Below, piece by piece: positions 1 to 44,105 of a stretch of 44,105 nucleotides of DNA. The notes under the pieces were generated by a model that saw only the letters and a list, made by a program, of their open reading frames with translations, did not search any database and was not told the origin of the DNA. The DNA comes from Planctomycetota bacterium (GTDB lineage Bacteria > Planctomycetota > Phycisphaerae > Phycisphaerales > SM1A02), in assembly GCA_014381555.1 (NCBI GenBank), contig JACNLO010000064.1, positions 15,912-60,016 of the forward strand. The letters are read 5' to 3'. Made by a program: the position numbers and the translations under genes. The first letter of the stretch is position 1; every line of letters starts with the position of its first letter.

Positions 1-228
1 TCAGAGGTAAACACAGAGGTTGCCACAGAGGTGACCTCAGAGGTAAACACAGAGGTTGCCTCAGAGGTAAACACAGAGGTTGCCTCAGAGGTAAACACAG
101 AGGTTGCCACAGAGGTGACCTCAGAGGTAAACACAGAGGAAGCCACAGAGGTAAACACAGAGGAAGCCACAGAGGTGACCTCAGAGGTAAACACAGAGGA
201 AGCCACAGAGGTGACCTCAGAGGTAGAC
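1..228 (+). repeat. 12-base tandem repeat, 19 units
   Basis: Nineteen in-register 12-base units run from the window edge to 228. The variants are TCAGAGGTAAAC, ACAGAGGTTGCC, ACAGAGGTGACC, ACAGAGGAAGCC and a final TCAGAGGTAGAC. Units also recur in higher-order blocks of two or three (24 or 36 bases), the usual sign of slippage or unequal exchange. The unit length is a multiple of three, so copy changes keep the reading frame. The array may extend left of the window. Confidence 0.95.
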
Positions 229-261
229 GAGGGTATGATTCCGATATGGAACTATATATAG
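1..261 (+). CDS. C-terminal end of an unidentified repeat-tailed protein (partial)
   Basis: The frame is open from the first base, so the true start lies outside the window. What is visible is 19 tetrapeptide units of the type SEVN, TEVA, TEVT or TEEA, then the non-repeat ending DEGMIPIWNYI and a TAG stop. The tail is highly acidic, has no cysteine or aromatic residue in the repeat part, and is probably disordered or an extended linker. The last 16 bases overlap the start of the transaldolase gene, which suggests the two genes are cotranscribed. The ATG at 31 is an internal methionine-like codon (an ACC-ATG-like reading is not needed), so it is not taken as the start. No domain is visible and I assign no function. 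The frame could also be a chance reading through a repeat, but the absence of stops and the regular coding period favour a real protein end. Confidence 0.5.
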   Translation, partial: SEVNTEVATEVTSEVNTEVASEVNTEVASEVNTEVATEVTSEVNTEEATEVNTEEATEVTSEVNTEEATEVTSEVDEGMIPIWNYI

Positions 262-905
262 ACACGGCAAATATCGATGAAATCCGCGAGGCAGCAGCTC
301 TTGGTGTCCTAGACGGTGTAACTACAAACCCGAGCTTGATTGCAAAAGAGGGCGTTGATTTTCATGATCGAATGGCTGAAATTTGTGATGTTGTCAGTGG
401 GCCAGTAAGCGCTGAAGTTGTAGCACTTGAACATGAAGGCATGGTTGCAGAAGCAAATGAACTCTTAAAAATCGCTAATAATATTGTCATAAAACTGCCT
501 TGCACAGTGGATGGTTTGAAGGCATGCAAAACTCTTTCTGATCGAGGTGTGCGAGTGAATATGACATTATGTTTTCAGCCACTTCAAGCACTGATGGTTG
601 CAAAGGCAGGCGCATTTTTAGTCAGCCCATTCCTTGGTCGAATTGATGACATCGGTGGAGATGGTATGGAACTTATTTCTCAAATCCGAACGATTTATGA
701 CAACTTTGGATTTGAAACCAAAATTCTCTCTGCTTCCATACGCCACCCATTGCACCTTGTGCAGTGTGCGCTTGTTGGTTCTGATGTTGTGACTGTTCCA
801 TTCAAAGTAATCAGTCAAATGATGAATCATCCACTCACAGATAAGGGGCTTGAAGCCTTTCTTTCGGATTGGAACGCAAGAGAACAACAAAAATGTTGTT
901 CTTGA
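246..905 (+). CDS. tal: Small transaldolase (TalC/MipB/FSA family)
   Basis: Class I aldolase of the small (about 215-220 residue) transaldolase/fructose-6-phosphate aldolase family; at 219 residues it is full length. Transaldolase moves a dihydroxyacetone unit between sugar phosphates in the non-oxidative pentose phosphate pathway in the cytoplasm. Visible motifs are YIDTAN at residues 4-9, GVTTNPSL at 24-31, the Schiff-base lysine K83 in IKLP, SPFLGR at 127-132 and the late SASIR segment. E57 (in SAEVV) and F129 (in SPF) stand where fructose-6-phosphate aldolases usually have Gln and Tyr, which favours transaldolase rather than aldolase activity. The start ATG lies inside the end of the upstream repeat-protein gene. 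The stop is 13 bases from the end of the convergent kinase gene. Confidence 0.93.
   Translation: MELYIDTANIDEIREAAALGVLDGVTTNPSLIAKEGVDFHDRMAEICDVVSGPVSAEVVALEHEGMVAEANELLKIANNIVIKLPCTVDGLKACKTLSDRGVRVNMTLCFQPLQALMVAKAGAFLVSPFLGRIDDIGGDGMELISQIRTIYDNFGFETKILSASIRHPLHLVQCALVGSDVVTVPFKVISQMMNHPLTDKGLEAFLSDWNAREQQKCCS
881..902. repeat. Inverted repeat at the 3' end of the transaldolase gene
   Basis: AGAACAACA and TGTTGTTCT form perfect 9-base arms around an AAAA loop, ending one base before the TGA stop. It lies between two convergent genes and could act as an mRNA 3' end for either one. There is no T-run after it on either strand, so it is not a classical intrinsic terminator. Confidence 0.5.
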
Positions 906-918
906 CTTAGTACGATTG

Positions 919-2256
919 CTACGTAATAAGTAGTATGAGTAATACTAGATTAAGAAGAAAACTTATGGCGCCAGCAACAATAATTGTTGGTAGCCAGGAT
1001 TCCAAAGAATTCTTTAAAGTAATATGTCCCTTTGACTGAGCAACAGGAGCATGTGCTGAGGAAGATTTTGCAACTTCGGCAAGTTTTGCAAAGTCTAATG
1101 TAGGTTGTGCAAACTGAGGCGAACCCCCAGCGGCAACAGCATCCAAATCTTCAATAAAATCGGTGGCGTTTTGATACCTCTGAGAAAGATCTTTCGCCAT
1201 CATCATTTCGATAATTTGTGAAAAACCTGGTGACAATGTCGAGTTGATATGGTCAGGAGGAACAAGCTTCTTTTTCAAATGGCGATGCATAACATCAGAT
1301 GGGTTTTTGCCAGGGAATGGAACATTGCCAGTCACCATGTGGTAAAGCGTTGCACCTAAACCATACAGGTCAGCAGCAGGTGTAATTTCTTTTTTCCCTC
1401 GGATTTGCTCCGGGCTAATGTAATATGGAGTGCCATACGCACGCCCAGCTTCTGCTTCTGCGGCTTCGCGATCATTTAACGCACGTGCCAACCCAAGGTC
1501 TGCAAGTTTTACATCACCATTCTTAGCAATCATAATATTTTTAGGCTTGATATCTCGGTGGATGAAGCCACGTTGATGAGCGTGTTGAAGAGCTTTTGCT
1601 ACTTGTCGAATAATGGGCATTGCCTCTTGTTCGGTCAGTTTCTTTTTTTCAACAATAAGGTCGTGAACAGTTGTCCCATCAACATATTCCATTACAAAGT
1701 AATGGTATTCCCCAGACTGACCAACGTCGTACGCCTGCACAATATTAGCGTCATTTAACTTTGCAGCAGCTCGACCTTCTTTGTAAAACCGTAGGAGAAA
1801 ATCTTCATTCTCAGAAAACGTCTTTGGCAATACTTTAATTGCAACAGGTCTATCAAGACTTTCTTGTTGTGCAAGAAAAACCGTGGCCATTGCACCCGCT
1901 CCAAGTTTTCGGATAATTCGATAACCCTGAATCCTTTGTGTCGACTTTCGAGTATCAAAATCCGTTTGAAGACGATCAAGTTGGCGACGTGTTAAAAATT
2001 CATGATTCACTAAAATGTCAGCGAGCGTGTGGCCAGTTGCCTGCCCATCAGAATCCTGCAACAGCGCCGAGCACTCGCTCAGTTCTTCTGGAGTAACAAG
2101 CCCGTTGTCAACCACAAGTTTTCCAAGAATTGTTTCAAACCCAAATGTTGAAGCGCCTGGGCTACCACTGCGATCACCATTGGAGTTTGAAGAACCTCCA
2201 CTCCGGGTACTTGGTTTGTTTTCATTATCTATCTGGTTTTTTTGGTCTTCGGCCAT
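919..2256 (-). CDS. Membrane-anchored Ser/Thr protein kinase
   Basis: Hanks-type kinase of 445 residues when started at the ATG at 2256 (MAEDQKN), which has GGAG about 12 bases upstream. A longer frame reaches 2370 but would run through the divergent promoter region. Order of parts: a Ser/Gly/Asn-rich N-terminus; a small helical domain at about residues 40-100 with the pattern LGKLVVDNGLVTPEEL, resembling the N-terminal domain of GspE-type ATPases and of many planctomycete kinases; then the kinase. The glycine loop GAGAMATV is near 119-126, VAIK has lysine at 141, HRDIKPKN starts at 233, DLG replaces DFG at 253, and SPE replaces APE near 282. The last about 20 residues are a transmembrane helix, so the kinase probably faces the cytoplasm from a tail anchor. 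All catalytic residues are present. The substrate is unknown. Confidence 0.93.
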   Translation of the reverse strand: MAEDQKNQIDNENKPSTRSGGSSNSNGDRSGSPGASTFGFETILGKLVVDNGLVTPEELSECSALLQDSDGQATGHTLADILVNHEFLTRRQLDRLQTDFDTRKSTQRIQGYRIIRKLGAGAMATVFLAQQESLDRPVAIKVLPKTFSENEDFLLRFYKEGRAAAKLNDANIVQAYDVGQSGEYHYFVMEYVDGTTVHDLIVEKKKLTEQEAMPIIRQVAKALQHAHQRGFIHRDIKPKNIMIAKNGDVKLADLGLARALNDREAAEAEAGRAYGTPYYISPEQIRGKKEITPAADLYGLGATLYHMVTGNVPFPGKNPSDVMHRHLKKKLVPPDHINSTLSPGFSQIIEMMMAKDLSQRYQNATDFIEDLDAVAAGGSPQFAQPTLDFAKLAEVAKSSSAHAPVAQSKGHITLKNSLESWLPTIIVAGAISFLLNLVLLILLIT

Positions 2257-2358
2257 CTTCGAATAATGCTCCGAGTAGACTATTGTTCCCAAAAGGGCAT
2301 CTGTCAAGTCGAACATCCGAGGAATATCTATTTTCAGCAGAATGATTGGCAAGGTACG

Positions 2359-3396
2359 ATGCACATTCACATGTCTTGTAATACCCCAAAACGCATCTTA
2401 TTTATACGGCCTAGTGCTCTTGGCGATGTGTGCCGTAGCGTTCCTGTTGTTACAAGCCTTAAAAAACGGTGGCCAGAGACATCGATTGATTGGCTTGTGC
2501 AAACAGAATTTTTAGATGCGGTTTCAGCCCACCCAGCAATAGAAAACGTCATTCCATTCCAACGGCAGGAAATGAGGCGATGGTATACACCAAAAGGTTT
2601 ATTGTTGACATTAAGATTTCTTCGAGTCTTAAAATCGAAGAAATACGACCTTGTAATTGATGGACAAGGTTTAGGTCGCAGCGGAATATTTACGTGGGCA
2701 ACTCACGCAGCAGTACGAATTGGCTTGGCATCAGCCAGAGAGTTTGGATGGCTTGGATATACAAAAAAAGTACAAGTCAATTGCAAACATACGGTGGACC
2801 AAATGCTCGCGTTAAGTGAGGCTGCTGGAGCACCATCAATTACTGACATGCAACTTTATACGCATAAGCGGGACGAGTTGTGGTGGGAATCATTCAAAGA
2901 AAAAAACAGTGTTACAACATATGCTGTCCTCGCTCCAACCTCTCGTTGGAAAAGTAAGCAGTGGCCCGTTGAGAGATTTGTTTCTCTTGCAGCACATTTT
3001 ATGGAAAAAGGAATGCAGGTTGTGGTTGTTGGTGCACCTAACGAAGAGGATCAAATTGCGCCGTTACTTGAGCTCGATAAGACTATTAATGTTATGCCAG
3101 AAATGACAATTGGACGCTTGATGGCAGTTATCGCCTCCTCGACCATCGTAGTTGCAAACGATTCGGCAGCGCTTCACATTGCTGTTGGTTTTAATAGGCC
3201 GTGTGTTGGGTTGTTTGGTCCTACCGACCCAAGTAAGGTTGGACCATATAAATGTGACAAATCTACTGTTGCTGCAAATGTAGATTATGGTGCGGTGAAT
3301 TACCGTGATTGTGCTGGTAACCAACTAATGCAACAGATAGATATTCAAGAAGTCATTGAACGAATTGAAACTATTTGTAGACAGGACAATGAATGA
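2359..3396 (+). CDS. Glycosyltransferase family 9, heptosyltransferase-like
   Basis: ADP-heptose:LPS heptosyltransferase-like protein (GT9 family, GT-B fold, 345 residues). It shows the N-terminal RILFIRPSALGDV signature, the central APTSRWKSKQWP segment and the C-terminal donor-site motif ANDSAALHIAVG followed by GLFGPTDPSKVGPY. These enzymes add heptose to the inner core of lipopolysaccharide on the cytoplasmic face of the inner membrane. The start is uncertain: 2359 has AAGG four bases upstream, while 2371 (MSCNTPKR) fits the family N-terminus equally well. The longer frame back to 2242 is rejected because it overlaps the kinase. The gene is first in a run with maf, lpxK and hldE, and hldE makes the donor precursor, which supports a heptosyl role. 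The exact acceptor cannot be told from sequence. Confidence 0.88.
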   Translation: MHIHMSCNTPKRILFIRPSALGDVCRSVPVVTSLKKRWPETSIDWLVQTEFLDAVSAHPAIENVIPFQRQEMRRWYTPKGLLLTLRFLRVLKSKKYDLVIDGQGLGRSGIFTWATHAAVRIGLASAREFGWLGYTKKVQVNCKHTVDQMLALSEAAGAPSITDMQLYTHKRDELWWESFKEKNSVTTYAVLAPTSRWKSKQWPVERFVSLAAHFMEKGMQVVVVGAPNEEDQIAPLLELDKTINVMPEMTIGRLMAVIASSTIVVANDSAALHIAVGFNRPCVGLFGPTDPSKVGPYKCDKSTVAANVDYGAVNYRDCAGNQLMQQIDIQEVIERIETICRQDNE

Positions 3397-3986
3397 TTCA
3401 ATGGGAACAACCCCTCTTTTTGGCAAGCACATCTCCTAGGCGGGAGAAACTTCTTAAAGAAAGTGGAATAGAGGTTATTTCTTCTCCTCCACGCTGTGAT
3501 GATGGCGTTTTTACATGTGGAACAATGTCAGTAGAGCGATGGGTGCAATCGCTATCTGTTTTGAAAGCACAGAATGTGGCACAACGACTCGAAAAAAACA
3601 GTGGAACAGTTTTGGCTGCAGACACCGTGTGTGTTATTGATGGGCAAATTCTCGGCCAACCAAAAAGTGAAGAAGAAGCAAGAGATATGTTGCACTCGAT
3701 GCTGAATCGAACTCACGATGTTCTCACCGGTTGGTGTCTTTCTTCATTAAATCAACTATGCTTGAGTTGTGGTTACGAGAGTTCCGAAATTACAATTGGC
3801 TCGATTGATGATGAAGAAATTGAAAAATATCTTCGTACTTCGAATTGGGAGGGCAAGGCTGGAGGATACAATCTTAGTGATCGAGTTGATGCTGGTTGGC
3901 CAATTGTTTGTGTAGGCGACCCGACAAATGTTATGGGATTACCAATGAACAGAATTCAACAAGAACTGGCTCGGGATAGAGATTAA
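3393..3986 (+). CDS. maf: Maf family nucleotide pyrophosphatase
   Basis: Maf/HAM1-fold nucleoside triphosphate pyrophosphatase of 197 residues, normal length for the family. Members hydrolyse dTTP/UTP or modified nucleotides to the monophosphate and may clean the nucleotide pool. Visible are the N-terminal ASTSPRR motif (residues 11-17), the catalytic-site aspartate in AADTVC (D77), the GQPKSEEEAR segment and the C-terminal GKAGGYNLSD. The ATG overlaps the upstream stop by four bases and its own stop overlaps lpxK by one base, so translation is probably coupled. I cannot say which Maf subfamily (dTTPase or m7GTPase) it belongs to. Confidence 0.92.
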   Translation: MIQWEQPLFLASTSPRREKLLKESGIEVISSPPRCDDGVFTCGTMSVERWVQSLSVLKAQNVAQRLEKNSGTVLAADTVCVIDGQILGQPKSEEEARDMLHSMLNRTHDVLTGWCLSSLNQLCLSCGYESSEITIGSIDDEEIEKYLRTSNWEGKAGGYNLSDRVDAGWPIVCVGDPTNVMGLPMNRIQQELARDRD

Positions 3987-4999
3987 TGCGAACCCCTCTT
4001 CCGAGTTGGTTAGATTTTTTTGCAATACCTGCATCGTGGTTGTATGGAAAAATTGTAGGTATCCGTAATTGTTATTACGATCGAGGGAAAAATGTACACA
4101 CGGTTGGTCGCCCCGTGATTGCAGTCGGAAACCTTACGGTTGGCGGCACAGGCAAAACCCCGCTTGTAACTTGGATTGTTCGTCGATTAAGAAAACATGG
4201 CCACAACCCAGCGATTGTGATGCGTGGTTATGCAGCTGTCGAGCTAGAATGTGCGGATGAAGCGGTGGAATACCGGCAGCGACTCCATGACATTGAAGTA
4301 ATTGTTGGAGCCGACCGAGTGGAAACGGTAAACGAATATATTGCAAATGGAGGTGAAGCTGATTGTTTTGTGATGGATGATGGTTTTCAGCATAGACGAA
4401 TTGCTCGAGACTTAGATATTGTTGTGATGGATTATTTGCGTGATCCATTCAAACAACGAATGCTTCCTGCTGGTTGGCTACGAGAACCAGTTATTGGTTT
4501 GAAACGTGCAGATGCTGTGGTTGTTAGCCATGCTCAAAGAATAAATCCAGACTTTGCTCAAGTTGTTGAAAATGTTTCTGGTTACCCACCTGTTGCTTGG
4601 ACTACACATCACTGGTCAGGTCTCGAATTGCATGATGAAACTGGAACTTATATCAAAACTCTCGATTGGTTAACAGGTCGTTCCGTTGCCGTACGCTTGG
4701 GAATTGGTTATCCCGGCTCGGTCATTGAAGCGCTTGTTCGGCTCGGGGCAAAAATATCTTCCCAGATGGATGCTGGTGATCACCAACCGTTTTCAAACGA
4801 AGAAATTGCTGAATTAACCACAATCTCTCCAAAAGTTGATGCCATTGTTATGACTCTCAAAGATTGGGTAAAAGCAAAAGATGTCATTGATTTGAAATCA
4901 TTGCAATGTCCAATAATTGTTCCAACCCTTGAATTAGAGGTCGTGGACGGGGCTCAGGCACTAGAAGCCAAACTTCTAAGCGTATTCAAGATACGATGA
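3986..4999 (+). CDS. lpxK: Tetraacyldisaccharide 4'-kinase (lipid A 4'-kinase)
   Basis: LpxK phosphorylates the 4' position of the tetraacyldisaccharide lipid A precursor at the inner membrane; it is the sixth step of the Raetz pathway. At 337 residues it matches the family. The Walker A-like GGTGKTP is at residues 53-59, following VIAVGNLTVGG, and the characteristic MDDGFQHRR is at 130-138. The hydrophobic N-terminus around PSWLDFFAIPASWLYG fits the membrane-binding helix known in LpxK. The ATG overlaps the maf stop (TAATG). With the heptose genes on both sides this shows that the organism makes lipid A and core LPS. Confidence 0.95.
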   Translation: MRTPLPSWLDFFAIPASWLYGKIVGIRNCYYDRGKNVHTVGRPVIAVGNLTVGGTGKTPLVTWIVRRLRKHGHNPAIVMRGYAAVELECADEAVEYRQRLHDIEVIVGADRVETVNEYIANGGEADCFVMDDGFQHRRIARDLDIVVMDYLRDPFKQRMLPAGWLREPVIGLKRADAVVVSHAQRINPDFAQVVENVSGYPPVAWTTHHWSGLELHDETGTYIKTLDWLTGRSVAVRLGIGYPGSVIEALVRLGAKISSQMDAGDHQPFSNEEIAELTTISPKVDAIVMTLKDWVKAKDVIDLKSLQCPIIVPTLELEVVDGAQALEAKLLSVFKIR

Positions 5000-5003
5000 A
5001 CAT

Positions 5004-6488
5004 ATGAGCGACCTTCTTACAAAAGTATTGCAAATTCAAAGACCCTCAATTCTCGTCATTGGTGACTTGATGCTAGACGAAACTGTCTCAGGTGATGCTG
5101 AGCGGTTAAGCCCAGATTCTCCAGTTCCCGTACTTGAAGTTCGATCCGTACAATCTCGACTTGGTGGGGCCGCGAATGTTGCAAGGTGTCTCGTAGCAAT
5201 GAATGCCAGTGTTGAGTGTTTGGGTGTGGTTGGAAACGATAAGGAGGGGGAGCTGTTAATACAATTACTTGCTTCAGAAGGAATTGATTCATCAAATATA
5301 TTACGAGTTGAAGATCGCCCAACCACAGTGAAACGAAGTATTGTTGGTCTCGCCCAACATCGCCACCCACAAAAGATGTTTAGGGTTGATCACGAATCTA
5401 GGGAGCCGTTGAAAAGCGAGCATGCCGAAGTATTGATAAGCAAACTAAATGAAATAATAAATAAGTTTGACGTTGTTTGCATTGAAGATTATGGAAAAGG
5501 AGTAGTAGCTGAAGCAATATGCGTCCGTATTATTGAACACTGCAAAGATGCAGGAGTAGAAGTTATTGTCGACCCTGCTGGCATCGAAGATTATTCAAAA
5601 TATGCGGGTGCAACAGCAATTACGCCAAACCGAACCGAAGCGGAAAAAGCAACTGGTAGTAGATTAGATGACGCGAACCCTCTTGAAGGTGCAGCAACTC
5701 TTGCTACAACGATGTGCGAATCATTACACATGCATGCAGCAGTTGTTACTCTAGATCGTCACGGAGCGGTGTTGAAGGAAAATGGTCAAAAAGCAATACA
5801 TGTTCCAACTCGTGCACGATCTGTATACGATGTGACGGGTGCTGGCGATATTGTTTTAGCCGCAATAGCTGTTGGTCGTGGTGGGCGTCTTGATTGGAAA
5901 GAATGTGTTGAATTAGCAAATGTTGCCGCGGGTCTTGAGGTTGAAAAGTTTGGTGCAACTCCAATTCCAATGTCGCAAATTCATAAAGAGTTGCTCTCAA
6001 TGCAAGCGGATTGCAATGGAAAAATTCGTTCTTCGGAAGATCTTGCAATTGAAATCGCAGCAGCAAAAGAGATTGGTCAACGAGTTGTTCTTACGAACGG
6101 TTGCTTCGATGTAATTCATGCAGGCCATGTTTCTTACTTGCGAGAAGCCGCAAAACTTGGAGACATCTTAATAGTTGGGGTGAATAGCGATGAGCAAGTT
6201 GCTTTGCAAAAGGGTGAAGGCCGCCCGATTTATACTGCTGATGAACGTATGGATATTCTTGCAGAATTACAATGCGTGAGTTATATCATTCAGTTTGAAG
6301 AGCCAACTGCAAGTGAACTTATTAAGAGTGTTTGTCCAGATTTATATGTTAAGGGTGGAGATTATGTTCCAGAAGAAATTAACGAATACAATTTGTTGAA
6401 AGAACTTGGTATCGAAATTCAACTACTGTCGGAACGGCCCGGCAGAAGTAGCACCGATGTTGTTTCTCAATTGAAAGAAACTCGGTGA
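5004..6488 (+). CDS. hldE: Bifunctional heptose 7-phosphate kinase / heptose 1-phosphate adenylyltransferase
   Basis: HldE carries out two steps of ADP-heptose synthesis for the LPS inner core. The N-terminal ribokinase/PfkB domain (about residues 1-325) has GDLMLDE at 20-26, GGAANVA at 54-60 and the PfkB signature DVTGAGD at 276-282 with catalytic D282. The C-terminal cytidylyltransferase-like domain (about 345-494) has NGCFDVIHAGH at 365-375, VGVNSDE and the typical GGDYVPEE. The length of 494 is slightly above the E. coli enzyme. It starts four bases after lpxK and overlaps the following peptidase gene, so it belongs to the same operon. Its product feeds the GT9 enzyme encoded at the head of the operon. 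Both active sites look intact. Confidence 0.96.
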   Translation: MSDLLTKVLQIQRPSILVIGDLMLDETVSGDAERLSPDSPVPVLEVRSVQSRLGGAANVARCLVAMNASVECLGVVGNDKEGELLIQLLASEGIDSSNILRVEDRPTTVKRSIVGLAQHRHPQKMFRVDHESREPLKSEHAEVLISKLNEIINKFDVVCIEDYGKGVVAEAICVRIIEHCKDAGVEVIVDPAGIEDYSKYAGATAITPNRTEAEKATGSRLDDANPLEGAATLATTMCESLHMHAAVVTLDRHGAVLKENGQKAIHVPTRARSVYDVTGAGDIVLAAIAVGRGGRLDWKECVELANVAAGLEVEKFGATPIPMSQIHKELLSMQADCNGKIRSSEDLAIEIAAAKEIGQRVVLTNGCFDVIHAGHVSYLREAAKLGDILIVGVNSDEQVALQKGEGRPIYTADERMDILAELQCVSYIIQFEEPTASELIKSVCPDLYVKGGDYVPEEINEYNLLKELGIEIQLLSERPGRSSTDVVSQLKETR

Positions 6489-7696
6489 TGATTCCATTAA
6501 AAGAATACACTAAGAGGCGATCACAAGTATTAAAAGCATTAAATGGTGCTGTGGGCATAGTTTTTGCTGGGACTAGCGATGGCGAATTAAGTACTACGTG
6601 GCGACCTCATGCACATTTTGAATATCTAACTGGCATAACAAATGAGCCAGGTGCGATGTTGTTGTTGGATTCTAAAAATCCTACAAAATCTCGCCAATCG
6701 GTTTTATTTCTACAAGCGAGAGATCCCGAACTTGAACAATGGGACGGGTTTAGAAAACCCTTAGGGAGTGTACTTCGCGAATCAACCGGGTTTACAACCA
6801 TCATGCGTACACGCTCCCTTGCCCTTGTGCTTGAAGATGTGGCCTCAAGAAATACACAATTTGCAACGTTGATGCCTCACGCGAACATAGATCAACCAGT
6901 TTCAAAAGATGTTGAATTGTGGAACAAGGTCCTTGCACGTTCTGGGCAAGGTGAACTCATTGATAAATCTGGAGTAATTCCAAACTTGAGAAGCGTGAAG
7001 TCTGCTTCTGAGATAAAGACAATCCAAGAAGCAGTAAACATGACAGCGAAGGGGTTTGCAGATGCATTCTTATTTTTAGAAGAGGGTGTAAACGAATATC
7101 AAGTTCAAGCAACATTAGAACATGGCTATGCGATGGCAGGCGGTCGTGGAAGTGCGTTTCCTCCAATTGTTGGTGGTGGAATAAATAGCACAGTGTTGCA
7201 TTACAAAGAAAATTGCAACGACCTTACTGATGGAGACGTAGTGTGCATTGATTCCGGAGCATTTCATGCTGGGTATGGTGCCGATATTTCGCGCACTGTC
7301 CCAGTTTCAGGAAAATTTACTAAGCGACAAAAAGAAGTGTATGAAATTGTTCTAAGAGCGCAGGAGAGTGCGATTAAATCAGTGAAGCCTGGTGTTACTT
7401 TGGGTGAACTCGATGCGGTGGCTCGAGCAGTTATTGTAAAGGCGGGGTATGGCGATAATTTTATTCATAGTATTGGTCACCATTTGGGGTTAGAAACGCA
7501 TGATCATTGTGGCCCGATGGCACCGCTTAAATCTGGAGCTGTAATCACGATTGAGCCAGGTATTTACTTGCCCGATGAAGCAATTGGTATTCGCATCGAG
7601 GACGATATCGTGGTGACTGCAAAAGGACACAAAAACTTGTCGCAGCATATTCCAAAATCAGTTGTTGCTATTGAAAAGGCAATGCGTAAACAATAG
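6488..7696 (+). CDS. pepP: Xaa-Pro aminopeptidase, M24B family
   Basis: Cytoplasmic metallopeptidase that removes an N-terminal residue preceding proline; 402 residues from the ATG at 6488 (TGATG overlap with hldE). A GTG at 6485 would add one residue. The N-terminal aminopeptidase P domain covers about 1-170 and the pita-bread catalytic domain the rest. The two-metal ligands are all present: D255 in IDSGAF, D266 in GADISRT, H331 in IGHHLGL, E356 in IEPGIYLP and E371 in RIEDD. The gene follows the LPS genes but has no known link with them and is probably just carried in the same transcript. Confidence 0.93.
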   Translation: MIPLKEYTKRRSQVLKALNGAVGIVFAGTSDGELSTTWRPHAHFEYLTGITNEPGAMLLLDSKNPTKSRQSVLFLQARDPELEQWDGFRKPLGSVLRESTGFTTIMRTRSLALVLEDVASRNTQFATLMPHANIDQPVSKDVELWNKVLARSGQGELIDKSGVIPNLRSVKSASEIKTIQEAVNMTAKGFADAFLFLEEGVNEYQVQATLEHGYAMAGGRGSAFPPIVGGGINSTVLHYKENCNDLTDGDVVCIDSGAFHAGYGADISRTVPVSGKFTKRQKEVYEIVLRAQESAIKSVKPGVTLGELDAVARAVIVKAGYGDNFIHSIGHHLGLETHDHCGPMAPLKSGAVITIEPGIYLPDEAIGIRIEDDIVVTAKGHKNLSQHIPKSVVAIEKAMRKQ

Positions 7697-7698
7697 CT

Positions 7699-8310
7699 AT
7701 GGATCAGTATGATGAACACAAGGCCAGCGATGCTGCTTGGGCTTTTTTGCGAAGCAACTCAACTGCGACGTTACGGTTCGGAGAAAATAGCCAAGATATT
7801 TCATATATTGTTGCTCCTGATGGACGGCTCGTTATTTCTGCAATGGTTGCGATGTTGCAGCCGTGCGATACGATTATGTTTGTTCCCGAGTACGCGGAAG
7901 ATTGTATGGAGATGCATGTTTCATTAAACCAATTTTTAGAGAATGGAGATGATGGAACTCTTGCAGATCGGTGGCAGGTATATCACGGAGTACCACCAGA
8001 CACACAGTGGGCGATTGTAGACATAGATGCAGCTCGATATCACGAAATGTTTATTGATGGGGAAACACTTACTAGAGAAAATTTGTTGGCTGAAGATGAA
8101 GTCTCATTGTGCAAGAAGTTAAATAAGAATAAAGACACGATTCGTTTGGTGTGTGCCTCGAAAACAAATGTCGAAGTATCAGATCCGTTTGTGGTTGGGG
8201 TTGATTCCCTAGGCATAGATATCAGGGCACCGTTTGGAATAGTTCGTATTCAAGCTGAAACACCATTTGTTTCAGCTTCCGATGTCTTAGCATTGTTCAA
8301 CTTGAAATAA
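7699..8310 (+). CDS. FMN-binding split-barrel-like protein with DUF2470-like C-terminus
   Basis: Protein of 203 residues starting two bases after pepP. The N-terminal half (AAWAFLRSNSTATLRF, then ISYIVAPDGRLVISAM) has the strand pattern of the pyridoxamine-phosphate-oxidase-like split barrel. The C-terminal part (VVGVDSLGIDIRAPFG, then a VSASDVLALF helix) resembles the DUF2470 domain found in HugZ-type haem-degrading or haem-binding proteins. I infer a flavin- or haem-related cytoplasmic protein; no catalytic residue can be assigned with confidence, and the family call rests on pattern recognition only. The gene ends in TAA directly before a 21-base palindrome shared with the convergent aroDE end. 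Confidence 0.55.
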   Translation: MDQYDEHKASDAAWAFLRSNSTATLRFGENSQDISYIVAPDGRLVISAMVAMLQPCDTIMFVPEYAEDCMEMHVSLNQFLENGDDGTLADRWQVYHGVPPDTQWAIVDIDAARYHEMFIDGETLTRENLLAEDEVSLCKKLNKNKDTIRLVCASKTNVEVSDPFVVGVDSLGIDIRAPFGIVRIQAETPFVSASDVLALFNLK

Positions 8311-8330
8311 TTCTGGCTCTGAGCCAGAAT
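8310..8330. terminator. Palindrome between convergent gene ends
   Basis: ATTCTGGCTC and GAGCCAGAAT form perfect 10-base arms around a single T. It fills most of the 23-base gap between the split-barrel gene and aroDE, which end towards each other. Neither strand has a T-run after it, so it is only terminator-like. The core GGCTC-N-GAGCC recurs at 40938-40964 and the arms GGCTC/GAGCC also occur in the stem of the 44054 terminator. Confidence 0.55.
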
Positions 8331-8333
8331 AGG

Positions 8334-9761
8334 TTAGGTTTGTTGCCAGATTTCTTGTTGTGCTACTGCTTGCAAACGAAACATTTCTTCCCCATGAATG
8401 ATTGGGCAGCTAGCAGCTTCAGCCATAGCGAGCAGTGGCGTGGTTTTAGGCTTGTATACAGTGTCGAGGACGCTTATAGAGGAATCAAGTGTAAACCACG
8501 GGGCAAGTGTGTGTAGAGAGTTTCCGTTTGGATCATTTCCACCCGCCATGCCAACTGGGGTGCAATTTATAACGGTGTCAATGTTTTTTGTTTCTTCACT
8601 TGCAACTTTGCAACAAAACTCTATTGCAAGAGACTTAGATTGTTCAGTACGGCGTGTCGCAATGAACACTTCGCAACCGAGGTTTTTTGCGGCGACGATA
8701 GCCGCGCGGGCAACTCCGCCACCACCGAGAATTAAAATATTTGATGCTTCTTTGCAAAGCGCCAAGAGTGCAGACACATCTGTATTGTTTGCGTGTATTG
8801 AATCATTCTGGATGGTAATCGTATTGGCGGCGCCAACAGTTGTGCTGATTTCGTCGCACGAAGTTGCGAGCTTTATCATCTCTTCCTTGTGGGGAATAGT
8901 AACGCTTGCTCCAGAAAAGTCTAATGCTTTATATTTTTGTAATTCACTAAGTGACGCTTTAAGATGTTCCCAACCCCGTGGAATTAGTAATGGAAGATAC
9001 ACAGCGTTTTTATTTGCCGCTTGGAATGCAGCATTATGAAACATAGGGCTTGCAGAATGCGCCACGTTGTCACCTATGACTCCATAAACCTTGGTGTTGG
9101 CATCTATCGTGTCGAAACTATATTTCGAGCGCAATTCTTGAACCGTTGGTTGACCCGATGCAGTTGGTTCTAGCCCTTCAACCGCAGCGTATGTTGCGAA
9201 CCCTCCAAATTTTGGAGCAAGCACCCGACTCATAATTCCATATTCGCCCATACACATCGCAATCATTGGCTGTTGACGTGACTGTAACAAATCAAATGCT
9301 TCAAGATTGTCACGGATTGAACGTGCTCGCCACACCATCTTTACAATGTCAACTCTAGGAACGTCTTGCATAGCGGCTGCTCGTTGCAATAAATCTGGGG
9401 GCCTACCTTTCATGTCGTGCCATGACAAAATAATTCCTGTAGTTTCTGTTTTTACTGAATCGAGTAAAAGTGGATGCCGAGTGAGCGATTCATGTTCAAT
9501 ATCAATATATTTTGGTGGCGAGTCAGATTGCAGCGCAACTTGATACATCGCAAAGCGTTCTTCTTCTTCGCCTTCAAACATCCCACCCTCATCTACACTT
9601 CGACAAGTTAGAACCGTTGGAAGCGGTGATGCTTTGAGAATAGAAGGCAACTGTTCGATGCATTCTTCTGTTTCCATCCCGTCAATGCGAATTTCAAGAA
9701 AATCTGCGCCGTCGAGTTTTTCAGGAATTGCTCCGTGAACCGACGCAATAAGTAACGTCAT
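8334..9761 (-). CDS. aroDE: Fused type I 3-dehydroquinate dehydratase / shikimate 5-dehydrogenase
   Basis: Bifunctional shikimate-pathway enzyme of 475 residues. Residues 1 to about 215 are a type I dehydroquinase: EIRID at 23-27, TCRSVDEGG at 52-60, catalytic H115 in SWHD and the Schiff-base lysine K141 in DIVKM, plus the ASGQPTV segment near 201. Residues about 224-475 are a shikimate dehydrogenase: the substrate loop DNVAHSASP at 231-239, catalytic K292 in TIPHKEEM, NNTD ending at D328, the NADP-binding GGGGVARA at 346-353 and NCTPVGM. It would convert 3-dehydroquinate to shikimate in two steps. Its ATG overlaps the aroC stop by four bases. This fusion is known in plants and in several bacterial groups, including planctomycetes. 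Confidence 0.95.
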   Translation of the reverse strand: MTLLIASVHGAIPEKLDGADFLEIRIDGMETEECIEQLPSILKASPLPTVLTCRSVDEGGMFEGEEEERFAMYQVALQSDSPPKYIDIEHESLTRHPLLLDSVKTETTGIILSWHDMKGRPPDLLQRAAAMQDVPRVDIVKMVWRARSIRDNLEAFDLLQSRQQPMIAMCMGEYGIMSRVLAPKFGGFATYAAVEGLEPTASGQPTVQELRSKYSFDTIDANTKVYGVIGDNVAHSASPMFHNAAFQAANKNAVYLPLLIPRGWEHLKASLSELQKYKALDFSGASVTIPHKEEMIKLATSCDEISTTVGAANTITIQNDSIHANNTDVSALLALCKEASNILILGGGGVARAAIVAAKNLGCEVFIATRRTEQSKSLAIEFCCKVASEETKNIDTVINCTPVGMAGGNDPNGNSLHTLAPWFTLDSSISVLDTVYKPKTTPLLAMAEAASCPIIHGEEMFRLQAVAQQEIWQQT

Positions 9762-10927
9762 GATGGAATAATCTTTCGAGCAGCTTCACAATAGGTATCG
9801 TAAGATGTGCGAACCATTTCCATAGTTGCTCCGCTAAACGACTCGAGGAATGCTGCGGCGATTTCAAAACCAACAACGTTTTCCATGACTACACTTGCCG
9901 CTGGTAATGCGCAAACGTCTGATCTTTCATAATCACTACGCACGCTCTCGCCGCTTTGCAAGTCAACACTGTCCATACCCTGCAAGAGAGTTGCTATTGG
10001 TTTCATTGTTCCACGAACAACTATTGGCATTCCGTTACTCATGCCACCCTCAATACCACCGGCATGATTTGAGGGACGCGTAAACCCGAAGTGGCTGTCT
10101 TGAATTTTATTAGCCTCATAAGTAATAGCATCGTGTACTTGCGAGCCCATTCGGTGCCCGCACTGCGCGCCCAATCCAATCTCAACAGATTTAAATGCTT
10201 GGATGCCCATCACGGCACCGGCGAGTTTTGCGTCTAATTTTTCTTGCCACGAACAGCAAGACCCCAATCCTATTGGACAACCAAATACATGTGTTTCGCA
10301 CAAACCTCCGACCGTATCTTGTTCTTTTTTTGCTGTTCGAATTTGTGAAATAATTTCTTTGCAAGTGGCATCATCAGGGCAATACACATCAGAGTTATCC
10401 CGCTCGTCTCGAACCATCTTCCAGTTTTCCATTGTTACTTCTGTAGGAGCGTGTGCATCTAGCATCGCTCTAACGAATCCGAACACCTCAATGTCGAATT
10501 CACGAAGTAAACATCTTGCAACAGCACCAGCCGCAGTTCTAGCAGCAGTTTCCCTCGCACTTGCACGCTCAAGAGTGTTACGACAATCGTTTGTTAGCCA
10601 CTTGACTGCGCCAGCAAGATCAGCATGCCCCGGCCTTGGTCGATGTATCGGAGGGGTAGTTTCTGCATCATCAAGTCGGCTATCATTATTTGCAATTTGA
10701 ATAACAAGTGGTGCTCCGGTTGTTAATCCGTTTCGAACACCAGCAAGAAACACGACTTCATCGTGTTCAATTTTTTGTCTCCCTCCTCGACCATACCCAC
10801 CTTGGCGTCTTTTAAGTTCGTTATTGATAAAGGAAGTATCAAGTGAAAGCCCAGCAGGAAGTCCCTCAATCAAAGCGATTCCGCAAGGTCCGTGTGATTC
10901 GCCAGCAGTCTTGCAAAGTAGTGTCAT
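9758..10927 (-). CDS. aroC: Chorismate synthase
   Basis: Converts 5-enolpyruvylshikimate 3-phosphate to chorismate, the last step of the shikimate pathway, using reduced FMN. The 389 residues cover the whole family. Signature 1 is GESHGPCGIALIEGLPAG near the N-terminus, followed by the RRQGGYGRGGRQKIE substrate-binding region, RPGHADL, RASARETAARTAAG and the late GGIEGGMSNGMPI. Flavin and substrate residues appear intact. It is upstream of and overlaps aroDE, so the two make a small shikimate operon; EPSP synthase, shikimate kinase and dehydroquinate synthase genes are not in the window. Confidence 0.97.
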   Translation of the reverse strand: MTLLCKTAGESHGPCGIALIEGLPAGLSLDTSFINNELKRRQGGYGRGGRQKIEHDEVVFLAGVRNGLTTGAPLVIQIANNDSRLDDAETTPPIHRPRPGHADLAGAVKWLTNDCRNTLERASARETAARTAAGAVARCLLREFDIEVFGFVRAMLDAHAPTEVTMENWKMVRDERDNSDVYCPDDATCKEIISQIRTAKKEQDTVGGLCETHVFGCPIGLGSCCSWQEKLDAKLAGAVMGIQAFKSVEIGLGAQCGHRMGSQVHDAITYEANKIQDSHFGFTRPSNHAGGIEGGMSNGMPIVVRGTMKPIATLLQGMDSVDLQSGESVRSDYERSDVCALPAASVVMENVVGFEIAAAFLESFSGATMEMVRTSYDTYCEAARKIIPS

Positions 10928-10951
10928 ACGAGGATTGTACGACTACTTTGA

Positions 10952-13570
10952 TTAAACCGTCGAACATGGTGTGCTATCAATCTTTGAGAACACCAAATTG
11001 TCTCCCGAATACCCAACTTCAATCGTATCGCCGGCTTCATAATCGCCTTGAAGGATCCCAAGAGCGATAGCATTTTCAAGCTTATGTTGAATCACTCTCT
11101 TTAATGGTCGAGCGCCGAATTGTGGATCGTAACCTTCTTCACAAAGGGCTGCGGTCGCCTCATCACTAACTATTAGCGAGATTCCTCGATCCGCAAGTCT
11201 GGTTTTAAGATGTCGAAGTTGAATTTCAACGATGCCACCAAGTTGCTCTTGAGTAAGTTGGTGGAACACGATAGTGTCATCAATACGATTGATTAGTTCT
11301 GGTCTCATGCTTCGCTTTAGAATGCCAAGCACACTTTCTTTAATCTCATCTTGAGAAGCACCACTCGTAGACATAGTCAGAAGTTCTGAGGAACCTAGGT
11401 TACTTGTCATGACGACAATAGTGTTTTTAAAGTCGACTGTGCGTCCATGCCCATCGGTGAGGTGACCATCATCAAGTACCTGAAGTAAAACGTTCGAAAC
11501 ATCTTCATGTGCCTTTTCCATTTCATCGAACAAAATGACGGAGTACGGTCTTCGTCGCACCGCTTCTGTTAAACGTCCACCTTCTTCATATCCAACATAT
11601 CCTGGGGGTGCACCAATTAATCGTGCAACAGCATGCTGTTCCATGTATTCACTCATGTCAATCCGAACCATTGCATCCTCGGTATCAAACAAAAATTCAG
11701 CAAGGGCTTTACAAAGTTCTGTTTTCCCAACGCCAGTTGGTCCTAGGAATAAAAACGAGCCAATTGGTTTTGATTCCTCGCTTAGACCTGCACGGTTTCG
11801 GCGAACAGCTTCAGAAACAGCTGCGAGCGCTTCTTCTTGCCCGACAACTCGTTGTTTAAGAACAGATTCCATGTTCAATAATTTTTCTATTTCCCCTTCG
11901 GTCAGCCGTGATGTGGGAATGCCAGTCCATCGCGCAACGACTTCTGCAATTTGTTCAGCATCAACTTCCTCGCGTACCATATTTAATCCACGTTCTCTTC
12001 GTTCTTTAAGTTTTTCTTCAGCTTCATTTAATCGCGATTCAAGTTTTGGGATTTCGCCATATTGAATTTTTGCAGCGCCTTCAAGATTCCCTCTCCTCTG
12101 CGCTTGAGTTAACTCAGTTTGTTTTGCATCAATTTCTGTTTTTGTTGCGCGAATTTCATCGAGCTCTGCCTTTTCAACATCCCAACGAGCAGTGATTTCA
12201 ATATTCTGCTCACTAAGTTCAGCAATTTCTGCTTCAACCTTTTTTAGGCGTTCAAGCGAATCAGAATCGGTTTCAATTTTAAGAGCTTCACGTTCAATTT
12301 CTAGTTGTAATATTCGCCTTCTCAATTCATCCAATTCAGTTGGTATCGAATCATTTTCTAAACATAAACGGCTTGAGGCTTCGTCAAGTAAATCAATAGC
12401 TTTGTCTGGTAAAAAACGATCAGCAATGTAGCGTTGGCTTAATTTTGCTGCAGCAACAATTGCGCCATCTTGAATCCGAACACCGTGGTGTGCTTCGTAT
12501 CGCGGTTTTAATCCTCGCAAAATAGCAACGGTTTCTTCGACTGTAGGTTGGTCAACTACGATTGGCTGGAAGCGGCGTTCAAATGCGGCATCTTTTTCAA
12601 TGTGTTTGCGAAATTCATCAAGTGTAGTTGCACCGATACACCGTAAATCTCCGCGTGCTAGTGCTGGTTTAAGCAAGTTCCCTGCACTGATAGCTCCTTC
12701 GGCTGCACCTGCGCCAACAATTGTGTGAAGCTCATCAATAAAGAGAATTATTTTTCCTTCACTTGCTGTAACTTCTCGAAGAACTGCCTTAAGCCGTTCT
12801 TCAAATTCACCCCGAAACTTTGCACCAGCGAGAAGCTGTCCAACATCTAGGGCAATAATGGTTGACTCTCGCATGCTTGATGGGCAATCATTATTTACGA
12901 TTCGTTGAGCTAGCCCCTCAGCAATTGCAGTTTTACCAACACCGGGTTCGCCAATAAGAACCGGATTATTTTTTGAACGGCGGCTAAGAACTTGCATGCA
13001 ACGACGAATTTCTTCATCTCTACCAATGACAGGGTCAAGTTTTCCTGTGCGTGCAAGTTCGTTCAGGTCTATGCCATATTTTGATAATGCTTCAAACTGT
13101 GTGTCCCCACCTGCATCGGTCACATTTACGACTCCAGATTCTCTTCGAATTGTATCTATTGTATTTTTTAGAGATGTTTTTGTGACTCCACCTAAATCAA
13201 GCACTTCTTTGGCATAACTTTTGTCGTTTGCAAGTGTAAGTAAGAGGTGTTCTACGGTTGTATGGGAATCTCCCATAGTTTGGGCCGTGTTCATCGCATT
13301 TTGTAATATGCTCATTACCGCTGGGGAGGTTTGTGGTTGTGTTCCCGAGACTGTGGGCATACGGTTAAGTTGTGCCATAGCGAGTTCGGAAACCCTTGAA
13401 GCATCTCCACCGGCTCGATTGATGATGGACTTTGCAATACCACCTTCATCTGCAAGTAAAGAACTGAGCAGATGCAATGGAGCAAGTTCTGCGTGTTGCA
13501 TTGTGGTTGCAATTGAAAGGGCTTCTGAGAGGGATTGTTGTGCGAGCGTAGTAAATTTATCCATATTCAT
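10952..13570 (-). CDS. clpB: ClpB disaggregase (Hsp100 AAA+ chaperone)
   Basis: Hexameric ATP-driven protein disaggregase acting with the DnaK system in the cytoplasm; 872 residues. Order: Clp N-domain (1 to about 145), first AAA+ domain with Walker A GEPGVGKT at 207-214, FRGEFEERL and Walker [10 protein letters not shown], a coiled-coil middle domain (about 410-525, rich in Glu, Lys, Leu and including [17 protein letters not shown]), then the second AAA+ domain with Walker A GPTGVGKT near 610, [13 protein letters not shown] and [11 protein letters not shown]. The middle domain marks it as ClpB rather than ClpA or ClpC. A second ATG three codons in (13564) is an equally possible start. No CIRCE-type element (TTAGCACTC-N9-GAGTGCTAA) was seen in the 110-base divergent upstream region. 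Confidence 0.97.
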
Positions 13571-13680
13571 AGTTCACATCATAGGTACAAGACTGATGCC
13601 GAACATCTTTGGTTATTTGTGCTTTAAATGGGGGTCATCGTGCCGAATTGGCAGGGCAACATTACATTGTTCAGAGTAAA

Positions 13681-14457
13681 ATGCCTTTTTACATGAGAAA
13701 GCAGAGCATACATATAGTGTTGAGCGTGGTCGTGATTGTATGTCTGCTGGTTATCACCCTGATTTTGAGTTATTCCCTTGGTTTCTTTAGTTCCTCTCTA
13801 AAAGGTGAAAAGTCGTTTGATTTCGGAGTAGTACCTATTACTCGCCCGCACACAGTTTTGGAACACACTTTTCTTTTTACGAACGCCAGTGGGCACACGC
13901 TTCAGTTGAAGAGTGCAGTGCCATCTTGTGGGTGCACAACAGCCGATTGGCCAACGAAGCCAGTTCCTGATGGGGAAGTGTTGGCTGTTCCAGTTACACT
14001 AAAATTACAGCGGAGCCGATACCGCAGTTCAAAGGTGCGGCTTGTGTTTGAAACGGGGGAGGTTGTTGTTCTTCATATTGAAGGCTCTGGCAGATTTATA
14101 CAGCGAATGAGGTCACTTCCGCCGACCATCAAGGTTGTTGATGGCATGGAAGAGGGTACGATTAGCGTTCTTAGTGTGGAGTGGTTTGAATTATCGAGTC
14201 CTCCGCTACCAACGTTTATTTCGCCAGATCATGTGATTGTTGAGACAGATTCTTGGATGCTTGGAACTGCCGGTGATCCTCATAGGATGACTCCAAATGT
14301 GTGGACCCTCCGATTACGTTGTGTACTTGAGGGCGACTTAGAAGAGGGAAGCCAGTTGCAGGTTGAAATGGAAGAAAGCAAAGCGCTTCTTATTCCACTT
14401 GAACAAGTTGATTCCATAGATAGACCAAAGTCGATATGGAATCGTTTAAATGATTGA
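13681..14457 (+). CDS. DUF1573 membrane-anchored protein
   Basis: Protein of 258 residues from the ATG at 13681; an in-frame codon at 13609 gives an unlikely hydrophilic leader and would crowd the clpB promoter. One N-terminal transmembrane segment (SIHIVLSVVVIVCLLVITL) is followed by a periplasmic DUF1573 domain with FDFGVV, TRPHTVLEHTFLFTN and the typical SCGCTTADW. The domain has an Ig/ASPM-SPD-2-Hydin-like beta fold; its function is not known. The C-terminal third is less conserved in pattern. The stop overlaps the tatD start by eight bases. Confidence 0.82.
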   Translation: MPFYMRKQSIHIVLSVVVIVCLLVITLILSYSLGFFSSSLKGEKSFDFGVVPITRPHTVLEHTFLFTNASGHTLQLKSAVPSCGCTTADWPTKPVPDGEVLAVPVTLKLQRSRYRSSKVRLVFETGEVVVLHIEGSGRFIQRMRSLPPTIKVVDGMEEGTISVLSVEWFELSSPPLPTFISPDHVIVETDSWMLGTAGDPHRMTPNVWTLRLRCVLEGDLEEGSQLQVEMEESKALLIPLEQVDSIDRPKSIWNRLND

Positions 14458-15226
14458 TACTCATTGCCACCTTACAAACTCACAATTACTTTCTCGTGTT
14501 GAAGAAGTTATTGAAGATGCAAAACGAGCTGGAGTGCATACTCTGATAACAGTTGCTACTGATGGTGAGGATGCCCTTGTTGCAAGGCAAGTTGCCCATC
14601 ACAACGAGCACGTTTATTTTTCTTCTGGCATCCATCCATTGCACGCAGATAGTGATTGGAACTGGAATGCTGTTAACGAAGCATCGATGGATGCAAAATG
14701 TGTAGCTTGGGGTGAATTAGGGCTTGATCGACATTATTCAGATCCACAATTTGAGCTACAGCAGCAACTCCTAGAAGAGCATATCGCCCTTATTGAGAGT
14801 AAAAAGGACGATAATCGTCCAATTATTGTGCATTGCCGAAAAGCTGTCGATGATTTACTGCCTATTTTTCGAGCAAGTTCACTTGCAGGGAATCGGTTTG
14901 TCTTTCACTGCTTCACCGAATCGGAAAAAGATATTCACCCGATTTTAGATATTGGCGCAATGGTGAGTTTTACTGGTGTTGTGACCTACAAGAATGCAAT
15001 GGAAGTTGCTGCTGCATCACGACTTGTACCTCTTGATAGAATAATGGTCGAGACCGATGCGCCATACCTGTCGCCAGAACCAGTTCGAAAAATGCGCCCG
15101 AATGTACCAAAAAACGTGGTCCACACCGCTACGTTTTTGGCCAAGTTGAAAGGCATTGACTCCAAAGATTTTGAGCACCAACTAGATTCAAACGCTCAAC
15201 GTTTCTTCAACATACCACCGCTCTAA
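14450..15226 (+). CDS. tatD: TatD family metal-dependent hydrolase (DNase)
   Basis: Cytoplasmic TIM-barrel metal-dependent nuclease of 258 residues, normal length. Metal and active-site motifs are in the expected order: IDTHCHL at 2-8, SGIHPLHAD, GELGLDRHY, PIIVHCRKA, FHCFTES and VETDAPYLSPEP. TatD proteins have 3'-5' exonuclease activity in DNA repair and quality control, although the in vivo role differs between species. It is the last gene before the 200-base leader of the respiratory operon. Confidence 0.94.
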   Translation: MIDTHCHLTNSQLLSRVEEVIEDAKRAGVHTLITVATDGEDALVARQVAHHNEHVYFSSGIHPLHADSDWNWNAVNEASMDAKCVAWGELGLDRHYSDPQFELQQQLLEEHIALIESKKDDNRPIIVHCRKAVDDLLPIFRASSLAGNRFVFHCFTESEKDIHPILDIGAMVSFTGVVTYKNAMEVAAASRLVPLDRIMVETDAPYLSPEPVRKMRPNVPKNVVHTATFLAKLKGIDSKDFEHQLDSNAQRFFNIPPL

Positions 15227-15268
15227 ACAAGACAAAAAGGTCGTTTTGTGTGTGATATGTTTGTGAAT

Positions 15269-15283
15269 TGAGATGCAATCTCA
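15269..15283. promoter_or_regulatory. Inverted repeat next to the respiratory promoter
   Basis: TGAGAT-GCA-ATCTCA is a 6-3-6 inverted repeat ending one base before a TTGCTG -35-like hexamer. Its place fits an activator or repressor site. It does not match the FNR consensus TTGAT-N4-ATCAA. No regulator can be named. Confidence 0.35.
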
Positions 15284-15284
15284 C

Positions 15285-15312
15285 TTGCTGATAGAGCCAT
15301 CCACACTATGAT
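15285..15312 (+). promoter_or_regulatory. Candidate sigma-70-type promoter of the act-cox operon
   Basis: TTGCTG (15285-15290) and TATGAT (15307-15312) are separated by 16 bases. The match is four of six and five of six to the usual -35 and -10 hexamers. Transcription would begin near 15319 and give a leader of about 110 bases before actA. This is pattern matching only. Confidence 0.4.
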
Positions 15313-15331
15313 ATCCCGCTTCATTGTTTTT

Positions 15332-15364
15332 TCTAGTCCCTGGACAGTTTGGGTCTAGATTTTT
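15332..15364 (+). terminator. Terminator-like hairpin in the leader of the act-cox operon
   Basis: TCTAGTCCC and GGGTCTAGA pair over nine positions with one T-T mismatch around a ten-base loop, followed by five Ts. It lies about 105 bases after tatD and 65 bases before actA, downstream of the candidate promoter. It may end tatD transcripts, or act as an attenuator for the respiratory operon. The stem is moderate in strength. Confidence 0.4.
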
Positions 15365-15429
15365 GCATCGCATGTAAGCCCTTTTTGAACGGAAATGGAC
15401 CACTTAACTAAAAGGTCTGAAACTCATTT

Positions 15430-16095
15430 ATGACTCAACAACGATTTACATTTCCACGTTGGACGAATCTTGCACTCCCTGCAATTATTATCGTTGGTGT
15501 AACTACACCGTTGTACATTGCGGTTGTTGTTGCGTATGGTTTCAGTCCGCAAGCAACAGACGTTGGTTACATGCCAGAACAACCAATACCCTTTAGCCAC
15601 CAACTTCATGCAGGTGAACTTGGTTTAGATTGTAGGTATTGTCACAATACGGTTGAAGAAACCGCGCACGCTGCAATCCCACCAACAGAAACATGTATGA
15701 ATTGCCACGCACAAATTCATCCTCAAAGTGAAAACCTACAACCGCTCTACGAAAGTTACACAACGGGAAATCCAATCGAGTGGGTCCGAGTGCACGATCT
15801 TGCTCAATACTCTTACTTCGATCACAGTGCACACGTAACTCGTGGTGTGAGTTGTGTTGAATGCCACGGCCGTGTTGACACGATGGAAGTGGTCTACCAA
15901 AAAGAAACACTTAGTATGGGTTGGTGTCTTCAGTGTCACCGAAACCCTGATCCACATGTTCGAAATCCAAATCTTGTGACCCAACTTGATTGGGGACTTG
16001 ATATGTCTGCGGCGGAACGTATTGCTGATAGTGCGTCATGGCGAAAGCTAAATAATTTGAACCCATCACAGGATTGCTCCACATGTCATCGTTAA
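15430..16095 (+). CDS. actA: Alternative complex III subunit ActA, pentahaem cytochrome c
   Basis: Multihaem c-type cytochrome of 221 residues. It has an N-terminal transmembrane segment (about residues 10-36) and then five CXXCH haem sites in the periplasm: CRYCH, CMNCH, CVECH, CLQCH and CSTCH, the last at the extreme C-terminus. Five haems and this layout match ActA of alternative complex III, which passes electrons from quinol oxidation towards cytochrome c. It opens an operon of eleven closely spaced genes. The 3' end overlaps actB by 13 bases. Confidence 0.94.
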   Translation: MTQQRFTFPRWTNLALPAIIIVGVTTPLYIAVVVAYGFSPQATDVGYMPEQPIPFSHQLHAGELGLDCRYCHNTVEETAHAAIPPTETCMNCHAQIHPQSENLQPLYESYTTGNPIEWVRVHDLAQYSYFDHSAHVTRGVSCVECHGRVDTMEVVYQKETLSMGWCLQCHRNPDPHVRNPNLVTQLDWGLDMSAAERIADSASWRKLNNLNPSQDCSTCHR

Positions 16096-19000
16096 ATGAA
16101 CCACATAAAAATGGTAAAACTTGGTGGCGATCACTTGACGAAGTTGTTGCTGGCGAAGATTTTCAAACAAAAATGAAGGGCGAATTTCCAGATGGCGCAA
16201 GCGAACTGCTTGCCACAGGAGATGACCGTCGACATTTCTTAAAAATTATGGGTGCATCTATGGCACTCGCTGGGCTTGGCGTTTCTGGTTGTCGCAGGTG
16301 GCCAAAGGAGCACATCGTTCCGTATGCCCACCGTCCAGAAGGAACAATGCCAGGTATTCCAGAACACTATGCAAGTTGTTTTGATTTTGGCGGAGTTTCC
16401 CAAGGCGTACTAGTGACGAGCAATGATGGCCGTCCCACGAAAATTGAGGGCAACCCACTCCACCCAGATAGCAAGGGAGCAACAGATGCATTTACCCAAG
16501 CTTCTGTTTTAGATTTATACGAACCAGACAGGAGTCGCAAACCAACCTACGAAGGCAAAGATTCTTCAATCCCAGCTTTCAAAGAATGGATTGGCTCGTA
16601 CCTTCCAAAAGAAGGTAAGGGAATTGCGGTTGTAACAGAACCCTCTAGTTCACCAACGTTTGACAGAATGCGACGGGCGTTTATGAAGAAAAACCCGCAA
16701 GCGATGTGGGTTGAATACGCTCCGCTAGCAAACACAAATCAGCGAAGTGGCTTGAACAGTGCCTTTGGCGGTAACTGGATTCCGGTGCACGATATTGCAA
16801 ACGCTTCGGTCATTGTTTCACTAGACGCCGACTTCCTTGGCGCTGGACCAATGCAAGTTCCAAATACAAGGGGATGGGCACAAGGTCGAGCAGTAAAACA
16901 TGGAAAGATGAATCGGGTCTGGATTGCAGAGCCGTCGCTTTCAGTTACCGGGGCAAAATCAGATGAACGAAACGCAATGAATCCTGCTGCTGTTTCATCG
17001 GTTGCGACGTACATAGCAAAAGTCATTGCTCAAGTTGACATGTCTATCGACGGTGCTCCAACCTTAACCCAAGAACAATTTGATTGGGCTGACAGTTTGG
17101 TAACGGACTTACAACATGCAGGCAAACATGGATTAGTTCTTGCTGGCGCAAGTCAGCCCGCTTCAGTGCATTACCTTGCAGCACTCATAAACGAAAAACT
17201 GGGTGCCCTTGGAACAACAGTTTCATATCGTTCGGGCAGTTTTGGTGATAATGCATCAATTCAAGAGCTTGCTGCTGCAATGCAAAACAAATCAATTGAG
17301 GGTGTCATCGTTCTTGGCGGCAACCCAGCATTTGATGCACCAGCGGACTTGAACATGGCAAGTGCAATCAAAGCGTTGCCGTTCTCAATTCATCTCTCAC
17401 ATACAGAAGATGAAACATCAAAAGTGTGCAAATGGCACGTCAACTCAGCTCACTGGCTTGAATCATGGGGTGATGGGTTGGCATCAGATGGAACCGTTTG
17501 CATTGGACAACCACTCATTCAACCACTCTTTGATGGGCTAAGTGCAATAGAATTTCTTGCAATCCTTGCAGGTGAAGAGAACACGGATGGGCATTCCCTA
17601 GTAAGGCAAACCACTTTTGGCAAGTCGACAGACAACTGGGATCCTAGATGGCGAACAGCTGTACACGACGGTGTTGTTGCAAACACAGCGATGCTTGAAA
17701 AACCACCAGTAAATCGAAAAACACCAAACGGTGGCACTGTCGTTGGCGGTGTTGGCTATACGGTTTGCTTTGTTCCGTCGAACTCTACTTGGGATGGGCG
17801 ACACGCAAACAATGGATGGATGCAAGAATTACCAGACACGATTACCAAACTTACATGGGATAATGCAGCACTGATATCGCCAAAGACCGCAGATGGCTTA
17901 GGCGTCAAACAAGGTGATATGCTCAAAGTTACCGCTGGTAATAAGAGTGTGACAATCGCTGCACTGCCAGTTCCCGGAACAGCAGATGATGTGGTCATTC
18001 TTCCACTTGGGTATGGACGGAAATTTGCTGGACGAGTTTGTTCTGGAGCAGGTGTAGATGTGTACCCACTTCGAACAAGCGATAACTCTTGGGCAACTTC
18101 AGCAAAAGTAGTTGCGAGTGACGGAACATATGATCTCGCGACCACACAAATGCACTTTGGTGTAAATACAACTCCCGGAAAAGGTGCACAAGAAAGACTG
18201 CCTCTTCTATTCCGAGAGGGCACCCTTGATCAATACAATGAAGACCCTGCATTTGCGAGCCATGTTGGGCACACACCACACTCTCTCTCCATTTTTGAAG
18301 AGCAACAGTTTGAAGGTGCTCAGTACAAATGGGGAATGTCTATCGACTTGTCAACTTGTACTGGGTGCAACGCATGCGTTGCTGCTTGTCATGCTGAAAA
18401 CAATATTCCAATTGTTGGCAAAGACCAAGTTTTGATGGGTCGTGAAATGCATTGGTTGCGAATTGATCGTTACTTCGCGTTTGGGAATAATGGGCATGGT
18501 GGGTATGACGAAAACAACTTAGAAAGCGTGATGATTCAACCGCTGACTTGTCACCATTGTGAAAATGCACCGTGTGAAGAGGTTTGCCCAGTTGCAGCAA
18601 CGGTTCATGACAAAGATGGCTTAAACGCGATGGTGTACAACCGTTGCGTTGGCACCAGATATTGTTCGAACAACTGTCCATTTAAGGTAAGACGCTTTAA
18701 TTACTTTGATTACTTCAGGAGAGACCCATTGCGTTCAACTGGGCTGTTACAAGTGCAACCCGATTATTATGTAAAGGCACAATCTGGTGGTAAAACGTTG
18801 CGAGCAATGCAATTTAATCCTAATGTAACAGTACGTATGCGTGGTGTTATGGAAAAATGTACGTATTGCACACAACGAATTCAACGAGTGAAAATCGCAA
18901 CCAAGAACGCTTGGGTGAAAAAGACAGATGCACAAAAAGCTGCAGACCCAAGAGTTTCTATTCCTGATGGTTCAGTTGTTACGGCGTGCGAACAAGCATG

Positions 19001-19184
19001 CCCAGCAGACGCTATTGTTTTTGGCGACTTGATGGATGAGAAGAGCCGTGTGTCAAAACTTCAAAATGAGAAACGATCCTACGAAATGCTCGAAGAACTG
19101 AACATTAAGGCCCGCACGAAATATCTTGCGAGAGTGACGAATCCTGTTGATGGTGCCGTCAGTACGGAAGGGGGTCATCACTAA
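16083..19184 (+). CDS. actB: Alternative complex III subunit ActB (molybdopterin-like plus iron-sulphur)
   Basis: Large periplasmic subunit of 1033 residues. The start ATG at 16083 is chosen over a TTG at 16074. Near residue 45 is a Tat-like signal DRRHFLK followed by a hydrophobic stretch ending in GC. The long middle part resembles the molybdopterin oxidoreductase fold, which in ActB is known to lack the cofactor. The C-terminal quarter is a ferredoxin-like domain with clusters of cysteines: [39 protein letters not shown] and CEQAC, fitting three 4Fe-4S and one 3Fe-4S centre as known for ActB. The protein would relay electrons from the quinol-oxidising membrane subunits to the cytochromes. 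The stop overlaps actC by one base. Confidence 0.95.
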
Positions 19185-20656
19185 TGACTACTGTTCCTGT
19201 TAATGAACTTGGTGACACAAATGTCAACACTGACGAAGATCCACGCCAACGGGCGCAACTCGTCTTAAATCATGAAGATTTTGGATCAGTTACGGATGAC
19301 ATTTTAAAAGCTAACGAGAGCTCAAGAGCACCAAAGTCGTGGTACTTCGCACTAGCAGTTTCATTTTGTATGATGTCTTTGCTTGGAGTGATGATTGGCT
19401 ACCTAATCTTCACTGGAGTTGGTGTTTGGGGTAACAACAACCCTGTTGCTTGGGGCTACCCAATCGTGAACTTTGTTTTTTGGGTAGGCATCGGTCACGC
19501 TGGTACGTTGATTTCTGCGATTCTCTTCCTCTTTAGACAAAAATGGCGAACGGCGATTAACCGTTTCGCTGAAGCAATGACAATTTTTGCTGTTATCTGT
19601 GCTGGAACGTTCCCAGGCATCCACATTGGACGTATTTGGCTTGCGTACTGGCTCTTCCCGATTCCAAACCAGATGGACATGTGGCCGCAATTTAGAAGCC
19701 CACTCCTTTGGGACGTTTTTGCGGTTGGCACTTATTTCACAGTCTCATTGTTGTTCTGGTATTTGGGCATGATTCCTGATCTTGCAACCATGCGAGACAG
19801 AGCGACTTCAAAAGCAAAGCAAATTGCGTACGGCATTTTCTCACTTGGTTGGCGTGGAAGTATGCGTCACTGGCACCGATACGAACGAGCGTATCTTTTA
19901 CTTGCAGCACTCGCAACACCACTTGTGCTTTCCGTGCACAGTGTTGTTTCGTTTGACTTTGCTGTTGCCCAACTTCCCGGTTGGCACACGACGATTTTCC
20001 CACCGTACTTTGTGGCAGGAGCAATTTTCTCTGGGTTTGCGATGGTGATGACTCTAGCAATTCCTGCCCGTCAACTGTGGGGTTTGAAAAACTTTATTAC
20101 AAAGCGACATCTCGAGAACATGTGCAAGATTATCTTGCTAACTGGATCGATGGTTGGCTACGCTTACTCGATGGAGTTCTTCATTGCTTGGTACAGCGGA
20201 GAAATCTACGAGTCGTTTACCTTTATTAACCGTGCGTTTGGTCCTTACAGTTGGGCTTACTGGATTATGGTGAGTTGCAACGTTATTACACCTCAAATTT
20301 TCTGGTTCAAGAAAGCACGAAATAGCATTGCAATAATGTTTACCGCTTCACTTCTTGTAAACGTAGGTATGTGGTTTGAACGATTTGTGATTGTTGTTAC
20401 ATCCCTTGCCAACGACTTCTTACCAAGTAGTTGGGGCATTTATGAACCAACTTGGGTTGATGTCTTGACCTTCTTTGGTTCGTTTGGTTTATTCATGACG
20501 TTTTTCCTTCTCTTTATTCGTTATTTGCCAATCCTTGCGATTGCTGAAGTTAAGGCAGTAATGCCACTTGCTGACCCGCACGGTCACGGTCATAGTTACT
20601 ACGAAATGGAAGGCGAGACTGCTGAATCGGCAAAAGCATTGGAGGAAGACGAATGA
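19184..20656 (+). CDS. actC: Alternative complex III subunit ActC, NrfD/PsrC family
   Basis: Integral membrane protein of 490 residues with about ten hydrophobic helices and a charged N-terminal cytoplasmic stretch of some 50 residues. The segment [19 protein letters not shown] and the later [20 protein letters not shown] are typical of the NrfD-like quinol-interacting subunit of ACIII. The C-terminus is His/Glu-rich ([12 protein letters not shown]). It would form, with ActF, the quinol-oxidising membrane core. The start overlaps actB by one base (TAATG) and its stop overlaps actD by four bases. Confidence 0.95.
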
Positions 20657-21246
20657 GCGACTCGACTTCACAGACGGTTTCACGCGATAACCTCTTTGGT
20701 TTAGCAGCAGAGTTTAAAGACACTCCGGGCATTTACCATGCTGCAGAAAAAACACGCAAAGCTGGGTATCGCTGGTTTGATTGCAATGTTCCGTTCCCCG
20801 TGCACGGTTTAGACAGAGTAATGGGTGTGAAGATGACTATTCTTCCAATCCTAGTTTTCTTCGGTGGTCTTACAGGTTTAATTGCAGCATGTATTTTGCA
20901 AATTTTTACCAACTCTTTGGAAATAGATTTTTGGGCACTCGTCCCCGTCGTCGGATATCAGTTTGATGTCTCGGGCAAACCACTTCTCGGACCAGCAGCT
21001 TTTGTTCCAGTCGCATTTGAAATGACAGTTTTATTTTCAGCACTGACAGCTGTCTTTGGCACTTTTTTCTTGAATAAGTTGCCAATGTTTTGCCACCCAG
21101 TTTTAAAACACCCAGAACTTTCCCGAGCAACTGACGACCGATTTTATCTCGTTATTGAAGCCAAGGATCCAAAATTTAGTAGCGATGAAGTCGAGGCATT
21201 TTTGCAAACCCTTGAACCAGAATCCGTGATTGCGTTGGAAAAATAA
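20653..21246 (+). CDS. actD: Alternative complex III subunit ActD (DUF3341)
   Basis: Protein of 197 residues with two transmembrane helices (about 60-80 and 115-137). The N-terminal part, [23 protein letters not shown] split over residues about 26-48, and the C-terminal [16 protein letters not shown] match the DUF3341 pattern of ActD. It is a structural membrane subunit with no cofactor. It overlaps actC by four bases and actE by one. Confidence 0.92.
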
Positions 21247-22001
21247 TGACGAACTTAATCAAACAAATTATTGATGATTTAATGAAGCCAGTGTTCGAAG
21301 ACTTACGAGCAACTCCTCTTTGGATAAAGTGGGTTGTGATTGTGATTACTTGTGCAGCAACAATTCCGCTAGCCCTTATTTTTAGATCACGAACTTCATA
21401 TAGCGACAAGCCCAAAATTCACTTTATCCAGAATATGGATAATCAACCTAAGTTTGTCTCACAAGAACCAAACGCACTGTTTCTTGATGGTCGCGCAATG
21501 AGGCCAAAAATTAAAGGCACAATTGCTCAGGATGGCATGGCTGGAAACACACATAAATTTATGGGTATTATCGATGGGGCTTGGGCGGATACATATCCAC
21601 CAAGCTTGACTGTAGACCGCGATTTTATTCGCCGTGGTCAAGAGCGATTCAATATTTACTGTGCCCCATGTCACGGAATAGGTGGTTTTGGAGATGGCAT
21701 CATTCATAAACGTGCAACACAGCTAGTTGAAACCGGAGTGAACGGTACCTCATGGGTTGCTCCAAAAAATTTACATGAAGAGGTTGTTCGCGAGCAACCA
21801 GTTGGTCAATTATTTAATTCGATTACAAATGGAATTCGAACAATGGCCGCGTATGGTTCTCAAATACCAGTGGATGATCGATGGGCAATTATTTCGTATA
21901 TGGAAGCATTGCAAGTTTCCCAAAACGCTAACCCAGATTCTGTTGAAGGCGCTAATGCACTTCCGCATAAAGATTCTTCAAATGAAGGGAGCGGCGAGTG
22001 A
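21246..22001 (+). CDS. actE: Alternative complex III subunit ActE, monohaem cytochrome c
   Basis: Membrane-anchored cytochrome c of 251 residues. An N-terminal transmembrane helix covers about residues 28-47. The single haem site is CAPCH at 139-143, followed by GIGGFGDG, and a methionine in the late IRTMAAYG segment is a likely sixth ligand. ActE is the probable electron exit from ACIII to the cytochrome c domain of the caa3 oxidase. The start overlaps actD by one base; the stop overlaps actF by four bases. Confidence 0.94.
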   Translation: MTNLIKQIIDDLMKPVFEDLRATPLWIKWVVIVITCAATIPLALIFRSRTSYSDKPKIHFIQNMDNQPKFVSQEPNALFLDGRAMRPKIKGTIAQDGMAGNTHKFMGIIDGAWADTYPPSLTVDRDFIRRGQERFNIYCAPCHGIGGFGDGIIHKRATQLVETGVNGTSWVAPKNLHEEVVREQPVGQLFNSITNGIRTMAAYGSQIPVDDRWAIISYMEALQVSQNANPDSVEGANALPHKDSSNEGSGE

Positions 22002-23275
22002 AAGTTGCAGAAGTAAAAAATGATCATATTCGTCTCAGTGGCGTTGCTGCAAAAATGGGACCGATTCTCGCAATCGTTGGTGTTGCGTTCCTTGGTTTAA
22101 GCGCAGCACTCGGTAGCGGTGAGGGCTGGACGACATTTTGGAAGTCATATTTAGTAGGATGGATGGTTGGCCTTGGTTTGTGCTTAGGTGCTTTATTCTT
22201 TGTTCTCTTGCAGCACCTTACCCGCTCTGGATGGAGTATTACTGTTCGACGGTTGGCAGAAGGTATTGCAAAGAACCTTACATGGATGTGGATGCTTTTT
22301 GTTCCAATTCTAATTTTAGTATTGAAGGGTGATGGTGCAGTTTTGTATCAATGGGGAGATACAAACTTGATGGAACATGACCACATGCTCCACGCGAAAG
22401 CAGGCTATTTATCGCCAACATTCTGGTCTATTCGAGCAATTTTCTATCTAGTTGTTTGGGCAACTATTGGAAAACTGTACTTCAAGTGGTCAACAGCACA
22501 AGATCAAGATGGCGATGTGAAGTGGACACATAAAATGCAAAAGTGGGCGCCGATTTGCATGATTCTTTTCGCGCTTACACAAAGTTACGCCGCAATTGAC
22601 TGGATGATGACTTTGCAGCCAAAGTGGTTTAGTACTATGTTTGCTGTCTACTTTTGGGCATCGTGCATGTGCGGTTTCTTTGCTCTCATGATTTTGCTTG
22701 CACGTTTTATGCAATCGACAGGTCACCTTCAAAAATCAATTAGCGTTGAACATTACCACGATTTGGGCAAATGGCTATTTGGTATTGGTGTTGTATTTTG
22801 GGCATACATTGCGTTTAGTCAATATATGTTGATTTGGTATGCAAACCTTCCGGTTGAAACGAATTGGTATATGGCGAGGCAACTAGGGGGCTGGGGAGCA
22901 ATTTCTCTTTTGCTTCTCTTTGGCCACTTTGTTCTTCCGTTTGTCTTGTTGATTACTCGTTGGACAAAACGATGGCGCTCACCGCTGCCGATTATTTCCG
23001 CTTGGCTCCTGCTAATGTTTTGTGTTGATATCTATTGGCTAGTTATGCCTGTTGTTCCAGAAGAGGCAATTGTGAATGCTGGATCGTACAACGAACTTGC
23101 AAATAATATTACGGCATCTGAAATTGGTTACGGTTTTAGCGTTCTCAACTTTACATGTTTGATAGGTATGGTTGCTCTCGTTTTAGGTGGCACACTGCTC
23201 AACTTACGCAAGTGCAACTTGGTTGCAACTGCAGACCCACGACTCGATGAGGCATTGCACTTCGAAAACGCATAA
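21998..23275 (+). CDS. actF: Alternative complex III subunit ActF (membrane, NrfD-like)
   Basis: Polytopic membrane protein of 425 residues with about ten helices, the second NrfD-like subunit of ACIII. Typical stretches are GSGEGWTTFWKSYLVGW, a WSIRAIFYLVVW helix and QSYAAIDWMMTLQPKWFSTM split over two turns. The start is a GTG at 21998, overlapping the actE stop (GTGA), with an AAGGGAG sequence shortly upstream. It forms the quinol site region together with ActC or stabilises the complex. A nine-base gap with AGAGGAAA follows before the next gene. Confidence 0.94.
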   Translation: MKVAEVKNDHIRLSGVAAKMGPILAIVGVAFLGLSAALGSGEGWTTFWKSYLVGWMVGLGLCLGALFFVLLQHLTRSGWSITVRRLAEGIAKNLTWMWMLFVPILILVLKGDGAVLYQWGDTNLMEHDHMLHAKAGYLSPTFWSIRAIFYLVVWATIGKLYFKWSTAQDQDGDVKWTHKMQKWAPICMILFALTQSYAAIDWMMTLQPKWFSTMFAVYFWASCMCGFFALMILLARFMQSTGHLQKSISVEHYHDLGKWLFGIGVVFWAYIAFSQYMLIWYANLPVETNWYMARQLGGWGAISLLLLFGHFVLPFVLLITRWTKRWRSPLPIISAWLLLMFCVDIYWLVMPVVPEEAIVNAGSYNELANNITASEIGYGFSVLNFTCLIGMVALVLGGTLLNLRKCNLVATADPRLDEALHFENA

Positions 23276-23284
23276 GAGGAAACT

Positions 23285-23620
23285 ATGAGTCATTCACAAA
23301 CAGATACGCATATTGAAAACGATCACGAAGACCCAGACGGATGGGCAACTTGGGCGATTGGCATTGGCGGTTCTTTTCTTATGATTGCAACAGTTGCAAT
23401 TGCTTGCGGTATTTATTACTCAGCAGCAACAACAGAGGCATTCGATAAGAATGTCAATATTCGATATGAACAACGCGACATGGTGCGCGATGCGCAGCAT
23501 GCAGTACTTCTAGAAGCTGCTCACTGGGTATCTCATCAAGATGAGTCTGGAAACAGCGTCCGTAGACTTGTTATTCCAGTCGATCAAGCAATGGATATTG
23601 TTGCAGGGAACAGAAAGTAA
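23285..23620 (+). CDS. Small single-helix membrane protein of the ACIII-oxidase operon
   Basis: Protein of 111 residues between actF and the SCO gene. A good ribosome binding site (AGAGGAAACT) precedes the ATG. It has an acidic, His-containing N-terminus, one transmembrane helix at about 24-47, and a periplasmic tail that ends in RRLVIPVDQAMDIVAGN. That last motif (IPxxxAM) is one I associate with small proteins encoded beside ACIII-oxidase clusters, but I cannot name a characterised family. It may be an accessory subunit in the place of ActG or an assembly factor. No cofactor motif is visible. Confidence 0.75.
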   Translation: MSHSQTDTHIENDHEDPDGWATWAIGIGGSFLMIATVAIACGIYYSAATTEAFDKNVNIRYEQRDMVRDAQHAVLLEAAHWVSHQDESGNSVRRLVIPVDQAMDIVAGNRK

Positions 23621-23622
23621 CG

Positions 23623-24495
23623 ATGAGCGTCTCTGTACCATCTTGGCAATGCGTTTTTGCAACACTTATGAGTGGCGCATTTGCTATGCCAGTAGTTGCA
23701 GGTCCAACGTTTGCCGATGAAAAAGTTCCAGAACTTGAGGGTGTTGGAATAACTGAACATCTTGATGAAACGATTCCGCTCGACCTTTCGTTTGTAGATT
23801 CAAACGGTGCAGATGTTTTGTTGAGAGATTATTTTGATGGTGAAAAGCCAATCATTGTTACGTTGAATTATTACAAGTGTCCGATGCTTTGCAGTTTGAC
23901 TCTAAACGGATTGACCGCTGGGCTAGAAGAAATGGATTGGTCACTTGGTAATGAGTTTGAAGTTGTTACCGTAAGTATCAACCCAGACGAAAAAGCACCA
24001 CTTGCCTTAAAAAACAAAAACGGCTACCTTGAACATTACGACCGAGAAGGTTCAGAGAAGGGCTGGCATTTTTTGACTGGCGAGCAAGAAAACATCACAA
24101 AGCTTGCTGATGCACTTGGTTTTGGGTATGTCTTTGATAAAAAGACTGGCGAGTTTCATCACACTGCTTCCATAATGTTTATAACTCCCGATGGACGTAT
24201 TTCTAAATACATGAATGATGTGCAATTTGCAGGTCAAGACCTGAAGTTCGCCCTCATTGAAGCATCCGAAGGAAAAATCGGAAGCACCCTTGAGAAATTA
24301 CTCCTTTTTAACTGTTTTCAATATGATCCTGAACGGAACAGTTATACACCAAGTGCTTGGAAGCTTATGAGAACCGCTGCGGTTTTAATGTTACTTGTGC
24401 TTGCGGGCGGTCTTGCTGTCCTTGGTTGGGCAGGTCCAAAACGTAGTAGTTCAGAGAACAAGAATCCTCAGGATATGGATGGACAAACCCCATGA
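23623..24495 (+). CDS. sco: SCO1/SenC copper chaperone for cytochrome oxidase
   Basis: Thioredoxin-fold copper-binding protein of 290 residues that helps to build the CuA site of oxidase subunit II. A signal peptide or anchor is at 1 to about 27. The copper motif is CPMLC within NYYKCPMLCSLT, and the distal histidine lies in FHHTASIMFITPDG. Compared with typical SCO proteins it has an additional C-terminal transmembrane helix (AVLMLLVLAGGLAVLGWAG) with a short polar tail, as seen in several ACIII-linked SCO proteins. Its stop overlaps coxB by four bases, which fits a role in maturation of that subunit. Confidence 0.92.
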   Translation: MSVSVPSWQCVFATLMSGAFAMPVVAGPTFADEKVPELEGVGITEHLDETIPLDLSFVDSNGADVLLRDYFDGEKPIIVTLNYYKCPMLCSLTLNGLTAGLEEMDWSLGNEFEVVTVSINPDEKAPLALKNKNGYLEHYDREGSEKGWHFLTGEQENITKLADALGFGYVFDKKTGEFHHTASIMFITPDGRISKYMNDVQFAGQDLKFALIEASEGKIGSTLEKLLLFNCFQYDPERNSYTPSAWKLMRTAAVLMLLVLAGGLAVLGWAGPKRSSSENKNPQDMDGQTP

Positions 24496-25583
24496 TGGCG
24501 AATTTATCATCAATGCTACTGTCGACAGTGTCGACAGGCAAGCCAGAAAACTTTTGGTTGTCTGAACAGGCATCAACAGTTGCTCAAAGTGTTGACCTAA
24601 CGTTTTTTGTGATTACGTGGATTTGTTACTTCTTCTTTGCACTTATTGTTGCCCTGCTTGTAATTTTTGCAGTGAAGTACCGACGTACTTCTCCTGATAT
24701 ATCTGTAAGTGGCCCAACCCATAACACCGCGCTTGAATTAACTTGGACAATCATTCCACTGATTCTTGTGGTCGTCATTTTTATGGTTGGCATGCGTGGG
24801 TATCTCAACCTGCGTGTAGCACCTGAAGGGTGTTACGAAGTTTCGGTTACTGGTCAAAAATGGACTTGGACATTTGATCATCCTGAATACGGTGCGACGC
24901 AAGTTGGCGAATTGACAGTTCCTGTTGGCAAGCCCGTTCGTTTGCTCATGACCTCCAATGATGTAATTCACAGCGTTTGGATTCCCGACTTCAGAGTGAA
25001 AATGGATGTCATTCCTGGCCGGTACACTTCGCTTTGGTTTGAAGCAACAAAAGTTGGAGATTACCTTCTTAATTGCACAGAATATTGTGGTAAGGACCAC
25101 TCAAAAATGCAGGCGTGGGTACATGTTGTTCCCGCAGACGAGTTTGATGGTGACATGAAAAAACTTGCCAGTGAATACGTAGATATGAGCGCTGCTGAAC
25201 TTCCAGCATACGCGATTAATCGTTTGTACAACCGTTGCCAGTCATGTCACTCTCTTGATGGTAGTGATAGCACAGGACCGACCTTTAAGGGTTTGTGGGA
25301 TCGTGTGCAGCCAGGCAGTGTTGAATTTACATCAGGCGAAAAACTTTCTTCTCTTCTTGGTGAAGCAACTGTGTACGAACAGCCAGAAAACTATATTCGT
25401 GCATCTTTACTAGACCCACAAAAGCATATTGTGAAGGGATATCTTGGTTCGATGCCTTCGTTCCAAGGTCAACTCAAAGATAAACAAATTACTGCCATCA
25501 TCGAGATGTTCAAACATCTCAGAGACGTGACTGATGCAGAGGGCAACATTACTGTCAACAAAGATGGAACACCAAGGCAATAA
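24492..25583 (+). CDS. coxB: Cytochrome c oxidase subunit II with fused cytochrome c (caa3 type)
   Basis: CuA-bearing subunit of 363 residues. Two transmembrane helices lie at about 37-62 and 85-104. The CuA ligands are all visible: H160 in NDVIHSVW, then C195, E197, C199, H203 and M206 in [13 protein letters not shown] cytochrome c domain follows, with CQSCH at 249-253 and a likely axial methionine M321 in GSMPSF. The fusion defines a caa3-type enzyme, which can receive electrons directly from ACIII. ATGATG at the start overlaps the SCO stop. No lipoprotein cysteine is evident near the N-terminus. Confidence 0.96.
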
Positions 25584-25585
25584 CA

Positions 25586-27259
25586 ATGACTACACTCAAC
25601 TTGAACAATAGTTCAGACAACTACCTAAATCACACCAAGGGCATCTTCTCGTGGCTATTCACTCTTGACCACAAACGAATCGGGATTATGTATCTCGTGT
25701 GTGTTCTCGTTGCATTCTTTTTGGGTGGTGTGTTTGCGATGTTACTTCGTTTCCAATTGCTGACACCTGAGGGCACATTGCTGACACAAGACCAGTACAA
25801 CCAAGCATTTACAGTGCATGGTGCAATTATGGTTTTCTTGGTTATTATTCCCGCCATTCCTGCCGCGCTGGGTAACTTTGTATTGCCGATTATGCTTGGA
25901 GCAAAAGATGTTGCATTCCCTCGCCTCAACTTGTTTAGTTGGTGGTTGTGGGTCTTTGGATTGGTTTTCTTTTTGATTGCGCTTGGCAGTGGTGGGATTG
26001 ATACGGGCTGGACCTTCTACACGCCGTACAGTATTGATAAAGCATCATCAATGGGCGGAGTGATTCCTGCGTTAATCGGCGCATTTATTCTTGGGTTTAG
26101 TTCGATTTTCACAGGGATGAACTTTATCGTTACGATTCATCGTTTGCGTCCAAAGGGAATGACTTGGTTTAAGATGCCTCTCTTCCTGTGGGGCACGTAC
26201 GCCACAGCAGTTATCCAAGTACTCGCAACACCTGTTGTTGGTATCACGTTACTACTCTTGATTGTTGAACGAGCAGTTGGTATCGGAATTTTCGACCCTG
26301 CTATGGGTGGCGACCCTGTTTTGTACCAACACTTCTTCTGGTTCTATTCACATCCAGCTGTGTACATCATGATTTTGCCAGCTATGGGTATTGTTAGTGA
26401 ATTGATTTCGGTGCACTCGCATCGTCATATATTTGGGTACAAATTTATTGCGTACAGTTCCATTGCGATTGCCATTTTTGGATTCCTCGTTTGGGGACAC
26501 CACATGTTCACAGCTGGACAATCACAATTAATGAACATCATCTTCTCACTCATCACGTTTAGTGTTTCAATTCCATCTGCGGTGAAGGTGTTTAACTGGC
26601 TTGCGACTATGTACAAGGGCTCGATTAGTTGGAATGCTTCGATGCTCTATGGCATGTCATTCATATTTATTTTCGGTATCGGCGGTTTAACTGGTTTGTA
26701 CTGTGCAACTCTTGCCACCGATGTACACTTGCACGAATCTTATTTCATCGTAGCGCACTTCCATTACACCATGATGGGTTCTGCTCTAATTGGCTTCATT
26801 GGCGGCATCCATCACTGGTGGCCAAAAATGATTGGCAAAATGTATAGTGTGTTTTGGAGTCGTGTTGGTTGGGCGATGGTCTTTGTGGGATTCAATATGT
26901 GCTTCTTTTCCCAGTTTATGATGGGTTCCAAGGGTATGCCACGGCGATATGCTCAGTATGCAGAAATGCCACAATTTCAAATTTATCACATTTGGTCGAC
27001 GGTTGGTTCGGTCATCATGGCGCTCGGATTTGTATTGACGTTGCTCTACTTGCTTCACTCAATCTTTTATGGCAAGAAAGCACCTGCGAATCCATGGGGT
27101 GGTCGCAGTTTGGAATGGCAATGTTCATCACCACCACCATGGGATAACTTTGCAGAGCAGCCCGAAGTTGGTGACTGTTATGACTACAGCGTTTTGGAAT
27201 GGAACGAAGAAGAGCAGGGCTACGATTGGAAAAAGGATGCAGTGCATCCTGGTGAATAA
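25586..27259 (+). CDS. coxA: Cytochrome c oxidase subunit I, A2 type
   Basis: Haem-copper oxidase catalytic subunit, 557 residues, twelve or so helices. Haem and CuB ligands are present: H78 in TVHGAIM, H256 and Y260 in YSHPAVY, H305-H306 in WGHHMF, H391 and H393 in VAHFHY. The D-channel glutamate found in HPEVY of A1 oxidases is replaced by the YSHP motif (254-257), which defines the A2 subfamily known from Rhodothermus and other caa3 enzymes. The K-channel lysine K334 in AVKVFNW is retained. The C-terminal about 60 residues form a hydrophilic tail without the helices of a fused subunit III. Confidence 0.97.
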
Positions 27260-27270
27260 CGAGAGTACTT

Positions 27271-27657
27271 ATGTCAAATACTGATTCAACAACACATGAC
27301 AATCAAGTTGGGCACATAGTCCCAATCAAGTTTTTAGTTCTAATTTGCTGCATCTTGCTCTTTCTCACAGCGGTAACGGTGTGGGTTTCTCGGTACGACT
27401 TTACTGAAATCAATATTGCTGAATTAGGCATCATTATGGCGTTGTTTGTTGCGACTGTGAAAGCAACATTCGTTGGGCTTTACTTTATGCACCTTCGTTG
27501 GGATCGACCATTTCTTGGCTTTGTTTTTGTCGGTTCAATCTTATTCGTTGTGCTATTTATAGGATTAGCGCTGACTGACACAATGGAATACCAACCCGAA
27601 ATTATCAAGGGTGATACTCCAAAAGTTACTGAGGCAATGGACAAACTGAATCACTAA
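27271..27657 (+). CDS. coxD: Cytochrome c oxidase subunit IV (prokaryotic small subunit)
   Basis: Small membrane subunit of 128 residues with three transmembrane helices. The stretch IMALFVATVKATFVGLYFMH followed by LRWDRP is highly typical of the caa3/quinol oxidase subunit IV family (CtaF/CyoD-like). It begins 11 bases after coxA, where many clusters instead have subunit III. It is the last gene of the respiratory operon and is followed by a 36-base dispersed repeat. Confidence 0.92.
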   Translation: MSNTDSTTHDNQVGHIVPIKFLVLICCILLFLTAVTVWVSRYDFTEINIAELGIIMALFVATVKATFVGLYFMHLRWDRPFLGFVFVGSILFVVLFIGLALTDTMEYQPEIIKGDTPKVTEAMDKLNH

Positions 27658-27671
27658 TCTCTGAGTATTAG

Positions 27672-27707
27672 CCACAACCAAAAACGACTCGCGGGATAGT
27701 TTTTCTT
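27672..27707 (+). repeat. 36-base dispersed repeat, copy 1
   Basis: Lies 15 bases after coxD. It matches 40899-40934 with about four substitutions and one indel; the shared core is AAAACGACYCGCGGGATAGTTT written in two parts as AAAACGACYCGC and GGGATAGTTT. AAAAC and GTTTT at the ends, with CYC/GGG inside, can pair as an imperfect hairpin followed by TTTTCTT, so it may serve as a terminator of coxD. Confidence 0.6.
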
Positions 27708-27729
27708 AGGCACCCAAAAAAATGATTCG

Positions 27730-28785
27730 TCAACGGGAGATAATTGTTGTATCCGGGTGATTTGCGTACCACGCAAACCAAAGGCATCGTTCGGATGAGA
27801 TGGTGTTTCCAGACCCATCACTGACAGTTGCCCAAAGTGGACCATCTCCAACAGTAATTGTGCAAGGTTCAGCGTTTACTGTAATTTGTATTTCACCGTT
27901 CTCGTCAGCTAGAGAGTGAAGTTCAGCAATGTTATACACGTCGTACCCCTCGGTTGTAGCAATGGCAAGCACCAGAGTCTTTGGATTAACACCATCTTCT
28001 GGCATAGGAGAAACTGGAAAGTAAATCGTGTCGTTCAGGAAGTACGTTCTTGGATCACCTTTTCGATACCGTTTTTTATATGTTTCATCTGGAGCAATAG
28101 TTGTAGTATCTGGGTGCTGCGAAACCCAATCCTTCCAAACAGTTACTTTGTGGGTGATTGGGTTGAGTTGTACCTCGTTTCCCGAAATCGATGTGCCCTG
28201 TAATGGTGAAAAGAGTTGTTCACCTTCATCAGTTTTTGTATCAGCGTAGAGAAGCATACTTCCATTTCCAGAAATGCCGCTTACACCAAAGTTCACAGGA
28301 GTGGTTTGTATTGTTCGCTCAAACACTGCAACATGGCCACTTGGCCAGTTCCAATACACAACAATTGGAACTCCGCCTAGAGTATCGTTGACAACTTCAT
28401 GCACGTTTAGAACATGCAATGGGTAACATCTGACTTCACCACCAAGTTCGATTCCAACAACAAGGTCGTTGCTCACGAGATATTGTTTTCTTTTGTTACG
28501 ATTTTTTTCAGCAATTTCCTCAGCATTCAGAATGTTAGGATTTGTTAACACTGGAGACATGTCACGATGTCGCATGGCAGGAACAACGGTTTCTTGTGCA
28601 AGTTGCATATTCGTTAAATCGAACTCATAAGACTCTATTGTTGTTCCATCGCCCGGTGCTTGGTTCGCAACCCTTAGTACCGCCGGTGCAATGGCCCACG
28701 CAATCATCGCGAGTAATACAATTGCTAAGACCGCGAGTACCCAACCTCCGCCTCGAAAAGTAAGTCGTATTTTTTGATCAGACAT
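27730..28785 (-). CDS. DUF3179 domain membrane protein, cysteine motif missing
   Basis: Protein of 351 residues from the ATG at 28785, overlapping the ctaB stop by eight bases; a TTG at 28803 is rejected. One N-terminal transmembrane helix (about 13-35) is followed by a periplasmic DUF3179 domain: DLVVGIELGGEVRCYPLHVL, VHEVVNDTLGGVPIVV, then NFGVSGISGNGSMLLYADTK and the C-terminal FAWYANHPDTTII. In most members the segment after GGVPVAV is a TYCPLC-like motif; here it reads YWNWPSG (about 144-150), so both cysteines are absent. The family has no established function. Its place in an operon with ctaB, opposite the oxidase genes, suggests a link with oxidase assembly or copper/haem handling, but this is inference. 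Confidence 0.85.
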   Translation of the reverse strand: MSDQKIRLTFRGGGWVLAVLAIVLLAMIAWAIAPAVLRVANQAPGDGTTIESYEFDLTNMQLAQETVVPAMRHRDMSPVLTNPNILNAEEIAEKNRNKRKQYLVSNDLVVGIELGGEVRCYPLHVLNVHEVVNDTLGGVPIVVYWNWPSGHVAVFERTIQTTPVNFGVSGISGNGSMLLYADTKTDEGEQLFSPLQGTSISGNEVQLNPITHKVTVWKDWVSQHPDTTTIAPDETYKKRYRKGDPRTYFLNDTIYFPVSPMPEDGVNPKTLVLAIATTEGYDVYNIAELHSLADENGEIQITVNAEPCTITVGDGPLWATVSDGSGNTISSERCLWFAWYANHPDTTIISR

Positions 28786-29719
28786 TATTTGCACCAAGTT
28801 CAATCCAAGGAATTGTTTGACGGTCTATGAGCATCATTGCAAGTAAAAGTGGAAGATAAATTATGCTCGCAAAGAAAAGTCTACGAGCAGATGCGATATC
28901 ACGCGCTCTCCAAAACGAAAGACTTCGTAGAGTCATGAAACTTCCAAGCAGTATTCCGGATATTGCGAAGAGAAGACCTGTTGCATCTGCGATGGTCATA
29001 AAGAGTGCCATAGGAATAAGGCACACGCTCGTCAGGACAGTTACCCTTGCTGTTAGCTCGCCAGAGATGTCAACTGCTGGGAGCATTTTAAAACCACCTA
29101 GTTCGTAATCATCTTTGTACATCCACGCAAGTGCAAGAAAGTGCGGGATTTGCCAGATGAATAGAATTCCAGCAAGAATCCACCCTCCAGGACCGATTGA
29201 ATCGCTTGCTGCTACCCATCCGATGAGGGGTGGCATGGCACCAACTATTGCCCCAACAACCGTGTTGAATGATGTGTAAGGTTTAAGTGGGGTGTAAATG
29301 AATACGTATATTAATATTGTGAGTAAAGCGATTCCTGCCGATCCGATATTCGCACCAAAACTAAGAATGGCGACGCCAATATAGGCGAGCACGACTCCGA
29401 AAATAAAAGCGTGTGCTCTTGAAAGATGCCCCGATGGTAAGGGCCTATCAATCGTCCGATGCATTTTCATATCTCTGGTTCGCTCAGCGAGTTGGTTTAG
29501 TGCTGCAGCTGAACCGGCGCATGCCGTGGTTCCAAGTACAGTCCAAAGAAGAATGACCCAATCGATCCCAAGTGGGCTCGCCATAATGAAGCCGGCACAT
29601 GTTGTCATAACGACTAAAAGGCTGAGGCGAATTTTTGATAATTCAGCATACAGATTCATCAAACTTGGCTTCGTATGAGTTGGGTTGCAATCTTCAATTA
29701 ATGTTGTAGTTCTATTCAT
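28778..29719 (-). CDS. ctaB: Protohaem IX farnesyltransferase (haem O synthase)
   Basis: UbiA-family prenyltransferase of 313 residues that adds a farnesyl group to haem B to make haem O. The first Asp-rich motif region is NQLAERTRDMKMHRTIDRPL, typical of CtaB, and the second region begins YTPLKPYTSFNTVVGAIVGA. About eight or nine transmembrane helices are visible. The start at 29719 gives a hydrophilic leader of 20 residues; an internal ATG at 29659 (MNLYAELSKIRLSLL) is an alternative. It is divergent from ctaA, only 26 bases away, so the two haem A genes probably share a regulatory region. Confidence 0.95.
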   Translation of the reverse strand: MNRTTTLIEDCNPTHTKPSLMNLYAELSKIRLSLLVVMTTCAGFIMASPLGIDWVILLWTVLGTTACAGSAAALNQLAERTRDMKMHRTIDRPLPSGHLSRAHAFIFGVVLAYIGVAILSFGANIGSAGIALLTILIYVFIYTPLKPYTSFNTVVGAIVGAMPPLIGWVAASDSIGPGGWILAGILFIWQIPHFLALAWMYKDDYELGGFKMLPAVDISGELTARVTVLTSVCLIPMALFMTIADATGLLFAISGILLGSFMTLRSLSFWRARDIASARRLFFASIIYLPLLLAMMLIDRQTIPWIELGANNV

Positions 29720-29745
29720 CGAAGCGAGGTAGTATACCTCTTCCT

Positions 29746-31050
29746 ATGCAAAACGAACCAAAACAAACTGTTGCTAGAGTTCTAACTCTTTCGCTTGGAG
29801 CAACAACCGCGATGTGGGTATTTTCGTATATTGCCATCCTTTTTTCAGGAAAAACAGGCGGGGAAATACTTTTTGTTCTTGGAGCACTTTGCTTACCAGT
29901 TGCTTCTCGTCACGCAAAAACATTGAGAGAAGGTGTTTGGATAGGTGTTATCTCTGCAGTACTAAATGTTCTTCTAGTTGGCAGCATTGTTGGCGGGAAA
30001 GCACCGACAGAAATGATTGCCGATGGCATAATTTGGGTAACTGGTTTATTCGTAGTTTCAATTATCCTTGGCGTCGTTGGCGCTTCATTGCATAGTCGAT
30101 TAAAAGACCACACACATAATATTGATTGGCACTTTGGTTTTCTAGTTGTGGCTTCAACCCTTGTGTTTTTAATGTTGGTTACAGGCGGGCTCGTGACAGG
30201 AATGGAAGCAGGGCTTGCTGTTCCTGATTGGCCAAACAGTTACGGACACAACATGTTGTTGTATCCGTTAGCTGAAATGGTTTCGCCAGAGAACGAAGGT
30301 GTGTTCTTCGAACATGCGCACCGTCTTACTGGAATGCTTATTGGCTTGACATCATTAATAATGGTTGTCTGTGTATGGAAATGGAGCACGAGCACGTACG
30401 CCCGCACGTTAGCCATTTTGATTTTTATATTCGTATGTATGCAGGGGTTGCTTGGCGGGCTACGGGTAACTGGCACACTTACACTCTCCCAAGACAGAGA
30501 AATACTCTCGCCCAACCTGTGGATTGGAGTTGTGCACGGCGTTGTTGGGCAACTTATTTTCGCGGGGTTTGTTTGGCTTACAGTGATGATGTCGACCGGT
30601 TGGAAAAACGCCAAACAATCAACCAATAAGAAAGATAAGTTCTGGGTTGTGCTACTTGTAATCGCAATGGTGTTGCAACTTGTTCTTGGTGCGCTTTATC
30701 GCCACATGATTAGCGACGTTGATCTTGCATCAAAAGCAACTCATGTGTTGTACACACATATTGCAATCGCGATTCTTGTGCTTGTTTGTGCGAGTGTTAT
30801 CGGTTTACGATTGCTAGGAAGGGCGAATCCGATACTAAAAAAATGTGGCATGGTTATTTTGGTTCTTGTGGGTTTGCAATTACTTCTTGGTGGTGGAGCA
30901 TTAATCACGATATTACTCCGAGGGAACACAGAAGTACCTTTGATTGAATTGCTCGTTACTACTGCTCACCAAGCAAACGGTGCATTACTTCTTGGTGCAT
31001 CTTTTGCAACATTCGCTTGGGTTCAGCGTATGATGTCTAAATATGATTGA
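29746..31050 (+). CDS. ctaA: Haem A synthase with extra N-terminal membrane domain
   Basis: CtaA/COX15 oxidises haem O to haem A for the aa3-type oxidase. Residues about 128-434 make a complete CtaA core of eight helices with TGGLVTGMEAGLAVPDWP, EHAHR at 189-193, VVHGVVGQ, LYTHIAIA and TTAHQANG, the histidines expected to bind the two haems. The usual core is about 300 residues, so the first about 125 residues are additional. They hold four hydrophobic helices (about 17-34, 38-54, 64-83 and 94-115) and no haem-ligand histidine of the CtaA type. The extension might be a fused uncharacterised membrane protein. The stop overlaps the esterase gene by eight bases. Confidence 0.93.
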   Translation: MQNEPKQTVARVLTLSLGATTAMWVFSYIAILFSGKTGGEILFVLGALCLPVASRHAKTLREGVWIGVISAVLNVLLVGSIVGGKAPTEMIADGIIWVTGLFVVSIILGVVGASLHSRLKDHTHNIDWHFGFLVVASTLVFLMLVTGGLVTGMEAGLAVPDWPNSYGHNMLLYPLAEMVSPENEGVFFEHAHRLTGMLIGLTSLIMVVCVWKWSTSTYARTLAILIFIFVCMQGLLGGLRVTGTLTLSQDREILSPNLWIGVVHGVVGQLIFAGFVWLTVMMSTGWKNAKQSTNKKDKFWVVLLVIAMVLQLVLGALYRHMISDVDLASKATHVLYTHIAIAILVLVCASVIGLRLLGRANPILKKCGMVILVLVGLQLLLGGGALITILLRGNTEVPLIELLVTTAHQANGALLLGASFATFAWVQRMMSKYD

Positions 31051-32545
31051 ATTAATCCTCGCATTGTGTTTGAACGTTCAAGAGCCACCCATCATCTCCC
31101 CACCGAAGGTGCAGCTTCAGTTTTCAGTTACACACGATGGTACTTCTGGCGAATCTATAGATGGCCGTTTGTATGTCATGCTTACAAAAGGCAAATTGCC
31201 TTTGATTGGAGGACCAAACTGGTTCAAGGCAGAACCGTTTTTTGCACTGGACGTGAAGGATTGGAAGGCAAACGCACCACTTGTTCTTGACAAAACGGCA
31301 GATGCAATGGTGCCAATGTTGGAGGTGGAAGATGCAACTTGGAAAGCAGTTGCGGTTTTTCGCAGGGAGAACGACCAATCACGTTTGGCAGTCCCGGGCG
31401 GTTTGTATGGTGAACCGATCTCATTTGATGGAAGCGGCAAAGATTCGGGCAACATTCCATTAACAGTGAACACCCCCGTGCCTGAACGAGAATGGAAACC
31501 GCACAAAAATCTTCGGCTAGATGAAACGCCAAGTAAACTTCTGAGTGATTTTTACGGCCGAGAAATTTTACACGGTTCGTGTGTCATAGTACCCGACAAC
31601 TATGACCCAAATAGAGAAGAGCCATATCCAGTTATGTATTGGATTGGTGGATTTGGAAGCGACCATTATGGGGGTCGGTACATGAAGATGCTATTTACTG
31701 GATCAGATTATGACGATCAAATTTGCCGTGTGGTTCTAAATGCGCAAGCACACACGGGACATCATACGTTTACAGACTCTGCGAATAATGGCCCAAGAAT
31801 GACTGCGTTAATGAGTGAGTACATTCCTTACCTTGAAGAGAAATACAACCTTGGTGGTATCAATAAAAAAAGATTTTTGGCAGGTCACTCTTCTGGTGGT
31901 TGGACTGCAATGTGGTTACTTATTAACTACCCAGATTTTTTTGCTGGTGCCTGGCCACTAGCTCCAGACCCACTGGACTTTCATTATTTCCAAACGCTTG
32001 ATTTGTACGAAGAAGATGCAAATATGTACATCGATAGTGAAGGAAGCGAAAGGCCAATTGCCAGAATGGGCGCACGTCCAGTTTTGTTTGCAAAGAAATT
32101 TGTCGCAATGGATGACGTGATAAAAGATGGTGGGCAAATTGGTTCATTTGAAGCGGTTTTTAGTCCAAAAGGCGAAGATGGTCGCCCAGTCAAAATGTTT
32201 AACCGTGAAACTGGTGCGGTTATTCCTGAAGTTGTTGAACATTGGAAGCAATACGATATTCGAAAGTTCCTTGAAGAAAACTGGAATACATTAGCACCTA
32301 AGTTGTCGGGAAAAATAAACATTATTGCAGGTGGGCTTGACACGTTTTATCTTGAAGATGCAGTAATTGCCCTTCAGGAATTTTTTGAAGAAAAAGATTT
32401 CAATGCTATGATTCGAATCGTTGAAAATGGGGACCACGGGTCTGTATTTCGTGGCACTGTCATTCGAGAGATGGACGAATCTATTGCAAAAAAACTTGAT
32501 CTTCCAAACATTCAAGATAAAGCATCTAAGCCAAAAGATGACTGA
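31043..32545 (+). CDS. Putative exported esterase, alpha/beta hydrolase fold
   Basis: Protein of 500 residues. A short hydrophobic start (MIELILALCLNV) may be a weak signal peptide. About 25-150 is a beta-rich domain of unknown type with VQLQFSVT and GRLYVML; the rest is an esterase D/feruloyl-esterase-like hydrolase. The nucleophile elbow is GHSSGG with S283, preceded by PVMYWIGGFGSDHYG, and the likely histidine is in ENGDHGSVF near the end. The acid may be in GGLDTFYLED. The substrate is unknown. It overlaps ctaA by eight bases and the next gene by eight, so it is cotranscribed with haem A synthase although there is no evident functional link. Confidence 0.75.
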   Translation: MIELILALCLNVQEPPIISPPKVQLQFSVTHDGTSGESIDGRLYVMLTKGKLPLIGGPNWFKAEPFFALDVKDWKANAPLVLDKTADAMVPMLEVEDATWKAVAVFRRENDQSRLAVPGGLYGEPISFDGSGKDSGNIPLTVNTPVPEREWKPHKNLRLDETPSKLLSDFYGREILHGSCVIVPDNYDPNREEPYPVMYWIGGFGSDHYGGRYMKMLFTGSDYDDQICRVVLNAQAHTGHHTFTDSANNGPRMTALMSEYIPYLEEKYNLGGINKKRFLAGHSSGGWTAMWLLINYPDFFAGAWPLAPDPLDFHYFQTLDLYEEDANMYIDSEGSERPIARMGARPVLFAKKFVAMDDVIKDGGQIGSFEAVFSPKGEDGRPVKMFNRETGAVIPEVVEHWKQYDIRKFLEENWNTLAPKLSGKINIIAGGLDTFYLEDAVIALQEFFEEKDFNAMIRIVENGDHGSVFRGTVIREMDESIAKKLDLPNIQDKASKPKDD

Positions 32546-32978
32546 GCGTGTAATTCAATCCAAGTGTAATGATTCACGCCTTGATGCAATTACAAAGACG
32601 CTCCTGCAACAGGCGACTCAATGCGTTACAACCAAGGGTGTGTTTAATTTAATGTTAAGTGATTCCGAAGAACTCGATGCCGTATATGCTCGGTTGATGT
32701 ATGACCCAGATCTTCGAGCAATGCCTTGGAATGAAACGCAACTATGGTTTTTGCGTGGTGAAGAAGAGTCTATAGTCCTACATTCTGGAATCCCAGAGGA
32801 CAACGTGCACAGTGGAACCACACAAGAACAGATTGATTGCATGGTTATTGCGTTGAGTGATATTGATGCTGTCGGTGAAGATCTCAGAAGAGACTGTGTT
32901 TCTTTTTTAATTTATGCTAATAGTGATGCCCAACTCAATTGGTCTAATTGCGGCGTTGCTCACTTGTTTTGCATCTAA
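32538..32978 (+). CDS. Degenerate or short 6-phosphogluconolactonase-like protein
   Basis: Protein of 146 residues from the ATG at 32538; the frame continues upstream inside the esterase gene but that part is not counted. The stretch GVFNLMLSDSEELDAVYARL, then MPWNETQLWFLRGEEE and IPEDNVH follows the layout of 6-phosphogluconolactonase/NagB-like proteins, where SGGST, W-x-x-x-x-F-x-x-DER and a GMGxDGHTASLFP motif are expected. Here SGGS is replaced by SDSE, DER by GEE, and the GHTASLFP motif is missing; about 80-90 C-terminal residues are lacking compared with the usual 230-240. If the resemblance is real the protein is probably not a lactonase. It could be a structural remnant or a protein with another role. 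Confidence 0.45.
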   Translation: MTERVIQSKCNDSRLDAITKTLLQQATQCVTTKGVFNLMLSDSEELDAVYARLMYDPDLRAMPWNETQLWFLRGEEESIVLHSGIPEDNVHSGTTQEQIDCMVIALSDIDAVGEDLRRDCVSFLIYANSDAQLNWSNCGVAHLFCI

Positions 32979-33015
32979 AATAATCCGCTGGATCGTTTTT
33001 TCTTGTGTTGGTGGA

Positions 33016-33077
33016 TGGGGACAGATGTGGTGACAGATGGGGGGACAGATGGGGACAGTCCCCTGGGGACTGTCCCC
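33016..33077. repeat. REP-like palindrome copy A with a degenerate direct-repeat flank
   Basis: Bases 33051-33077 are GGGGACAGTCCCC, a single T, and its reverse complement GGGGACTGTCCCC: perfect 13-base arms. To the left, 33016-33050 holds three spaced copies of GACAGAT (within GGGGACAGATG-like units) that look like degenerate duplications of the left arm. It lies in the 145-base gap between convergent genes. Such strong GC-rich palindromes resemble REP/RAYT-type elements, but no transposase gene is present here. Confidence 0.85.
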
Positions 33078-33123
33078 ACGAAATTACTACAAAAGAGCCG
33101 TTTTTGGTTTGTGACAGGTGTTT

Positions 33124-33561
33124 TTATGTTTTTTTATGGGGACAGTCCCCTGGGGACTGTCCCCATAAAAAATCGGTGAGGATTTCGGATGCTGCAAGGG
33201 CGTCTCGAATTTTTTTCTTTTGTTTGTGCGTTTTGCCAGAACCTGAAAGCAGGCCCTCAGCAGCAGAACTTGTTAAGCGTTCGTCTTGGAAATGAATGTG
33301 CATTGCAGTTGCTTCTTCAAGTTTTGATGCAAATGCTTTTGTGATTTCAACACGCTGCCCAGGAGAGCCATCCATATTTAATGGAAGTCCGAAGACCAGT
33401 TCGTCGACACTGTGTTCTTCAACTATTTTGATGAGTGCGTCAATTAACCTATCTCCAATTGGTGTTTCTAATACGCAAACTGGTTGAGCAATCCGAAGTT
33501 CATCATCACCAATCGCAAGGCCTGTTCGTTTGTCGCCGAGATCGACAGCAAGATATCTCAT
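33124..33561 (-). CDS. ruvX: RuvX/YqgF pre-16S rRNA nuclease family protein with repeat-derived tail
   Basis: RNase H-fold protein of 145 residues related to E. coli YqgF, which processes 16S rRNA 5' ends and was also proposed as a Holliday junction resolvase. D7 in AVDLGDKRTG, the VFGLPLN motif and the DERLTS motif are present. After the family core (ends near ILTDFL, residue 132), the frame runs through a 27-base palindrome and reads WGQSPGDCPHKKT before TAA. The core would normally end about here, so 13 residues are supplied by the repeat. The gene overlaps manC upstream by four bases (ATG at 33561). Confidence 0.92.
   Translation of the reverse strand: MRYLAVDLGDKRTGLAIGDDELRIAQPVCVLETPIGDRLIDALIKIVEEHSVDELVFGLPLNMDGSPGQRVEITKAFASKLEEATAMHIHFQDERLTSSAAEGLLSGSGKTHKQKKKIRDALAASEILTDFLWGQSPGDCPHKKT
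33130..33172. repeat. REP-like palindrome copy B, inside the 3' end of ruvX
   Basis: The same 27-base core as copy A occupies 33138-33164. Here the flanks extend the symmetry: TTTTTTAT before and ATAAAAAA after, giving 21-base perfect arms around one T. The A/T flanks make it look like a bidirectional intrinsic terminator. It overlaps the last codons of ruvX, whose stop is at 33124-33126. Confidence 0.9.
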
Positions 33562-34628
33562 GTAATTGAATCGTCAACGAGACCGTGCATTTCCTTGACA
33601 CGTTGTGCTTCAGATGTAGGAAAGACTAAGGTTGCATCTTTTGAATGAACTATGACAAGATTCTCGCAACCAATAGTAGTAATTGTGTGGGATTTATCAC
33701 TCGACACGCACAGAACATTTTTAGAATCAAGATGTACCGATGGTGTATCGGAACGGTTCCCGCAATCATCGGCATCAAGGGTGTCACCGTAACTTGGCCA
33801 TGATCCGACATCGAGCCACTGAACATCCATCGGAACAGTACAGATAGTAATCGTATCATCCAAAGATGCTGGTTCCATCATGCCGTAGTCGACACTTATT
33901 TTTGGTAGTGCTGGGTATTCTTGAGCGAGCACATCCATCTGATTTTCCGTTCCCCACGCTTCAGCAATTTTTGCAATCCCCGAATATGAGGCGGGCTGCA
34001 ACCGTTTAAGAGCATCTAGGAAAGTGCTAGCATGAAAAATAAACATGCCACTGTTCCAAGCAAAGTTCCCAGACGCAACATACTCTTCAGCAGTTTCTGT
34101 GTCGGGTTTTTCGACAAAACGCTTGCAATACCGTGCGCCATCGTGAATTTCATCACCAAATTCGACGTAGCCGTATCCCGTTGCTGGGAACGATGGAGTA
34201 ATTCCAAATGTTACAAAACGTGAAGCGTCTTCTTGCACAAGGTTGAAGCCAATTTCTAGACAGCGAGCAAATTCTTCTTGTGGACGAATAATATGATCAG
34301 CAGTAAGTACTGCAAATATCGCTTCTGGATCTTGCTTGTGCAATACGGCGGCGGTAAACGCGACGGCATTTAGTGTGTCGCGAGGCTCTGGTTCCCCAAG
34401 AAGCTGTGATGCTGGCAAGCTTAAGGTTTCACAGATGATTTCTTGATGTTTTTGGTTTGTACAAACCCATCTGCGTTCACTTGCAACAACTCCCTCAAGA
34501 CGTTTGGCAGCAATTTGTAAAAGTGACTCTCCGTTAAACAACTCTATAAGTTGTTTTGGTGTTGTGCCACGGCTCAACGGCCAGAGCCGAGTGCCGCTAC
34601 CTCCTGCCATAATCATTGCGTGTTTCAT
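33558..34628 (-). CDS. manC: Mannose-1-phosphate guanylyltransferase
   Basis: GDP-mannose pyrophosphorylase of 356 residues: mannose 1-phosphate and GTP to GDP-mannose, for surface polysaccharide. The nucleotide-binding start MAGGSGTRLWPLSRGTTPKQ, the VLTADHIIRP site, FVEKPD and GNFAWNSGMFIF are all characteristic of the family. The length fits the single-domain form without the phosphomannose isomerase domain found in bifunctional ManC/AlgA. It is located between ruvA and ruvX with four-base overlaps on both sides, so the three genes form one unit. Confidence 0.94.
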   Translation of the reverse strand: MKHAMIMAGGSGTRLWPLSRGTTPKQLIELFNGESLLQIAAKRLEGVVASERRWVCTNQKHQEIICETLSLPASQLLGEPEPRDTLNAVAFTAAVLHKQDPEAIFAVLTADHIIRPQEEFARCLEIGFNLVQEDASRFVTFGITPSFPATGYGYVEFGDEIHDGARYCKRFVEKPDTETAEEYVASGNFAWNSGMFIFHASTFLDALKRLQPASYSGIAKIAEAWGTENQMDVLAQEYPALPKISVDYGMMEPASLDDTITICTVPMDVQWLDVGSWPSYGDTLDADDCGNRSDTPSVHLDSKNVLCVSSDKSHTITTIGCENLVIVHSKDATLVFPTSEAQRVKEMHGLVDDSIT

Positions 34629-35242
34629 GATGATGCCTTGATTTGGAATGAAGTTTGAACAAGTTGGTCTGCAGTTTCAATTTCTGGGTTTGCGTCAAAA
34701 GCAAGTTGGACAAGTCGTTTTGCATCTCGAGTTGTTTCGCCAAGTTGAATTAAAACAGAAATGGCATCTTCACTAAATGCTGGCAACGTTATTTCAACTG
34801 TCGAAGCTATTGCTCCAATAAATGGATCTACTTTCCCATGCAGTTCAGCAATAATAGTTTCAGCAGAACGCTTTCCGATTTCAGGCATGCTTGTGAGTGC
34901 TGTTGCATCACGATTCGAAATTGCAGCAGCAGTTTCAGCAAAAGGCCGAACTAAAGCGCGAAGTGCTTTTCGATTTCCTATTCCTTTGACTGTCGTAAAC
35001 AACTCGAAAAAAGAGCGATCTTGCTCAGTGGAAAAACCAATGAGACGAGGTAAAAAAGAACTCCCCTGAGATTGGCCCTCAAGATAATGCAAAGTGTAAA
35101 ACTCTATATCGTTTCCAATGTTACTAAGAAGAGCGGGGACATCAGCAGCAGGAACAAGCAATTCGTACGTTAATGAATCGACATGAATCAAAGCAGAGCG
35201 CTCTGTGAGTTCAATGAGTTTTCCTCTAATTCGCGTAATCAC
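34625..35242 (-). CDS. ruvA: Holliday junction branch migration protein RuvA
   Basis: DNA-binding subunit of the RuvAB branch-migration complex, 205 residues. Domain I (OB fold, 1 to about 65) begins MITRIRGKLIELTERS; domain II holds two helix-hairpin-helix motifs, TVKGIGNRKALRAL and MPEIGKRSAETIIAEL; domain III is at the C-terminus (about 155-205) and binds RuvB. The order and length match the family. ruvB and ruvC are not in the window. The stop overlaps manC by four bases and a gap of four bases separates it from plsC. Confidence 0.95.
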   Translation of the reverse strand: MITRIRGKLIELTERSALIHVDSLTYELLVPAADVPALLSNIGNDIEFYTLHYLEGQSQGSSFLPRLIGFSTEQDRSFFELFTTVKGIGNRKALRALVRPFAETAAAISNRDATALTSMPEIGKRSAETIIAELHGKVDPFIGAIASTVEITLPAFSEDAISVLIQLGETTRDAKRLVQLAFDANPEIETADQLVQTSFQIKASS

Positions 35243-35246
35243 GTGG

Positions 35247-35954
35247 TTAGTCTACCAACGACCACCCCGATGCTTGGGCTAATCGTCTTCTAAGGTCGTC
35301 TGTTATTTCAGTTTTTGTTGCTGAAGTTGGGTATTCGATGAGATCTACGAACGAAACCGCTGAACGAGAACGCTCGAACAACGCGTCTCCCATCTCGTCG
35401 TTCATTGGAGTCCCCGAAACAGTGACTAGCAACACTTTGGCATTGGTGTGCGAAATCATTGCTCCAATCCCTTGGGCAAATGGGTGGATTGCTTCGCGTG
35501 GTTGTTTAATTCCACCTTCTGGGAAAATGCCAATAACGCCGTTTTTCTTGAGATGTCTAAGTGCTACTCGCAAACTTGCAGCATCTTGTCCATCTCTTGC
35601 AACGGGAATAACTCCAGAAATCCTCCAAACGAAGCTAAGTTTTGGAGACATATATTCTTTTGCCATGAGCCACCGGATTTTAAACCTGCATTGCGATTGC
35701 ACAAGTAGAGGATCCACTGGACTTTGATGCTTACAAACCACAATTAATTTTCCCGGACACACAGTTTTTGGGATAATTTCACACCCAGTCGCCTTTATGT
35801 GGTGAATTACCCGTACGTATACCTTGTTGCACATCCACAAGAGTGCTCCAGGTCCATCTCCCATCGCAATTCGGCTCAGAGCAGGCAGTAGTAAAAACTT
35901 CACTGCGGCAATGAAAAGGAATAAAAAAACGATGGAAAGGACAAAGATGAACAT
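35247..35954 (-). CDS. plsC: 1-acyl-sn-glycerol-3-phosphate acyltransferase family
   Basis: Membrane acyltransferase of 235 residues in the PlsC family, which makes phosphatidic acid from lysophosphatidic acid. The catalytic HX4D motif is HQSPVD (H76, D81), and the substrate-site motif FPEGG stands for the usual FPEGT. An N-terminal hydrophobic segment (FVLSIVFLFLFIAAVKFLLL) anchors it in the inner membrane. It is the first gene of the plsC-ruvA-manC-ruvX unit and is divergent from carB with a 79-base gap. Other acyltransferases of the family cannot be ruled out. Confidence 0.87.
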   Translation of the reverse strand: MFIFVLSIVFLFLFIAAVKFLLLPALSRIAMGDGPGALLWMCNKVYVRVIHHIKATGCEIIPKTVCPGKLIVVCKHQSPVDPLLVQSQCRFKIRWLMAKEYMSPKLSFVWRISGVIPVARDGQDAASLRVALRHLKKNGVIGIFPEGGIKQPREAIHPFAQGIGAMISHTNAKVLLVTVSGTPMNDEMGDALFERSRSAVSFVDLIEYPTSATKTEITDDLRRRLAQASGWSLVD

Positions 35955-36033
35955 TTAGTTATCAGTATGCTAGCCGAGAGAGGCAATCACCGATATCCTG
36001 CCACAAGTTTGCACTTGCAGACTGAGAAAAGAT

Positions 36034-39000
36034 ATGCCTCGAAGAGATGATATCCATTCGATTCTGATTCTCGGCTCTGGACCTATTGTCATTGGTCAAG
36101 GGTGCGAATTCGATTATTCAGGTACTCAAGCGTGTAAAGCCCTCCAAGAAGAGGGCTTTCGTGTTGTATTGGTGAACTCGAATCCAGCGACGATCATGAC
36201 GGATCCAGAATTTTCTGACAGGACATATATAGAACCAATAACCCCTGAGGCCGTTCGACGTGTTCTTCAGAGAGAACGAGATGCTGGATTCCCTGTCGAT
36301 GCGTTGCTCCCTACGCTCGGTGGGCAGACGGCATTGAATTGTGCGTGTGAACTTGATGAATTAGGAACTCTTGCGGAGTTTGAAGTAGAAATGATTGGGG
36401 CTACACGGGATGTAATATTCAAAGCGGAAGACCGAGAAGCTTTTAGAAAGGTTGTTCAAGATACTGGGTTGGAACAAGCCAATAGCGCGACGGTTTCAAC
36501 GATTGAAGAAGCGTTTAATTTTCTTGATGAAATTGGTTTACCAGCGATTATCCGCCCCGCATTTACACTTGGAGGAACTGGTGGTGGCATCGCGTACAAT
36601 CGAGACGAATTTGAAGAAATTGTAAAAAGGGGAATCGAAGCATCTCGCATTAACCAAGTGCTTATTGACGAGTCATTACTTGGTTGGAAAGAATATGAAT
36701 TAGAAGTAGTTCGGGATAAAAAAGATAACTGCGTTGTTGTATGTGGAATTGAAAACATAGACGCAATGGGCGTGCACACTGGCGACTCCATTACGGTCGC
36801 CCCAATTTTGACACTAACAGATAAAGAATACCAGCGAATGCGTGATGGAGCCATTGCAATCATGCGTGAAGTTGGGGTTGATACCGGTGGGTCTAATGTG
36901 CAGTTTGCGGTGAACCCAGAAAACGGCAAGTTGATTGTGATTGAAATGAACCCGCGTGTTTCGCGAAGTTCTGCACTCGCTTCAAAAGCAACAGGATTTC
37001 CGATTGCAAGAATTGCGGCAAAACTTGCCGTTGGCTACACGCTTGATGAATTACGAAATGATATTACGCAGACAACGTCTGCATGTTTTGAACCTTCAAT
37101 TGATTACGTCGTAACAAAAATGCCTCGATGGACATTTGAAAAGTTCCCAGAAGCTGATGAAACACTAACAACCCAGATGAAATCTGTTGGTGAAGCAATG
37201 AGCATTGGTAGAACTTTCAAAGAGAGTTTTCAAAAAGCAATTCGTTCAATGGAAGTGAAACGCTTTGGGTATGGGCTAGATAAAAATGACGAGTGGTTGC
37301 GCGCGAGACGAGGGGACGAAGAAGCACAATGGCCAATTGATGAAGACACATTGGTTCGCAAATTATCTGTGCCAAGCCAAGGTCGCATGTATTACATTCG
37401 GTACGCGATGAAACTTGGATGGTCCCCAGAAAGGATTCATAATCTTACAAAAATAGATCCATGGTTCATTGATCAGTTTGCTCAACTAGTTGAGTTTGAA
37501 GATGAACTGCAACAGGTTTCATCACTCGAAGAAATGCCTTTAGAGTTGATGCGGCGAGCAAAAGAACTTGGATACTCCGACCCACAACTCGCTTATCTTT
37601 ACGAAGGTATTGTTTCGACTAAAACAATTTTGAAAGCGCGAAATGTTCGCAAGAAGTTGGGTGTTGAGCCCGTGTACAAACTTGTTGACACTTGTGCTGC
37701 AGAGTTTGAAGCGGTTACACCGTATTACTATTCAACGTATGAACGTCCGTTTACCAAACTTGGTGTTGGTGAAGTATTTGACGATGAAATTCGAGTTACG
37801 AGTCAGCCTAAGATGGTCATTCTTGGTGGTGGTCCAAATAGAATTGGACAAGGGATCGAATTCGATTACTGTTGTTGCCAAGCATCATTTGCTGCACGCG
37901 AAATGGGTTTTGAATCCATTATGGTAAACTCAAACCCTGAAACGGTAAGCACCGATTTTGACACAAGTGACTTTTTGTTTTTCGAGCCACTTACATTAGA
38001 AGACACATTAAATATTATTGAGCGGTTAAATGGGGGCGGAAGCGAAATTCAGGATCGCTCGGGTCAGGTTGCAGGAGTTATTGTGCAATTTGGTGGTCAA
38101 ACACCATTGAATTTGGCGCACGGTCTCGGAGCAGCAGGTGTGCCAATTATTGGAACCGGTCTTGAAGCAATTGATTTGGCTGAAGACCGCGATCGATTTA
38201 AAGAGATGCTCGACGAACTGAATTTACTTCAGCCAGAAAACGGTATTGCGTATTCTCTTGATGACGCGGTGTTGACTGCTGAAAAAATTGGATATCCAGT
38301 TCTTGTTCGGCCTAGTTATGTTCTTGGTGGAAGGGGAATGGAAATATGCAGTGATGAAAACGCTTTGCGGTATTACATGCAGACAGCCGTAGATGTTTCT
38401 GAACTCGAACACGCGCCAGTTTTAATTGACCGTTTTTTGTCAGAAGCTATTGAAGTTGATGTCGATGTTGTTGCAGATTTTATTCCACATGAAGCGACAG
38501 CATCAAAGCAAGTTGAACTTTCTAAAGACTCACACCAAGCAATAGTTTGTGGTGTTATGGAGCACATTGAGCAAGCGGGCATTCACAGTGGTGATAGTAG
38601 TTGCGTGTTGCCACCGTATTCACTTCCAAAATCAATTGTGAATGAATTGCGACGCCAATCATGTGCAATGGCAGAGCGATTGCAAGTTCGCGGTTTGATG
38701 AATGTGCAATTTGCTGTAAAGGACGAAGAGGTGTATGTCATTGAAGTAAACCCACGTGCGTCGAGAACCGTACCGTTTGTTGCAAAAGCAAAAGGTGTAC
38801 CTTGGTCACGTATAGCTGCAAAAACAATGATGGGAGCATCGCTTGCAGAACTTGGAACGATGGAAATTCCAGAAACTGGTTTCTTTGCTGTAAAAGAGCC
38901 AGCATTCCCATTTGAAAAATTCCCTGGTGTTGATGTTGTGCTTGGGCCAGAGATGCGATCGACCGGCGAGGTGATGGGAATGGATCGTTCGCTCCCTGTT

Positions 39001-39474
39001 GCACTTGCAAAAGCTAAAATAGCAGTGAGTCGTGCATTGCCAACTTCGGGACAAGTTTTTCTTTCAATACGTGAGAGCGATAAGGTTCACGCCGTGGAAG
39101 TTGCTCGTTCTCTTGTGTCAATGGGGTTTACTGTTTTTACAACAAGAGGGACTCGTGATTTATTAGCATCGCACAGTGTTGACACAGAGCTCATTCGGAA
39201 AATATCTGAAGGTGCTCGGCCAAACATTCTCGACAAAATCGCAAACGGTGAAATTGATTTAATAATTAACACACCAACGAGTACTGGTGCACAGACTGAT
39301 GAGGGCCAGATTCGTGCGATGGCAGTTGGCGCAAGAGTTCCAATGATTACAACAATCACAGGAGCCCGCGCTGCAGTGCAGGCAATCGAAGCACTTCGTG
39401 GTGGGACTTGGCAAGTGGCTGCTCTTCAGGATTATTTTGAGTTAGAACCGACCACCACACCCATTAAGGTATAA
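36034..39474 (+). CDS. carB: Carbamoyl-phosphate synthase large subunit
   Basis: Makes carbamoyl phosphate from bicarbonate, ATP and ammonia delivered by CarA, for arginine and pyrimidine synthesis. At 1146 residues it is longer than the about 1070-residue E. coli protein, with additional residues spread in the middle. Two homologous ATP-grasp halves are clear: [17 protein letters not shown] near 14-30 and [17 protein letters not shown] in the second half, followed by NSNPAT and [10 protein letters not shown]. The C-terminal MGS-like allosteric domain has [11 protein letters not shown] and INTPTS. carA is not adjacent, at least downstream. A ten-base gap separates it from nuoH. Confidence 0.97.
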
Positions 39475-39484
39475 TCTCCGACCA

Positions 39485-40687
39485 ATGCCTGAATGGGTTC
39501 CAACTTGGATAACACCACAACTTTTGACTTCCGTCGTGGTAATTCTCGTCATTTTACACCTATCGCTTGGTGCAGCAGCGTATTTCATTTTGCTCGAACG
39601 CAAAGTGTGCGCGTGGGTGCAAGATCGTATTGGTCCTGATCGAGTTGGTAAATTTGGTTTACTTCAACCACTTGCAGATGGTTTAAAACTATTTGTCAAA
39701 GAGGACTTCATGCCAAAGGGTGTGGATAAAGGTTTGTTCACTATTGCTCCAGCGTTGACAATCATTCCAGCGATGATTGGTTTCTTGGTGATTCCGTGGG
39801 CGGGTGGTTTAGAACTTGGAAATGAAACGGTTGCGGTTATGGGAGCAAACATCAATATAGGTGTTATTTACATTGTCGCTACGGCATCTCTTGGTGTGTA
39901 TGGAGTCTCACTTGGTGGCTGGGCATCAAACAATAAATTCTCGTTTCTTGGTGGTCTTAGAGCTGGTGCACAAATCATTAGTTACGAAATTCCAATGGGG
40001 CTTGCACTTTTGTGCGTAGTTTTAGTTTCTGGCACGTTGTTGCCTGAAGCAATTGTTTCACAACAGCTCTCTGGTCAGTGGAATATCGTACAGCAGCCAC
40101 TTGTAGCAATTTTGTTTTATGTTTGTTTACTCGCCGAGGCAAACCGTGCTCCGTTTGATTTGTCTGAAGCTGAGCAAGAACTTGTTGGTGGGTGGCACAC
40201 GGAATATTCATCAATGCGCTGGGCACTTTTCTTTATGGGTGAATACATTCATCTCTTCGTTGGTGCTGCATTCTTTACGACACTATTTCTTGGTGGTTGG
40301 TCTTTGAACCCAATTACAGGGTGGGATCTTCCTGCATCTGGTGGCATAATGATGGTGTTACTTCAGTTTGGCATAGTTCTAGGCAAAGTGTTTCTGCTTG
40401 TCTTCTTGGCGATGGTGGTGCGGTGGACGTTGCCAAGATTTCGCTTTGATCAGTTGATGCGTCTTGCTTGGGAGGGAATGATTCCGACATCCCTTCTTTT
40501 GGTTCTCATAGTATCTATCTATATATATCTTGGCTGGACGCCGTATCTCTGGACTGGGTCGATTATCGCAATCCTTATTATGGCTATTGCAAGACCACTC
40601 CTGCCAACGAGCAAGACGAACAAGCGGGTCGAATTGCTCGGAAGCCGTTTTAGTGGTCCATCAAAGGAAACATCTCCTTCATCATGA
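39485..40687 (+). CDS. nuoH: NADH-quinone oxidoreductase subunit H
   Basis: Membrane subunit of complex I, 400 residues, eight or nine helices; it contributes to the quinone site. Signatures are ERKVCAWVQDRIGPDRVGKF (GPNRVG in most), QPLADGLKLFVKEDFMP and AEANRAPFDLSEAEQELVGG followed by WHTEYSSM. About 60 residues more than the shortest homologues are placed mainly at the C-terminus, which ends in a Ser/Lys-rich tail. Unusually, no other nuo gene is next to it: carB is upstream and radA downstream. A TATAAT sequence overlaps the carB stop but has no fitting -35. Confidence 0.95.
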   Translation: MPEWVPTWITPQLLTSVVVILVILHLSLGAAAYFILLERKVCAWVQDRIGPDRVGKFGLLQPLADGLKLFVKEDFMPKGVDKGLFTIAPALTIIPAMIGFLVIPWAGGLELGNETVAVMGANINIGVIYIVATASLGVYGVSLGGWASNNKFSFLGGLRAGAQIISYEIPMGLALLCVVLVSGTLLPEAIVSQQLSGQWNIVQQPLVAILFYVCLLAEANRAPFDLSEAEQELVGGWHTEYSSMRWALFFMGEYIHLFVGAAFFTTLFLGGWSLNPITGWDLPASGGIMMVLLQFGIVLGKVFLLVFLAMVVRWTLPRFRFDQLMRLAWEGMIPTSLLLVLIVSIYIYLGWTPYLWTGSIIAILIMAIARPLLPTSKTNKRVELLGSRFSGPSKETSPSS

Positions 40688-40893
40688 GTAAGTTGTGCAA
40701 CACGATTGGCGGCCTTTGGGTTTCCGTTTCGTTACTTGTTCGTTGTAAATTCAAAACTGGAAGTGGAAGTTATCTCGCTTGGCGAAAAGAAACCGCCTTT
40801 GGCAAGGATGGACAATTTCCGAATCTTACAAAGCAACAGCGCCGAAAATCAATTCGAAGTTGGTCACGCTGGGCTTGGCAATCTCGACAATAA
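40684..40893 (+). CDS. Doubtful small basic protein after nuoH
   Basis: Open frame of 69 residues whose ATG overlaps the nuoH stop by four bases (ATGA), a common sign of translational coupling. The protein is basic, with a C-terminal KQQRRKSIRSWSRWAW stretch, no transmembrane helix long enough to be sure and no family I recognise. Two other short frames overlap it (40706-40897 and 40779-41003), so the coding frame is not certain. It is listed because of the coupled start only. Confidence 0.3.
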   Translation: MSKLCNTIGGLWVSVSLLVRCKFKTGSGSYLAWRKETAFGKDGQFPNLTKQQRRKSIRSWSRWAWQSRQ

Positions 40894-40898
40894 ATAAA

Positions 40899-40934
40899 CC
40901 ACTACTGAAAACGACCCGCGGGATAGTTTATTCT
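40899..40934 (+). repeat. 36-base dispersed repeat, copy 2
   Basis: Second copy of the element at 27672-27707. The inner pair CCC/GGG is perfect here (CYC with T in copy 1), so the imperfect hairpin is preserved in both. It lies about 210 bases after nuoH and just after the doubtful small ORF. It runs straight into the GGCTC-type palindromes. Confidence 0.6.
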
Positions 40935-40965
40935 TCTGGCTCTGAGCCAATGTGGCTCCGAGCCA
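40934..40965. repeat. Two tandem GGCTC-N-GAGCC palindromes
   Basis: TGGCTCTGAGCCA (40937-40949) and TGGCTCCGAGCCA (40953-40965) are separated by three bases and differ in the central base. The first, with its left flank TTCT, is identical over 16 bases to the palindrome at 8311. Outer TTCTT and AAGAA can extend pairing between the two units. Position before radA suggests transcript ending or a small mobile palindrome. Confidence 0.75.
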
Positions 40966-41024
40966 ATAAAGAAAAACCGCATGCTGACACGGGGTCGTCA
41001 TAAACGTCGAGTAGGATTCCCGTC

Positions 41025-42527
41025 ATGGCAAAACGTAAGTCTATGTACACATGTTCCGCTTGCAACGCGAATGCACCGACTTGGATGGGAAAATGTTCAA
41101 ATTGTGGCGAGTGGGACACTCTAGTTGCAAAGAAAGAGGCATTACCACGGGAAACTTCAAATGCTGCAGCTGCGTTTGCAACCTCAGTTAATCAATATGG
41201 TGACGAAAAGGAAGCAATCCAACTTCTTGACATTGAAGCACCATCGATTGGTCGGATAAGCACAGGGATTGAGGAACTTGACAGAGTCCTTGGAGGAGGT
41301 CTTGTTGTTGGGAGTGTTGTGCTAGTTGGTGGAGAACCAGGGATTGGTAAATCAACACTCATGATGCAAGCGGCGATTGGTTCGGCAAATAGCTCGCAAA
41401 ACAACTCGCAAAACAATTCGCAAAACAACTCGAAACCAAGCGGGAGCGTTTTGTACGCAACGAGTGAAGAATCAGCATACCAATGTAAATTGCGAGCAGA
41501 GCGAGTTCTTGGTGGGATGGAGGCAGAGGACTTGTCGGGCGTATATGTACTCTCTGACACTGATTTGGAACGAATCACAGCTCAAGTGTTAAAACTTCGC
41601 CCCAAAGTGCTTATCGTAGATTCAATACAGATGGTCTATCGCGATGACATCGAGTCCACACCTGGAAGTGTTACGCAGATTCGCCGTTGTTGTTTAGAAC
41701 TCGTGTACCTTGCGAGACAATTGCAGATGGCGGTGATGGTTGTAGGTCATGTTACTAAGGATGGGCAACTTGCAGGACCACGGGTGCTTGAGCACGTAGT
41801 TGATGTTGTACTAAATTTTGAGGGCGACCGGCATTATGCGCTGCGTGGTCTTCGCGGCTTGAAGAATCGCTTTGGAACTACGTTAGAGATAGGTTTATTT
41901 GAAATGGGCAGGGAAGGTCTTGTTGAAGTTGATGATGCTACCGCGTTTCTTGATCCAGATGCCCCACCACGAGCGGGTGCGATTGTATGTCCCGCTTTGC
42001 ACGGCTCTCGGTGTTTACTTATAGAAGTACAAGCTCTTGTTGCCCAGGGAACGTATGGGCAAGCGCGAAGGCGAGCCAATGGTCTTGATGGTAGCCGCCT
42101 CACTATGCTCAGCGCGGTGTTAGAAAAGCATGCAGGCATTGACCTTGGTGATCAAGACATCTATACAAGTACGGTCGGTGGATTAAAGCTTACTGAACCA
42201 GCGGTTGATTTAGCGCTTTGTGTTTCAATTATTGGTGGGTATACCGGCATTGCTTTGCCATCGGATGTCTGTGCGATTGGCGAAGTTGGGCTCGGTGGCG
42301 AGGTTCGAAGTGTTCCGCAGATTGAGCAACGAATCGCACAAGTAAGGCGAAGAGGATATAAAAAATTATTGGTTCCGATAAACCAACAAAAAGAGTCCGG
42401 TATTGGGTGTATTGGAGTGGCTTCTATTGGCGATATAGGCGCTTTTTTGCAAGAAAATGCGATAGAGATACCGTCCGATACACGGTTATCGGACCAAGAA
42501 AAATCAAAGTTTGCTGAGTGTGGCTAA
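41025..42527 (+). CDS. radA: DNA repair protein RadA (Sms)
   Basis: DnaB-like/RecA-like ATPase that promotes branch migration in homologous recombination; 500 residues. The N-terminal zinc finger has CSAC and CSNC with WMGKC between. Walker A is GGEPGIGKST (about 103-112), followed by the KNRFG motif in LKNRFGTT characteristic of RadA, and a Lon protease-like C-terminal domain (about 330-480) without the protease dyad. Immediately after the Walker A helix, residues 124-135 are three SQNN units, where other RadA proteins have a short loop before VLYVSGEES; here VLYATSEES follows. The insertion is in frame and the core appears intact. No overlap with neighbours; the 130-base upstream region holds two repeat families. 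Confidence 0.95.
   Translation: MAKRKSMYTCSACNANAPTWMGKCSNCGEWDTLVAKKEALPRETSNAAAAFATSVNQYGDEKEAIQLLDIEAPSIGRISTGIEELDRVLGGGLVVGSVVLVGGEPGIGKSTLMMQAAIGSANSSQNNSQNNSQNNSKPSGSVLYATSEESAYQCKLRAERVLGGMEAEDLSGVYVLSDTDLERITAQVLKLRPKVLIVDSIQMVYRDDIESTPGSVTQIRRCCLELVYLARQLQMAVMVVGHVTKDGQLAGPRVLEHVVDVVLNFEGDRHYALRGLRGLKNRFGTTLEIGLFEMGREGLVEVDDATAFLDPDAPPRAGAIVCPALHGSRCLLIEVQALVAQGTYGQARRRANGLDGSRLTMLSAVLEKHAGIDLGDQDIYTSTVGGLKLTEPAVDLALCVSIIGGYTGIALPSDVCAIGEVGLGGEVRSVPQIEQRIAQVRRRGYKKLLVPINQQKESGIGCIGVASIGDIGAFLQENAIEIPSDTRLSDQEKSKFAECG
41394..41429 (+). repeat. 12-base tandem repeat inside radA
   Basis: Three copies of TCGCAAAACAAC (the middle one ends in AAT) followed by a diverged fourth. It encodes SQNN three times. 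Unit length keeps the frame, so copy number could vary without destroying RadA. Confidence 0.9.
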
Positions 42528-42781
42528 CTATCTGTATTGCAGGAACTTACGCGCGTTTTTACGGCTTCTACGTTGTTTTTTTTAAGGATTTAACTGGTGG
42601 GTGTAGCCAAATCTTGAGAAGTGGTTAATATTCCGCCTTCAACTTTTCGGTCACAGTAGACCGATAGGGAACAATCGTCCGTTCCAGCCGTGTTGGCTGG
42701 AATGATGCGGACGGATGGATGGTTAGAACGCGACGCCACGGGAGTCGGTTGATGCGTTCGAAAAATACAGGAGAGTTGACT
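42528..42781 (+). promoter_or_regulatory. Structured leader region of the porin gene
   Basis: This 254-base region between radA and the porin gene has no convincing ORF. Two hairpins are visible. The first is CGGTC-acagta-GACCG at 42648-42663. The second, at 42676-42713, has TTCCAGCC and GGCTGGAA around a GTGTT loop, extended by CGTCCG and CGGACG with a five-base bulge on the 3' side. Neither is followed by a T-run, so they are not typical terminators. They could stabilise or regulate the porin mRNA. No convincing -35/-10 pair was found. Confidence 0.5.
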
Positions 42782-44014
42782 ATGAGTCACCTTTACCTTC
42801 TCGGCGTCGCAACACTGACGCTCACTAGTGCTAGCTTTGCAGGTACCGACACGAACGCTGACCTGCAAGCCCGCCTCGAGGCCGCTGAAGCTCGAATCAA
42901 CGAACTTTCAGCTGCTACTAACAATAACTGGCTTAACGATACTCGTGCAGACGAAATTCGTGGCCTCGTACACGACGTTCTTGCTGACGCAGACACTCGT
43001 GCAAGCCTTCAAGGATCTGCCATTCCAGCTGGTTACAATGGCGGCTTCACAATCGGTTCTGCTGATGGCAACTGGTCGATGAAGATCAACGGTCTTCTAC
43101 AAACTCGTTGGGTCTATTTGGACGACGACGATCCAGCACGTGATTCTGCTTGGGGTTTTGATACAAACCGAGCGCACATGACATTCTCTGGCACAATTGC
43201 TGGCGACTACGGATACAGCATCCGTCACAACCTTACTAACAGTGGTGCAGGTTCTGAAGAAGAATGGGCATACGGAACAGTTGGTCTAGGTGATGGTTGG
43301 ACACTCGCAATGGGTGACCTTGTTCTTGCAACGAACCGCGCTGCACAAATTGACGATGGTTACCTCATGACTCTTGACCGTGCAGAAGGAGACGCATGGG
43401 CACGAGCAACAGGCACAGGTATTTCACTGAACTATGAGTCAGATGACATCCGCGCATGGGTTCAAGTTGTAAATAACAATGATGGAGCTGTTGGCCCAGC
43501 TAATGCAGATGCAACACAATTCAACGGTCGCGTTGAGTTTATGGTAGACGGCAACTGGGGTCAATTTGACCAAATTCACAGCAATGTTGGTGATGCAGAT
43601 GGCACAGTCGTTGGTTTAACGTACTGGACTGCTGACAGTGGCGATGGTGCTGCAACTAACGACGGTGACACACGATGGACTGCAGACGCCTTGATGCAAT
43701 GGGGCGGCACAAGTCTCTATGTTGGTTGGTCTGATTTTTCAGATGACAGTACTTCAACTGGTGACACGAGTGGTTTCCAAGCAGTATTCTCCATGGATCT
43801 TGAAGATAACTGGGAAGTCTACGGTCGATACGCTGACCAAGATGACAACACTGGTGCAACAACACTTGATGGCGAAGTACTCTCAGTTGGTGTAAACAAC
43901 TACTGGGCAGGCCAAAATGCGAAGTGGACCATTCAAGTTGATTGGGACAATGAGCATGCTGCTAATGATTTTGATACAACAACAGTGAGCACTCAGCTTC
44001 AATTCATGTTCTAA
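42782..44014 (+). CDS. Porin-like outer-membrane beta-barrel protein
   Basis: Protein of 410 residues from the ATG at 42782, which has AGGAG eight bases upstream; in-frame codons from 42719 are rejected. A signal peptide (MSHLYLLGVATLTLTSASFA) with likely cleavage after SFA is followed by a coiled-coil segment (DLQARLEAAEARINELSA), then an Asp/Asn/Gly-rich barrel of alternating strands. The barrel starts with MKINGLLQTRWVYLDDDDPA and resembles phosphate-selective porin O/P-like proteins. The last residue is phenylalanine (QLQFMF), the usual signal for outer-membrane insertion. Very acidic composition suits a marine habitat. Probably highly expressed: good RBS, own leader and strong terminator. 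Confidence 0.82.
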   Translation: MSHLYLLGVATLTLTSASFAGTDTNADLQARLEAAEARINELSAATNNNWLNDTRADEIRGLVHDVLADADTRASLQGSAIPAGYNGGFTIGSADGNWSMKINGLLQTRWVYLDDDDPARDSAWGFDTNRAHMTFSGTIAGDYGYSIRHNLTNSGAGSEEEWAYGTVGLGDGWTLAMGDLVLATNRAAQIDDGYLMTLDRAEGDAWARATGTGISLNYESDDIRAWVQVVNNNDGAVGPANADATQFNGRVEFMVDGNWGQFDQIHSNVGDADGTVVGLTYWTADSGDGAATNDGDTRWTADALMQWGGTSLYVGWSDFSDDSTSTGDTSGFQAVFSMDLEDNWEVYGRYADQDDNTGATTLDGEVLSVGVNNYWAGQNAKWTIQVDWDNEHAANDFDTTTVSTQLQFMF

Positions 44015-44053
44015 TCAGAACTTGATTTGAATGTCAAGTAATTGACACAAACG

Positions 44054-44085
44054 CAGGCCGGCTCTTTGAGCCGGCCTGTTTTTTT
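44054..44085 (+). terminator. Intrinsic terminator of the porin gene
   Basis: CAGGCCGGCTC and GAGCCGGCCTG are perfect 11-base arms around a TTT loop, followed by seven Ts. It lies 40 bases after the porin stop. It is the strongest intrinsic terminator in the window. Confidence 0.95.
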
Positions 44086-44105
44086 GCGTCACCCAATTTG
44101 TCTGT

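Follow-up and report, generated by a model that had tools for sequence, protein, structure and literature searches.

In the parts of the cited papers considered here, classical REPs carry a GT(A/G)G head (PMC2817692). REPINs have a fixed length and variable, hairpin-forming spacers; in SBW25 the spacings are 71 and 110 bp and the elements are mainly extragenic, with 14 of 1,067 16-mers overlapping genes (PMC3116915). In TIRtrons, a Y1/RAYT-like ('TIRYT') gene lies between inverted repeats (TIRs), some of which share the motif GGGGWSAS; some TIRs are partly or wholly self-complementary, and they occur as dimers or clusters in moderately abundant families (PMC3733652). The same source reports intragenic REPs, REP-supplied stop codons, and REPs at most 20 bp from convergent gene ends. 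Rickettsia palindromic elements, 100–150 bp long, lie in frame inside genes (PMC3767692, PMC10969869).

We analyzed a stretch of 44,105 nt from a Planctomycetota bacterium, referred to as the window. At the 3' end of its ruvX gene lie two exact 27-bp palindromes, 33051–33077 and 33138–33164, separated by a gap of 60 nt. Each has the structure GGGGACAGTCCCC-T-GGGGACTGTCCCC, with twin 13-nt arms GGGGACWGTCCCC around one base, and is referred to as a doublet. The pair is, in all likelihood, a single copy of a mobile repeat that is REPIN-like and non-autonomous.

The repeat resembles each of the described systems in part. As in REPINs, inverted palindromes at a conserved spacing enclose a spacer of variable sequence, the whole forms a hairpin, and a RAYT-type gene is flanked by the same repeat. 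Unlike in REPINs, no GTAG-type head is present: no GTAG/GTGG or CGTC head is found beside the palindrome, and the profiles show mostly T before and approximately AYRAAAA after the doublet. The sequence GGGGACAG fits GGGGWSAS, and this motif lies in repeats flanking a RAYT-like gene, as in TIRtrons. In contrast to TIRtrons, each end here is a twin of two 13-nt palindromes, and several copies lie within genes, which is not described for TIRs in the part of PMC3733652 considered here. The earlier note called the palindrome REP-like; this holds as far as the repeat family and the RAYT-type gene between its arms are concerned, but not for the head, and the TIRYT motif fits instead. The intragenic REPs reported previously are of the GTAG or CGTC types, whereas the repeat here is of the GGGGACWGTCCCC type. 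One copy lies whole and in frame in a protein-coding gene, as Rickettsia elements do; the likeness to them is one of description, and the present repeat differs in having a flanked transposase gene, only one whole element in frame, and a different host, a congener with the element being a Planctomycetota bacterium and not a Rickettsia or Wolbachia.

The palindrome pair at the ruvX end

The features of the locus are as follows.

32538–32978, + strand: convergent neighbor gene, start picked at ATG 32538; conserved beside ruvX in congeners
32975–33005, no strand: weak two-way hairpin, flanked on each side by an A/T run (z −1.8 and −1.5), a candidate host terminator for the convergent genes; absent from the terminator scan
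33017–33050, + strand: stuttered partial arms, 12-nt units of the GGGGACAGATG type, outside doublet A
33051–33077, no strand: doublet A, two 13-nt arms around one base
33078–33137, no strand: element spacer, 60 nt, rich in A toward one end and in T toward the other; contains the ruvX stop
33124–33561, − strand: ruvX (Holliday junction resolvase RuvX/YqgF), 145-aa ORF; PF03652, TIGR00250
33127–33165, − strand: element-encoded RuvX tail WGQSPGDCPHKKT, residues 133–145, past the end of the Pfam match (residue 132)
33138–33164, no strand: doublet B, read through by ruvX
33166–33174, − strand: host flank GATTTTTTA, present in ruvX of congeners G055 and G398; complementary to the element inner flank at doublet B

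RuvX residues 1–132 match positions 1–132 of the 134-position profile PF03652, and the protein is also matched by TIGR00250. Its C-terminus reads ...SEILTDFL-WGQSPGDCPHKKT. A copy of the element would have inserted into the very short interval that separated ruvX from its convergent neighbor, right after the ...DFL codons, and would have displaced the original last codons and stop codon of ruvX. Translation would then pass the palindrome by read-through and end in the A/T-rich spacer, adding WGQSPGDCPHKKT. The tail is presumably roughly neutral, given its position beyond the conserved RuvX domain. The palindrome is present and exact, and the tail comes from the copy that is read through, as had been proposed; the stop codon (33124–33126), however, is part of the A/T-rich spacer, immediately inward of the palindrome, and not of the palindrome proper. 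The same peptide had been expected on the opposite strand, and WGQSPGDCPH is encoded there in a + strand ORF (33005–33295).

The genome contains 26 perfect 27-mers, doublet A among them. None of the 26 distinct doublets contains a stop codon in any of the six frames, so that read-through is allowed. When folded as a single RNA strand, the window element forms one long hairpin (−70.7 kcal/mol, z −10.8).

The repeat family and the arm-flanked transposase gene

The 13-base arm GGGGACAGTCCCC occurs 109 times, in 27 clusters, in the whole genome (1,994,086 bases, 91 contigs), a high copy number for one genome, as for REPINs and RAYT-associated REPs. The chance expectation for GGGGACWGTCCCC in 1.994 Mb, at the base composition of the window, is 0.025 sites (~0.03 when rounded), and a reversed control pattern has no occurrence in the same genome. 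All 109 arms were read, in 25 stretches. The assemblies are drafts, and contig ends fall at some of the repeats (L048). A complete series of doublet, spacer, and doublet is present in 17 elements, whose spacers measure 50 nt (eight elements), 51 nt (five), 60 nt (three), and 61 nt (one). When the gaps between all arms are considered, 24 fall in the range of 45–70 nt, and 22 of them are 50, 51, 60, or 61 nt long; the remaining two are 58 and 64 nt. The spacers are alike only in starting near AYRAAAA and in the mirror image at the end, and share little otherwise.

Rfam returns no match for the palindrome. A named genome collection, which may leave out records from the window's own genome, contains palindrome matches in three stretches, from the congener NIOZ-UU88 (coordinates identical to those of G400), a Steroidobacter MAG, and Metabacillus. 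Whole elements also stand in tandem at L053:1502-1732 and L185:1029-1293; the spacers are visibly diverged in L053 and near-identical in the congener G400, and the arms are mostly intact. A second repeat-like motif, GGTGCCTGTCCCC or a close variant, lies near the elements of L034, L043, L053, and L174 and may belong to another transposase. In L040, L047, L052, and L056, the gene immediately upstream of the element encodes a protein with a C-terminal DxxxDGxxxVTDLL-like repeat, which we take to be dockerin-like. In congener G055, a single arm (L184:992) lies within a tight hairpin, with GGACTGTCCCCTTTTGTGA and its reverse complement a few bases further.

The genome carries two Y1_Tnp genes, designated C48 and C13. 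The C48 gene (L047:3516-4151; Y1_Tnp, 56.7 bits) has full arms on both sides. It scores 79.4 bits against the NCBIfam model REP_Tyr_transpos (cut-off 80) and the C13 gene scores 83.7 bits; no arms are found around the C13 gene on its 6.6-kb contig. The 13 genomes of the genus contain ten Y1_Tnp genes in four genomes (G404 counted as G400, the coordinates being identical), and a protein is recovered for eight of the ten. Scanning up to 1.5 kb on each side of all ten, shortened in some cases by contig ends, finds full arms only beside the C48 gene. The search that the earlier note had called for, of palindromes and RAYT genes genome-wide, thus returns both a large repeat family and a RAYT-type gene flanked by its arms. 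The repeat is most likely mobilized by the Y1/RAYT-type transposase encoded at C48, a reading drawn from gene position. Two points count against this picture: the REP_Tyr_transpos score of the C48 gene falls just short of the cut-off, and congener G400 has seven arms but no arm-flanked transposase gene was found there.

The palindromes could instead be intrinsic or two-way terminators for the convergent gene pair, their overlap with ruvX being incidental. In accordance with such a role, a mechanically called ORF of at least 70 aa stops inside or at most 25 nt from the arms in 12 of the 27 clusters, a single doublet has a folding energy of −26.7 kcal/mol, and in several spacers a small hairpin is present along with a T run. 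Doublet B together with its A/T flanks, which had been suggested as the terminator, forms an inverted repeat whose arms match perfectly over 21 nt on either side of a single base. However, a GC stem followed by a T run is not found at the window element: neither doublet has a T run after it in either direction, and the scan shows no terminator-like site inside the element, so the suggestion is not borne out for this copy. Other copies occur between divergently transcribed genes (L045, L046) and within an MFS gene, and most congeners have no palindromes at ruvX. We therefore regard termination as an unlikely account, and continue with the mobile repeat.

Gene ends and insertion sites in relatives

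Exact arms are found in three of the 12 congeners (seven in G400, two in G398, and one in G055). Two further congeners have 14-base arm variants only (two in G079, one in G399), and neither arms nor such variants are found in the remaining seven. Across the family, nine of 121 genomes, including the window's own, contain any exact arm.

RuvX was obtained from 11 of the 12 congeners (none from G118), and the WGQSP tail is absent from all 11. In ten of them RuvX ends in ...DFL followed by one to seven unrelated residues: AQL (two), QK, N, L, HSN (two), ATRSNKQ, ATRTHKQ, and GTRNHE. Among the 30 ruvX loci of the family, the tail occurs only at the window's own; it is absent from the 28 tails read at the 29 other loci (two cut short, and one locus giving none). 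A protein similar to the convergent neighbor is present at ten of the 11 congener loci. The FL codon and the convergent stop are 187 nt apart in the window, 146 nt in G079, and 17, 17, 33, 26, and 2 nt in G055, G398, G400, G401, and G402, respectively; in G109, G399, G097, and G018 the two genes overlap (−14), and G403 is left out of this comparison. Capture of the palindrome as the RuvX C-terminus, as the earlier note had it, agrees with these ends, since relatives without the element end RuvX differently. The same tail without a palindrome, which the note had named as evidence against capture, is seen in none of them. In congener G401, a different perfect palindrome, TTAATTATCCCTAGGGATAATTAA, lies at the ruvX 3' end (L126).

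The eleventh congener is G079, whose RuvX tail GEQSPTCNEN is read from GGGGAACAGTCCCC at the same site, a related tail with a decayed single arm. Congener G398 has one arm (L183:1070) which, judged by eye, lies at the place orthologous to L046:1476-1579, between the same two divergent genes; this suggests a shared or a repeated insertion. With the G079 remnant, it indicates that the insertions may be old or that sites may be hit repeatedly. An ancestral insertion common to the window's genome and G079 is plausible but not proved: in a tree of four proteins, the branching around the two is not resolved (support 66 and 60). In this tree, gaps take the place of genomes without a match and of the MFS of G402, G097, G018, and G399, the GNAT of G401 and G018 (the latter partial), the DUF456 of G400, and the ruvX of G055 (split over contigs).

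The tail might also be a functional extension under selection, regulatory or protein-binding, rather than a neutral by-product. G079 has only two 14-base variants and no detected Y1_Tnp gene, yet its ruvX still runs through the decayed arm at this site with the frame unchanged, which speaks for selection. It is a single remnant case, however; the core domain is complete without the tail, and the residues at this position vary in length and sequence across congeners. A selected function is very unlikely on this evidence, and the neutral reading is retained.

Of the 27 clusters, four inside genes (ruvX, DUF456, GNAT, and MFS) were compared with relatives. The DUF456 protein reads ...SPVLF-WGQSPEHATGDRPHKT..., with 42 residues counted from the W that follows the hyphen, and in congeners it stops at APFF, APFV, APWL, TPFV, SPFT, or SPFVGG (11 of 12 tails read; G400 left out). 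The GNAT protein ends in ...MRRANPQTN-WGQSP*, and in ten of 11 congeners it ends otherwise, in MQLIIP, MRFITP, MRHVG, and similar (G018 is cut at a contig end); GNAT ends are variable among congeners regardless, and the tails of G109 and G403 are equally long. Replacement of the gene end by the element is supported for ruvX, and likewise for DUF456 and GNAT, as judged from the aligned ends. In the tRNA-queuosine mannosyltransferase (QTMAN) gene, L037:547-1626, a single arm lies in frame near the C-terminus.

In the MFS gene, the reading frame passes uninterrupted through a whole element of 105 bp, spacer included. The arm is read here as TGG GGA CAG TCC, the frame that is also used in all three captured tails. 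The insert is absent in the seven congeners aligned: its site comprises 12 nt in G055, G398, and G400, 30 nt in G079, and 72 nt in G118, with no exact arm, and a protein alignment shows it to be missing from G403 and G109 as well. Four further congeners match the MFS protein only as two pieces around the insert, and G401 gives no match. The MFS loops of G079 and G118 match the arm at 12 of 15 positions (0.7% of background windows) and 11 of 15 positions (2.9%), respectively, which is suggestive only.

The MFS gene of congeners lacks the spacer as well as the palindromes, which shows the spacer to be part of the element. We had considered that the spacer is host DNA caught between two independent insertions, and the same comparison rules this out. 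Mobility of the element is likewise inferred from presence and absence at such sites. Strict targeting of stop codons (T|AA), for which the common frame of the captured tails and the MFS copy would speak, was rejected, as other copies lie at most ~20 nt past a stop without splitting it; it is kept as a lead.

Spacers of 50/51 and 60/61 nt with variable sequence would also be consistent with arms that are sites for a DNA-binding protein. The difference of one helical turn between the two classes of spacer would then reflect protein contacts and not transposition. Against this, a fixed length with a variable spacer has already been published for REPINs (in the part of PMC3116915 considered here), the MFS comparison shows that the unit arrives whole, and the 109 copies here stand against zero to seven exact arms in the 12 congeners. 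Protein sites are very unlikely as an explanation, and a mobile repeat remains our reading.

Flank complementarity at the element ends

At the 34 ends of the 17 complete elements (clusters without two full doublets were left out), the host bases just outside the doublet tend to be complementary to the element bases just inside it. Over the first seven positions, 116 of 238 are complementary, compared with 92 in a control that sets each host flank against the inner flank from the opposite end. Shuffles give a mean of 92.6 (sd 5.2), and none of 20,000 reaches 116. Uninterrupted pairing of at least 5 nt occurs at eight of the 34 ends, compared with none of 34 in the cross-end control and a mean of 0.58 (maximum 4) in shuffles; the remaining 26 ends have no complementary run of this length. 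At ruvX, GATTTTTTA is also present in G055 and G398, and the host flank is probably older than the element side.

In addition, the flank together with at least 4 nt of the arm is repeated just outside the element at seven of 53 ends for flank words of 4 or 5 nt and at five of 53 for words of 6 nt; the controls have means of 0.16–0.52 and a maximum of 3. In the window, this edge repeat is 33017–33050.

The complementarity suggests either hairpin-templated rewriting or pairing-guided targeting. Template switching at hairpins extends or homogenizes inverted repeats, as described in parts of PMC7202029, PMC8794818, PMC8604942, and PMC3820800. It would explain both the flank complementarity and the edge repeats, whereas base-pair-guided targeting would explain only the former. 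We tentatively consider, as a possibility that we rate well short of probable, that the palindromes maintain and extend themselves, the replicating arms templating each other and the adjacent host DNA by template switching at the hairpin. Alternatively, the same data could arise if base pairing of the inner flank directs the element to its target. Guidance of this kind operates in IS200/IS605.

Intragenic REPs and REP-supplied stops are already on record in the part of PMC3733652 considered here, and the ruvX capture is an event of a known type; what was not expected is the flank complementarity. In literature on neighboring topics, where the term itself was not targeted, no report of it was found, and we make no claim that it is unpublished.

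The locus provides a relative-checked case in Planctomycetota in which a transposase-linked palindromic repeat appears to rewrite gene ends and enter a membrane protein in frame. A GGGG-type repeat is thereby added to the reports on REPs of the GTAG/CGTC types and on Rickettsia elements. Self-templating, if true, would account for perfect arms with drifting spacers, a flipped central A/T, host flank copied inward, and stuttered partial arms. If flank complementarity is true in other families, it would offer a testable account of perfect REPIN arms versus diverging spacers, or of target choice.
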